From Planctomycetota bacterium (GTDB lineage Bacteria; Planctomycetota; UBA8742; JACQVU01; JANLHZ01): a DNA stretch of 42,270 bases. The stretch is taken from contig JANLHZ010000083.1 in NCBI GenBank assembly GCA_024653775.1, positions 1 through 42,270 on the forward strand, in the 5' to 3' direction. A program made the position numbers and the translations under genes. Below, one piece after another: positions 1 through 42,270 of this stretch. Position 1 is the first letter of the stretch. Every line of letters starts with the position of its first letter. The notes under the pieces are model-generated. The model was not told where the DNA came from. It did not search any database and was given only the letters and a program-made list of their open reading frames with translations.

Positions 1-150
1 GCTTGCTTATACGTATCGCATACAGTTATTCACATCCGGAGTTCAAGGACTCCTTCCAAGAGTCAGTAATGACTCAAGTTGACTTGAGATAGTTTCTAAG
101 GCAGGTCAACGCGAATCAGAGTCGTTAGAAGCTTCCCGAAATTTTAACTC
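1..150. other. Intergenic end of window, two small hairpins
   Basis: No gene is visible. Two adjacent short inverted repeats are present, GAGTCA/TGACTC at 60-75 and CTCAAG/CTTGAG at 73-88, each with a 4-nt loop and overlapping by three bases. They lie downstream of the leftward methionine aminopeptidase gene but lack a T-run, so they are weak terminator candidates at best. Confidence 0.3.
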
Positions 151-963
151 TTAATTGAGTTCCGTGCCGTCCTTACCGTCCTCGGTGCGATCGAGGACTT
201 CGCAGCCTTCGTCGGTGACAGCGAAGCAGTCTTCCCAGTGCGCGCTGAGCTTGCGGTCCTTCGTGATGACGGTGCCGAGGTTCCAGTCGTCGATGATCTT
301 CGTCTTGTACGTTCCCGCGGTAACCATCGGCTCGATGCAGATAACGTGGCCTTTCCGGAGAACGAGGCTCAGATCGCCATTGTAACCCGCGACGTAGTTC
401 GGAATGAACGGATCCTCGTGAGGATACCTGCCTATGCCGTGGCCGCCGTAGTCGCGGACGATTCCGAACCCGGCGTCAGAGATGCACTTCTCCATCGCGA
501 GGCATAGATCGAGCAGGCGCGTTCCGGGGCGGATCGTCTCCTCCGCGATCTTGAGGACGTCCTTGCAGTTATCGATAAGCGCCTGTGCGAGCGGCGAGAT
601 TTTACCGATTCCGTAGGTGCGCGCACTGTCGCCGTAATAGCCTTTGTACTCGACGCCGATGTCAACGGTTACGATGTCTCCGGACTTGAGTTTCTTCTTC
701 GACGGCGGCGCGTGGACGATCTCTTCATTGGTCGCGAAACACGCGGACGCGGGGAAGCCATAGAGTCCGAGAAAGCTCGGTCTCCCGCCCTGCTCGCGAA
801 TGCACGTATCGACCGCGTCGTTTATCTCCTGCGTGGTGGCGCCCTCCTTCACCATAGGCGTGACTTTGCGGAACGTTTCCGCGACCATCCTGTTCGCGGT
901 GCGCATCAGGTCTATTTCGCGATCGCTTTTAATCGTTACTGGTTTATCTCTGTTTTTTGACAT
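151..963 (-). CDS. map: Type I methionine aminopeptidase
   Basis: Removes the initiator methionine from nascent proteins in the cytoplasm using a dinuclear metal centre. The 270-residue length fits a type I enzyme with a short N-terminal extension. The pita-bread fold ligands are all visible: D101 (VDIGVE), D112 (GDSARTY), H175 (GGHGIG), E211 (IEPM) and E244 (HWED). The substrate histidine is H84 in NEEIVHAPP, where many enzymes read NEVVCHGIP. The ATG at 963 is used; the Shine-Dalgarno sequence is weak (GAAGAG abutting the start). The gene diverges from the neighbouring secreted aminopeptidase, which has the same fold but a different job, and the 127-bp gap should hold both promoters. The family call is secure. 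Confidence 0.95.
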   Translation of the reverse strand: MSKNRDKPVTIKSDREIDLMRTANRMVAETFRKVTPMVKEGATTQEINDAVDTCIREQGGRPSFLGLYGFPASACFATNEEIVHAPPSKKKLKSGDIVTVDIGVEYKGYYGDSARTYGIGKISPLAQALIDNCKDVLKIAEETIRPGTRLLDLCLAMEKCISDAGFGIVRDYGGHGIGRYPHEDPFIPNYVAGYNGDLSLVLRKGHVICIEPMVTAGTYKTKIIDDWNLGTVITKDRKLSAHWEDCFAVTDEGCEVLDRTEDGKDGTELN

Positions 964-1090
964 CTCTTCATCATTGGTTTGTCCATAAAACGAAAGTGCG
1001 ATACTATGCCTATATCAAATTATCCGCAACAAAAGCGCATTTTTTATCCATCGGGACAAAGGTCGTGACCGCTTTCAGAAAAGGAATTTC

Positions 1091-2419
1091 ATGGTGACTT
1101 CCATCTACAGGTTCGTTGTTGTCGCATTGATTTTTTGCTCGTTCGCCACGACTGTCCACGCGGAGCTGGATGACGCGCTTCGCGAGGAATGCGCCGGGCG
1201 AAGGGCGCTCGTTTTCGAAGCGATCGGAGATGCGGTCCTCGTCATTCGCGGCGAACCGCATAACGAGGGCTACGAGCAGTTCTATCAGGGAAACGATTTC
1301 TATTACCTGACCGGACTCGAAACCCCCGCCGCGGACCTGATCCTCGACGGAAAGAACGACGTCGCGCATCTCTTCCTCGAGCCGCGGAACCGCCAGCGCG
1401 AGGCGTGGGAAGGCGCGCAGCTCGCGCCGGGGGAAGAGGCGATCGCGCTCACGGGAATTGCGGACGTCCATTCGAAGCGGGAATTCCTCGCGGTTCTCGA
1501 TATAGCGGCGCGATCGCTTGGCAAAATTTTCGTTCCGTTCGAGCAGTCCGAGGCGAGAACGCGCATAGCGGACGGGATGGAGAGCGCCCGCGGAGACCTT
1601 CGCGGAGACTCCGGCGCGGCGGTGGTCAGCTACCAGGAGGCGTTCCACAAATTCCTGAAGGAGCGCTATACGGAAAAGAGTTTCGAGAACGCGACGACTC
1701 TGCTGCGAAACATGCGCGTCACGAAGAGCGAATACGAACTCGAAAAACTCCGCGAGGTCGCCAGGATCAGCGCCGACGCGCTGCGCAAGACAATCGCGCT
1801 TACGAAACCGGGGATGTGGGAATATCAGCTTCAGGCCGCGCTCACGGGCGCGTGGATGTGGCAGGGCGCCCGGACATGGGGCTACCATCCGATCATCGGC
1901 AGCGGATACAACTCCACCGTCCTTCACTACATCAAAAACGACAGGCAGATCGCTGACGGCGACCTCGTGCTGATCGACGCCGCGGCGTGGAACGACTATT
2001 ACGTCAGCGACATAACGCGCACGTATCCGGCAAACGGGAAGTTCACGGATCGTCAGAAAGAGATTTATGACATCGTCCTCGAAGCGCAGAAGCAAGGAAT
2101 CTCGGCGGTCCGCGCGGGGACGAACATGATGGCGGTGCATCTCGCGGCGCAGCGCGTCATCTCCGCGGCGGGCTACGGAAGGTATTTCACCCACGGGACT
2201 AGTCATCACGTCGGAATGGCGGTGCACGATCCGAACTCGAACGCGCTGCGCGAGGGAATGGTGATCACCGTCGAGCCGGGGATTTATCTTCCTGACGAAA
2301 GCATCGGAGTCCGCATCGAGGACGTCGTCATCGTTACAGATGGCGGCTGCGAAGTGATATCGTCCGGCGTTCCAAAATCCGTCGATGAAATCGAGGCGCT
2401 GATGGCGGGCGGGGGGTAA
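1091..2419 (+). CDS. Secreted Xaa-Pro aminopeptidase (M24B)
   Basis: Peptidase of the aminopeptidase P family that removes N-terminal residues preceding proline. A signal peptide covers residues 1-24 (hydrophobic stretch, then VHA|E), so the mature enzyme is probably periplasmic or exported, unlike the cytoplasmic PepP of most bacteria. An aminopeptidase-P N-terminal domain spans about 30-150 and the catalytic M24 domain about 200-440. Metal ligands are visible: D296 (LIDAAAW), D307 (SDITRTY), H372 (GTSHHVGM), then glutamates in VEPGIY and RIEDVV. The ATG at 1091 follows an AAGGAA ribosome site. Its stop codon abuts the stop of the convergent HNH gene (2419/2420), leaving no room for a separate terminator. 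Confidence 0.9.
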   Translation: MVTSIYRFVVVALIFCSFATTVHAELDDALREECAGRRALVFEAIGDAVLVIRGEPHNEGYEQFYQGNDFYYLTGLETPAADLILDGKNDVAHLFLEPRNRQREAWEGAQLAPGEEAIALTGIADVHSKREFLAVLDIAARSLGKIFVPFEQSEARTRIADGMESARGDLRGDSGAAVVSYQEAFHKFLKERYTEKSFENATTLLRNMRVTKSEYELEKLREVARISADALRKTIALTKPGMWEYQLQAALTGAWMWQGARTWGYHPIIGSGYNSTVLHYIKNDRQIADGDLVLIDAAAWNDYYVSDITRTYPANGKFTDRQKEIYDIVLEAQKQGISAVRAGTNMMAVHLAAQRVISAAGYGRYFTHGTSHHVGMAVHDPNSNALREGMVITVEPGIYLPDESIGVRIEDVVIVTDGGCEVISSGVPKSVDEIEALMAGGG

Positions 2420-2752
2420 TTAAATGCCAGTAAACCAGTCCCAAAACGATTCGTTATTTCCTTTCGAACAATTACAAGTCATACACGCGGGTTTGGCGTT
2501 TTCTGAGCCTGTGCTACCGTCCTTTGATCTGGGCCGTTTATGATCGATGTGCATCTGACTTTTCCTGTAATTGCCGCCGCAAACAGGACATTGGTACCAA
2601 CCACCGCCCACGTGGCAGGTCTTCAGAACTTTGTCACGAAATCTCTTCGGAAAACGTTCGCCGCCAAAATCTTCGTTGAAGAGACGCTTTCCAATTCGGT
2701 AGGCAGTTACGCCACAGGCTATGAGAAGTAACGTATTTCGGAATTTTGACAT
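2420..2752 (-). CDS. HNH endonuclease-like protein with N-terminal hydrophobic segment
   Basis: A 110-residue protein ending in a compact HNH module: zinc cysteines C55xxC58 and C90xxC93, the catalytic H-x-D-H at 68-71 (HIDH), an asparagine at 85 and NCSKGN at 94-99. HNH proteins of this type cut or nick DNA, often in phage or restriction contexts. Residues 7-20 are hydrophobic and could be a membrane anchor, which would be odd for a nuclease. It is the last gene of a leftward trio (VapB-like protein, tethered HTH protein, HNH) and starts 33 bp after the HTH gene. The ATG at 2752 is preceded by AGAGGCGAAA. The substrate is unknown. Confidence 0.75.
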   Translation of the reverse strand: MSKFRNTLLLIACGVTAYRIGKRLFNEDFGGERFPKRFRDKVLKTCHVGGGWYQCPVCGGNYRKSQMHIDHKRPRSKDGSTGSENAKPACMTCNCSKGNNESFWDWFTGI

Positions 2753-2785
2753 TTTCGCCTCTTTATCGCATAAATAGAATTTTAT

Positions 2786-3124
2786 TTACTCTTCGTCTAT
2801 TGCTTTTCCGACTAGCCACGAAAGGCCAACTGCGATCAACACGCCGGCTAGTCCCAAAGCCAGGTATTTTAAACTCCTGTCGGACACAAACGAGTTCAGG
2901 AGTCGTTTGGCATCGTCGTTGCCCGCGTCTGCCTGTTTTGAAGTTCGATACAGAACATCCAAGGATTCCGCTTGTTTTCCCCGCGGACGAGCACGGTTAT
3001 CCCTCCAACGAGCAACCGTTGAGGGCGATACACCAAGCATTTGCGCAATTTTGTAGTCGGTTCCGGATTCACCGATACGTGATAGCGTAGCACTTATCGA
3101 TTTAATTTTATCATCAGTTCTCAT
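2786..3124 (-). CDS. Membrane-tethered helix-turn-helix protein
   Basis: A 112-residue protein with a Cro/C1- or MarR-like helix-turn-helix at about 24-45 (YKIAQMLGVSPSTVARWR) and a single C-terminal transmembrane helix at about 86-106, ending in a short acidic tail. This layout suggests a tail-anchored DNA-binding protein. I chose the internal ATG at 3124 instead of an upstream start at 3241 because the extra 39 residues are low-complexity and would overlap the preceding gene. A perfect 11-bp inverted repeat lies immediately upstream (3130-3164) and is a natural autoregulatory operator. No clear Shine-Dalgarno sequence is seen. I do not recognise a named family. Confidence 0.6.
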   Translation of the reverse strand: MRTDDKIKSISATLSRIGESGTDYKIAQMLGVSPSTVARWRDNRARPRGKQAESLDVLYRTSKQADAGNDDAKRLLNSFVSDRSLKYLALGLAGVLIAVGLSWLVGKAIDEE

Positions 3125-3129
3125 TAATA

Positions 3130-3164
3130 TAATATTGCCAAAAACATGTTTAATGGCAATATTA
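3130..3164. promoter_or_regulatory. Operator-like inverted repeat upstream of the tethered HTH gene
   Basis: Perfect 11-bp arms, TAATATTGCCA (3130-3140) and TGGCAATATTA (3154-3164), flank a 13-bp spacer that itself contains the 10-bp palindrome AAACATGTTT (3142-3151). The stretch is AT-rich compared with its surroundings and sits 6 bp upstream of the HTH start codon at 3124, where a repressor site would block expression. Binding by the adjacent HTH protein is inference. Confidence 0.5.
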
Positions 3165-3218
3165 AAATTGATAATTTTAAAAATTAATCTGCGAAATTGT
3201 CTATCTGGTGTGTCAACC

Positions 3219-3416
3219 TTAGCCGTTGTCGCACTCGGCATCTAACTCATTATCCCAGTATTTTTCGAACGAACTTTCCGACATCTTCTGTGCACTTTTT
3301 GCGAGCGATCGTTTCTCTTCCTCGCTCTCGATAAATCTTAAAAACCTGAACACCTCCTGGGCGAGTTCCTCCGGAAGCTTTTCAATTTCCTCAATGAGTT
3401 CTTCTTTAACCGTCAC
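3219..3416 (-). CDS. VapB/DUF2281-like small protein (orphan antitoxin?)
   Basis: A 65-residue acidic protein starting VKEELIEEIEKLPEELAQEV and ending with a W-D-NELD tail, the layout of DUF2281/VapB-like antitoxins. The GTG at 3416 was chosen because AGGAG sits six bases upstream; a longer reading frame from 3593 has no such signal and overlaps the YkgJ-like gene in another frame. No PIN, MazF or RelE toxin follows. The next genes are the tethered HTH protein and the HNH protein, so this is either an orphan antitoxin or part of an unusual three-gene module. Family-level confidence is moderate because these proteins are short. Confidence 0.6.
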   Translation of the reverse strand: MTVKEELIEEIEKLPEELAQEVFRFLRFIESEEEKRSLAKSAQKMSESSFEKYWDNELDAECDNG

Positions 3417-3496
3417 CCTGATCTCCTGGAACAAGAACGCTTGCTTCGTCGATATTTTAATCCGAACGATGGAAAAATACAAATCTGGAAATTCGT

Positions 3497-3904
3497 TCAC
3501 CCATCCCGATTGTTCGCTTGCTTTTTGCGCGGGGTCTTCGGCTTGTTTCGCTTCGCCTCGCGCCAGGCGTCGAATTCCGCGGTGCTCGTCCATTCAGCCT
3601 CGATGTCCCAGTCTCCGTTTCCGGTGAACTCGCAGTCCTTCGGATCGTAGTCCTTGCAGACATCGAAGTGATTCGGCCAGATGTTGCAGTAGTTGTTTTC
3701 GTTTAAATGTTCGCAGGGAGTCTGAACCTGCAAGTACCATTTCCTTTGCGAGATGAAAATCTTCACGCCGCGGTGGGCGAGGAACCATCTTATCTCGTCG
3801 AAGTCCGCGTGTTTCCTCGGCGCGACTATCCGCGTAGTGATGTATCTGCAGCACCGCGCCCGGCAAAGGAACGCGCACTGTTTTTCGGGATCGAAATTCG
3901 TCAT
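3497..3904 (-). CDS. YkgJ-type cysteine-cluster protein
   Basis: A 135-residue protein with the metal-binding cysteine pattern of the YkgJ/CxxCxxCC family: C10, C14, C18 and C19 near the N-terminus (CAFLCRARCC), then CEHLNENNYC, C in DVCKDY and C in KDCEF. Such proteins are thought to bind Zn or Fe; their role is generally unknown. The C-terminal ~25 residues are strongly basic (KRNKPKTPRKKQ). Its ATG overlaps the stop of the histidine kinase gene upstream (ATGA), so the two are translationally coupled and probably work in the same pathway. Confidence 0.8.
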   Translation of the reverse strand: MTNFDPEKQCAFLCRARCCRYITTRIVAPRKHADFDEIRWFLAHRGVKIFISQRKWYLQVQTPCEHLNENNYCNIWPNHFDVCKDYDPKDCEFTGNGDWDIEAEWTSTAEFDAWREAKRNKPKTPRKKQANNRDG

Positions 3905-5496
3905 CTGAAAAATGAGCCGGGGGAGTAGACGCCTTCAGCCTGCGCCTCGATTTTGGTGTTCCGCATTACCGGGAAGTAAATGTCGACCCTGGTGCCGTGG
4001 TCCGGAGCGCTCGAAATCTCGATGCTCCCTCCGTGGCTGCGGACTATACCGTAAACCATCGAGAGGCCGAGTCCCACGCCCTGCCCGATTTGTTTCGTCG
4101 AAAAAAACGGCTCGAAGACGCGCTGCTGTTCCGCCTCGGTCATTCCCTTGCCCGAGTCCTCGATGGAGATCATGTAGTAGTCCTCCGGGGTCGCTTCCAG
4201 CCGTTTGGCGTCTTCCGCTCCAAGCGAGACTATGTTGCCCGAGATGGTGAGCGTCCCGCCTCCGGGCATGGCTTCCATCGCGTTGCTAATGACGTGGCGG
4301 ATAGCCTTTTCGAACATGTCGCGGTCGAGAGGAATTTGGGCGTCCGAGTCTACGTGGTGCGCGACTACGATGTCCTCGGGACAGTCTTCGCAACATTTCA
4401 GGATTTCGAGAAGAAGCATTCCGGGCGCGACGATCACTGGTTTCGCCTTCCCGGATTTAGCGTACATCACGAGGTAGGAAATTATCTCCGCGGCTTTGCG
4501 CGAGTTGTCGAGAATCACTTCGCTGTGTTCCGCGAGCAGCGAGCGCGCGTTATCGTCGATGTCATCCTCGCTCGAAAGCGCGTCCCGAAGAATCTCGGCG
4601 TAACCCTGCATCGGCGTGAGCAGGTTGTTCAGATAGTGCGCGACTCCGCCCGCCAGTCGCGAAAGACTATCGAGTCTGCCTCTCATCTCGCGGTTCAGCG
4701 TCTCCTGGATTCTCGCGGTGGAATCCTGCCAGACTATCAGCAGAGCCTTTCCATGTCTCGACGAGATCGGGCTTGCGTTAAGATCGATGTAGCGCGTCCC
4801 GCCCTGGCTGTCGCGAACCGTCACACGCTGCGGATTGACCTTGCCGCTGGCATCGACCTCCGCGAAGAAGTTGTCGATCAACTCCGGCTTCAGCAGAATG
4901 CGCTCGACGCTCTGCCCGGCGAGTCCGCCCTGGGTTTCTCCGCCACAGGCGTTCGTCAGCGCGGCGTTTGCCTCGACGATTTTCGCGTCCTCGCCAACAA
5001 CGACCATCGGAATCGGACTTTGCTCGAACACGAGCCTCCGCGACCTCCGCGTGAGTCCTTCCTCCGCCTTTGCAAGCAAGAGGTCGTCGCGAAGTTCCGT
5101 CAGCGTTCGAAGGCAGCCCGTCAGTCCTTCCGCGGTCAGCGCCTGAGGCACCGCGACCACCGGAAGCGAAATCCCGGCGAGAGTCTGGAACTCCATGTGC
5201 GATCCCACGAGAAGAACCCCCGGCGGCCTTTTCAGCGCGACGAGGTCCTCGACCAGATCCCTGCTCCACGTCGACGCCTCCGGGAATACGATCACGTACG
5301 CGGGCTTCTGCTTTTTAATCCTCGCCGCGGCTTCCTCGCGCGTTCCAACCTCCGCGAGCAGGCACCCGATGCGCTCCATCATCCGCCACCAGCCGGAATA
5401 TTCCGCCCAGGTGTACCCGACTAGCAACACCCTCGGAAATTCTTCCGAAAGGTTAATGGACGTCGAGTGGTCCATCATTGCGCGGGAGATGTCCAT
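3901..5496 (-). CDS. Pseudo-receiver/PAS sensor histidine kinase
   Basis: A 531-residue cytoplasmic signalling kinase. Residues ~20-140 fold like a response-regulator receiver (RVLLVGYTW), but the strand that should carry the phospho-acceptor Asp reads VIVFPEA, so it is probably a pseudo-receiver. A PAS domain follows (~155-265), then the phospho-acceptor histidine H287 in GGVAHYLNNLLTP, the NtrB-like type of H-box. The ATPase domain (~380-520) has ISNAMEAMPGGG, DSGKGM and GVGLGLSMVYG. There is no transmembrane segment, so it senses an internal signal or a protein partner. No response regulator is adjacent. It is coupled to the cysteine-cluster gene by a 4-bp stop/start overlap. Confidence 0.9.
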   Translation of the reverse strand: MDISRAMMDHSTSINLSEEFPRVLLVGYTWAEYSGWWRMMERIGCLLAEVGTREEAAARIKKQKPAYVIVFPEASTWSRDLVEDLVALKRPPGVLLVGSHMEFQTLAGISLPVVAVPQALTAEGLTGCLRTLTELRDDLLLAKAEEGLTRRSRRLVFEQSPIPMVVVGEDAKIVEANAALTNACGGETQGGLAGQSVERILLKPELIDNFFAEVDASGKVNPQRVTVRDSQGGTRYIDLNASPISSRHGKALLIVWQDSTARIQETLNREMRGRLDSLSRLAGGVAHYLNNLLTPMQGYAEILRDALSSEDDIDDNARSLLAEHSEVILDNSRKAAEIISYLVMYAKSGKAKPVIVAPGMLLLEILKCCEDCPEDIVVAHHVDSDAQIPLDRDMFEKAIRHVISNAMEAMPGGGTLTISGNIVSLGAEDAKRLEATPEDYYMISIEDSGKGMTEAEQQRVFEPFFSTKQIGQGVGLGLSMVYGIVRSHGGSIEISSAPDHGTRVDIYFPVMRNTKIEAQAEGVYSPGSFFR

Positions 5497-5647
5497 CGTC
5501 TTACTTGTAGTCGTATCGATAGTTCAAACGAACGCCGGTTTGTGTTGATATGTTTTTGACGTCGGGATAATTCTACCCCACGAGCGGTCAGTCGGCAAAA
5601 CGCTTGTGCGAGTTGTGCGAAATTACACGATAATCGAAAAGTGGTAC

Positions 5648-8600
5648 TCAGCCGCCTTCGCCTTCCGGTTCCTCCTCCGCGGGAGGCTCGAATTTGAATT
5701 CGAGCACCTGCTTCCCTTCCGAAGAAACCGTAAGCTCCTTCGTGAGAGGATCGTAGTTCTGCGCGACCACGCGAACTAAGTAGTTCCCCGGCGCAAGACT
5801 CGTCAGCTCGAGGATTCCGTTTCCGTCGGTGACGTTTCCGCGGATGAATATCTGCTCGTACGGGACCAGCTCTGGCAGCGGATTTCCGCTCGAATCAAGT
5901 ACCGTAACCGCCGCAGCGGTGACTGGATCTCCGGCTTCGTTCTTCACGACGACGCTCACCTGCGATGCGGGATAGAGCGAAATATCGAGTGTCTGACGCT
6001 CGCCCGCTGCTGCTGTGATCATCACGTTCGTGGTGAACATCGCGAATCCGCTGGCCTTCACCGTCACCTCGTAAAGTCCTTCCGACAATCCGCGAAGCTG
6101 ATAGTTTCCCTCCGGATTCGACTGAGTTTGACCGACGAGGGTGAGATATCGACCATACTGGTCCCGCGCGATCAACTGCGCGCTCCCGACTGGCTTTTCG
6201 TCCCAACTCTCGATCTTCCCCGCGAGCCTTCGATCGCGCTCGATGGCGTAGGTGCCGAGGTCGTTCACCTGACCTTCGGAAACGACGATGTTTTCGAGAA
6301 TCGTGAACGCGTGACCCGACGGCTCGATTCTTACGCGATAGTTTCCGGGATCGATGCCGCGGAGTTCGATGACGCCCTCGCCCGAAATGTCCGCGTGGCC
6401 GCGGTAACGCGCGAGGAGTTCCGTGAACGTCGCGCTCTGCTCCGCGAGTCCGGCCGCCTCTAGAATGAACACGCCGCCTGTAATCGGAGTGCCCGCGTCC
6501 TTGTCGACGATCTTCGCGCGGATTCCGGTGTACTGAATGTAGAGCCTCAGATCGCGGATCACGGGGGTTTCTTCTGTAAGCGTGACCTGCTGGCGGACCA
6601 TTTTGCCGTTTTCGTTCGAGATGATCACGTAGTCGCCGACTGCGACGTTCACGAAAATGAACCCGCCGACTTCGTCGGTCTTCGCGGTCGCGATCCGAAT
6701 CTGCGACGGATCGTTCGCGCGGTAAAGCCCAAGCTCGAGTCCCTGCGCCGCCGCGTTCCCGTCGAATACGAGTCCTTCCAGGTTCGGCGGGTCCGGACTT
6801 CCGAACAGCACCTCGATGACCTCGCCGTCCTTGATGTCGACCCGCAGGCTCTGCGCGCCGTCCGCGCGGTCGGTCATCCCCTGCGGATACGTAATCGAAA
6901 CCTCGTAATCCCCCGGCGGGATGTTCTCGATGGCGTAGAGTCCGTTTTCGTCGGTGTTCGTCACCCTGCCGTATGCGATGACGGATTCGGTGTAAAGCTG
7001 CACGCGAACCTCCCGCAGTGGCGTTCCGAGGTTCGTGAACACGCCGCCGTGGACGGTTCCGCCCCTGGGACTGATCTCCCACATGACCTGCATCAGCTCG
7101 CCCGGATTCATCGTGACTTCGAAATACTTCTTCGAATGAGTTTCGTGAATGACCGAGACCTTCATGAACCCCGCCGGCATTCCGCGAAGCTCGAACGCGC
7201 CCGTATCGTCGGTTTCAGTGGTCAATTCCCGCGACGTCTCGAACGGATAGAGCGAATCCCCGAACCGGACGCACTCCGCGACCGCAACCTGCGCGCGAGA
7301 CACAGGCTCCTTCGTGTCGGACCGGAGAATCACTCCGCTAAGGACTCCGCCCGGATCGAGCATCAATACGACGCCGGGCTTCTTCTCGCCGCTTGCGATC
7401 GTGATGTCTTCGGAGCGCTTCGACCCGTAATCGGCGTGAAAAACCTCGATCTGGTATCTTCCCGCCCGGAGACCGTCGACTTCGAACGCGCCTTTCTCGT
7501 CGAAGATTTCGTACACGCTCGCGCCCGCGACGTCCATCCCGCGATCGTAGGCGTTGCCGTTCGTGCGGAACACGCGCACGCGGTACGCAGTCACCGGCTC
7601 CTCCTCGGACATGAAGTACACGTTCCCGGAGATTCCTCCCGCCGGGCGGAGTTTCAGATCGAGATTCTCGGTGCCGCCCCTGATACCTTCTCTTGTATCC
7701 GAGCCGTAGCCCTCCGCCGTTATGCGCATCGCGTACTGCGAATTGCTCAGATGCTGAATGCTGAAGTTTCCGTCCTCATCCGTCAGCACCAGCGGAAAAA
7801 CCTTCTCCTGAATCGTCCCCACCTCAATCCTCGCGCCAACGATCGGCGTTCCTTCCTCGTCGGTAACCTTTCCGGTGATTTTGAGTTCCTGAACAAGTCG
7901 GAACTTCAGTTCCTGCTGCGAATTCTCGATCACCGCGAACTCGACGAGAGTCTTGCTCGCGTAACCTTCCGCGACGACGTAGAGATCGTAGAACCCCGCG
8001 GGAACCGCATCGAAGATGAAATTTCCGCCTGCGTCGGTAACGGTTTCGAACACCGTCAGATAACGGTTTCTTCCGTCGAAGAACCGTCGATCATGGACGG
8101 AAACCTTCGCGAGTTCGAGCGGCTTGCCGTCCTGGTCGGTAACCTCGCCGCGAATGACCCCGGCGGGCTTCGGGTCCGCTTCCTGCGCCTCCTGCCAGTT
8201 ATCGAGGCCGCGATGACCGCTAAGCTGCCAACTATACTCCGGATGGTACGGCGGGAGCTTTTCACCGGAGCTACCGTTCGCGGAATTCGAACCGTCGTCC
8301 GAACTTTCGACGACTGTCGAAATTTCGCCGGAACCAGCGATAACCGCGCCGCCCGCGACGATGACGGGTCCGCCCTCGGAACCGTCGTTGCCTGTGACCT
8401 CCAAAGTCGCGTTCTCCGCAGCCGTCGCGCCGGCCGACGCCTCGGCTTCGCGCCGCCGCCGCAGCTCTTCATAATCTTCGCGGGAGTAGCTGTTTCCGGT
8501 GACCTCGTCGTAAACGAGTTCCTCGGAAGCTTCCGCTGATTCATCTATCGTCTCTTCGTCTTCAGCCGCACCCGCGTTTTTGTCCGCAAGGCCGAGGATG

Positions 8601-8704
8601 CTTTCGATTTCGCTGCCGAGATCGGGAAACACGGCGCTGACGACCACAGCCGCGACCATCACGGCCATGAACCCGAGCATTAGAATCTGGTGCTTAACGT
8701 TCAT
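5648..8704 (-). CDS. Large envelope protein of repeated carboxypeptidase-regulatory-like domains
   Basis: A 1018-residue protein with one N-terminal transmembrane helix (residues ~5-25), an acidic low-complexity linker (~35-150), then about ten tandem beta-sandwich units of the CarboxypepD_reg-like type. Each unit has the signature G-x-V-x-D-x-x-G-x-P-(I/L)-x-x-A-x-V ... T-D-x-x-G-x-F-x-(I/L)-x-x-(L/V)-x-x-G-x-Y. It ends in a Glu-rich tail. It is probably anchored in the inner membrane with the repeats facing outward, as an adhesive or structural element; no catalytic domain is visible. The ATG at 8704 is supported by GGAGGAG nine bases upstream; an upstream extension to 8911 would run through a dispersed repeat and is rejected. 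The next leftward gene (9140-10204) also has a single N-terminal TM segment. Confidence 0.85.
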   Translation of the reverse strand: MNVKHQILMLGFMAVMVAAVVVSAVFPDLGSEIESILGLADKNAGAAEDEETIDESAEASEELVYDEVTGNSYSREDYEELRRRREAEASAGATAAENATLEVTGNDGSEGGPVIVAGGAVIAGSGEISTVVESSDDGSNSANGSSGEKLPPYHPEYSWQLSGHRGLDNWQEAQEADPKPAGVIRGEVTDQDGKPLELAKVSVHDRRFFDGRNRYLTVFETVTDAGGNFIFDAVPAGFYDLYVVAEGYASKTLVEFAVIENSQQELKFRLVQELKITGKVTDEEGTPIVGARIEVGTIQEKVFPLVLTDEDGNFSIQHLSNSQYAMRITAEGYGSDTREGIRGGTENLDLKLRPAGGISGNVYFMSEEEPVTAYRVRVFRTNGNAYDRGMDVAGASVYEIFDEKGAFEVDGLRAGRYQIEVFHADYGSKRSEDITIASGEKKPGVVLMLDPGGVLSGVILRSDTKEPVSRAQVAVAECVRFGDSLYPFETSRELTTETDDTGAFELRGMPAGFMKVSVIHETHSKKYFEVTMNPGELMQVMWEISPRGGTVHGGVFTNLGTPLREVRVQLYTESVIAYGRVTNTDENGLYAIENIPPGDYEVSITYPQGMTDRADGAQSLRVDIKDGEVIEVLFGSPDPPNLEGLVFDGNAAAQGLELGLYRANDPSQIRIATAKTDEVGGFIFVNVAVGDYVIISNENGKMVRQQVTLTEETPVIRDLRLYIQYTGIRAKIVDKDAGTPITGGVFILEAAGLAEQSATFTELLARYRGHADISGEGVIELRGIDPGNYRVRIEPSGHAFTILENIVVSEGQVNDLGTYAIERDRRLAGKIESWDEKPVGSAQLIARDQYGRYLTLVGQTQSNPEGNYQLRGLSEGLYEVTVKASGFAMFTTNVMITAAAGERQTLDISLYPASQVSVVVKNEAGDPVTAAAVTVLDSSGNPLPELVPYEQIFIRGNVTDGNGILELTSLAPGNYLVRVVAQNYDPLTKELTVSSEGKQVLEFKFEPPAEEEPEGEGG

Positions 8705-8791
8705 GATTCGACTCCTCCGGCCATCGTGGTAGCACAACCAGCGGCCTCTTACAAGACTCGTGATTCCCGGCCACGGATAAGAGTACATTAT

Positions 8792-8814
8792 ATTCGTACC
8801 GTCTACGAATTTAT
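8792..8814 (+). repeat. 23-bp terminal inverted repeat, left copy
   Basis: Exact reverse complement of 9104-9126. The core ATTCGTA-CCGTC-TACGAAT is itself a palindrome with a 5-bp loop. A third copy with one mismatch follows the rsfS gene at 27364-27382. Confidence 0.9.
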
Positions 8815-8847
8815 TGTATGATAATCCGTGAACGTTAGGTGAACTTC

Positions 8848-8897
8848 GTGGCACGAACGTCTCGTCCATGATTTCACGGGCAAGATGCCCGCGCCAC
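8848..8897. repeat. Dispersed GTGGCAC palindromic repeat (copy 1)
   Basis: Begins GTGGCACG, contains TTTCACGGGCAAGATGCCCG and ends GCGCCAC, so it can form a hairpin. Related copies occur at 8990-9038, 33972-34055, 34801-34850 and 38299-38352. When translated in one frame, this family gives HGRDARAT-type peptides. Confidence 0.8.
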
Positions 8898-8989
8898 ACT
8901 TGCAGAACCACCTATAGAGCTTTTCAGACGTGTTTCACCCAACCGATACGTCAAAACGATGTATTATCAGTATTGCTCTCACGAACTAC

Positions 8990-9038
8990 GTGGCACGGAC
9001 GTCTCATTGGCAGTTTCGCGGTCAGAAGGACCGTGCCA
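8990..9038. repeat. Dispersed GTGGCAC palindromic repeat (copy 2)
   Basis: Begins GTGGCACGGACGTCTC and ends GGACCGTGCCA; it has the same outer arms as copy 1 with a diverged core. Confidence 0.75.
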
Positions 9039-9103
9039 TATGCAGGAAACGTCTGGGACGTTCCGATTCGACGTGAATACACGACCGGCAGCAAAATATT
9101 ACG

Positions 9104-9126
9104 ATAAATTCGTAGACGGTACGAAT
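9104..9126 (-). repeat. 23-bp terminal inverted repeat, right copy
   Basis: Exact reverse complement of 8792-8814, giving a MITE-like structure of 335 bp with no coding capacity. It ends 14 bp short of the stop of the next leftward gene. Confidence 0.9.
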
Positions 9127-9139
9127 TTAATGTGTGATA

Positions 9140-10204
9140 TTACGACCCAAGCCAGCGCAGGGCGTCTGCGACCGAAGATTTCCGGGATTCAAGCCTGTAG
9201 ACGCTGTCGAGTTCTCTGCCGCCGAGAAAGATGCCGAAGCTGTCGTGAACGCCTTCCAGCACGAAATGCGCGTCAGAAAGCGCCTCCAGAGTCGCGAGTG
9301 CGAAAAACCTGTGGTTCTGTTCCGAAAACAACCTCGCGGCGCCGTTTTGAAGGTGTCCGGGTTCGAAAAGTCCAGTGACGAGAACCCGCAGTATCGGCTT
9401 TGTCCGGTCCGCCTTTTCGAGTCTGATCAACGCTCGCACAGCCTCCAGTCGGACGGAGACGCTCGCGGAGCTCATTTTGCCGACGCGCGCGAATGTGTCG
9501 ATCAGTTCAGCGGATTCGCTCTCGGACCGAAGGATTTCGCCCCGCGCGATTCCGTCCGAAATTCTGGCCATCAGAAACGCCGTCTGGAAGGCCCGTTCCG
9601 CACCCGGAGTCGAAATCGCGCGAAGCAGCTCCCGATTATCCGGCGCTACCGCATCCAGCGTCGTCATCGCAGCCTTCGTAGAAGCGAAGAAGGCGGAATC
9701 GTTCATATCGGGAGCACGCAACTGAATCGGTCCGCCGCCGATGAACATGACTCGGCCGACCTTGGTGGTTTCGTTTCCGTCCGAAACTACAATCACCCCC
9801 TTGCTTTCTGTGACGAGTACGGTGTCCACTGGATCGGAGGTTCGCAGCCCACCCTGGTACGAGTAGCCGAAGCCTATATCGTCGAAGAGCGTAATTGCGC
9901 TTTTTTCGATCAAACCTTCGCTGACGAGGTCGTCCAGCTTTTCCGGAAACCAGCCTTCGTGGGCGTCGGCGTAATCGTACAGCGCCTTTCGAAGGTTCGC
10001 GATATTGAGATAGCTCTGGTAGCTCGCGAGCGGCGACTCCGGCGTTGTCACGAAATCAGGAAGCATGGCGCCGGCGATCTGACTAAGCGTCAGGAATACG
10101 CCGAAAACGAGCACCGCGAGGACGTATCCCGAAATCGCGGGAGATAACGGCGACAGCTCTTTGTTTGTACTATTTTTTTCGGTGGCGCTCTTATTTTCAG
10201 ACAT
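9140..10204 (-). CDS. Single-TM protein with pseudopilin-like segment, unknown function
   Basis: A 354-residue protein with a polar N-terminus, one transmembrane helix at about 27-48, and a following segment NIANLRKALYDYADAHEGWF (residues ~67-86) that resembles the post-TM part of GspG/prepilin-like proteins of Planctomycetes-type genomes. There is no G|FTLIE cleavage site, so it is not a canonical prepilin. The C-terminal ~180 residues are helical and HEAT-like (repeated LEAVRALIRLE, LATLEAL), with no catalytic motif. The start at 10204 lies divergent from the Wzc-like gene. It could be a membrane scaffold for export or envelope assembly; I cannot name it. Confidence 0.7.
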   Translation of the reverse strand: MSENKSATEKNSTNKELSPLSPAISGYVLAVLVFGVFLTLSQIAGAMLPDFVTTPESPLASYQSYLNIANLRKALYDYADAHEGWFPEKLDDLVSEGLIEKSAITLFDDIGFGYSYQGGLRTSDPVDTVLVTESKGVIVVSDGNETTKVGRVMFIGGGPIQLRAPDMNDSAFFASTKAAMTTLDAVAPDNRELLRAISTPGAERAFQTAFLMARISDGIARGEILRSESESAELIDTFARVGKMSSASVSVRLEAVRALIRLEKADRTKPILRVLVTGLFEPGHLQNGAARLFSEQNHRFFALATLEALSDAHFVLEGVHDSFGIFLGGRELDSVYRLESRKSSVADALRWLGS

Positions 10205-10430
10205 TTGAAGTTCGGCTTCTTATTCCGTTATTCTTATTGGATACAGGCTTTCATCGGCGTAACAATATCTCTAAGATACAGGCGTATTTAAGAGTGGGCG
10301 CTCGGTGCATTTCTCACTTCCATTTTATTTTCTATTACCTTAAAGTTACGTAACTCGCCTGCCGACTTGTGAGGACATTATATCCCTTCGACGGCAGAAA
10401 ACCCGCTAAATCTCATTCCAAGGACGTGAA

Positions 10431-13181
10431 ATGGAACTCAAGGACTATATAGGCATAATCAAGCGCAGGTTCATTCTGCTAATCCTGGTGTTCTGCGTGA
10501 TAATGGCAAGTGTTTTCGCTTATGCGACGTTTCTCGACAAGCAGACCTACAGGGCATTCGGCACGATGTCCATCGGTGGGAGGGTGACGACCGACCCTAC
10601 GCAGAGGGTGTTTCAGGACAGGTCGATCAACACAGCCACCGAACTCGAGCGAATCGGAAGCGACGACACTATCACCCACGCGAAGTCGTTTTTGCCCGTG
10701 GTCTTTCTCGCGAGCAAGATCAACGAGACTCTGAACCCGAACTCCGCGAAGACCACCGAGCAGTACGAAAAAGACAAAGCGGACCTTCTCGCGAACGCCA
10801 ATCGCGCGCTGCGTGAATTCAATCCGAAGCGTACCGAGGTTTTCAGAATCGAGGACGACGTCAATACTTCGCTCGTTCCGTTCACCGGCTCGAATCCGAA
10901 ACTCGATTTCAACACTTATTACGTGCCTTCCAATCCGGCGGACCGTGGCAATGACTTCCCCGATCTCTACGACCTCAGAAACCGGCTTCTCGGCGTGAAG
11001 TATTTCGTGGCGGAAGACAAACGAGATTTCGCTCTTCATCTCATCAGCCTCTACCCGGAGGAAGCGAATCCGGAATGGAATTACATGTACAGGAACATTC
11101 CCGATCCAAGCGCGATCAAGATCAACAGGCCGGGGTTCTCGCCCAAAGGCGAAACGAAGTTCGTCGATTTCGAATTGCAGACGTACGACGCGCAGGAGGC
11201 GTGGCTTCACGTGTGGGCCTTCATTTACGGCGCGACCTACGCGGATTGGATCAGGACCTCGAAGGGACTTGTCACGGAGCGCACCGAAGGCAGAAAACAG
11301 ATAAACGATATTCGCGAATCGATCAAAAAAAGGGAGCTGCTGCTGACGACTCTGCGGCAGAAATTCGGACTAACGAGCGACGAAGCTCCGCGCCGGCAGA
11401 TCGATCGCGCGGTGACTACCAGCGCGCGGGAGAAGAACGATCTCGAGGATCTGATCGAAGCGAACAATGAGAATCAGTCGCGAATCCAGCACCAGATTCA
11501 GGAGCTCGACAGTTACGTCAGATTCCTCGACGTAAGCGATTTCGGACGGGTTGCGAATTCCACCACGGAATCGCTGTTCCAGGGAAACAAGCCGATTACG
11601 GACATTCGAAACGAAATGCGCTCGCTCACGAACCAGGACGAGGAACTCGCGACCAGAATGACGCCGATCCATCCGGATAGGCAGAGCATCCACCGCCGGC
11701 TGACGGCGCTTCGGGAGAACCTCAATCAGCAGGAAAGGCTAGCGATCGAAAACCAGCGGACGAAGCTCAGTCGGGATTTGTCCTTTGCGAAAATGGAGGG
11801 CGACCGGCTAAGCGAAAGATTGAACCGCGATTACGACAAGGACGCCGCGATTCCGTGGAGAATCCTCGGCGAGCAGGAAGGCGGCATGGGCGGCAAATCG
11901 TCGCTCGAAGTGTTCGTCGACAGTATGCTTTCCCGCGAGGCGAACACCAATTCATTCGATGCATTCGTCAACGAGTTCGTGAGAGAGGATCTCGGAAGGG
12001 AAGTCGTGGACGACAGGATAATCAATGAGACCGCGATGCAGAGAAGCACCGAACCTGGGGGACCGCAGGCCGCGGAAGCTCTCTGGAATCATCGTCGCAC
12101 GCAGTTCAACAGAATCGAAGTCCTCTACGCCAGTCTCGAGAGGGAGCTTGCGGAACTCGTCGCGAGGCAGGCGACGGTCAGCGAATCGGCGCAGAGAGCG
12201 GTCGAAAGAATGGGTTCCAACTTCGGACAGTATTTCCCGGAGGTCGGGGAGAACGCCGCCGCGCTGATGCTGTCTTCATTCGTCCGCGCGGTTCCGAAGC
12301 GCACCGAGGACATCTGGATGCTATCGTTTCTGCTTGCGCTGTTCATCGGGATAATCACGATCGCGCTGGCGGAATACCTAGACACCCAAATCAAGACCGA
12401 GTACGACGTCCGCAAGTATCTGAATCTCCCGGTTCTCACGATCATTCCTAACGAGAAGAAGGAGATACTTCTGACGGACGCGCCGCTCAAGAGTCCGATG
12501 GCGGAACGCTACAACATTGCCGCGACGCTGATCCGCAGCACCGCGAAGGAGCTTTCGCTCCGGAGCTTCGTGGTTTCGAGCGCGATTCCGAAGGAGGGCA
12601 AGACGACGGTCAGCATCAACCTTTCAGTCGCTCTGTCGAGGAAGGGAATGAAGGTGTGCCTCGTGGACAGCGATCTGCGCGCACCGCAGATGCACAACAT
12701 TTTCGGTCTCCAGAACTTCCAGGGGCTGACGACGATTCTGAAGCGCGAATCGAAGGAGGAAGGCGACTCGGACCACCGTTCCGGATACGCGAAAGTCCTG
12801 AACAAGGACACGGACATCGAGAACCTCCACATCATCACAAGCGGGCCGGTGCCGGACGATCCTGTGGTTCTGCTCGAAAGCGAAGCGATGAAACAGCTCG
12901 TCCAGGAGCTTATGGACGATTACGATGCGGTGCTCTTCGACACGCCGCCCGTCGGAATGATCGGCGACACGCTGATCATCAGTCAGTACTGCGACGCGAA
13001 CATCTTCGTCGTCGGCGCCCAGGTCGTCGATCAGGCGGAAGTCACCCACGCGAAGCGAATGCTTTCGAGCGTCCACGCGAACATCCTCGGCGTCATTCTG
13101 AACAAGAGCGTCGAGAAGAAGAACAAGGAATACTATTACTACTATTCGAGCGAAAGCCGGAGAGTCGGGCAGATTCGCTGA
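10431..13181 (+). CDS. Wzc-type polysaccharide co-polymerase and tyrosine autokinase
   Basis: A 916-residue inner-membrane protein that controls chain length and export of capsule or exopolysaccharide. A Wzz-type N-terminus with TM1 (~14-36) is followed by a long periplasmic part with coiled-coil helices (~270-610), then TM2 (~626-650). The cytoplasmic BY-kinase has Walker A SAIPKEGKTT (~713-722), Walker A' VCLVDSDLRAPQ (~741-752) and Walker B AVLFDTPPVG (~833). The autophosphorylated tyrosine cluster is present near the C-terminus as KEYYYYYSSE. The ATG at 10431 follows AAGGACGTG. No glycosyltransferases or Wza are adjacent in this window, so the polysaccharide locus is elsewhere or split. 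Confidence 0.95.
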   Translation: MELKDYIGIIKRRFILLILVFCVIMASVFAYATFLDKQTYRAFGTMSIGGRVTTDPTQRVFQDRSINTATELERIGSDDTITHAKSFLPVVFLASKINETLNPNSAKTTEQYEKDKADLLANANRALREFNPKRTEVFRIEDDVNTSLVPFTGSNPKLDFNTYYVPSNPADRGNDFPDLYDLRNRLLGVKYFVAEDKRDFALHLISLYPEEANPEWNYMYRNIPDPSAIKINRPGFSPKGETKFVDFELQTYDAQEAWLHVWAFIYGATYADWIRTSKGLVTERTEGRKQINDIRESIKKRELLLTTLRQKFGLTSDEAPRRQIDRAVTTSAREKNDLEDLIEANNENQSRIQHQIQELDSYVRFLDVSDFGRVANSTTESLFQGNKPITDIRNEMRSLTNQDEELATRMTPIHPDRQSIHRRLTALRENLNQQERLAIENQRTKLSRDLSFAKMEGDRLSERLNRDYDKDAAIPWRILGEQEGGMGGKSSLEVFVDSMLSREANTNSFDAFVNEFVREDLGREVVDDRIINETAMQRSTEPGGPQAAEALWNHRRTQFNRIEVLYASLERELAELVARQATVSESAQRAVERMGSNFGQYFPEVGENAAALMLSSFVRAVPKRTEDIWMLSFLLALFIGIITIALAEYLDTQIKTEYDVRKYLNLPVLTIIPNEKKEILLTDAPLKSPMAERYNIAATLIRSTAKELSLRSFVVSSAIPKEGKTTVSINLSVALSRKGMKVCLVDSDLRAPQMHNIFGLQNFQGLTTILKRESKEEGDSDHRSGYAKVLNKDTDIENLHIITSGPVPDDPVVLLESEAMKQLVQELMDDYDAVLFDTPPVGMIGDTLIISQYCDANIFVVGAQVVDQAEVTHAKRMLSSVHANILGVILNKSVEKKNKEYYYYYSSESRRVGQIR

Positions 13182-13194
13182 CGTCCGACGCTCC

Positions 13195-13270
13195 CAATAA
13201 GAATCTGTGTGAATCGGTGTTGATCTGTGGACAAAAAAATAAATCCGCGTAATCTGCGGATAGTTCGCTT
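13195..13270. repeat. Dispersed 'atctgtg...aatccgcg' type repeat
   Basis: The stretch containing GAATCTGTGTGAATCGGTGT, GATCTGTGGAC and AATCCGCGTAATCTGCGGAT resembles a repeat I recall from many unrelated bacterial genomes; its translation gives peptides of the type INTDSHRF and SADYADLF. It includes a short inverted repeat (ATCCGCGTAATCTGCGGAT). It lies between the autokinase gene and recA. Only one copy is seen here, so its repeat nature rests on memory. Confidence 0.45.
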
Positions 13271-13348
13271 TGGTTCCGGCTCGTCCGGGTTAGGTTTAGG
13301 TGGATCGTCTTAGCGCCGCAGCTTCGAAGATCCGAGAGGAGAGCCTGA

Positions 13349-14398
13349 ATGTCGAAACGCGCTAAGTCGTCCGAGGATTCGAAGGAAAAGATAATCGAGC
13401 TTACCATCGAGCAGCTCGAAAAACAGTACGGCGCGGGAATCATCAAGCGCCTCGGCGATCGTACTCTCGTCGAGATTCCATGCGTTACCACAGGCTCTCT
13501 CGCGCTCGACATCGCGCTTGGAGGGAAGGGTCTGCCCAAGGGGAGGATCGTCGAGATATTCGGGCCGGAGAGTTCGGGCAAGACGACGCTCGCGCTGCAC
13601 GTCGTCGCGGGTATCCAGAATTCCGGAGGCGTCGCGGCGTTCATCGACGTCGAGCACGCGCTCGATCCGATTTACGCGAAAAAGCTCGGCGTCAACACCG
13701 ACGATCTCCTGCTGTCTCAGCCAGACTGGGGCGAACAGGCCCTCGAAATCTGCGATCTGCTCGTGAAGTCGGGCGCGGTGGACGTTATCGTGATCGACTC
13801 CGTCGCGGCCCTCGTCCCGAAGGCGGAAATCGAAGGCGAGATGGGCGACTCCCACGTAGGTTTGCAGGCAAGGCTTATGAGCCAGGCCCTCCGAAAACTC
13901 ACCGCGAGCGTCTACAAGGCGAACGCGCTCGTCATTTTCATCAACCAGATTCGCGAGAAGATCGGCGTGAGCTGGGGAAGTCCGGAGACGACTTCCGGAG
14001 GACGCGCGCTGAAGTTCTATTCGAGCGTCAGGCTCGATATTCGAAGGATCGGAAGCGTCGACGCGCCAGGCGGAGACAAGCTCGGAAACATAACCCGCGT
14101 CAAAGTGGTCAAGAGCAAGATTTGCGCGCCGTTCAAGACCGCCGAGTTCGAAATAATGTACGGCCACGGAATTTCCCGCGAAGGCGACATCGTCAGCCTA
14201 GGCGTGGAAACCGGGATCATAAAAAGGTCCGGCGCGTGGCTCAGCCACGGAGAAACCCGGCTCGGTCAGGGCCGCGAAAACGCGAAACAGTTCCTGAAGG
14301 AGAATCCGCAGCTCGCCGCGGAGATCGAAGCGCAGATTCGCGCGGTCGCGGTACCCGTCTCCGCGAAATCCGAGGAGCACGCCGGAGCCGAATCCTGA
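13349..14398 (+). CDS. recA: Recombinase RecA
   Basis: A 349-residue ATP-dependent strand-exchange protein for homologous recombination and SOS induction. Walker A is GPESSGKT at about 72-79, Walker [11 protein letters not shown] at about 146-155, and the DNA-binding loop 2 region carries [21 protein letters not shown], where most RecAs read LRMKIGVMFGNPETTTGG. The C-terminus is short and mildly acidic, as usual. The ATG at 13349 is preceded by AGGAGAGCCTGA. No LexA-like or gram-positive SOS box was recognised upstream. It is flanked by envelope genes; no recX is present. Confidence 0.98.
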
Positions 14399-14752
14399 GT
14401 TTGCGTTACAGGGATCGAACAAGTTTGGGAGCGGTATCGTTAATACTTTCGCGCGTTTCGTTCGCTGCCTCGACAATGTTCGGTAGGCGATCTCTGAAGC
14501 GAACAGGAAAACCGCAGGATGAAAGGAACTATTTTCGCGGGAATCCGACTCGGATCATTTTTTTCAATTTTGCCTGCAACCAACGAGAGGCGCGCGTCGT
14601 CTATTAACGCAGCCGCAAAAAAGATTCGCGAACGTCAAATCGTCGGCTGACAGGTTTTCGTTTACATGGCGGTGAGTGGTCGCGGTTGTTCGCCCCGGTA
14701 ACTGCGCATTACAGCAATTCGAACTTCATTGAGTTCCGAAAGGAGAGATGGT
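14399..14752. other. Intergenic region after recA with weak terminator candidate
   Basis: The 354-bp gap has no convincing gene. A short hairpin ATCCG-ACT-CGGAT at 14543-14555, followed by CA and seven T (14558-14564), is the only terminator-like element, about 145 bp after the recA stop. The ribosome site AAAGGAGAG for the next gene lies at 14738-14746. Confidence 0.4.
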
Positions 14753-17443
14753 ATGTCCAGAAAGTACCTGATAGCTTTGTTTTTGATCATCGTCGCGATT
14801 TCGTATTCCACCGTAACAGTCTTGACCCCGGAGAACACGGGATCGGAATACGCGAGCATTAACGCTGTAGTCGAACGCCAAACAGGTGGGATCGAGGAAG
14901 ATGCCCGGCATTCCGACAATAGCGCCACTCCCGCGCCACAGGACGCGATTGCAGAGGAACCGGTTGTAGTCGGGACGGCGAACGAGTTTAACGAACTCGC
15001 CCCTTCGGACTCGAATTCAATGTTTGACGTACCGCATCCGAACGTCGGCGCGTCAGCCCTCAGCCTTGGAAGTTCCGGCGCGACGCGATATGCAGGGAGA
15101 ACGGATGAGCCGGCCTACACACCAGCACCCGTGCAACGTGGGGACGGAAGCGCCCCGAATCGACAGCCTGACGCCAGATCACCCGCGAACAGCGAAGAAC
15201 TCGTGTTCATACCCCGCGATCGAGAACCTTCCGGGATGACCCGCGATCCGGAAATCACCACGGGCAAGCTCATCGCGAAGGACTCTGAAGGAAGAAGCCT
15301 CGCCGAGTTTCCGCTGAAGCACACGGACGTCTCGGGCAGGATCAGCGGACCGCTCGCGGGAGTTTCCGTTACGCAGATTTTCGAGAACGATTTCAATTGC
15401 CCGATCGAGGCCGTGTACGTGTTCCCGCTGTCGAACCACGGCGCGGTGAACGAATTCGTCATGCGCGTCGGAGGCCGGACCATCCGCGGCATCGTCCGCG
15501 AACGCGAGGAAGCCGAAAGGCTTTACAATCAGGCGAGGCAGCAGGGTCGCACCGCGAGCCTTCTGACGCAGGAAAGGCCGAACATCTTTACGCAGAAAGT
15601 CGCGAACATCCCCGCGGGCGAACGCGTCAGCGTCGAGATTCGTTACGTCGAACGCCTCGCTTACGACGCCGGTCTGTATTCGTTCCATTTCCCGATGGTC
15701 GTCGCGCCGAGGTATATCAACGGCGGCGCGGGCGAGCGGATAATCGGGGCGTCGCAGGCGTCATCGACGTCGGGAGATCCGCGGGTTATCGATTCTACGC
15801 AGGCGCCCACTTCCGCGGTTCCGGATGCGCACAGAATCACCCCGCCGACTCTCGCGCCGGGGATGCGCTCGTCGAACGAGGTTTCGCTCAATATCGAGGT
15901 CGACGCGGGGCTTCCGATAGTCGAATGGAAGTGCCCGAGCCACCTCGTAAAGTTCGAGCGCGACGAGGAAAGTCCGGCGAAAGCGAAAATCAGTCTCGCG
16001 AATGAAAACGGCGTGATCGCGAACTCGGACTTCGTGTTCCAGTTCAAGACATCCGCGGACAGGCCGGACGCGAGTCTGCTTACGTACTCCGGAAACGAAG
16101 GCGACTTCTTCATGTTGACGCTCGAGCCGCCTGTGACGATTTCCGCGGAGGATACGGTTGGCCGCGAAATGATCTTCGTGCTCGACTGCTCGGGAAGCAT
16201 GAACGGCGCGCCGATAACGAAGTGCAAGGAGGCGATCCGTTACGCCATCGACAATCTGAACCCGCAGGACACGTTCAACATTCTGCGGTTCAGCGAGCGG
16301 GCAAGCGGGTTCCGCAATCAGCCCGTGCCCGCGACCAGCGAGAATAAACGCGCGGGACTCGATTATGTTTTGACGCTCAGTGGTCAGGGCGGGACGAATA
16401 TGATCGAAGGGATCAAGGCCGCGCTCGACTTCGAGCACGACTCCGCGAAGATGCGCATCGTCAACTTCATGACCGACGGCCTCATAGGCGACGAGAACAC
16501 CATCCTCCGCGCGATTGGCGAAAAGCTCCGGGACTCGAGGCTCTACAGCTTCGGAATCGGATCGAGCGTCAACCGCCACCTGCTGGACGAGATGGCGAAG
16601 GTCGGTCGCGGCTACGTCACCTACGTCCGTCAGGACGAGAACTCCGAGGACGCGGTCGAACGCTTCTACAGCCGGGTGCGATCGCCCGCGCTTTACAACG
16701 TGAAAATCGAGTTCGAAGGATTGGCAGTGACGGACGTCTATCCGAAGCTCATTCCGGACCTTTTCTGCGCCCAGCCCGTGGTGGTGACGGGACGGATTCT
16801 CTCCCGCGAAGGCGGAAGCCACCGCGCGATTCTCTCCGGCCAGCTTCGCAGCGAAACGTGGCGCAAGAGCTTCCCGCTGAACGTCGATCCGGAAGTCAAT
16901 ACGAAGGCGCTTGCGTACATCTGGGCGCGGGACAAGATCGACGACCTGAGCGAGCAGCTTCGGAACACCGGAAACCGCGCTCTGGTTGCGCAGATTCGCG
17001 ATCTCGCGGTGGATTTCCAGATCGTCAGCCAGTACACCGCGTTCGTCGCGGTCGACTCGGAGGGCGAACGCCAGTCGCAGCCCTCGATGCGCGTCGATCA
17101 GCCCGTCGAGATGGCGGAAGGCGTCACGTACTCCGGAACCCTCGGCGTGGACGGAGGTCCAAGCGACGGAGCGCTGATCCTTCGCGTACCGCAGCTAGGA
17201 CTGACTCTCGAACAGACTCTTTCGGGCGACGTCGTGATCCGCGAAATCGATTCTTCGAGCGGCCTTCGCGAATCGAGACTCCGCGTGGGCGACTCGATCA
17301 CCGAACTCGGAAGCAGAAGAGTGCGCGGCCTCGCGGACGTCCGCGAGGCGCAGAACCACCTCCGCTCCGGCGAGCTTATCGAAATCCGCGCCTCCCGCGG
17401 ACAGTCGGTCAGCAGCGAAAGCGTTCGCGTGCGGGAAGAGTGA
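14753..17443 (+). CDS. VIT-VWA-PDZ envelope protein
   Basis: An 896-residue protein related to the inter-alpha-trypsin-inhibitor heavy-chain-like proteins found in many bacteria. Order: signal anchor (~4-24), long Pro/Ser-rich linker, VIT domain (~196-321; FENDFNCPIEAVYVFPL and REEAERLYNQARQQG are typical), VWA domain from ~472 with the metal-site motif DCSGSMNG, and a C-terminal PDZ-like domain (~812-896; GLRESRLRVGDSITELG). VWA domains bind protein partners through a divalent metal; the VIT-VWA pair is usually extracytoplasmic. The added PDZ domain suggests recognition of a C-terminal peptide or regulation by one. The ATG at 14753 has a strong AGGAG; an ATG-less upstream extension is not needed. 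No sortase signal is seen. Confidence 0.9.
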   Translation: MSRKYLIALFLIIVAISYSTVTVLTPENTGSEYASINAVVERQTGGIEEDARHSDNSATPAPQDAIAEEPVVVGTANEFNELAPSDSNSMFDVPHPNVGASALSLGSSGATRYAGRTDEPAYTPAPVQRGDGSAPNRQPDARSPANSEELVFIPRDREPSGMTRDPEITTGKLIAKDSEGRSLAEFPLKHTDVSGRISGPLAGVSVTQIFENDFNCPIEAVYVFPLSNHGAVNEFVMRVGGRTIRGIVREREEAERLYNQARQQGRTASLLTQERPNIFTQKVANIPAGERVSVEIRYVERLAYDAGLYSFHFPMVVAPRYINGGAGERIIGASQASSTSGDPRVIDSTQAPTSAVPDAHRITPPTLAPGMRSSNEVSLNIEVDAGLPIVEWKCPSHLVKFERDEESPAKAKISLANENGVIANSDFVFQFKTSADRPDASLLTYSGNEGDFFMLTLEPPVTISAEDTVGREMIFVLDCSGSMNGAPITKCKEAIRYAIDNLNPQDTFNILRFSERASGFRNQPVPATSENKRAGLDYVLTLSGQGGTNMIEGIKAALDFEHDSAKMRIVNFMTDGLIGDENTILRAIGEKLRDSRLYSFGIGSSVNRHLLDEMAKVGRGYVTYVRQDENSEDAVERFYSRVRSPALYNVKIEFEGLAVTDVYPKLIPDLFCAQPVVVTGRILSREGGSHRAILSGQLRSETWRKSFPLNVDPEVNTKALAYIWARDKIDDLSEQLRNTGNRALVAQIRDLAVDFQIVSQYTAFVAVDSEGERQSQPSMRVDQPVEMAEGVTYSGTLGVDGGPSDGALILRVPQLGLTLEQTLSGDVVIREIDSSSGLRESRLRVGDSITELGSRRVRGLADVREAQNHLRSGELIEIRASRGQSVSSESVRVREE

Positions 17444-17460
17444 CCCTCGTCAGGCGCAGG

Positions 17461-17497
17461 TCAGGTGCCGGTCACCTCCAAAGTGCCCGGCACCTGA
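17461..17497. repeat. AGGTGCCGG/CCGGCACCT inverted repeat
   Basis: Arms TCAGGTGCCGG (17461-17471) and CCGGCACCTGA (17487-17497) are perfect 11-mers with a 15-nt loop, 18 bp after the VIT-VWA gene stop. It resembles a palindromic repeat I recall from Planctomycetes-like genomes. It lacks a T-run. Confidence 0.7.
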
Positions 17498-17536
17498 TGC
17501 TCCCCGGAATTTGACAACTGAACCCTTCGAATCGAA

Positions 17537-17597
17537 CCCGGCAGCCCCAGGAATACCTCTGGAAATCTCAATCCCTTTAAGGGGCTGCCGGGATTTT
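17537..17597 (+). terminator. Probable intrinsic terminator of the VIT-VWA gene
   Basis: Perfect 12-bp arms CCCGGCAGCCCC (17537-17548) and GGGGCTGCCGGG (17581-17592), followed directly by ATTTTT. The loop of 32 nt is long, but stem strength and T-run are right for the upstream gene ending at 17443. Confidence 0.65.
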
Positions 17598-17782
17598 TCG
17601 TTCAGCCAGGTTCCTGAGTAAACACGATTTCGCGCAAACAAAATATTCAACCCTGAATTTGGCAGAATACAGCGCTTCCAAAAGTCTCCGAAATTCGAGC
17701 CCGTCTTTACGACTTCGCGCAAGGCCGTGAAGGCGCAAAAAGTTTTGCGCAAATGCTGGTTTGGAGTCTGTGCTTACTTTTT

Positions 17783-17808
17783 GTCTGCATAAATCCCCAT
17801 GCGCACCC
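17783..17808 (+). repeat. 26-nt repeat, copy A
   Basis: Matches 38712-38737 in 24 of 26 positions (GTCTGCATAAATCC then GCGCACCC). Both copies are non-coding and follow short 'gcgcaaag'-like sequence. Confidence 0.6.
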
Positions 17809-18065
17809 AACCGTTTCTCCGCCCACGCGATCCGGCTACATGATACTGCCTGCTGTGCCGGAACTCAGCCCTGCGCCTCAGGGTGAAGGATTTAGTCCGC
17901 GGTGTTACGGAGGACCACTTCCTCTTTTTCTTGTATTGCAAACCGAGTTTGTCGATAATACCCCATGTCGAAGATCCCAAAAAATTACGCATGGGCGAAC
18001 TTGACATAAATCGCAATCCTCATAGAATCGTTACGTCTCCCTTACACGATTAGAAGAGTGGACTG

Positions 18066-18779
18066 ATGGATCGTTCCCGGCTCGGCGAAATACTGCTTAA
18101 AAGCGGCAAGATTACGGAAACGCAACTCAAGACCGCGGTCAAGTACCAGGAGTCCACGGGTCACAAGCTGGACGTCATCGTTACGAAGCTCGGGTTCATC
18201 TCCGACGTCGAGCTTACGAAGCTCATCGCGGAGGCGCAGCATCTCGATGTCGTCGATCCATTTGAAATCCAGATTCCTGACAGCGCCCACGCTACGCTTT
18301 CCGAAGAAGTCGTGCGGAAGCATCAGATCGTGCCTATAAAGCTTGAAGGGGAGACGCTCACCGTGATAATGAGCGATCCGACGGACATCGAGTCTCTGGA
18401 GGAGATCCAGTTCCGGACGGGACTTCGGGTCGAGGTCGTGCTCGCCGCGAGGAACCAGATAACGAAATTCATTACGCAGTACTACGACAAGACTCTCAAA
18501 AAGCCCGGCAAGAAGAAAGAACCCAAGATTGAGGAGGCTGCGCCCGCTCCGGCTGCGGCGCAGGCCGCCCCGGCTGCCGCGCCCGCTCTCGCGCCGAAAG
18601 ACGACGCCGCGCCGAGGCGAGAGACGAAGAAGACGAAGGCGCCGACCGCGACGCTTGGCGTCAATTTCGAGCTTACAAGCTGGGAAATGCGCCGGGCGCT
18701 GATCCCTCTGCTTATCGACAAGGGAATCATCACCAGGGAAGAACTCGAGGAAAAGGCCGGCTCGATGTTCGGCGAATAA
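18066..18779 (+). CDS. Stand-alone MshEN (GspE N-terminal) domain protein
   Basis: A 237-residue protein whose first ~145 residues form an MshEN/T2SSE_N domain, the c-di-GMP-binding module normally found at the N-terminus of type II secretion and type IV pilus ATPases. The two motif halves start RLGEILLKSGKITETQL (5-21) and KLDVIVTKLGFISDVEL (36-52), and the second half ends IVPIKLEGETLTVIMSDPTD (about 95-114). An Ala/Pro/Lys linker (~150-200) leads to a short C-terminal helical tail (LIDKGIITREELEEKAGSMF). No ATPase is attached or adjacent. It ends 45 bp before the HU-receiver-kinase fusion gene on the same strand, suggesting a shared operon that links c-di-GMP to that protein. Confidence 0.8.
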   Translation: MDRSRLGEILLKSGKITETQLKTAVKYQESTGHKLDVIVTKLGFISDVELTKLIAEAQHLDVVDPFEIQIPDSAHATLSEEVVRKHQIVPIKLEGETLTVIMSDPTDIESLEEIQFRTGLRVEVVLAARNQITKFITQYYDKTLKKPGKKKEPKIEEAAPAPAAAQAAPAAAPALAPKDDAAPRRETKKTKAPTATLGVNFELTSWEMRRALIPLLIDKGIITREELEEKAGSMFGE

Positions 18780-18824
18780 TCAGATTTATAGGAAGCCCCC
18801 TTCCATCCTTTTCGAAATTCATCA

Positions 18825-20183
18825 ATGGGCGCGATTGTAAACACCGAAAATTTTGTAGACGAAATCAGCCAGAACCTCGGCTTCGGGAGGGATCAGGTTT
18901 CGAAAGCGCTCGCAGGCGTGCGGGACTTCTGTATCGAGAATCTCGCGAAGGGAGAGGACGTCGGTTTTGCCGGTTTCGCCAAGCTGAAGTTGCTCGATAA
19001 GAACAACACAGCGACCGTGACGATCCCGCAGGCGGACACGATCGGGCAGATAACGAAGGATTCGAGGCTCACGAGCCAGCAGGCCCAGCAGGTCGTGATG
19101 ACCTTCCTCGACAAGTTCCGCGTGCATCTGCTGCAGGGCCAGCGGGTCAACCTCGACAACTTCATAAGCGTTATGGTCGTCGAGGAGAAGGCGAAGATCG
19201 TCAAGGACGAAATTTCCGGACAAAGGCTCATCGCGCCTTCGAAGAACCGCATCTCCTTCGGGCTTCACGAGGAAGTCCGCGCGAGGCTCAGCGACGCTCC
19301 CGTGGCGTTTCTTCCCGCGAAGACGCTCAAGGAGCAGATGCAGCAGATGAAGACTTCGAGCATCCTGCTCGTGGTTCCGGGGAAAGATTTCTTCACCGAC
19401 ATCATCGAATATCACTTCCGAAAAGCCGGGTGGGTGGTCGATACCACCACCGACACCGCCGCGGCGCTCGAGCACGTAGGAGCGAAGGGCGCGTACCTCG
19501 TTCTGCTCGACATGAACGTGAAGGGCGCGGCTCCGTTCATCGAAAAGCTGAAGCTCGGCAGGACGTCGAGCCTGATTCCGCTTATGATGATGTTCGCGGG
19601 CGGGACCGATGTTTCGAAGCCCACAGGGTTCCGAATCTGCGGGAACGAAAGCCTCGTCCAGCCGTTCGAAGTCAAGAACCTCCTTACTGTCGCGGAGGCC
19701 GAACTCGCCCGCGCGGCGGAGGAAGAGATCATCTTCGAGCAGGAGGTCCAGTTCCAGTTTCCGACTGACGACGCGATGATCGACAAGGCGTTCGAGGTTG
19801 CCGCGTCGCTGTTCGAGGGCAGCGGACTCGACGAGGAAGGCCAGGTTGCTCTCAGCGCGGCGTTCCGCGAGGCCGTCCAGAACGCGGCCCAGCACGGAAA
19901 CCGCTACCGTCACGACAAGATCATCGACGTGCTCTATCTCCTCGACAAGGAAAAGATCACGCTGAATATCACCGACCAGGGCGCGGGGTTCGACCATCGA
20001 AATTACATCCAGCGCGGCCACGACGGAAACGCCATCGCCGCCGCGCGAGAACGCCACGCGGAAGGCAAGATGGGCGGCCTCGGGATCATGCTGATGCTGA
20101 AGTGCTGCGATCGCATCGAGTACAACGAAGCCGGAAACGCGATCACGCTCACGAAGTTCCTCGACTCGAACAGCCGGGGCTGA
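18825..20183 (+). CDS. HU-HU-receiver-HATPase fusion protein
   Basis: A 452-residue protein of unusual composition. Residues ~7-57 match the N-terminal half of HU/IHF (FVDEISQNLGFGRDQVSKAL...LAKGEDVGFAGFAKLKL). Residues ~79-155 give a second HU-like unit (LTSQQAQQVV...LLQGQRVNLDNF...SGQRLIAPSKNRISF), the beta-arm part being clearest. Residues ~178-290 are receiver-like with D229 in VLLDMN, but the usual DD pocket and the Lys-Pro pair are altered (VQPF). Residues ~305-446 are an RsbW/SpoIIAB-type ATPase: N353 in AFREAVQNAAQHGN, D384 in TDQGAGFD, and GGLGIMLM. A protein that may bind DNA and also act as an anti-sigma-type kinase or ATP switch is suggested. The start at 18825 (ATG, no strong ribosome site) follows the MshEN gene by 45 bp. 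Confidence 0.8.
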   Translation: MGAIVNTENFVDEISQNLGFGRDQVSKALAGVRDFCIENLAKGEDVGFAGFAKLKLLDKNNTATVTIPQADTIGQITKDSRLTSQQAQQVVMTFLDKFRVHLLQGQRVNLDNFISVMVVEEKAKIVKDEISGQRLIAPSKNRISFGLHEEVRARLSDAPVAFLPAKTLKEQMQQMKTSSILLVVPGKDFFTDIIEYHFRKAGWVVDTTTDTAAALEHVGAKGAYLVLLDMNVKGAAPFIEKLKLGRTSSLIPLMMMFAGGTDVSKPTGFRICGNESLVQPFEVKNLLTVAEAELARAAEEEIIFEQEVQFQFPTDDAMIDKAFEVAASLFEGSGLDEEGQVALSAAFREAVQNAAQHGNRYRHDKIIDVLYLLDKEKITLNITDQGAGFDHRNYIQRGHDGNAIAAARERHAEGKMGGLGIMLMLKCCDRIEYNEAGNAITLTKFLDSNSRG

Positions 20184-20211
20184 CGAATTCCGAAGAGGCT
20201 CGAAACGTCTT

Positions 20212-20234
20212 GCCGCGTCGATCGCGGCGTTTTT
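20212..20234 (+). terminator. Intrinsic terminator of the HU-receiver-HATPase gene
   Basis: GCCGCG-TCGAT-CGCGGC followed by GTTTTT, 28 bp after the stop at 20183. It lies in the short gap to the convergent lipoprotein gene. Confidence 0.75.
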
Positions 20235-20238
20235 CATC

Positions 20239-20709
20239 CTAGTCGTTCCACGAAAACGAGGCTGTTCTCTCGTTGTCTTCCGCTTCCCACGCTATGTCGG
20301 GATCGCCGGCGCGTCCCTCGCGACGTTCGTGCCAGTCGATCCATTGAAAGTCGCAGATTACGACGTCTTCAAGTTTCCACATGGCGCCGGTGATGACGTC
20401 CACGAAAAACGCCGGCCAGAATATTATGTTGCCGAGAGTCCACCAGTTGAATTCCTGCTCGACGATCATACTGCGCCTTCCGGCATCCGGATGCCGGAAT
20501 GTCGCCAGATAGGATCGGTGGGTTTCAAGCTCCACCTCCGTCGGCAGATTGTAGACTCTTCCGTCTACTTCGACTTTCGCGTCCATGAGGTTCGAGTCGA
20601 ACGTTACCGTGTCCGTCGTACCTGAAATTATGGTTGCGCAGCCGGGAGAAACCAGCATCGAAAGGCACGCAAAAAAGAGAGGAATCGCAAATCGATAATT
20701 GTTACGCAT
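20239..20709 (-). CDS. Small lipoprotein, GCATIxSG family (paralogue of 29223-29657)
   Basis: A 156-residue lipoprotein: signal peptide with lipobox VSPG|C24, then GCATIISGTTDTVTFDSN, a V-x-V-D-G-x-x-Y motif (a PEGA-like beta unit), a histidine-rich HRSYLATFRHPD, and a hydrophobic segment GNIIFWPAFFVDVITGAMW that recurs almost word for word in the gene at 29223. The conserved hydrophobic part may insert in the membrane or bind a partner. The acidic/aromatic C-tail is unique to this copy. ATG 20709 has a near-perfect ribosome site (AGGAGGTAATT). It is a single-gene unit facing away from the sigma-54-driven small gene. The function is unknown; the family call rests on shared motifs. Confidence 0.8.
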   Translation of the reverse strand: MRNNYRFAIPLFFACLSMLVSPGCATIISGTTDTVTFDSNLMDAKVEVDGRVYNLPTEVELETHRSYLATFRHPDAGRRSMIVEQEFNWWTLGNIIFWPAFFVDVITGAMWKLEDVVICDFQWIDWHERREGRAGDPDIAWEAEDNERTASFSWND

Positions 20710-20825
20710 AATTACCTCCTGCTCGCGCGATGGCGCGCGCTCATTGGTACTAACACCTAATCCCGCCCGATCGTTCAAAAATAGGCAGTAAGAAGATTCA
20801 CGGGTGTGCTTTGGGTGCGAAAATT

Positions 20826-20967
20826 GTAACTGTTCACGGGGTAGATCGCAGTCTATAGCGGGAATCTGTTCGTAGTGTGCTCGTAAGAGCATATTTTCGC
20901 GGTGTGGTGGATCAAAGAAACGCCTTACGGCGCCACTACGAACGCGAACTACCCCGTGAACAGTTAC
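20826..20967. repeat. 19-bp inverted repeat enclosing a 25-mer repeat
   Basis: GTAACTGTTCACGGGGTAG (20826-20844) is the exact reverse complement of 20949-20967; 104 bp lie between. Inside, 20919-20943 is the exact inverse of a 25-mer found at 21447-21471. There is no coding capacity, and the structure resembles a miniature inverted-repeat element. Confidence 0.75.
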
Positions 20968-21123
20968 CGAAAATTCGAATCGGGTCATTTGGAACAAATT
21001 TCCATCGGTGGGAAAAGAAGTCTGATTTTTCCGTGGTGATGCGCGACGTAAATACCGAAGCATGGTAGACTTCCGGCTAGAGAGAAGCCCGTGCTCGCGG
21101 CATTTGAGCTTGGTTCGCGACAT

Positions 21124-21138
21124 TGGCATACCTCTTGC
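21124..21138 (+). promoter_or_regulatory. Sigma-54 promoter
   Basis: TGGCATACCTCTTGC matches the -24/-12 consensus TGGCAC-N5-TTGC with exact spacing: GG at 21125-21126 and GC at 21137-21138. Transcription would start near 21150, about 43 bp before the small gene's ATG at 21193. An RpoN-dependent, activator-driven gene is expected. Confidence 0.75.
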
Positions 21139-21192
21139 ATCCTGGAACAGCGCGAGGGTCAAGGCCGACCCGGAAATTTCAAGGAGGAAATT

Positions 21193-21402
21193 ATGGATGC
21201 AGTATCAGCCCCAGGCGGCAAACCGATAGGACTGTCGAATTATTCGAAGGCGAGGAATCGCGACGATGAATTCATCGCGGCTGCGTCGAATATCGGCGCG
21301 TTCGAGGTTCTTAACTCGACTCGCAACGCCGACGCTACCGAACGCGCGGCAAACGGCGGCGATTCGCCCAAAGTCGGCGGAAACATCGACATCGTCACGT
21401 AG
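21193..21402 (+). CDS. Small sigma-54-driven protein, possibly YjfB-like motility protein
   Basis: A 69-residue soluble protein with a near-perfect ribosome site (AAGGAGGAAATT before ATG 21193) and a sigma-54 promoter upstream, so it is very likely expressed. The N-terminus is MDAVSAPGGKPIGLSNYSK and the C-terminus PKVGGNIDIVT. The C-terminal glycine-x-IDI ending recalls the small putative motility proteins of the YjfB type, which also end in a similar motif, and sigma-54 control is common for flagellar genes; a flagellin gene lies in the window at 39.3-41.0 kb. The match is short and the call is tentative. It is followed by tandem 30-bp repeats. Confidence 0.65.
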   Translation: MDAVSAPGGKPIGLSNYSKARNRDDEFIAAASNIGAFEVLNSTRNADATERAANGGDSPKVGGNIDIVT

Positions 21403-21411
21403 CTTGCGACG

Positions 21412-21472
21412 CGTGGGTTCGTAGTGGCGCGTAAGGCGTTCCGTGGGTTCGTAGTGGCGCCGTAAGGCGTTC
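21412..21472 (+). repeat. Tandem 30/31-bp direct repeat
   Basis: Two head-to-tail copies of CGTGGGTTCGTAGTGGCGC(C)GTAAGGCGTTC, at 21412-21441 and 21442-21472, differing by one base insertion. The second matches 20919-20943 inverted over 25 bp. They start 10 bp after the small gene's stop. Confidence 0.85.
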
Positions 21473-21592
21473 GTATGCGCTTAGAAACTATCGTAGGCAA
21501 GCGACATCGATAATTCGGACTCGTCAAACGAGACGTTTGACGACTTTTGCGGACGAGGACGTCCGCGGTCCCAGGAGTTTCTTACAGGTGTG

Positions 21593-22399
21593 CTATGAAC
21601 GTCGCGCAAGCGTTCCGGAAAGCTGGTGCGCGCAAAGGTTTTTCTGACGGCACCAGATAAAAAAGTTGCGCATACTTTCCCTGAAGATTCCTCCAGTGCG
21701 CCCTACGATGGCGTTATAGCGCGGATTCGCGAACCTCGGCAGCTCCGCGAACTCCCAGTTGTTGAAGTAGACGTGGATGAAGCCGGTTCTGCGGATAGCG
21801 CCGTACATGCTGGTCTGAATCAGACTCGTCGGAAGCAGCTTGCTCCAGACGAACTTCGTTCGCGCCAAATTTTCGGCTGAAATGGTTGGCGGGAGCATCT
21901 TTGCCCCGCCAAGTCGAATCTGATTCTTACTCCGAAGGTGGCTGGAACTATCGAATGACGGCCCCGATGCGAGGGGATAAACTGCCCGCGCCTGCCTTTG
22001 GGTATCGCATTCAGTGACGATGCCCGGGCCGGGCTGCTCCATCGCGCAGCGGCTCGCGATAAGTTCGAGATGAAGATCGAGCACGCTAAACTCCGCGGAC
22101 GACGCCGGAGCCATCGGCTGGTGTACGGCGATCTCGTGCCCCCAGCGGGCCGAGCACTCGACATATCCCGGAAACCGTACGGCCATCTCGCGGCTTACGA
22201 AGAATGTTGCGCGAAGCTTCACTTCGTCGAGCAGGCTGAGCAGCGAGCACCAGCCCCGCTCCGCGCAGGCGAAACTCTCATCGTTCGAAAACGCTATGCC
22301 GTAGTCCTGCGGTACGTCGAATTTCTCGACGTTGAACGTAAGCAGCAGTGGCCGCGACTCGGCTTCGGAAAAGGATAGTCCCAAATCGAAAAAGTTCAT
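21593..22399 (-). CDS. Polysaccharide deacetylase-like protein with altered active-site motifs
   Basis: A 268-residue NodB-fold protein resembling the 'LTFDVEEFD-PxEYG' deacetylases. Motif 1 reads LLLTFNVEKFDVPQDYG, where the first aspartate (normally the catalytic base) is asparagine. Motif 2 region reads GHEIAVHQPMAPAS, keeping one histidine but not the second one of the HxxxH metal site. The C-terminal half contains a conserved-looking HVYFNNWEF. It may be catalytically dead or use a different mechanism, or the protein may be decaying. The ATG at 22399 has no clear ribosome site. The nearest upstream element is the 57-bp palindrome before rtcB. Confidence 0.6.
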   Translation of the reverse strand: MNFFDLGLSFSEAESRPLLLTFNVEKFDVPQDYGIAFSNDESFACAERGWCSLLSLLDEVKLRATFFVSREMAVRFPGYVECSARWGHEIAVHQPMAPASSAEFSVLDLHLELIASRCAMEQPGPGIVTECDTQRQARAVYPLASGPSFDSSSHLRSKNQIRLGGAKMLPPTISAENLARTKFVWSKLLPTSLIQTSMYGAIRRTGFIHVYFNNWEFAELPRFANPRYNAIVGRTGGIFRESMRNFFIWCRQKNLCAHQLSGTLARRS

Positions 22400-22650
22400 T
22401 TGCGTGTGAGGTCAATTTCAAGTCCCGAATGACTATACCACACTTTGGACTGTTTGTCATCCGGTTCGAACGGAACGAAACCAAACAAGTACTCGGTGTG
22501 CCGAAATAGCCGTCAGAGAGGCGATTCACGGCTCTGGTGCTCAATTCGGCGCCGTTGAGCTACGTTTTGTCAAGTCCAATTTGGAGTCCAAATTGGACTT
22601 GACAAAACGTAGCTTTGAACTATCGACCTTGAAACGGGTATCATCGCGGA
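22400..22650. other. Intergenic region between deacetylase-like gene and rtcB
   Basis: A 251-bp divergent spacer. Apart from the 57-bp perfect palindrome at its right end I see no gene and no other clear signal. Confidence 0.5.
22558..22614. repeat. 57-bp perfect palindrome upstream of rtcB
   Basis: Two 28-bp arms (22558-22585 and 22587-22614) are exact reverse complements around a single G at 22586. The arms begin AGCTACGTTTTGTCAAGTCC and contain outward-facing TTGACA sequences (rightward copy 22599-22604), which could serve as -35 elements with TATCGA (22621-22626) 16 bp on. It ends 36 bp before the rtcB start. Confidence 0.95.
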
Positions 22651-23877
22651 GTGAATTACGAACTCATCAATTCCCGCGAAGATGCGGTGCAAATCAAGGC
22701 CTGGATCCGCGGCGTCGGCATCGAGGACCAGGCGAAGCAGCAGCTTCGTAACGTCTCGAAGCTCCCCATAGTCGGTCCGTGGATCGCCGCGATGCCGGAC
22801 GTGCACTGGGGACTTGGCGCAACCATCGGAAGCGTCATCCCGACGAAGAAGGCGATCATTCCCGCCGCGGTCGGAGTGGACATCGGCTGCGGGATGACCG
22901 CGGTCAGAACGACGCTTACAGCGGGTCGTCTACCGGACAACCTCCGCGCGATCCGCGACGAGATCGAGAAGGCCGTCCCCCACGGGCGCACCGATAACGG
23001 CGGCAGGAACGATCGCGGCGCGTGGCATGATATTCCGATGGAATCCGTTCGCGACTGGAAAACGCACCTCGAAGAGGGCTACAAGAAAATCGTCGGCAAG
23101 CATCCGAAGATCAAGGCCGCCAACAACGCGAACCACCTCGGAACCCTTGGAACGGGCAATCATTTTCTCGAGGTGTGCCTCGACGAGCAGGACAGTGTCT
23201 GGGTTATGCTGCACTCTGGTTCCCGCGGCATCGGGAACAAGATCGGAACGTATTTCATCGAGCTGGCGAAGAAGGATATGGAGAAGCACATCCGGAACCT
23301 CCCGGACAAGGATCTCGCGTACTTCGAGAAGGGCGCGGAGCATTTCGACGACTACGTCTTCGCCGTGGAATGGGCGCAGAATTTCGCGCGGCTTAACCGC
23401 AAACGTATGATGGATCAGGCGCTCGCGGCTCTTCTGAAAGCTCCGGGAGTTCCGGAGTTCCAGACGCTCGAAAAAGCCGTGAGCTGCCACCACAATTACG
23501 TAACCCGCGAAGTCCACTTTGGCGAAGAACTCTTCATTACCCGCAAGGGCGCGATCCGCGCGGGCATAGATGACCTCGGCATCATCCCGGGAAGCATGGG
23601 CGCGAAGAGTTTCATCGTCCGCGGCAAGGGAAATCCGGAGAGCTTCGAAAGCGCGAGCCACGGCGCGGGACGTTCGATGTCGCGTAACGAGGCGAAGAAG
23701 AAGATCAGTCTCGAACAGCACGCGAAAGATACAAGCCATGTCGAATGCCGGAAGGACAAGGACGTGCTCGACGAAACGCCGCGGGCGTACAAGGATATCG
23801 AGAAGGTGATGCAGGCTCAGTCGGATCTCGTCGAAATCGTTCACACGCTCCATCAGATCGTCTGTGTGAAAGGCTGA
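22651..23877 (+). CDS. rtcB: RNA-splicing ligase RtcB
   Basis: A 408-residue GTP- and Mn-dependent RNA ligase that joins 2',3'-cyclic phosphate ends to 5'-OH ends, used in RNA repair. Signature residues are present: C80 in GVDIGCGM (metal ligand), GTLGTGNHFLEV, HSGSRGIGN, HHNYVTREVH, and the guanylylated histidine in SHGAGRSMSR. The length matches the E. coli enzyme. The start is GTG at 22651 with a short CGGA upstream. No rtcA or archease is adjacent. The 57-bp palindrome just upstream is the obvious candidate for control. Confidence 0.97.
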   Translation: MNYELINSREDAVQIKAWIRGVGIEDQAKQQLRNVSKLPIVGPWIAAMPDVHWGLGATIGSVIPTKKAIIPAAVGVDIGCGMTAVRTTLTAGRLPDNLRAIRDEIEKAVPHGRTDNGGRNDRGAWHDIPMESVRDWKTHLEEGYKKIVGKHPKIKAANNANHLGTLGTGNHFLEVCLDEQDSVWVMLHSGSRGIGNKIGTYFIELAKKDMEKHIRNLPDKDLAYFEKGAEHFDDYVFAVEWAQNFARLNRKRMMDQALAALLKAPGVPEFQTLEKAVSCHHNYVTREVHFGEELFITRKGAIRAGIDDLGIIPGSMGAKSFIVRGKGNPESFESASHGAGRSMSRNEAKKKISLEQHAKDTSHVECRKDKDVLDETPRAYKDIEKVMQAQSDLVEIVHTLHQIVCVKG

Positions 23878-23986
23878 CTGCGGTCGAGGGGGACTTCTGC
23901 GTCTGCGCGATTCACGTGCGCGGAAGGTTCCGCGGGGTTCATTTATTAAAATTTGCCATGCTGAATAGACTCCCAATTTGTTACGG

Positions 23987-23992
23987 TATAAT
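23987..23992 (+). promoter_or_regulatory. TATAAT -10 element before the signalling run
   Basis: A perfect TATAAT in the rtcB-to-24023 gap; no good -35 is seen at 16-18 bp. A start of transcription near 24000 fits translation from ATG 24023 better than from the TTG at 24008. Confidence 0.4.
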
Positions 23993-24022
23993 CACTGAGT
24001 AAACACATTGAAAGCGACGTGG

Positions 24023-24400
24023 ATGCGCCAGTTATCGATAAAGGAGATACAGCCAGGAATGGTAGTCGGCCAGCCTGTGGAGGATTCCGCGGGAAGGATT
24101 CTACTTAAGCCTGGGGATACGATTAAAGACGTTTATATCCAACTTCTTTCGAAGCGCGGCATCAAATCCGTGTACATCCGCGACGAGGCGAGCGTCGAAG
24201 CGGACATGGATTCGTCGCAGGAATCAGTCAGGCTCACCGAAGAGGAGATCGATGCGTACCAGACGGAACTCGATCGCAGATTCAAGTGTCACGAAGGCAA
24301 CAAGCACATGAATGTGATAAAAAAGATCGCGGCCAAATACGGACTCAAGATTCTTGTGCAGAACAAGGTCAAGAGCGCAAAGACCGAGAAGGACGGCTGA
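24023..24400 (+). CDS. Small protein with HD-GYP-associated N-terminal-like domain
   Basis: A 125-residue protein beginning MRQLSIKEIQPGMVVGQPVE and continuing with ILLKPGDTIKDVYIQLLSKR and GIKSVYI. This is the beta-rich module that commonly precedes HD-GYP phosphodiesterase domains, here without the HD-GYP domain. The C-terminal ~70 residues are charged and end in a basic tail. The start could also be the TTG at 24008; I prefer ATG 24023 because the domain begins there. It ends 16 bp before an HDOD gene, suggesting that the two proteins act together as split parts of a signalling unit. Confidence 0.65.
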   Translation: MRQLSIKEIQPGMVVGQPVEDSAGRILLKPGDTIKDVYIQLLSKRGIKSVYIRDEASVEADMDSSQESVRLTEEEIDAYQTELDRRFKCHEGNKHMNVIKKIAAKYGLKILVQNKVKSAKTEKDG

Positions 24401-24416
24401 TCCAGCCGGAGGCGGA

Positions 24417-25286
24417 ATGAGACAGCAGGACACCCAGATCGTCAGCAAGAAGCTTCAGAGCATCACGGATATTCCAACGATTCCGACGGTGATCGCGAAG
24501 CTCAATGACGTTCTGCGCACTCCGCATTCGAACGTGAAGGACGTCGGCGCGATCCTTAACCAGGATCAGGCTCTCGCGGCGAAGACTCTCCGCCTCGTCA
24601 ACAGCGCTTACTACGGCTTTTCCGGCAAGATCGACAATATCAACCGCGCGATCATCATCCTCGGTTTCAACAAGGTTAGGAACCTGGCGCTATCGATTTC
24701 GGTGATAGATCTTTTCAAGGGCAAGGAGTCGTCGTCGCTCAACTTCCTTGCGTTCTGGGAGCACAGCATCGGAACCGCGGTCATCGCGGAGCAGCTCGCG
24801 AACGAACTCGAGAGTTCCGAGGTCGAGGACGCCTTTGTCGCGGGTCTTCTGCACGATCTCGGCAAGCTTATTATCGCGCTGCACCTGAAAGAGGATCAGG
24901 CGAAGGTCGTCGAAATGATGCAGGCGGACAATATGTTCAGCTTCGACGCGGAACGCGAAATAATCGGCGCGAATCACGGAAAGATCGGCGAGCTTATTGC
25001 CGAGCAGTGGAAGTTTCCGGAAAACCTCGCGCGGGCAATGGGATACCACCACCAGCCTGACAGGTCGAGGCAGCATAGGGAGCTCGTATTCCTGATCCAT
25101 ACCGCGGACGTGCTCGCCCACGCGATCGGATTCGGAGCGGAAAACGAGTACGCGTGCCCAGGAATTTCGGACGAAGTATGGGAACAGCTTGCGCTCACGC
25201 CTTCGAAGATCGACGCGGTCTATGAGAGGGCGATTCCGGCATATAAGGTGGTGAGCGACTTCTTCGAACTTGCTAGCGGCACGTAA
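24417..25286 (+). CDS. HDOD domain signalling protein
   Basis: A 289-residue cytoplasmic protein. The HDOD domain covers about 12-215 with the typical IPTIPTVIAKLNDVL, ILNQDQALAAKTLRLVNSA, AIIILGFNKVRNLALS and HSIGTA elements. It keeps GLLHDLGKL, the HD pair normally lost or altered in HDOD proteins, and NHGKIGELIAEQW further on. HDOD proteins act in c-di-GMP-linked or chemotaxis-like regulation. The ATG at 24417 follows GGAGGCGGA; an upstream extension overlapping the preceding gene is rejected. It lies between the small domain protein and a histidine kinase, a common arrangement. Confidence 0.88.
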   Translation: MRQQDTQIVSKKLQSITDIPTIPTVIAKLNDVLRTPHSNVKDVGAILNQDQALAAKTLRLVNSAYYGFSGKIDNINRAIIILGFNKVRNLALSISVIDLFKGKESSSLNFLAFWEHSIGTAVIAEQLANELESSEVEDAFVAGLLHDLGKLIIALHLKEDQAKVVEMMQADNMFSFDAEREIIGANHGKIGELIAEQWKFPENLARAMGYHHQPDRSRQHRELVFLIHTADVLAHAIGFGAENEYACPGISDEVWEQLALTPSKIDAVYERAIPAYKVVSDFFELASGT

Positions 25287-25325
25287 CGCGCTTCGGCGGC
25301 GACGCTAAAACATTCAGGGCAGACG

Positions 25326-26885
25326 ATGCGGGTGAACAAAGGACTTGATATTGGAAACATCACGGGAGTGGAGCTATTCCTTCACTCGCTGACGAACCTT
25401 CTCAAGGCGCGGGATTCCCACAGCTTCGTGATGCGCGCGAGCGAGAGTTTCAAGCTGCTGTTCCAGTCGATCGAAAGCGTCTCTTTTTACACGTGGGACG
25501 CCGGAAAGGGGAAGTTCGCGAGGTTCGATAACGGAGCGAAATCGAGCGTCAGCGTCGATTCCGAAGCGGTTGACCAGGCCCTTGCGAACGTTCAGGTCAA
25601 CTTCGCGAAGCCGATCGGGGCGGAGCAGCGCGGAGAATGCACCGCGATCGTCGTCCCCATAGCTACCGCGGAGGAAAAGCTCGGATACTTCCTCGTCTTC
25701 TGCACCGCGGCGGAGCAGGAACTCAGCGTCACGTCGATTTCGTTCCTTCGCGAGCTGAAAGACATTCTCGTCCAGATATTCCTCAGCATAATGAAGCACG
25801 AGCGGGAAGAGAAGTCCGAAAACATACTCGACAACATTCTCGAAAGCGTGCCGTACTCGGTGGTGACGGTTTCGAAGGAAGGCAAAGTTATGAACGTGAA
25901 TTCGAACTGCGAGTTCATGTTCAACGTCGTGCCGCTGATAGCGCTCGACAGTCACTTCTCGGAAGTGTTTCCGGAGCAGGTCAGCAAGGCGATGCAGGAC
26001 TTAAGCGACAAAGCCCTCCTCGGCGCGGCGGAGATCGACTACGAGGTCGAGCACAATCTGGAAGACGGGACCAATCTCCACCTCGGAATCACCGCAAGCG
26101 ACATCACCGACATTGCGGGCAGCACCGTCGGCGTGCTGTTCCTCATCCGCGACCTCGGGCTGTCCCGCGAGGTAACGAAGCTCCAGGAACTCGACAAGCT
26201 CAAAAGCGAGTTCGTCAACACCGTCAGCCACGAACTGAAGACGCCGCTTACCGCGATCATCGGCGGGGTCGAGATTCTGAAGGCCGACATCGATCAGATG
26301 ACCGAGGATATGATCGAAGTGCTCGAAGTCATCGAGGGCGGCGCCAAAAGGCTTCAGACCCTCATCACCGACCTCCTCGATCTTTCGAAGCTCGAGACCG
26401 GCTCCGTGAGACTCCAGGAGGACTGGTTCGACGTCGCGAAGATCGTCAAGGACGCATGCGCGGTGCAGGCGAGGAGTCCGCTTCATACCGTGAAGACCGT
26501 CATCGAGCAAGGGATGCCCAAGGTGCTGCTCGACGGACAGAAGATTCTTCAGGTGTTCACGAACCTCATTTCGAACGCGATCAAATATTCCCCGTCGGGG
26601 GGCGAAGTACTCGTGAATGTCTGGACCGGAGGCGGCGAACTTTTCTTCAGCGTCAAGGACCAGGGACTCGGCATTTTGAAGGAAAATCAGGAAAAGGTCT
26701 TCGAGCGCTTCTTCCGCGTAGACGCGAGCATGTCGAGCGAAATCGAAGGCACGGGACTCGGCCTCGCGATAGTGAAGCTCATCGTCGAACTCCACGGCGG
26801 CGCGATATGGATCGAATCCGAAGTTGGCAAGGGCAGCGAATTCATCGTCAGGATGCCGCTGACGAAGCAAGTTGAAGGGGCGTGA
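25326..26885 (+). CDS. GAF/PAS sensor histidine kinase
   Basis: A 519-residue soluble kinase: GAF-like domain (~15-160), PAS domain (~165-280), HisKA with H302 in VNTVSHELKTPLTAIIGG, and an ATPase domain (~400-515) with NLISNAIKYSPSGG, DQGLGI, FERFFRV and GTGLGLAIVK. No transmembrane helices, so it responds to a cytoplasmic cue. It starts 40 bp after the HDOD gene and its stop overlaps the reading region of rsfS (TGA at 26883-26885, GTG at 26887), so the run 24023-27357 is probably one transcript. No cognate response regulator is in the window. Confidence 0.93.
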   Translation: MRVNKGLDIGNITGVELFLHSLTNLLKARDSHSFVMRASESFKLLFQSIESVSFYTWDAGKGKFARFDNGAKSSVSVDSEAVDQALANVQVNFAKPIGAEQRGECTAIVVPIATAEEKLGYFLVFCTAAEQELSVTSISFLRELKDILVQIFLSIMKHEREEKSENILDNILESVPYSVVTVSKEGKVMNVNSNCEFMFNVVPLIALDSHFSEVFPEQVSKAMQDLSDKALLGAAEIDYEVEHNLEDGTNLHLGITASDITDIAGSTVGVLFLIRDLGLSREVTKLQELDKLKSEFVNTVSHELKTPLTAIIGGVEILKADIDQMTEDMIEVLEVIEGGAKRLQTLITDLLDLSKLETGSVRLQEDWFDVAKIVKDACAVQARSPLHTVKTVIEQGMPKVLLDGQKILQVFTNLISNAIKYSPSGGEVLVNVWTGGGELFFSVKDQGLGILKENQEKVFERFFRVDASMSSEIEGTGLGLAIVKLIVELHGGAIWIESEVGKGSEFIVRMPLTKQVEGA

Positions 26886-26886
26886 C

Positions 26887-27357
26887 GTGAGAAGATCCGA
26901 AGGGCCTAACCTTCTTGCCGCAAGGCTAGCGAGACCGGAAAAAACGCCGGAGGAGAAAAGCGACAGCTTCGAACTCGCGTGGCTCTGCGCGGACGTGTGC
27001 TGGAGCATGCGCGCGGTGAACGTCTCCGTGTACGACGTTCGGAAACTGACGACCATCGCGGATTACTACGTCCTCTGCACCGCTGCGAGCGCCGCCCACG
27101 CGCGCGGCGTGAGCGAAGAAGTCTCGCGCACCGCGAAAAAACACGGCCATAAAAAACTCGGCGTCGAAGGCCAGAAGGAAGGCGCGTGGGTTCTAGTGGA
27201 CCTCGTCGACGTCGTCGTTCACGTGTTTCGCGAAGAAGCGCGAAACTACTACGACTTGGAACTCCTCTGGGGCGACGCGGACCAGTATCTCTGGAAAGAC
27301 GAACTCCGCGAGGATCAGGCGCCCCCAGCGAAGGACGACGAATACTGGGATTCATGA
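26887..27357 (+). CDS. rsfS: Ribosomal silencing factor RsfS
   Basis: A ~156-residue protein of the Iojap/RsfS family that binds ribosomal protein uL14 and blocks subunit joining under starvation. The conserved domain spans ~30-135: VYDVRKLTTIADYYVLCTA, RTAKKHGHKKLGVEG, GAWVLVDLVDVVVHVF and EEARNYYDLELLWGDA. It has a longer than usual N-terminal extension and an acidic C-tail. The start is uncertain: GTG 26887 (preceded by AAGGGG) or an in-frame TTG at 26872 inside the kinase gene. Being last in a signalling operon is unusual; in many bacteria it sits near nadD. Confidence 0.9.
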   Translation: MRRSEGPNLLAARLARPEKTPEEKSDSFELAWLCADVCWSMRAVNVSVYDVRKLTTIADYYVLCTAASAAHARGVSEEVSRTAKKHGHKKLGVEGQKEGAWVLVDLVDVVVHVFREEARNYYDLELLWGDADQYLWKDELREDQAPPAKDDEYWDS

Positions 27358-27363
27358 CATTAT

Positions 27364-27382
27364 ATTCGTGCCGTCTACGAAT
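27364..27382 (+). repeat. Third copy of the ATTCGTA-CCGTC-TACGAAT motif
   Basis: Reads ATTCGTGCCGTCTACGAAT, one mismatch from the 8792 core, and is preceded by the same ACATTAT. It begins 6 bp after the rsfS stop, in the gap to the convergent VOC gene. Confidence 0.85.
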
Positions 27383-27427
27383 TATTCGTACTATTTCGCG
27401 CGTCGGTTCGGTTGCCCGCGACAGTTT

Positions 27428-27799
27428 CTACGCACCGTGGAACACGGCTTCCGCGTTGTTGCCGTCGGGATCGAGGACGAATGCGCCGTAGTAGTTCGGG
27501 TGATATATTTCGCGGACTCCGGGCTTGCCGTTATCCTTGCCGCCCGCCTCGACCGCGGCCTTGTAGAACGCGTCGACCTGCTCCCGACTCTCCGCTTTGA
27601 ACGCGACGTGCATCCTTGGAGTGTTCTTCTCGCCCTTGCCGAACCAGAATTCCGGTTTGCCGTTCTTCCCGAACCCCGACGCGAAGTATTTGGGTATCTC
27701 CTTCACCAGCGTGATCCCAAGCGGCGCGAGCGCTTTCTTGTAGAACTCCTTGCACTCGTCGTACTTCTCGACTGACATTCCGATGTGATCGATGATCAT
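27428..27799 (-). CDS. VOC (glyoxalase/bleomycin-resistance fold) protein
   Basis: A 123-residue single VOC domain made of two beta-alpha-beta-beta-beta units: MIIDHIGMSVEKYDECKEFY at the start and VREIYHPNYYGAFVLDPDGN near the end. Candidate metal ligands are H5 in DHIGM, H in PRMHVAF and E in NNAEAVFH. The YGAF and DPDGNN(V/A)E signature fits the family of small VOC dioxygenase- or isomerase-like proteins. The ATG at 27799 follows GGAGATACT. The substrate cannot be read from the sequence. Confidence 0.88.
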   Translation of the reverse strand: MIIDHIGMSVEKYDECKEFYKKALAPLGITLVKEIPKYFASGFGKNGKPEFWFGKGEKNTPRMHVAFKAESREQVDAFYKAAVEAGGKDNGKPGVREIYHPNYYGAFVLDPDGNNAEAVFHGA

Positions 27800-27804
27800 A
27801 GTAT

Positions 27805-27826
27805 CTCCAGTGGTCAGTGGTCAGCG
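27805..27826. repeat. Short AGTGGTC tandem
   Basis: AGTGGTCAGTGGTCAGCG contains two head-to-tail AGTGGTC units just upstream of the VOC start, a type of simple repeat seen in repeat-rich genomes. No function is apparent. Confidence 0.5.
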
Positions 27827-27916
27827 TTTACGTCTTTGTTGCCAGCAGTGTCGCTGACCTATGAAGGATGTGGAAATCTTATAATCCACAGACATCTAAC
27901 CACGAACGAGAAGCTG

Positions 27917-28423
27917 TTATTCTTCGCCCTCATAGTAGTCGACGTTCGGCTGATCCTTGAGAATCTTCACGAAGTGCGGACCCTGCAATGCGGTGTGAAC
28001 GTTACGTCCTCCCCACGCTGCAAATTTCTTCGAGTCCGGATAGAAGACGACGTCGCACTGGATCGCGGTCGAAATCCCGAGAAATTTCAGCGGCGCGCCA
28101 GATGTGTTTATGATCGCGTGCGCGCACTCCGAACCCGTCGGACACGCGATGTAATCTCCCGCGCGGATGGGGAAATGATCGTCGCCGAGTCGAAGTTCGC
28201 CTTCGCCTTCAAGGATGTAGAACGCTTCCTCGTTCGCGTAGTGATAGTGGTGCGGGAACGCCTGCCTTCCGGGCGCAAGCTCGAAATGGCTGCATCCGAG
28301 GTTCGCCGACCCCGTCGCCGCGGCGATCTTCCTCCGCGTGTTGCCGAACTTCTCGCCGCGGGACGATTCGACCGCTTCGACTTCATCGATGTTTCTGATT
28401 TTCGGGTTTCGATTATCAGGCAT
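27917..28423 (-). CDS. Cupin domain protein
   Basis: A 168-residue protein with a central cupin barrel (~45-125): motif 1 HHYHYANEEAFYILEGEGE with histidines and a glutamate placed to bind a metal, motif 2 AGDYIACPTGSECAHAIIN. Downstream residues GISTAIQCDVVFYPDSKK are typical of a sugar- or small-acid-binding cupin subfamily. The ATG at 28423 is preceded by GGAGCGACA; a longer frame to 28495 has no ribosome site. It is in the same orientation as the VOC gene, but 117 bp apart, so co-transcription is possible but not clear. Confidence 0.9.
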   Translation of the reverse strand: MPDNRNPKIRNIDEVEAVESSRGEKFGNTRRKIAAATGSANLGCSHFELAPGRQAFPHHYHYANEEAFYILEGEGELRLGDDHFPIRAGDYIACPTGSECAHAIINTSGAPLKFLGISTAIQCDVVFYPDSKKFAAWGGRNVHTALQGPHFVKILKDQPNVDYYEGEE

Positions 28424-28707
28424 TGTCGCTCCATTGAATGTAATTGCTAGTGGATAGTTGCCGGTTGATGGAAAATTCGATGTTGATCTTTTCACTAATC
28501 ACAGGCGACTGACAACAAAATTCTAAAGGGTTCCGAAAAACTAATGACGCCACGTTTGCCCGCGATGGTCGCGTCGATTTCGCTTCCTCGCGCAAAACGA
28601 ACCTGACGTAAATCTGAGCGCGAAATCCGTAAACTTATTTTGACGCGCGTCCTAACAAGATGAATTTCAGGCGATCCGCAATCCTGTCTAATTTACTCCG
28701 CGACTTC
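28424..28707. other. Intergenic stretch, no gene seen
   Basis: No convincing coding sequence. 28635-28707 is the tail of the reading frame that carries the aconitase 3' remnant, and the rest is featureless. Confidence 0.4.
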
Positions 28708-28831
28708 GCCGACGCGATCTTGCCTTCGAAGGCGCTCTTCGCGACGGTTAGCGGGCTCGCGAGGTAGAGTTTTCCCGGTCCCGAGCGTCCGGAGAAGCCA
28801 GGGTTGATCGCGCTCACCGTGACCTGTTCCG
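28708..28831 (-). pseudogene. Truncated 3' end of an aconitase-family gene
   Basis: These 124 bp align without gaps to 32008-32131, the 3' part of the intact aconitase-family gene on the same strand, at about 109/124 identity. The encoded 40-odd residues (EQVTVSAINPGFSGRSGPGK and following) differ from the intact copy at only two positions, so most DNA differences are synonymous. The original stop is lost: the frame runs on into unrelated sequence to 28635, and upstream it is fused to unrelated sequence to 29066. It is a remnant of a second, diverged copy and not an expressed gene. Confidence 0.85.
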
Positions 28832-28977
28832 CGCTGATCCGAGTATCCGAGTGGATACAACAATTTTCCGCTTGACAGAATGTCTGCACGAAGTTCTCAT
28901 GGTTTGAGGTCGAGAAATTCCGTTTTTTGTGGTTATGTTTCAGGAGGTCACGCGACTTAAAAAGAAGCTGACAATCA

Positions 28978-28997
28978 GGAGCCTTTGAACAGGCTCC
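28978..28997. ncRNA. Small hairpin GGAGCCT/AGGCTCC
   Basis: A 7-bp perfect stem with loop TTGAAC, followed by a second small stem CAATC-CGCTCC-GATTG (29007-29022) and a T-run (TTTTC). Together with the large element at 29031-29152 this makes a row of hairpins before the lipoprotein gene. Confidence 0.4.
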
Positions 28998-29030
28998 GAA
29001 CGAAAGCAATCCGCTCCGATTGTTTTCATT

Positions 29031-29152
29031 GCTAATGCAAACCTTGCACGTTTGTTTGTTCGTCACGAGTGGAGCAAGTCAGGAGCGGCGTCCGTTTTTG
29101 GGCGCTGCTCGTAAAGCTCGTGACGAAGGTCTGTGCAAGGACCTGCATTAGC
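29031..29152. ncRNA. Large multi-block hairpin, candidate structured RNA
   Basis: Four nested pairs of exact or near-exact complementary blocks: GCTAATGCA (29031) with TGCATTAGC (29144); CCTTGCAC (29042) with GTGCAAGG (29133); CGTCACGAG (29061) with CTCGTGACG (29117); GAGCGGCG (29083) with CGCTGCTC (29103, one mismatch). The 122-nt element lies 70 bp before the lipoprotein start at 29223 and could be a 5' UTR structure, a small RNA, or the end of a mobile element. I recognise no named RNA family. Confidence 0.55.
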
Positions 29153-29222
29153 GGCTTTGGGTATGCGCCCTCTTCATGGACCGTTTACCCTCCGTCGCAA
29201 GACTCCAGTTTTGGAGGGTAAA

Positions 29223-29657
29223 ATGATTCACTTCAGGCTCTTGAGTTTTCTTCCCTTGCTGCTGCTCTGCTCCGGCTGCGCAACGATTTTTTCAGGCAGC
29301 GAAAGAGAAGTGCGGTTCGAATCTTCGATTCAAGGAACGCAAGTACAGGTGGATGGCGGGCAGTGGTGGCCTACGCCGACGACGCTTACTCTCGGAACCG
29401 ATAAAACGCATTCAGTCGCGTTTCAGCATCCGGACGGCACGCCTCAAAGTTCGGGGGCAGTGAATCAGCATTTCAATCCCGTCGCGCTTTTCAACCTGAT
29501 TGGACCGATACCGTGGCTTGTGGATATATTAACCGGTGCGATGTGGAAGCTGGATCAGGTTGTCACCGATCCCGCGATGCCGTCAGTCGGCAGCGCCTAC
29601 GGAGGCGGAGGATACGGCAGACAGCAACAACCGGCGGGACGACAAAGCGGGTGGTAG
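29223..29657 (+). CDS. Small lipoprotein, GCATIxSG family (second copy)
   Basis: A 144-residue lipoprotein with a short signal peptide and lipobox LCSG|C19, then GCATIFSGSEREVRFESS, V-x-V-D-G, P-T motif, FQHPDG and a hydrophobic stretch ending PWLVDILTGAMWKLDQV. All these blocks appear in order in the lipoprotein at 20239-20709, so the two are paralogues. The C-tail here is Gly/Gln-rich (GGGGYGRQQQPAGR). ATG 29223 follows GGAGG. It is 49 bp ahead of the clostripain-like gene and probably co-transcribed. Confidence 0.8.
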   Translation: MIHFRLLSFLPLLLLCSGCATIFSGSEREVRFESSIQGTQVQVDGGQWWPTPTTLTLGTDKTHSVAFQHPDGTPQSSGAVNQHFNPVALFNLIGPIPWLVDILTGAMWKLDQVVTDPAMPSVGSAYGGGGYGRQQQPAGRQSGW

Positions 29658-29706
29658 CGGGGTAATGTTCACTCGAAAGTTTAGATCGGGTTTGGAAGGA
29701 GTAATT

Positions 29707-31971
29707 ATGTCGAGGTGTCATTCACGGATGTCTCTTTTGATAGTTGTAACTTCGCTTCTTGTCGCCGCTCTCGCCTGCGTCGGCGGGGGAGGGGGTAGTG
29801 GCGGAGGTGGAAACTCTCTAACCCCAACTTCGCCGCCCAATGCCCCAGTAATCGCTCTATCGTCTACCGACGATGGAAGCGTAACAATCGCTTGGACCAG
29901 CGTATCCGGCTCGACGTCGTATTCGATGTATTACGGCACAAGCGCCGGCGTAACGGTGTCTTTGGGAACGAAAATCGCGAATGTTTCAAGTCCATATACG
30001 AAGACAGGACTTTCTAATAGCGTGATTCACTATTTCGTTGTTACCGCAATCAACGCGGCGGGAGAATCGTCCGTTTCCAACGAAATTTCAGCTACACCTA
30101 AAAAACAGACATGGACGATAATGGTTTACGGTCACGGCGATCATAATCTTACGCTTTCGTTGTACAATGACATGATCGAAATGGAAGCGGTGGGATCGAA
30201 CGCCGATTTTTCAATCGTCGTAGGTGCAGATTACAATGCGACAGAGGCGCAAGCATACCAACTCCCAACAACTTATCGAACACCAGGTTTTTTCGAATTC
30301 TTGCTGCAGACGAATTCGAATCTGAATGCCCTGGTGAGTCAACCCGTTACGACCACCGAAAAAAACCTTGACGATCCCAATGTGCTTTCGACTTTCATCT
30401 TGAATTCTATTACCCAATATCCCGCAGATCGCTACGGACTCGTGCTCTGGAATCACGGAGGTCAATGGAGCGCTGCGTTTGGGGGGGACCAGCAGGATGG
30501 CGGTGGTTCGCCGCCACTAGGCAATTTATCGCTTTCATCCCTGAAGCAGGCAATATCGAGTTCCATTGCGCAGTCCGGCATTTCAAAACTCGATTTCATC
30601 GGAATGGATACCTGTCTTAACGGGGCGGTCGAATTCATATCGGCATTTGCGACGCTTGCGGACGTATATATTGCCTGTCCCGAAGTAGACTTTGGCGCGG
30701 GGTGGGATTACACCGCGACCCTCGGATATCTGAAATCCAACCCGGGCGCTTCGATTACTCAGTTCGCAACGCAAGAAGTCGCGCACTGGCGGGCGCACCA
30801 CTTTACTGCAAACTCTCCTGACGATATGACGCTGGGAGCGCACGCGGCTTACGATTTGACCCGCGTAAATTCGTTTCAAGTTGCTCTTGACGCTTTCAGC
30901 GATGCGTTAACGCCTGCGATGGTTCTGGAGTCGGAACAAATCGCCAGGATTCGTCGTTCCAGCAATATGTATTCGATGAACGTCGCGGAACTCGACTCCC
31001 CGACTCCGTATGTCGACCTCGGCGACTTCGTCTCGAAAATCGCGGCGCAATCCTCGGACTCGTCGCTGGTAAGCGCTGCTCAAAGTCTCTCCACCGAGAT
31101 AAACTCACTTGTGATTTCCGCGGCGAAGGGAAGCGCGCGAAATGACGCATCGGGACTTAGCATATACTTCCCGGCGAATTGGTGGACTGATTCGACGGAG
31201 TCCGCATATATAACGCAGGACTTTAACAATTATAAACTTACGAACATCGCTACGTCTTCTCGCTGGGACGAATTCTTAAACGATTATTTCGTCAATTACT
31301 GGCAAGCGGACGGGCAAGCCCCGACGGTTGTCGTTACTCCCGGCAATTCATTTGGTGTTACTGTGAGCAACCCCGCGACGGGGACGATTGCAGTTTCCGG
31401 AAGCGACGCGAATTCGCTTTCGTTATCAGCGTGGCAAGAAACGTCGCCTGGGAGTAAAATCTATCTCGACTTTGGAGAATTCGACAACATAGAGGTCTCC
31501 GGTAGTGCATACTCCTATACTTGGGATGGCCAAGGACTTATTGTTTCAGACGGCACGAACGCTTCGTATATGAGTGGACGTTTCGCATACCCCGGCGCAT
31601 CCATTTACTATTGCGAGGCAGTCTTGACGACTGTTTCCGGCTCACAGGACGTTCTTCTGGTTCTTGACACAAATTCAGGACTTCTGGTGAATGCGCTCGA
31701 TGCGACCAACGCAAGTTTGACCGGGCTTGACGTTTCACCTGGCAATACGATACTTCCCTATTTTTACCAGTACGATCTGAACGGAAGCTCCGGCATGTCG
31801 GTTTCCGTAATTCCAGGGACTACGAATCCAATCGTGGTTCCATCCACGGGGATTTCCGGCTTACAGGTCTATCAAGCTCCACTGCCAACTGGGAACTATT
31901 TGATTTCGCTGTGGACTGACGACGTTTGGGATAATACAGACGTGCAGATGGCGGCTGTGGGCTTGCCGTGA
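29707..31971 (+). CDS. Clostripain-like (C11) cysteine peptidase lipoprotein
   Basis: A 754-residue exported lipoprotein: lipobox ALA|C24, Gly-rich tether (~25-36), one fibronectin-III-like domain (~45-132; VTIAWTSVSGSTSYSMYYG), then a C11 peptidase domain (~134-560) starting TWTIMVYGHGDHNL. The catalytic pair is visible: H250 in VLWNHGGQW and C303 in GMDTCLNG. Such enzymes cut after Arg or Lys. The remaining ~190 residues form a beta-rich tail without recognised motif. ATG 29707 follows GGAAGGAG. Codon use (many TCT, ACA, AAT codons) is less GC-biased than in core genes such as recA, consistent with acquisition. It is convergent with the aconitase-family gene, 23 bp apart. Confidence 0.88.
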   Translation: MSRCHSRMSLLIVVTSLLVAALACVGGGGGSGGGGNSLTPTSPPNAPVIALSSTDDGSVTIAWTSVSGSTSYSMYYGTSAGVTVSLGTKIANVSSPYTKTGLSNSVIHYFVVTAINAAGESSVSNEISATPKKQTWTIMVYGHGDHNLTLSLYNDMIEMEAVGSNADFSIVVGADYNATEAQAYQLPTTYRTPGFFEFLLQTNSNLNALVSQPVTTTEKNLDDPNVLSTFILNSITQYPADRYGLVLWNHGGQWSAAFGGDQQDGGGSPPLGNLSLSSLKQAISSSIAQSGISKLDFIGMDTCLNGAVEFISAFATLADVYIACPEVDFGAGWDYTATLGYLKSNPGASITQFATQEVAHWRAHHFTANSPDDMTLGAHAAYDLTRVNSFQVALDAFSDALTPAMVLESEQIARIRRSSNMYSMNVAELDSPTPYVDLGDFVSKIAAQSSDSSLVSAAQSLSTEINSLVISAAKGSARNDASGLSIYFPANWWTDSTESAYITQDFNNYKLTNIATSSRWDEFLNDYFVNYWQADGQAPTVVVTPGNSFGVTVSNPATGTIAVSGSDANSLSLSAWQETSPGSKIYLDFGEFDNIEVSGSAYSYTWDGQGLIVSDGTNASYMSGRFAYPGASIYYCEAVLTTVSGSQDVLLVLDTNSGLLVNALDATNASLTGLDVSPGNTILPYFYQYDLNGSSGMSVSVIPGTTNPIVVPSTGISGLQVYQAPLPTGNYLISLWTDDVWDNTDVQMAAVGLP

Positions 31972-31994
31972 TTCGAAAACAATTTGCCATGTTC

Positions 31995-33959
31995 CTATAA
32001 TTCGGATGCCGACGCGATTTTGCCTTCGAACGCGCTTTTTGCGACCGTAAGCGGGCTCGCGAGGTAGAGCTTTCCCGGTCCGGAGCGTCCGGAGAAGTTG
32101 CGGTTGATCGCGCTGACCGTCACTTGTTCCGAAGTCGACGAGATTCCGGGACCGCAGCCGATACAAGCCCCGCAGCCGGGTGGGATCAGCTCGACGCCCG
32201 CCGCGAGGAAGTCGTCCACGTAGCCCTTCTTTTTCGCGTACTCCTCGACCGCGTGCGATCCGTATTGAATGTAGAACTTCACGCCTTCCGCAACCTTTTT
32301 GCCCTTCGCGAGTTCCGCGCGGACGACCGACGCGTAGAGATCGAGATCGTGCTCCTTTCCCGCGGTACACGAGCCTCCGTAGGCGATGTCGATCTTGACA
32401 TCCCCGAGATCCGCGACAAGCGCGCCGTTGGTCGGATCGGAGGGAATCCCCTTCTCCGCATCCCCCGGCGTCGCGACCATCGGACGGATGCTTGCGAGGT
32501 CGATCGTATGCACGCCGCCCGCGTACTGCGCGCCCTCGTCCGCGGAGACGAATTTCGCTTTGACTTGATCCACCGTCAAATGTGTTTGTCTCGCGGCGAT
32601 CCACTCCGCGAGTTTATCGTCTCCTTCGAAGATAGCGGTTTTCGCGGTGCATTCTGTCGCCATGTTCGCGACGGTCGCGCGTTCGTCGATGGATAAAGTC
32701 GCGACTCCCGGACCCGTGAATTCCATAATGCGATCGAGGGTCTGCGAGTTCTTGGCGAACGCCTGCAGAATGAAAAGGATCAGATCCTTCGCGGTGACGC
32801 CCTCCGCAAGCCCGCCGATAAGCTCGAAGCGTATCGACTCGGGCACCTTGATCGACGTAAAGCCCGCGTGGATCAGCGCCGCGTATTCGGTTGCGCCGAC
32901 GCCGAATGCGAGCGCGTTCTGGCTGCCACCCATGCAGGTGTGGCTGTCGGTTGCCTGAATGAAGTCCCCCGGCTCGATGAACTTTTCCCGCGCGACCTGA
33001 TGGCAGATTCCGGGGCTTACTCCGTCCTTCGCGCTGTAATCGCGGACTCCCGTGTGCTTCTGGAACTCCACCTGAAGATCCCGCAGCGTCTGGATTTTGC
33101 CGGCAAACGCCTCGAACTTCGGGACTACATCGGTGTAAATCAGGTGGTCCTCAAAAACGGCGAATTTGTCCGGATTCACGATTTTGTAATCGCTACCGTA
33201 CTCCTGCTCGAGAAAGACGTGGACCTGCGCGGTGGTGAACTCGTGGCTGTAGCCGCCGTCGACGTTCACGAGGAGAATGTCGCCGGGTTTCACGAAAAGC
33301 TCGTCGCTAGCGCCATACGCGTGCTTTGCGATGAGCTTCTCGCCGAGGGTCATCGCGCGCTTCGTCGTGGAAGGCGGGTCGATCTTGACGGCACCGTCCT
33401 TCACGGCGCGCTCGAAATTGAAAAGCCCGCCGAGCTCCACGATTTTCGCGCTGATCGGGTCGAGGTCCTTCGTGAACTCGGTAACCGGAATCTCCTCGCC
33501 AGCTTCGAAACGCGCGAGCAGGTCGTAGCCGCCCATCAGCGTGCCCTGGTTGATGTTGTTGCGCGCGTGTATCGGCGCGAAACTCTCCGCGAACACGATA
33601 TCAATGCCGGCGAACTTCTCGCACTGCGCGGCGGTTTCGCGGGACGAGCCGGTGCCCTTGCGCTTTCCGGAGCATATAGCGACGAATCCTCCGTCCATAA
33701 GCGCGCGCTCCGCGAAGATGCGCTTACCTTCGTACATCAGCCCGGCGTATGCATTGAGCGCGATCTCCGCCGGCAAGTGGGAAAAACACACCCACGCGGG
33801 AGTCATCGCGTCGGTGTTGATGTCGTCGAGCAGGTCTTCCGGTTTCACGTCCGATAACGTCAGACGGAGCTTGCCGGCGAGCTGTCCGCGGATCAGCTCT
33901 GGATCCTTGGTGAGATACAAGACGCGATCGGTTTCGCTGAATTTTATTGTTCTGGTCAT
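31995..33959 (-). CDS. Aconitase-family hydratase, swivel domain first
   Basis: A 654-residue [4Fe-4S] (de)hydratase. The swivel domain comes first (~45-170; CSGKRKGTGSSRETA is its signature), followed by the three-domain catalytic part, the order seen in AcnB but without the HEAT-like N-terminal domain. Cluster cysteines are C342 (TDSHTCMGG), C596 and C599 (PPGCGACIGCGPG), plus GSCTAG at ~529-534. The substrate could be citrate/isocitrate, isopropylmalate or a related acid; sequence alone does not decide. ATG 33959 follows AGTGAGGACC. Upstream lies a palindromic repeat and sequence shared with the region upstream of the broken copy at 34.8 kb. Both gene ends are echoed by remnants (28708-28831; 34722-34782). 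Confidence 0.9.
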   Translation of the reverse strand: MTRTIKFSETDRVLYLTKDPELIRGQLAGKLRLTLSDVKPEDLLDDINTDAMTPAWVCFSHLPAEIALNAYAGLMYEGKRIFAERALMDGGFVAICSGKRKGTGSSRETAAQCEKFAGIDIVFAESFAPIHARNNINQGTLMGGYDLLARFEAGEEIPVTEFTKDLDPISAKIVELGGLFNFERAVKDGAVKIDPPSTTKRAMTLGEKLIAKHAYGASDELFVKPGDILLVNVDGGYSHEFTTAQVHVFLEQEYGSDYKIVNPDKFAVFEDHLIYTDVVPKFEAFAGKIQTLRDLQVEFQKHTGVRDYSAKDGVSPGICHQVAREKFIEPGDFIQATDSHTCMGGSQNALAFGVGATEYAALIHAGFTSIKVPESIRFELIGGLAEGVTAKDLILFILQAFAKNSQTLDRIMEFTGPGVATLSIDERATVANMATECTAKTAIFEGDDKLAEWIAARQTHLTVDQVKAKFVSADEGAQYAGGVHTIDLASIRPMVATPGDAEKGIPSDPTNGALVADLGDVKIDIAYGGSCTAGKEHDLDLYASVVRAELAKGKKVAEGVKFYIQYGSHAVEEYAKKKGYVDDFLAAGVELIPPGCGACIGCGPGISSTSEQVTVSAINRNFSGRSGPGKLYLASPLTVAKSAFEGKIASASEL

Positions 33960-33971
33960 TTGGTCCTCACT

Positions 33972-34055
33972 GTGGCACGGTCATCTTGACCGTGGTTTCA
34001 CGATGGCAGGCGAGGATGCCTGCGCTCCCAATCACGGACGGGACGCCCGTGCCAC
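33972..34055. repeat. Dispersed GTGGCAC palindromic repeat (copy 3)
   Basis: Begins GTGGCACGGTCATCTTGACC and ends CGGGACGCCCGTGCCAC, with an extra internal hairpin (GATGGCAGGCGAGGATGCC), making it the longest copy. It sits right upstream of the aconitase-family gene and is followed by ATACAAATTTA, as is copy 4. Confidence 0.85.
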
Positions 34056-34168
34056 ATACAAATTTAAAACACGCGCTCCGTGCGTTTAAGTCCATTCCGA
34101 ATAAAAGACACGGACGGAAAAGTCGTGTGGTGGAACCAGTTCGTGGTAGAATGTTTTTGGAGGTATTT
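34056..34168. other. Upstream region of the aconitase-family gene, repeated at 34.85 kb
   Basis: The stretch after copy 3 (CATACAAATTTAAAACACGC ... GCGTTTAAGTCC) recurs with few changes at 34851-34915, upstream of the broken 5' end. The antitoxin ribosome site TTGGAGGTATTT ends this gap. Confidence 0.7.
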
Positions 34169-34366
34169 ATGAATGCGTTCAAATTTCATTCCGTGGTTCA
34201 GGAAGGCGGAGTGGTCGAGGTGCCGACCGTCCCGCTGCCCAAGGGATCGAGAATCGAGATCATCATACTGCCTGAAGACGAATCGCTCGATCTTTCGAAA
34301 GCATCCGAAAGCAGTCTCGATTTTTGGGATAATCCAGTGGACGACGCAGTGTGGAACGATGCCTGA
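34169..34366 (+). CDS. Antitoxin of a MazF-type pair
   Basis: A 65-residue protein beginning MNAFKFHSVVQEGGVVEVP followed by LPKGSRIEIIILP, the beta-hairpin swap-type DNA-binding start of AbrB/DUF104-like antitoxins, and ending in an acidic toxin-binding tail (SLDFWDNPVDDAVW). ATG 34169 follows TTGGAGGTATTT. It overlaps the toxin start by 8 bp, the usual coupling in type II systems. The pair is inserted between the aconitase-family gene and the 5' remnant of its relative. Confidence 0.8.
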   Translation: MNAFKFHSVVQEGGVVEVPTVPLPKGSRIEIIILPEDESLDLSKASESSLDFWDNPVDDAVWNDA

Positions 34367-34703
34367 CCAACGAGATTTGATCCTTATTCCAGTGCCTTTT
34401 TCCGATTTGACTTCTAACAAGCGCCGACCTGTTGTCGTCATTTCGAACGACAACTATAACTCATCGAATTCCGACATCGTGGTGGTGGCAGTCACCTCGA
34501 ACGTAAAAAAAAGAAGCTTCGCAATTCCGCTGGAACAGAGCGATCTGGAATCCGGTTACCTTAAAGCGCCAAGTATGATTCGAGCCGACAAGATATATAC
34601 TCTGAACAAATCTATCTCCGTTCGAACAGTTGGCAAGGTCAAGGTATCCGTTTTAGGCGAAATCAAGGACTCGATACTTGAGTTGATGCGCAAGGAGAAA
34701 TGA
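34359..34703 (+). CDS. MazF/PemK-like endoribonuclease toxin
   Basis: A 114-residue toxin of the MazF/PemK fold: DLILIPVPFSDLTSNKRRPV with the conserved RRP(V) after the first strand, VVISNDNYNS, AVTSN, the S-x-M-I-R-x-D region (APSMIRADKIYTL), and a C-terminal helix (LGEIKDSILELMRK). MazF toxins cleave single-stranded mRNA at short sites. The ATG at 34359 overlaps the antitoxin stop, so translation is coupled. Codon use is AT-richer than the core genes. Confidence 0.9.
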   Translation: MPDQRDLILIPVPFSDLTSNKRRPVVVISNDNYNSSNSDIVVVAVTSNVKKRSFAIPLEQSDLESGYLKAPSMIRADKIYTLNKSISVRTVGKVKVSVLGEIKDSILELMRKEK

Positions 34704-34721
34704 TTCGGAATTGATCCGCTC

Positions 34722-34782
34722 CGGGATCTTTCGTCAGATACAAGACGCGATCGTTCACGTTAAACTTTATCGTTCTGGTCAT
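34722..34782 (-). pseudogene. Truncated 5' end of an aconitase-family gene
   Basis: Reading from ATG 34782 leftward gives MTRTIKFNVNDRVLYLTKDP, 17 of 20 residues identical to the start of the intact gene at 33959 (about 82 percent DNA identity over 60 bp). Homology ends with a small indel just before the toxin gene stop. A ribosome site (TTGGAG) and the upstream repeat region are retained. Only the first ~20 codons survive. Confidence 0.85.
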
Positions 34783-34800
34783 CGTAGCTCCAACTGACAG

Positions 34801-34850
34801 GTGGCACGGGCATCTTGCCCGTGTTTCCACGGGCGGGACGCCCGTGCCAC
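34801..34850. repeat. Dispersed GTGGCAC palindromic repeat (copy 4)
   Basis: GTGGCACGGGCATCTTGCCC ... GGGCGGGACGCCCGTGCCAC, a near-perfect hairpin. Its right flank ATACAAATTTAGAACACGC matches the flank of copy 3, so the whole upstream region is duplicated. Confidence 0.9.
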
Positions 34851-35008
34851 ATACAAATTTAGAACACGCGCCTTCCGCGTTTAAGTCCCTTTAGAATTAA
34901 ACGATTAACTCCTCTCGTTGATCGTCTTTCGCGATTAAATTAATCTGCTCCATTATGAATCCCTTTCCAGGAAGCAGAGGGAATTTTATTCGTGACCACG
35001 CAACCCCT

Positions 35009-35695
35009 ATGACAAAACGAGCTGTAGTACTGTTGTCCGGCGGACTCGATTCCGCGACGGCTTTTGCAATCGCGAAAAGCGAGGGCTACGAGGTCGTCGC
35101 GCTTTCGTTTCGCTACGGGCAGCGTCACGCGGTCGAGCTTACCGCCGCGGCGAAGGTAGCGGAGGCGCTTGGCGCGGAGGACCATCGAGTTGTCGACATC
35201 GATCTCCGCGCGTTCGGAGGGAGCGCGCTCACAGCGGACATCGCGGTGCCGAAGGATCGCGACGAATCGCAGATGTCCTCGGACATCCCTGTTACCTACG
35301 TTCCCGCGCGTAACACGATCTTTCTTTCGTTCGCGCTTGCGCTCGCGGAGGTGACAGACAGCCGTGGGATTTTCATCGGCGTGAACGCGCTCGACTACTC
35401 CGGCTATCCGGACTGCCGTCCGGAGTACGTCGCGGCGTTCCGCGCGGTGGCGCGCCTCGCGACGAAGGCTGGAGTCGAGGGCAGGGGCGCGATGATCGTT
35501 GCTCCGCTGATCGACAAGACGAAGGCTGAGATCATCGAACTCGGCGCGCGCCTCGGCGTTCCCTACGAACTCACCGTCTCCTGCTACGATCCGTCGGACG
35601 ACGGCGCCGCGTGCGGTCGCTGCGATTCCTGCACCCTCCGCAGGAAGGGTTTCGAGGCGGCTGGGATCGAGGATCCGACGCGGTACACAGACTAG
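35009..35695 (+). CDS. queC: 7-cyano-7-deazaguanine synthase QueC
   Basis: A 228-residue ATP-dependent enzyme that turns carboxy-deazaguanine into preQ0 for queuosine tRNA modification. The PP-loop is [14 protein letters not shown]; further signatures are [37 protein letters not shown] and the zinc cysteines in [16 protein letters not shown] near the C-terminus. ATG 35009 is preferred; an in-frame ATG at 34955 would add 18 residues, and neither has a good ribosome site. Its stop TAG overlaps the stop of the convergent HEPN gene in a shared CTAG. The last ~75 bp are repeated twice downstream. Confidence 0.95.
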
Positions 35696-35762
35696 CGTTT
35701 TCCGTACATTCTTTCGATATACTTCGCCATCGCCTCGCCGATCTTTATTGCGGGGATTTTGT
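35621..35762 (+). repeat. queC-end repeat, copy 1 (in functional queC and HEPN gene 1 tail)
   Basis: Spans the last 75 bp of queC, the shared CTAG and the last ~70 bp of the convergent HEPN gene. It aligns to 36526-36668 with one 1-bp insertion and about a dozen mismatches, nearly all in the queC part. The HEPN-tail part differs at only two positions. Confidence 0.9.
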
Positions 35763-36135
35763 CCAGCGATGCAAGGACTATGGAGGCTGTGTTTATAGAT
35801 TCCTCGGCGTCGTGAAATGAGAATTTCGCCTTGCTCAGATTGTAGTCGGCTTTGTTTCTTCCGTTCTGCAAGCGCTCCACATCTATGCAGATTCTCTTTA
35901 TAGGTTTGTAATCGCTGCCACGTAAATATGCCAGCAGCGGTTTGTGGCCGACGCTTTCCGATTTTGCAATTCCAGCTTTCTGACGAGAGGTTTTGTCGCA
36001 GTTTGCGAAAGCGATTTCTCTTAGTGTCAGGAATACAGCGTAATACGATCTGCCGATGATTGTTCGATAGTCGGCTTCGGTAGTCGCGTGCGCAAGCAGC
36101 TTTTCAGCGGTTTGAAGAAATGACTTTCCCTGCAT
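35692..36135 (-). CDS. HEPN (UPF0332-like) protein, cassette 1
   Basis: A 147-residue helical protein of the UPF0332/HEPN type: [49 protein letters not shown], a central RNKADYNL, and the C-terminal [24 protein letters not shown] domains are often RNases acting as toxins or defence effectors. The canonical R-x6-H reads R-x6-L here (GRSYYAVFL), so RNase activity by the usual mechanism is doubtful. It follows its partner gene by 5 bp (36141-36461), consistent with a two-gene toxin-antitoxin-like unit. Its 20-residue C-terminal tail is almost identical to that of the second cassette although the body is diverged. Confidence 0.75.
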
Positions 36136-36140
36136 TGTCT

Positions 36141-36461
36141 TTAGTCCGGCCAGTGGCGCACAAGACCAATAAGATCTCGCTTATCGGGAAAAGCAGTCTC
36201 CAGTTCTTCCAGAAAATCGTGATACTTCTCGCGGAACGCCGAATAGTCGAGGGTGGAACAAATAACTGTGAAGATCAGAATTTCTTCGCTTTCCTCCGGA
36301 ATTTCCGGCTGAAGATAAATTTCGATCCCTTCGTCGCCGAAACTTTTCGGAAGCTCGATCTCCATCCATTTGACCGCATCCTCGAGTTCGTGACTCTTGA
36401 TGAACTCGAGCGCGTCGTCTTCCATGGTGGCGGCGCACTTGCCATTTAAGACTTTTGTCAT
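36141..36461 (-). CDS. Partner protein of HEPN, cassette 1
   Basis: A 106-residue acidic protein: MTKVLNGKCAATMEDDALEF, AVKWMEIELPKSFGDEGIEI, YLQPEIPEESEEILIFTV and a C-terminal helical end. I do not recognise a named family; the beta-strand-like VICS and ILIFTV segments after an acidic N-terminus would suit an antitoxin or nucleotidyltransferase-like fold, but no catalytic motif is seen. ATG 36461 follows AAAGGAACC. The first ~20 codons and the upstream 55 bp are nearly identical to cassette 2 (36401-36516 against 37295-37410, 111 of 116). Confidence 0.65.
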   Translation of the reverse strand: MTKVLNGKCAATMEDDALEFIKSHELEDAVKWMEIELPKSFGDEGIEIYLQPEIPEESEEILIFTVICSTLDYSAFREKYHDFLEELETAFPDKRDLIGLVRHWPD

Positions 36462-36516
36462 AGCGGTTCCTTTCAGTCGAAGGAATGATACCACGCTCGC
36501 TCGGATGTCGCAATAT
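36401..36516. repeat. Cassette head repeat, copy 1 (promoter and partner N-terminus)
   Basis: Matches 37295-37410 at about 111 of 116 positions, ending abruptly at CAATAT. It covers the first ~20 codons of the partner gene, its ribosome site and ~55 bp upstream, so both cassettes have the same promoter region. Confidence 0.9.
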
Positions 36517-36525
36517 GGCTTCCGT

Positions 36526-36668
36526 TGCGATTCCTGGGCCCTCCGGCGCAAGGGATTCGAAGCGGCGGGGATCGAAGGATCCGACGCGGTACATAGACTA
36601 GCGTTTTCCGTACATTCTTTCGATATACTTCGCCATCGCCTCGCCGATCTTTGCTGCGGGGATTTTGT
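36526..36668 (+). repeat. queC-end repeat, copy 2
   Basis: Second copy of the queC 3' end plus HEPN tail. A 1-bp insertion shifts the queC frame and the zinc cysteine reads TGG (Trp), so the queC part is decayed; the HEPN part is in use as the C-terminus of HEPN gene 2. Confidence 0.9.
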
Positions 36669-37041
36669 ATATCAACTCCAATATCTTTTCTGCAAAGGCG
36701 ATCGCGTCTTCCGCGTTTTGAATCGTGAACGGCTTCCTCGCAAGTTTGTAATCGGATTCGATTCGCTTCGCTTGCAGTTCTCTCAGAAATTTCCAGGTCT
36801 TTTTCACGGATCCATCGCTGGATTCATTCAAATATGAAAGTAGAGAGAGATGGCCGACGTTCTCCGACTTTTTGATACCAGCCTTGATTCTTATCTTCGA
36901 ATCGCAGTTTTCGAAAGCGAGTTCTCTAAGCGTTAGAAAACAAGCGTAGTATGCCCGGCTGACCACGCTGCGATAATCGAAGTCTTCAGTTCCGTGCGCA
37001 ATGATGAGCTTCGCCGTGTCAAGAAATCCGCTCCCCGGCAT
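36598..37041 (-). CDS. HEPN (UPF0332-like) protein, cassette 2
   Basis: A 147-residue paralogue of the cassette-1 HEPN protein: FLDTAKLIIAHGTEDFDYRS, VVSRAYYACFLTLRELAF, NVGHLSLLSYL and RIESDYKLARKPF. The body is clearly diverged from cassette 1 while the last 20 residues ([20 protein letters not shown]) differ at one position. As in cassette 1, R-x6-H reads R-x6-L (SRAYYACFL). The start lies 2 bp after the partner's stop, so the genes are tightly coupled. The stop uses the CTAG of queC-end copy 2. Confidence 0.75.
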   Translation of the reverse strand: MPGSGFLDTAKLIIAHGTEDFDYRSVVSRAYYACFLTLRELAFENCDSKIRIKAGIKKSENVGHLSLLSYLNESSDGSVKKTWKFLRELQAKRIESDYKLARKPFTIQNAEDAIAFAEKILELIYKIPAAKIGEAMAKYIERMYGKR

Positions 37042-37043
37042 AT

Positions 37044-37355
37044 TCAGTTCCTTGTAACCACTAGCAAACCGAGCGAACTTGGAAACAGGTCTTCAAGGCA
37101 ATCTGTGAATTCGTCGGTTTGTTCAAGAAACTCCCTCGATCCGAGACTTGAGCAGGTGAGCGAGACAATCAGTACCTCCTCGCACTCCTCTGGAATCTCC
37201 GGCTGGAGGTATATTTCGCAGCCTTCATCGCCGAAGAATTTGGGGATCTCGGTTTCCATCCAAGCGAGCGCTTCTTCGAGTCCATTACGCTTGATGAACT
37301 CGATCGCGTCGTCTTCCATGGTGGCGGTGTGCTTGCCATTTAAGACTTTTGTCAT
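37044..37355 (-). CDS. Partner protein of HEPN, cassette 2
   Basis: A 103-residue paralogue of the cassette-1 partner: MTKVLNGKHTATMEDDAIEF, EALAWMETEIPKFFGDEGCE, IYLQPEIPEECEEVLIVSL, ending in SLGLLVVTRN. The identity to cassette 1 is high for the first ~20 residues and falls toward the C-terminus. ATG 37355 follows AAAGGAACCG, as in cassette 1. Function is unknown; a role as antitoxin or regulator of the HEPN protein is inferred from the coupling only. Confidence 0.65.
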   Translation of the reverse strand: MTKVLNGKHTATMEDDAIEFIKRNGLEEALAWMETEIPKFFGDEGCEIYLQPEIPEECEEVLIVSLTCSSLGSREFLEQTDEFTDCLEDLFPSSLGLLVVTRN

Positions 37356-37410
37356 CGCGGTTCCTTTCAGTCGAAGGAATGATACCACGCTCGCTCGGAT
37401 GTCGCAATAT
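37295..37410. repeat. Cassette head repeat, copy 2
   Basis: See 36401-36516. Ends at the same CAATAT, after which the queC-end copy 3 follows within a few bases, just as copy 2 follows in cassette 1. Confidence 0.9.
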
Positions 37411-37414
37411 CGAT

Positions 37415-37464
37415 TGCGCCGGAAGGGTTTCGAGGCGGCTCCGATCAAAGATCCGACGCGGTAT
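37415..37464 (+). repeat. queC-end repeat, copy 3 (truncated)
   Basis: Carries codons for [18 protein letters not shown] and a stop TGA in the queC frame, so it corresponds to the last ~17 codons of queC. The leftward membrane-protein gene ends inside it, borrowing its stop and last codons. Confidence 0.85.
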
Positions 37465-38146
37465 GTTTGAGATCGTTCAGAGCATCGTGATACTTCACGA
37501 TCAGATTCAACTTTCGCGCGCATTTCGATTGGACAACACCCGAAAAAATCGTCACGAAAACCATAAAGACGACCTCTCCCGCCACAGCACCCCAGGTGAC
37601 GCCGATGGATTTGGCATGTTCGAAGGACGAATATTCTTCCCAAACTCCGAAATCAAACGCCGATTGCGAAACGCAGTACATCCAGATCATCGCGGCCGAC
37701 GCTGCGGCTACAATCAAAGGCATCGCGATGAGATAAAACCTCCGCCTTCGAAGTTCGTTTTTGGTTTCCGTCACGATCGCTTCATCATTCGGATTCATTT
37801 GGGTTGAATGCGTGCGTCGAATCTTCGAGTGGAGATCGAGAAGTGTTTCGTCCGCCTGGCCGACTGTCAGCGAACGCAGCCAGGTTCCCGCGGCAATCGC
37901 CCACACACCCGCTATCGTGCAAAACGCAACCGTCATCGTAAGGCTCAGCAGTCGCACCGTGTCGAAGGTGTGATTTCGAGCTTCCTGCAGATGCCCGCTG
38001 AAGAAAAGCTGGTGCATCCTTATGGCAACAGCAATCAGCACGATGGTCATCGCCGGGCCGAGCCATTTCATTAGTTTTTGAAATCGCACCCGCCAGCGCG
38101 CGTGCTCGATGAATTTTTCGTAACTTGGTCGTTTAAAAATCTGCAT
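37445..38146 (-). CDS. Four-helix membrane protein, unknown function
   Basis: A ~233-residue inner-membrane protein (ATG 38146; a longer frame to 38260 is possible). Four hydrophobic segments: WLGPAMTIVLIAVAIRMHQL, RLLSLTMTVAFCTIAGVWAI, FYLIAMPLIVAAASAAMIWM and GAVAGEVVFMVFVTIFSGVV. A polar loop with charged helix (TETKNELRRRRF) lies between TM2 and TM3. Its C-terminal 8-9 residues are encoded by queC-end copy 3, so the gene end was replaced by that repeat. A TATAAT at about 38167-38172 on the minus strand suits the 38146 start. It may be a third cassette's cargo; no partner gene is seen. Confidence 0.6.
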   Translation of the reverse strand: MQIFKRPSYEKFIEHARWRVRFQKLMKWLGPAMTIVLIAVAIRMHQLFFSGHLQEARNHTFDTVRLLSLTMTVAFCTIAGVWAIAAGTWLRSLTVGQADETLLDLHSKIRRTHSTQMNPNDEAIVTETKNELRRRRFYLIAMPLIVAAASAAMIWMYCVSQSAFDFGVWEEYSSFEHAKSIGVTWGAVAGEVVFMVFVTIFSGVVQSKCARKLNLIVKYHDALNDLKHTASDL

Positions 38147-38298
38147 CGACAGTCCCAAGGTTTTAAATATTATACTCCAAAGCCGTCGCATGCGTTCGTG
38201 ACCTTTTCCAGAATTTACCGGACGTTTTTCATCGCCAAAGGGGTGCGAACACAATTTCATGTAAACGAAGTGTTAGATGTCAGACAAGTGTCGGTGAA

Positions 38299-38352
38299 CC
38301 ACGAGGCATCGGCGTCTCGCCGACGATTTCACGGGCAGGATGCCCCCGCCAC
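38299..38352. repeat. Dispersed GTGGCAC palindromic repeat (copy 5)
   Basis: CCACGAGGCATCGGCGTCTC ... TTTCACGGGCAGGATGCCCCCGCCAC, a degenerate copy sharing the TTTCACGGGCAgGATGCCC core with copy 1. Confidence 0.7.
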
Positions 38353-38448
38353 GCACAGGAATCGCCAGAGACGTTGTAATGGACGCGGTTTACAGAGGTT
38401 TACCGTCGATATTCTGTTTTGTGCCCATATAGCGTCATTTTTCAAAAA

Positions 38449-38482
38449 TTGACACTATCGAAATTCGCATCGAATTTCGATA
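38449..38482. promoter_or_regulatory. 27-bp palindrome next to TTGACA
   Basis: TATCGAAATTCG (38456-38467) and CGAATTTCGATA (38471-38482) are perfect 12-bp arms with loop CAT. TTGACA (38449-38454) directly precedes it, so a repressor bound here would overlap a promoter. No gene with a ribosome site follows, so the target is unclear. Confidence 0.45.
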
Positions 38483-38711
38483 TAAGATCATTACTAATAG
38501 TATCTACTCACTGAAATAATATTCATTTGTAACTTAATAGATTGTTTATATGCTACGAAAAGAACGCTTTATTGTGCTGGTCCCGCGAACAGAGGCGCAA
38601 AGTCAGGAAGCGAGAAACAATAGACTGCAAACTTTTCTCATACCGTGTTTGTTCGTGTTTACGCCTGGGACACGTGCTTTACCGAAACGCCACCTTGAAT
38701 CAAACAAGGCG

Positions 38712-38737
38712 TCTGCATAAATCCGCGTGCGCACCCC
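38712..38737 (+). repeat. 26-nt repeat, copy B
   Basis: 24 of 26 positions identical to 17783-17808, in another intergenic region 21 kb away. Confidence 0.6.
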
Positions 38738-38924
38738 TAAATTTCCGTCCTTCGCACCGCCAAGTTTTTCTAAAAAAGTTTTGACTACAACCGGTTTTTT
38801 AGCCTCCGGTAACCGTGTAGCTGTTTGCCTTGACTCGCAGGCAACTCTTATTGCTACCCAAGCGTCCGCTCTATCGCGTGAGTAAATGAGCTCGGTAGCC
38901 CACTCTATCGATTTTTCGTTGCGG

Positions 38925-39164
38925 CTATAATTTAATCGCTACTGCACTCAAATCATCAGAACTAAACTTAAGAAGTTCGATCTTTTCTATGGACTTATTA
39001 TAGGACCACACATCCAACTTGTGAAGATTGTTTAAGTCGCTTTCAGCTAGTTTAGTGTGCGGTGATCCAACAATCCATACTTTAACAGCGTTGATGAAGT
39101 CAGAAGAAGATAGATCGTGGTTTATTGGAAATTCTGTAGCAAATGAAAGCATATACAATTCCAT
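38925..39164 (-). CDS. Doubtful small ORF, possible gene fragment
   Basis: An 79-residue frame (MELYMLSFATEFPINHDLSS ... AVAIKL) in low-GC sequence with no clear ribosome site. Content such as NAVKVWIVGSPHT could be the end of a degraded protein. I would not rely on it as a gene. Confidence 0.2.
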   Translation of the reverse strand: MELYMLSFATEFPINHDLSSSDFINAVKVWIVGSPHTKLAESDLNNLHKLDVWSYNKSIEKIELLKFSSDDLSAVAIKL

Positions 39165-39231
39165 CACGCGACATGCAGGCAAGTTCAATCATAATAAACG
39201 TCAATTGTACTGTTTTTTTTAAAAAAAATAA

Positions 39232-39261
39232 AAAAGCGCCGATGTTACCACCGGCGCTTTT
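39232..39261 (-). terminator. Intrinsic terminator of the flagellin gene
   Basis: On the minus strand, AAAAGCGCCG and CGGCGCTTTT (10-bp arms, 39232-39241 and 39252-39261) form a hairpin followed by TTTTTATTTTTTTT, 37 bp after the flagellin stop. The plus strand also has a short T-run, so it may work in both directions. Confidence 0.92.
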
Positions 39262-39298
39262 GTTAGATCCCTTACATTATGGGTCTTTGCGAAGCGAA

Positions 39299-40996
39299 TT
39301 ACTGGAGGAGAGAGAGAACCGCCTGAGGAATGAGGTTCGCACTCGCCAGCACAGAGGTTCCGGCCTGGAACATGATCTGCGCTTTCGTGAAGTCCGTGGT
39401 CTCGGCTGCGAAGTCGAGATCGCGGATGGAGCTTTCGCTTGCGCTGAGGTTCTGAGCGGCAATCGACAGCGAAGCGATGGCGGTATCCAGAGTATTCTTC
39501 TGGACGCTGCCAAGGAAGCTGCGCATATCGTTTACCTGATCGAGAGCCTCGTCGACGATGAACAGGGCGTTAGCCGCGTTCTCGGTGAGATCGCTTCCCG
39601 CGCCGCTGCGGATGTCCGATAGGAACCCGCCCTGCATCAGGATTCCGTTCGATCCTGCGGTATCGAGCGGATTTTCACGCTCGACGACGCGTCCGAGTTC
39701 GCTGGAACGGAGCGACGAGATCGCGACTGAGACGCGGTCGATGCTGGTGGACTCGGAGTTGATCTGGAAGGTGAGACCAGAGTTCGAGTTGTGCAGCACG
39801 CGGAACTGGATTCCGCTACCCGCGAGACTTCCGCTGATGGAGTTCGTGGCGCTGTTGGACGCGATCTGGTAGAGCCTTTCAGACAGAACGATGTCCGCAT
39901 CGAGGAAGTTCGACGTGACGTGGACCTCGTAGCCGTCAGCCACGACAACCGCGCCGTCGATTCTTGCATCGACGTCATCCCCTGTGTCGGCGGTATAGAA
40001 TCCCTGCTGAACGAGACCCGTGTTGTAGGTTCCGGACGTGGATTCGAAGATACCGACGATACCGACGTTGCTTCCGCTCGCGGTGATGTTCTCGACCGAG
40101 ATGGTCTGATCGCTACCGAAGCCGACGGAGTACAGCGCGAAGCTGAATCCCGTGGCGTCGGTCGCGACGCCGCCCGGCAGATTGACGGGAGCGCTGGACG
40201 CGAAGACGCCTGTAGAACTCGTCGCAGCGTTGACTGCGGTGACGAGATCGCGGATCGTGGCGCCCGACGCGAGAGCGATGTCCTCGGAACCGAGCGAGCC
40301 AGTGATCCTGAGGCTTGCGACCTGACCCGATGAAAGCACGCCCGACGTGGTGTTCGACACGATGACGGTGTTCGACGACACGCGACCGGACTGAGACTTC
40401 GCGCCGGTTGTCGCCGGGCCGCCGCCGGAGACGAGCTTCAACGTCGCGCGGGACGCGAGATCATGCACCTTCAGCTTGAACAGGATCGAGCTCTGGTTGT
40501 TGGCGAAGCGTACGCTACGGACCTTGAGGTCGTCGATGAGCGCGTGCCTGCTGCGAACCTGGAAATCGCTGTCGCCGTTCAGAAGGTTGCGGCTTGCGAA
40601 ACGGGTGGTCACCGCGATGCGATCGATCGCTCCGATCGCGCGGTCGACGGACCTCTGTTCCGCCGCGATCTGTTCCGGGGTGCTCGCGCCCGTGTTCATC
40701 GCGAAGACGATGCTTTCGCGAATTCCGACGAGAAGCGAGTTGACCTCGTTGAGAGCCGCTTCGGAAGTGTTGATGAGATTGACGTCGTTCTGCGCGTTCT
40801 TGATCGACTGCTTGATGCTTCCGATCTGAGTGCGGAGCTGCTCGCTGATGACGAGACCGCTCGGATCGTCGGACGCGCGGTTGATGCGAAGACCGGTGGA
40901 AAGCCTCTCGAGAGACCCCCTCTGCATGCTGTCCGTCCTGTGCAGGTTGCGCAGGGCTTCGAGTGCAGAAATGTTGTTGTTAATTCTTAAACCCAT
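39299..40996 (-). CDS. fliC: Flagellin
   Basis: A 565-residue flagellar filament protein. The N-terminal D0/D1 region (MGLRINNNISALEALRNLHR, SLERLSTGLRINRASDDPSG, LRTQIGSIKQSIKNAQNDVN) and the C-terminal region (SAAQNLSASESSIRDLDFAA, ETTDFTKAQIMFQAGTSVLA, LIPQAVLSLLQ) are standard. The central ~140-430 variable part is long and Ser/Thr/Gly-rich, so the filament surface is elaborate. ATG 40996 follows a modest ribosome site (AAGAAAG). No chaperone fliS or cap fliD is adjacent, so the flagellin gene is isolated from a main flagellar cluster. A strong terminator follows. Confidence 0.97.
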   Translation of the reverse strand: MGLRINNNISALEALRNLHRTDSMQRGSLERLSTGLRINRASDDPSGLVISEQLRTQIGSIKQSIKNAQNDVNLINTSEAALNEVNSLLVGIRESIVFAMNTGASTPEQIAAEQRSVDRAIGAIDRIAVTTRFASRNLLNGDSDFQVRSRHALIDDLKVRSVRFANNQSSILFKLKVHDLASRATLKLVSGGGPATTGAKSQSGRVSSNTVIVSNTTSGVLSSGQVASLRITGSLGSEDIALASGATIRDLVTAVNAATSSTGVFASSAPVNLPGGVATDATGFSFALYSVGFGSDQTISVENITASGSNVGIVGIFESTSGTYNTGLVQQGFYTADTGDDVDARIDGAVVVADGYEVHVTSNFLDADIVLSERLYQIASNSATNSISGSLAGSGIQFRVLHNSNSGLTFQINSESTSIDRVSVAISSLRSSELGRVVERENPLDTAGSNGILMQGGFLSDIRSGAGSDLTENAANALFIVDEALDQVNDMRSFLGSVQKNTLDTAIASLSIAAQNLSASESSIRDLDFAAETTDFTKAQIMFQAGTSVLASANLIPQAVLSLLQ

Positions 40997-41353
40997 GACT
41001 AGATCTTTCTTCCGTGAAAAATTACTCGTGTCTTCCGTGACACTAAACTAGACACCCGCCAAGGCGAACTCCGCCTTTGACGGACAAACGAACCTTCGTG
41101 GCTACGCCCTCTCGAGTCGGTTCTTTCCCGCGTCTTGTCGACATTCCCTGCGTCCGCCGATGCCGCGGCGAATTCGGGTTTTCAGGTAATTCCTGTGCGA
41201 TGCGCTTTTCGGGTCCCGCCTACGAACGCCTGTTCAAGATCGCCCTCCTGCGCGATCTACTTGTCCGTCCCGTCCCGTTTTCAAAGCCTTCATCACTCTA
41301 TCCTCGATGTCATTTCAGATTGCAGATTTCAGATTTGATTCTGTTCCCTGCCT
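40997..41353. other. Upstream region of flagellin, repeats and hairpins
   Basis: No gene. Two 10-bp direct repeats TCTTCCGTGA (41008-41017 and 41031-41040) lie in the probable promoter or leader, the second inside a hairpin GTGTC-TTCCGT-GACAC (41028-41043). AAGGCG-AACTC-CGCCTT (41061-41077) is a further small hairpin. No convincing sigma-28 or sigma-54 site was found. Confidence 0.4.
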
Positions 41354-41719
41354 TCAGCCAAATTTCGCCGCGGGGGAGCTATCCCTTTGCTCCTTCGCGG
41401 CGTCCGAATAAGCCTTTCCCGCCTGCGCCTTAGGCGTCCCGACGATCTGTGTCTCTTCCCCGTCCTCTCCTTCGAGTCCGAGTCTGCGTCTTGCGCCCTG
41501 GAGCGTGAACATTTCATCCTTGAGCAGCTTTTTCACGTTCAGAATGCGATCGACGTCCTCGCTCAGATATTGGCGCTGCTTGCCTTCGCTCCGTCCCACG
41601 TTAAGATATTCCGAGAACGATTTTTCCCAGAACCTCAGCGTGCTCTTCGGAACCCCGGTGAGTTTTTCGACCTGTGAAATGTTAAGAGGAATACTATAGA
41701 GTGCCTGACTCTGGTTCAT
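41354..41719 (-). CDS. MerR-type transcriptional regulator
   Basis: A 121-residue protein with an N-terminal MerR-like winged HTH (~12-80): LNISQVEKLTGVPKSTLRFW, then KQRQYLSEDVDRILNVKKLL and FTLQGARRRL. The C-terminal ~40 residues are low-complexity and charged with no effector-binding cysteines. The ATG at 41719 follows GGAGCG. It faces the flagellin gene in the same direction with 357 bp between them, so a role in its control is possible but not shown. Confidence 0.85.
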   Translation of the reverse strand: MNQSQALYSIPLNISQVEKLTGVPKSTLRFWEKSFSEYLNVGRSEGKQRQYLSEDVDRILNVKKLLKDEMFTLQGARRRLGLEGEDGEETQIVGTPKAQAGKAYSDAAKEQRDSSPAAKFG

Positions 41720-42270
41720 CGCTCGCTCCGTTGTTGCTGCCTATAGAAGACCCCGGAGCGACTGCGGTATTCGATGCGGAGATTTGCAGCGCCGCGAAAA
41801 GCGACGAGAAACCGTCAACGCCGAATGACTGTGAAAGATGCAGTGTAATCACTTCGAACCTCCGTGTTCGCTCCGACTCTCCGTCCTTGGAGAGTCACCC
41901 GATGGATTCGGGAATTTGATAGGTTTCCACCCTCATCGACATTCCTGAAATTTTGCTTTAGCTTTTCTGCAGCTTTTTTTGAAAAATTTTCCGCAGGCTG
42001 GAAAATCTTTCCGTTCGCAGTGTGCCAAGGGCATCATAACGCCGAGGCGCCACGAGTTATCGAAGCTGGCAGAAGCCTCATCATACTACACATTTTCGCC
42101 AGCGTTTATGTTCGCCAGCGTTTATGACGCGCTCGCGCGGACAGCGCTCTTTGTCATTCGGTCCTCTCGTTCTCCGCCTTTTTTGTCCTTCCCGCTTGTT
42201 GCGAGAAAGGATCGAGGGCGCCCTCGGTGGACCCAGGAACTTCGCTCCGCCGGAGAAACTCGACGGCTTC
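41720..42270. other. Intergenic end of window, short repeats only
   Basis: No gene is supported. Small hairpins GACTCTCC-GTCCTT-GGAGAGTC (41875-41896) and CCCGA/TCGGG (about 41898-41912) are present without T-runs, and a 16-bp tandem duplication TTCGCCAGCGTTTATG occupies 42095-42126. Confidence 0.5.
42095..42126 (+). repeat. Tandem 16-bp repeat
   Basis: TTCGCCAGCGTTTATG occurs twice head to tail without mismatch. Confidence 0.9.

Follow-up and report, generated by a model that had tools for sequence, protein, structure and literature searches.

A conserved two-gene unit of deep-branching Planctomycetota pairing a free MshEN protein with an HU-HU-pseudoreceiver-HATPase fusion, possibly a partner switch

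What could be the role of a protein that joins two HU-type units to a receiver and an RsbW-type ATPase, and does it belong with the MshEN protein encoded just upstream? The question is raised by two plus-strand genes, 45 bases apart, in a stretch of 42,270 nucleotides (hereafter the window) from a Planctomycetota genome of 5.4 Mb in 331 contigs, which is 96% complete. An earlier note, made from the letters alone, had proposed that the pair links c-di-GMP and phosphorylation or ATP state to nucleoid binding or sigma-factor release. Both open reading frames were confirmed (Table 1) and, together with the promoter-like and terminator-like sites on either side, they plausibly form a two-gene unit. 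Other genes of the window encode a VIT, VWA and PDZ protein of the inter-alpha-trypsin-inhibitor type, located between recA and the pair, a C11 peptidase of the clostripain family that weakly matches fn3, and a large flagellin (565 amino acids) of this Planctomycetota genome.

Table 1. Features of the MshEN/HU-REC-HATPase locus and other genes of the window.
Feature	Position	Strand	Basis
VIT + VWA + PDZ protein	14729..17443	+	
Promoter-like site TTGACA-N16-TAGAAT	18001..18028	+	37 bases 5' of gene 1; 11/12 matches, consensus match only
Gene 1, free MshEN protein, 237 aa	18066..18779	+	ORF, Pfam, model (pLDDT 83), best fold match 5htl
MshEN domain, residues 3-144	18072..18497	+	Pfam, model, fold match
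c-di-GMP motif I (R5 L6 G7, G14, L21, V25, Q28), intact	18078..18149	+	Compared with the motif of PMC5013675
c-di-GMP motif II (K34 L35 D36, G43, L50, I54, A57), degenerate	18165..18236	+	Compared with the motif of PMC5013675
Disordered Ala/Pro/Lys-rich linker, residues 145-204	18498..18677	+	Model pLDDT about 47-62 over most of the stretch
C-terminal helical hairpin, residues 205-235, ALIPLLIDKGIITREEL	18678..18770	+	Model; recognised in partner proteins
Gene 2, HU-HU-pseudoreceiver-HATPase, 452 aa	18825..20183	+	ORF, Pfam, AlphaFold2, Foldseek
HU1, residues 1-69, armless	18825..19031	+	Pfam HU-HIG 5-52; AlphaFold2
HU2, residues 70-158, with arm	19032..19298	+	Pfam 71-155; AlphaFold2; family profile against PDB sequences
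Degenerate receiver, residues 178-300; Asp229 at 19509-19511	19356..19724	+	NCBIfam, AlphaFold2, alignment
RsbW/SpoIIAB-type HATPase, residues 304-446; N-box E349/N353, G1 D384xGxG, G2 GGLG 417-420	19734..20162	+	Pfam, Foldseek, alignment
Terminator-like stem-loop and T run, 3' of gene 2	20211..20229	+	Consensus match only
Clostripain-family (C11) peptidase	29536..31971	+	
Large flagellin	39299..40996	-	

The domain order read by the earlier note, namely HU1, HU2, degenerate receiver and RsbW/SpoIIAB-type HATPase, was recovered by Pfam, NCBIfam, a family profile and an AlphaFold2 model. In Pfam, the 452-residue protein matched Bac_DNA_binding in two stretches (3.7e-16, best 71-155), HU-HIG (1.7e-6, best 5-52) and HATPase_c_2 (4.8e-18 over 312-444), while the receiver was weak there (Response_reg, 0.033) and clearer in NCBIfam (PhoB, 4.1e-10 over 179-301). 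Comparison of the family profile with PDB sequences returned YycF (2.4e-16), IHF (3e-12) and RsbW (1e-10). The model (mean pLDDT 90.7) contains HU helices and strands at residues 7-67 and 70-154, in keeping with the HU fold expected for residues 1-160, followed by the receiver (179-303) and the HATPase (304-445). Foldseek placed it with LvrC, single-chain IHF, SpoIIAB, RsbW and PhoB-type receivers.

In the model, HU1 lacks a beta arm and the third helix whereas HU2 has both. The HU pair aligned with single-chain IHF (2iie) over 213 columns with a TM score of 0.59 to the target, and this whole-length match suggests that the two units pair within the chain. They probably fold together as a single-chain IHF-like clamp which, with an arm on HU2 but none on HU1, would be one-armed. 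HU2 is weakly basic (median net charge +1, and +2 in the window protein), its beta arm has a net charge of about +3 in most members, and the arm-tip proline, found in 19 of the 42 aligned proteins, is replaced by E129 in the window protein. HU2 with its full arm is kept in single-HU and double-HU forms alike, and in profile comparison it matches IHF and HU proteins that bind DNA. The charge of the arm and the IHF match suggest that this part of the protein may bind DNA, whereas the weak basicity of HU2 and the missing proline speak against it; the chances stand about even.

Alignment indicated an intact ATP site and a damaged receiver. In the ATPase, E349, N353, H357 and the glycines of G1 and G2 are invariant (42/42) and D384 is kept in 41 of 42 proteins; the domain aligned with RsbW (6m36, TM up to 0.92) and SpoIIAB (1th8, TM 0.81) in Foldseek, so the RsbW-type assignment stands. 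The receiver retains Asp229, at the phospho-acceptor position, in all 42 proteins and Asp188 in 41, but the acidic pair, the Thr and the Lys are lost in every one; for the window protein, the loss of conserved residues around a kept Asp had already been noticed in the first reading. The acidic pair is mostly replaced by Val/Cys and Pro/Lys, the Thr mostly by Tyr, Leu, Phe or His, and 41 of the 42 proteins have Gln or Glu in place of the Lys. As all of these residues are lost, canonical Mg-dependent phosphorylation of the receiver appears unlikely, and the idea that phosphorylation is an input is weakened. Pfam gave no match to HisKA or to another His-bearing dimerisation domain before the ATPase of the 452-residue protein and, HisKA being absent, a histidine kinase identity was rejected.

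The product of gene 1 was confirmed as a free MshEN domain with a long disordered linker (Pfam, 4.9e-22), and its model best matched MshE bound to c-di-GMP (5htl, TM 0.87). The C-terminal helical hairpin that follows the linker had escaped the earlier note. Recognition of c-di-GMP by MshEN domains relies on two tandem 24-residue motifs (PMC5013675). Motif I is intact in the window protein, but in motif II the Arg, the Gly and the Gln are replaced by K34, D36 and A57, and a relaxed version of the motif passed in both halves in only 2 of 38 MshEN partners; it passes thus in L067 and L070. Since every one of the 60 relatives searched has GGDEF genes, and the window's genome gave 7 matches, c-di-GMP is probably available. 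The proposal that c-di-GMP is the ligand thus keeps the MshEN fold and motif I in its favour and is weakened by the state of motif II; binding by the window's protein reads as doubtful, and we lean against it.

The linkage of the two genes was found to recur. By HMM search, an MshEN gene lies beside the core gene in 46 of 49 named loci, including L058 where tblastn had missed it; among the 30 loci first sampled it was directly upstream in 27, and at every locus measured it was immediately upstream on the same strand, overlapping the core gene or leaving a zero gap in several members. The three remaining loci of the 49 are L039, L055 (cut by a contig end) and the remote relative L082. MshEN is also missing from the HU-type loci L146 and L147, although kilobases of upstream sequence are present. 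This linkage is far beyond chance. Clustering of neighbours to 8 kb in the named loci revealed no gene besides MshEN that recurs widely across lineages, and a wider conserved operon was rejected. Quick trees of MshEN and of the receiver-ATPase core, both with long branches, are broadly parallel. Matches at E below 1e-40 were found in 96 of 294 sampled Planctomycetota species and, by our own count, included the HU part in 60 of those 96 (60 of the 294 sampled); the named relatives of the gene 2 protein are nearly all from Planctomycetota metagenome assemblies. The two-gene unit is conserved in deep-branching Planctomycetota. Other origins were considered and rejected: phage, as phage records gave no match; a defence system, the single PADLOC match being weak and lying over the receiver; and chance or an assembly artefact, the HU-type protein being present in many species.

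A wider family, which the earlier note had not seen, carries STAS in place of HU or beside it. Homologues sharing only the receiver-ATPase core have STAS where HU would be (Pfam STAS, 1e-13 to 1e-15); an MshEN gene lies upstream in four of the 17 such loci examined. The gene order MshEN, HU-REC-HATPase, STAS was found in G073, G181 and G153, the first two of which have another MshEN gene after STAS. An HU-type or HU-like gene precedes a STAS gene in G050, G032, G060 and G145, in G109 and G215 the gene between MshEN and STAS encodes a bare receiver-ATPase, and a STAS gene lies nearby on the opposite strand in L050 and L066. HU is missing in L080/L127, L135 and L138, which retain the core and MshEN. 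The separate STAS proteins readable in full have a zinc ribbon as well as a C-terminal region which, at L108 in the window's genome, weakly matches HATPase_c_2. The hairpin of the MshEN protein can be recognised in the partners of HU forms and of STAS forms alike; as the two forms share the receiver-ATPase core, we infer that the hairpin probably docks there. Since MshEN accompanies both branches, the simplest history is that of one MshEN-core unit with an exchanged N-terminal module; on unrooted trees, the exchange may have gone in either direction.

Some further arrangements were observed among these loci. The second MshEN gene, placed after STAS in G073 and G181, is a longer one. In G050 the sole MshEN gene lies after STAS, with motifs that seem better preserved than those of the window's partner. 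The MshEN genes after STAS in these three genomes were noted at L143:9083-10447, L145:8753-9184 and, on the minus strand, L101:7165-8199. No STAS match was found on the window contig; two proteins combining STAS, a zinc ribbon and a degenerate HATPase are encoded elsewhere in its genome (contigs C222 and C95; L105 and L108) and are candidate partners. On C95 of this genome (G000), such a gene (L140:5574-7204, minus strand) has a stand-alone HU gene of 89 amino acids after it in the same orientation, an echo of the HU/STAS exchange. On contig C281 of the same genome (L142:5240-9861, minus strand), an RsbW-like ORF of 155 amino acids lies beside an ORF of 913 amino acids that resembles a SpoIIE-type phosphatase at its C-terminus. 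A small STAS gene is close by, and these genes are probably a separate, classical partner-switch set.

STAS proteins are the antagonists and substrates of RsbW-type ATPases, and a partner switch is on this ground the most likely function of the module. The identity of the module is near certain and its link with STAS is likely. The overall model, a bicistronic partner-switch unit combining a kinase/anti-sigma core, an HU/IHF-like module and control by MshEN, seems to us evenly poised between right and wrong. The Bergerat-fold ATPase of gene 2, of the RsbW/SpoIIAB/LvrC kind, would bind and probably phosphorylate STAS antagonists, the partner acting here in trans, with the two STAS-zinc-ribbon-degenerate-HATPase proteins as candidates. 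The degenerate receiver would set the activity of the ATPase, more likely as a docking or allosteric domain than as a phosphorylation site, and the one-armed HU clamp may hold the switch on DNA. The MshEN protein would be the dedicated input, its MshEN domain sensing a ligand that might be c-di-GMP or a relative and its hairpin contacting the receiver-HATPase core. The window's 96% complete genome gave no sigma-B/F/G-type factor above the cut-off and three weaker sigma-70 matches, so that a sigma-factor output is uncertain and the module may have a different one. The sigma link suggested by the earlier note is reinforced in its partner-switching part, by the STAS domains that replace or adjoin HU; sigma-factor release itself is conjectural. 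That the switch is also DNA-bound, with a sigma/STAS-type kinase held on the chromosome by the one-armed IHF-like clamp and switched by MshEN, is a tentative proposal that we regard as possible.

The same core might instead work as a soluble partner-switch kinase, whose HU units have no part in DNA binding and form a scaffold for oligomerisation or protein docking; they could even be merely a dimerisation device. The replacement of HU by STAS, its absence from loci that keep the core and MshEN, the weak net charge, the arm-tip proline lost in many members and the armless HU1 all favour such a scaffold, which we nevertheless consider rather unlikely in view of the full, positively charged arm of HU2, its profile matches to DNA-binding IHF and HU, and its retention by single-HU and double-HU forms. 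A c-di-GMP-controlled nucleoid regulator, in which c-di-GMP-bound MshEN would act through the HATPase to switch the binding of DNA by the HU pair, without sigma or STAS, appears improbable: the same MshEN partner accompanies STAS forms that have no HU, and the degenerate motif II, like the rarity of partners passing in both halves, weighs against it, even if the MshEN fold with its intact motif I, the GGDEF genes of all relatives searched and the resemblance of the HU pair to IHF would fit.

A REC-regulated anti-sigma factor like LvrC, on which a histidine kinase would act through Asp229, is very improbable. It would explain why LvrC (9qih) is the top structural match of the whole gene 2 protein in Foldseek and would agree with the invariant Asp229, but no aligned protein keeps the acidic pair, the Thr or the Lys, the widely recurring neighbour is MshEN and not a kinase, and a sigma-B/F/G-type factor is missing above the cut-off. 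Our preferred reading is the MshEN-controlled partner-switch unit.

Several known systems share parts of this unit. In LvrC of Leptospira, described as a REC-anti-sigma protein, an RsbW-like Bergerat domain likewise comes after a receiver; that receiver is canonical, LvrC works with the kinase LvrB, and the available part of its description reports no HU or MshEN partner (PMC13269768). Gene 2, with no canonical receiver, departs from that type. RsbW and SpoIIAB have the HATPase fold and the invariant ATP boxes in common with gene 2, and their STAS antagonists RsbV and SpoIIAA are paralleled by the STAS domains that relatives carry either joined to this core or next to it. They are, however, single-domain proteins that bind a sigma factor, whereas the gene 2 family has a fused pseudoreceiver with HU or STAS, in a genome with no sigma-B/F/G type above the cut-off in the case of the window. 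Gene 1 shares its fold and motif I with the MshEN receptors MshE, PilB, PilF and NfrB, but is free-standing, ends in the hairpin, carries no ATPase or transferase and has a degenerate motif II. Like HU/IHF and the engineered single-chain IHF (2iie), where two HU units are present per chain in the latter, gene 2 is predicted to adopt the paired fold, but with one arm instead of two, with a fused signalling ATPase and with single-HU relatives. Each domain is thus already known, as is the receiver-ATPase pairing from LvrC, and it is the combination of HU-REC-HATPase with MshEN that is apparently undescribed. The earlier note knew of no protein with this domain order, and no description of the order or of the MshEN partner was found in open-licence papers, a prior mention being possible.

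The unit brings together HU/IHF-like chromosome proteins, partner-switch ATPases and MshEN sensors, which to our knowledge are not known to act together. Planctomycetota have unusual nucleoids and little work has been devoted to their signalling. The series of HU, HU-HU, STAS-fused, STAS-separate and bare-core forms, many with the same MshEN partner, amounts to a natural domain swap and bears on how anti-sigma-type kinases are targeted. How the MshEN domain passes its signal on has been described as obscure (PMC5013675), and the putative docking hairpin of the free MshEN protein could show how this relay works. If the DNA-bound switch is true, a second messenger and the ATP state would act directly on nucleoid structure or local transcription.
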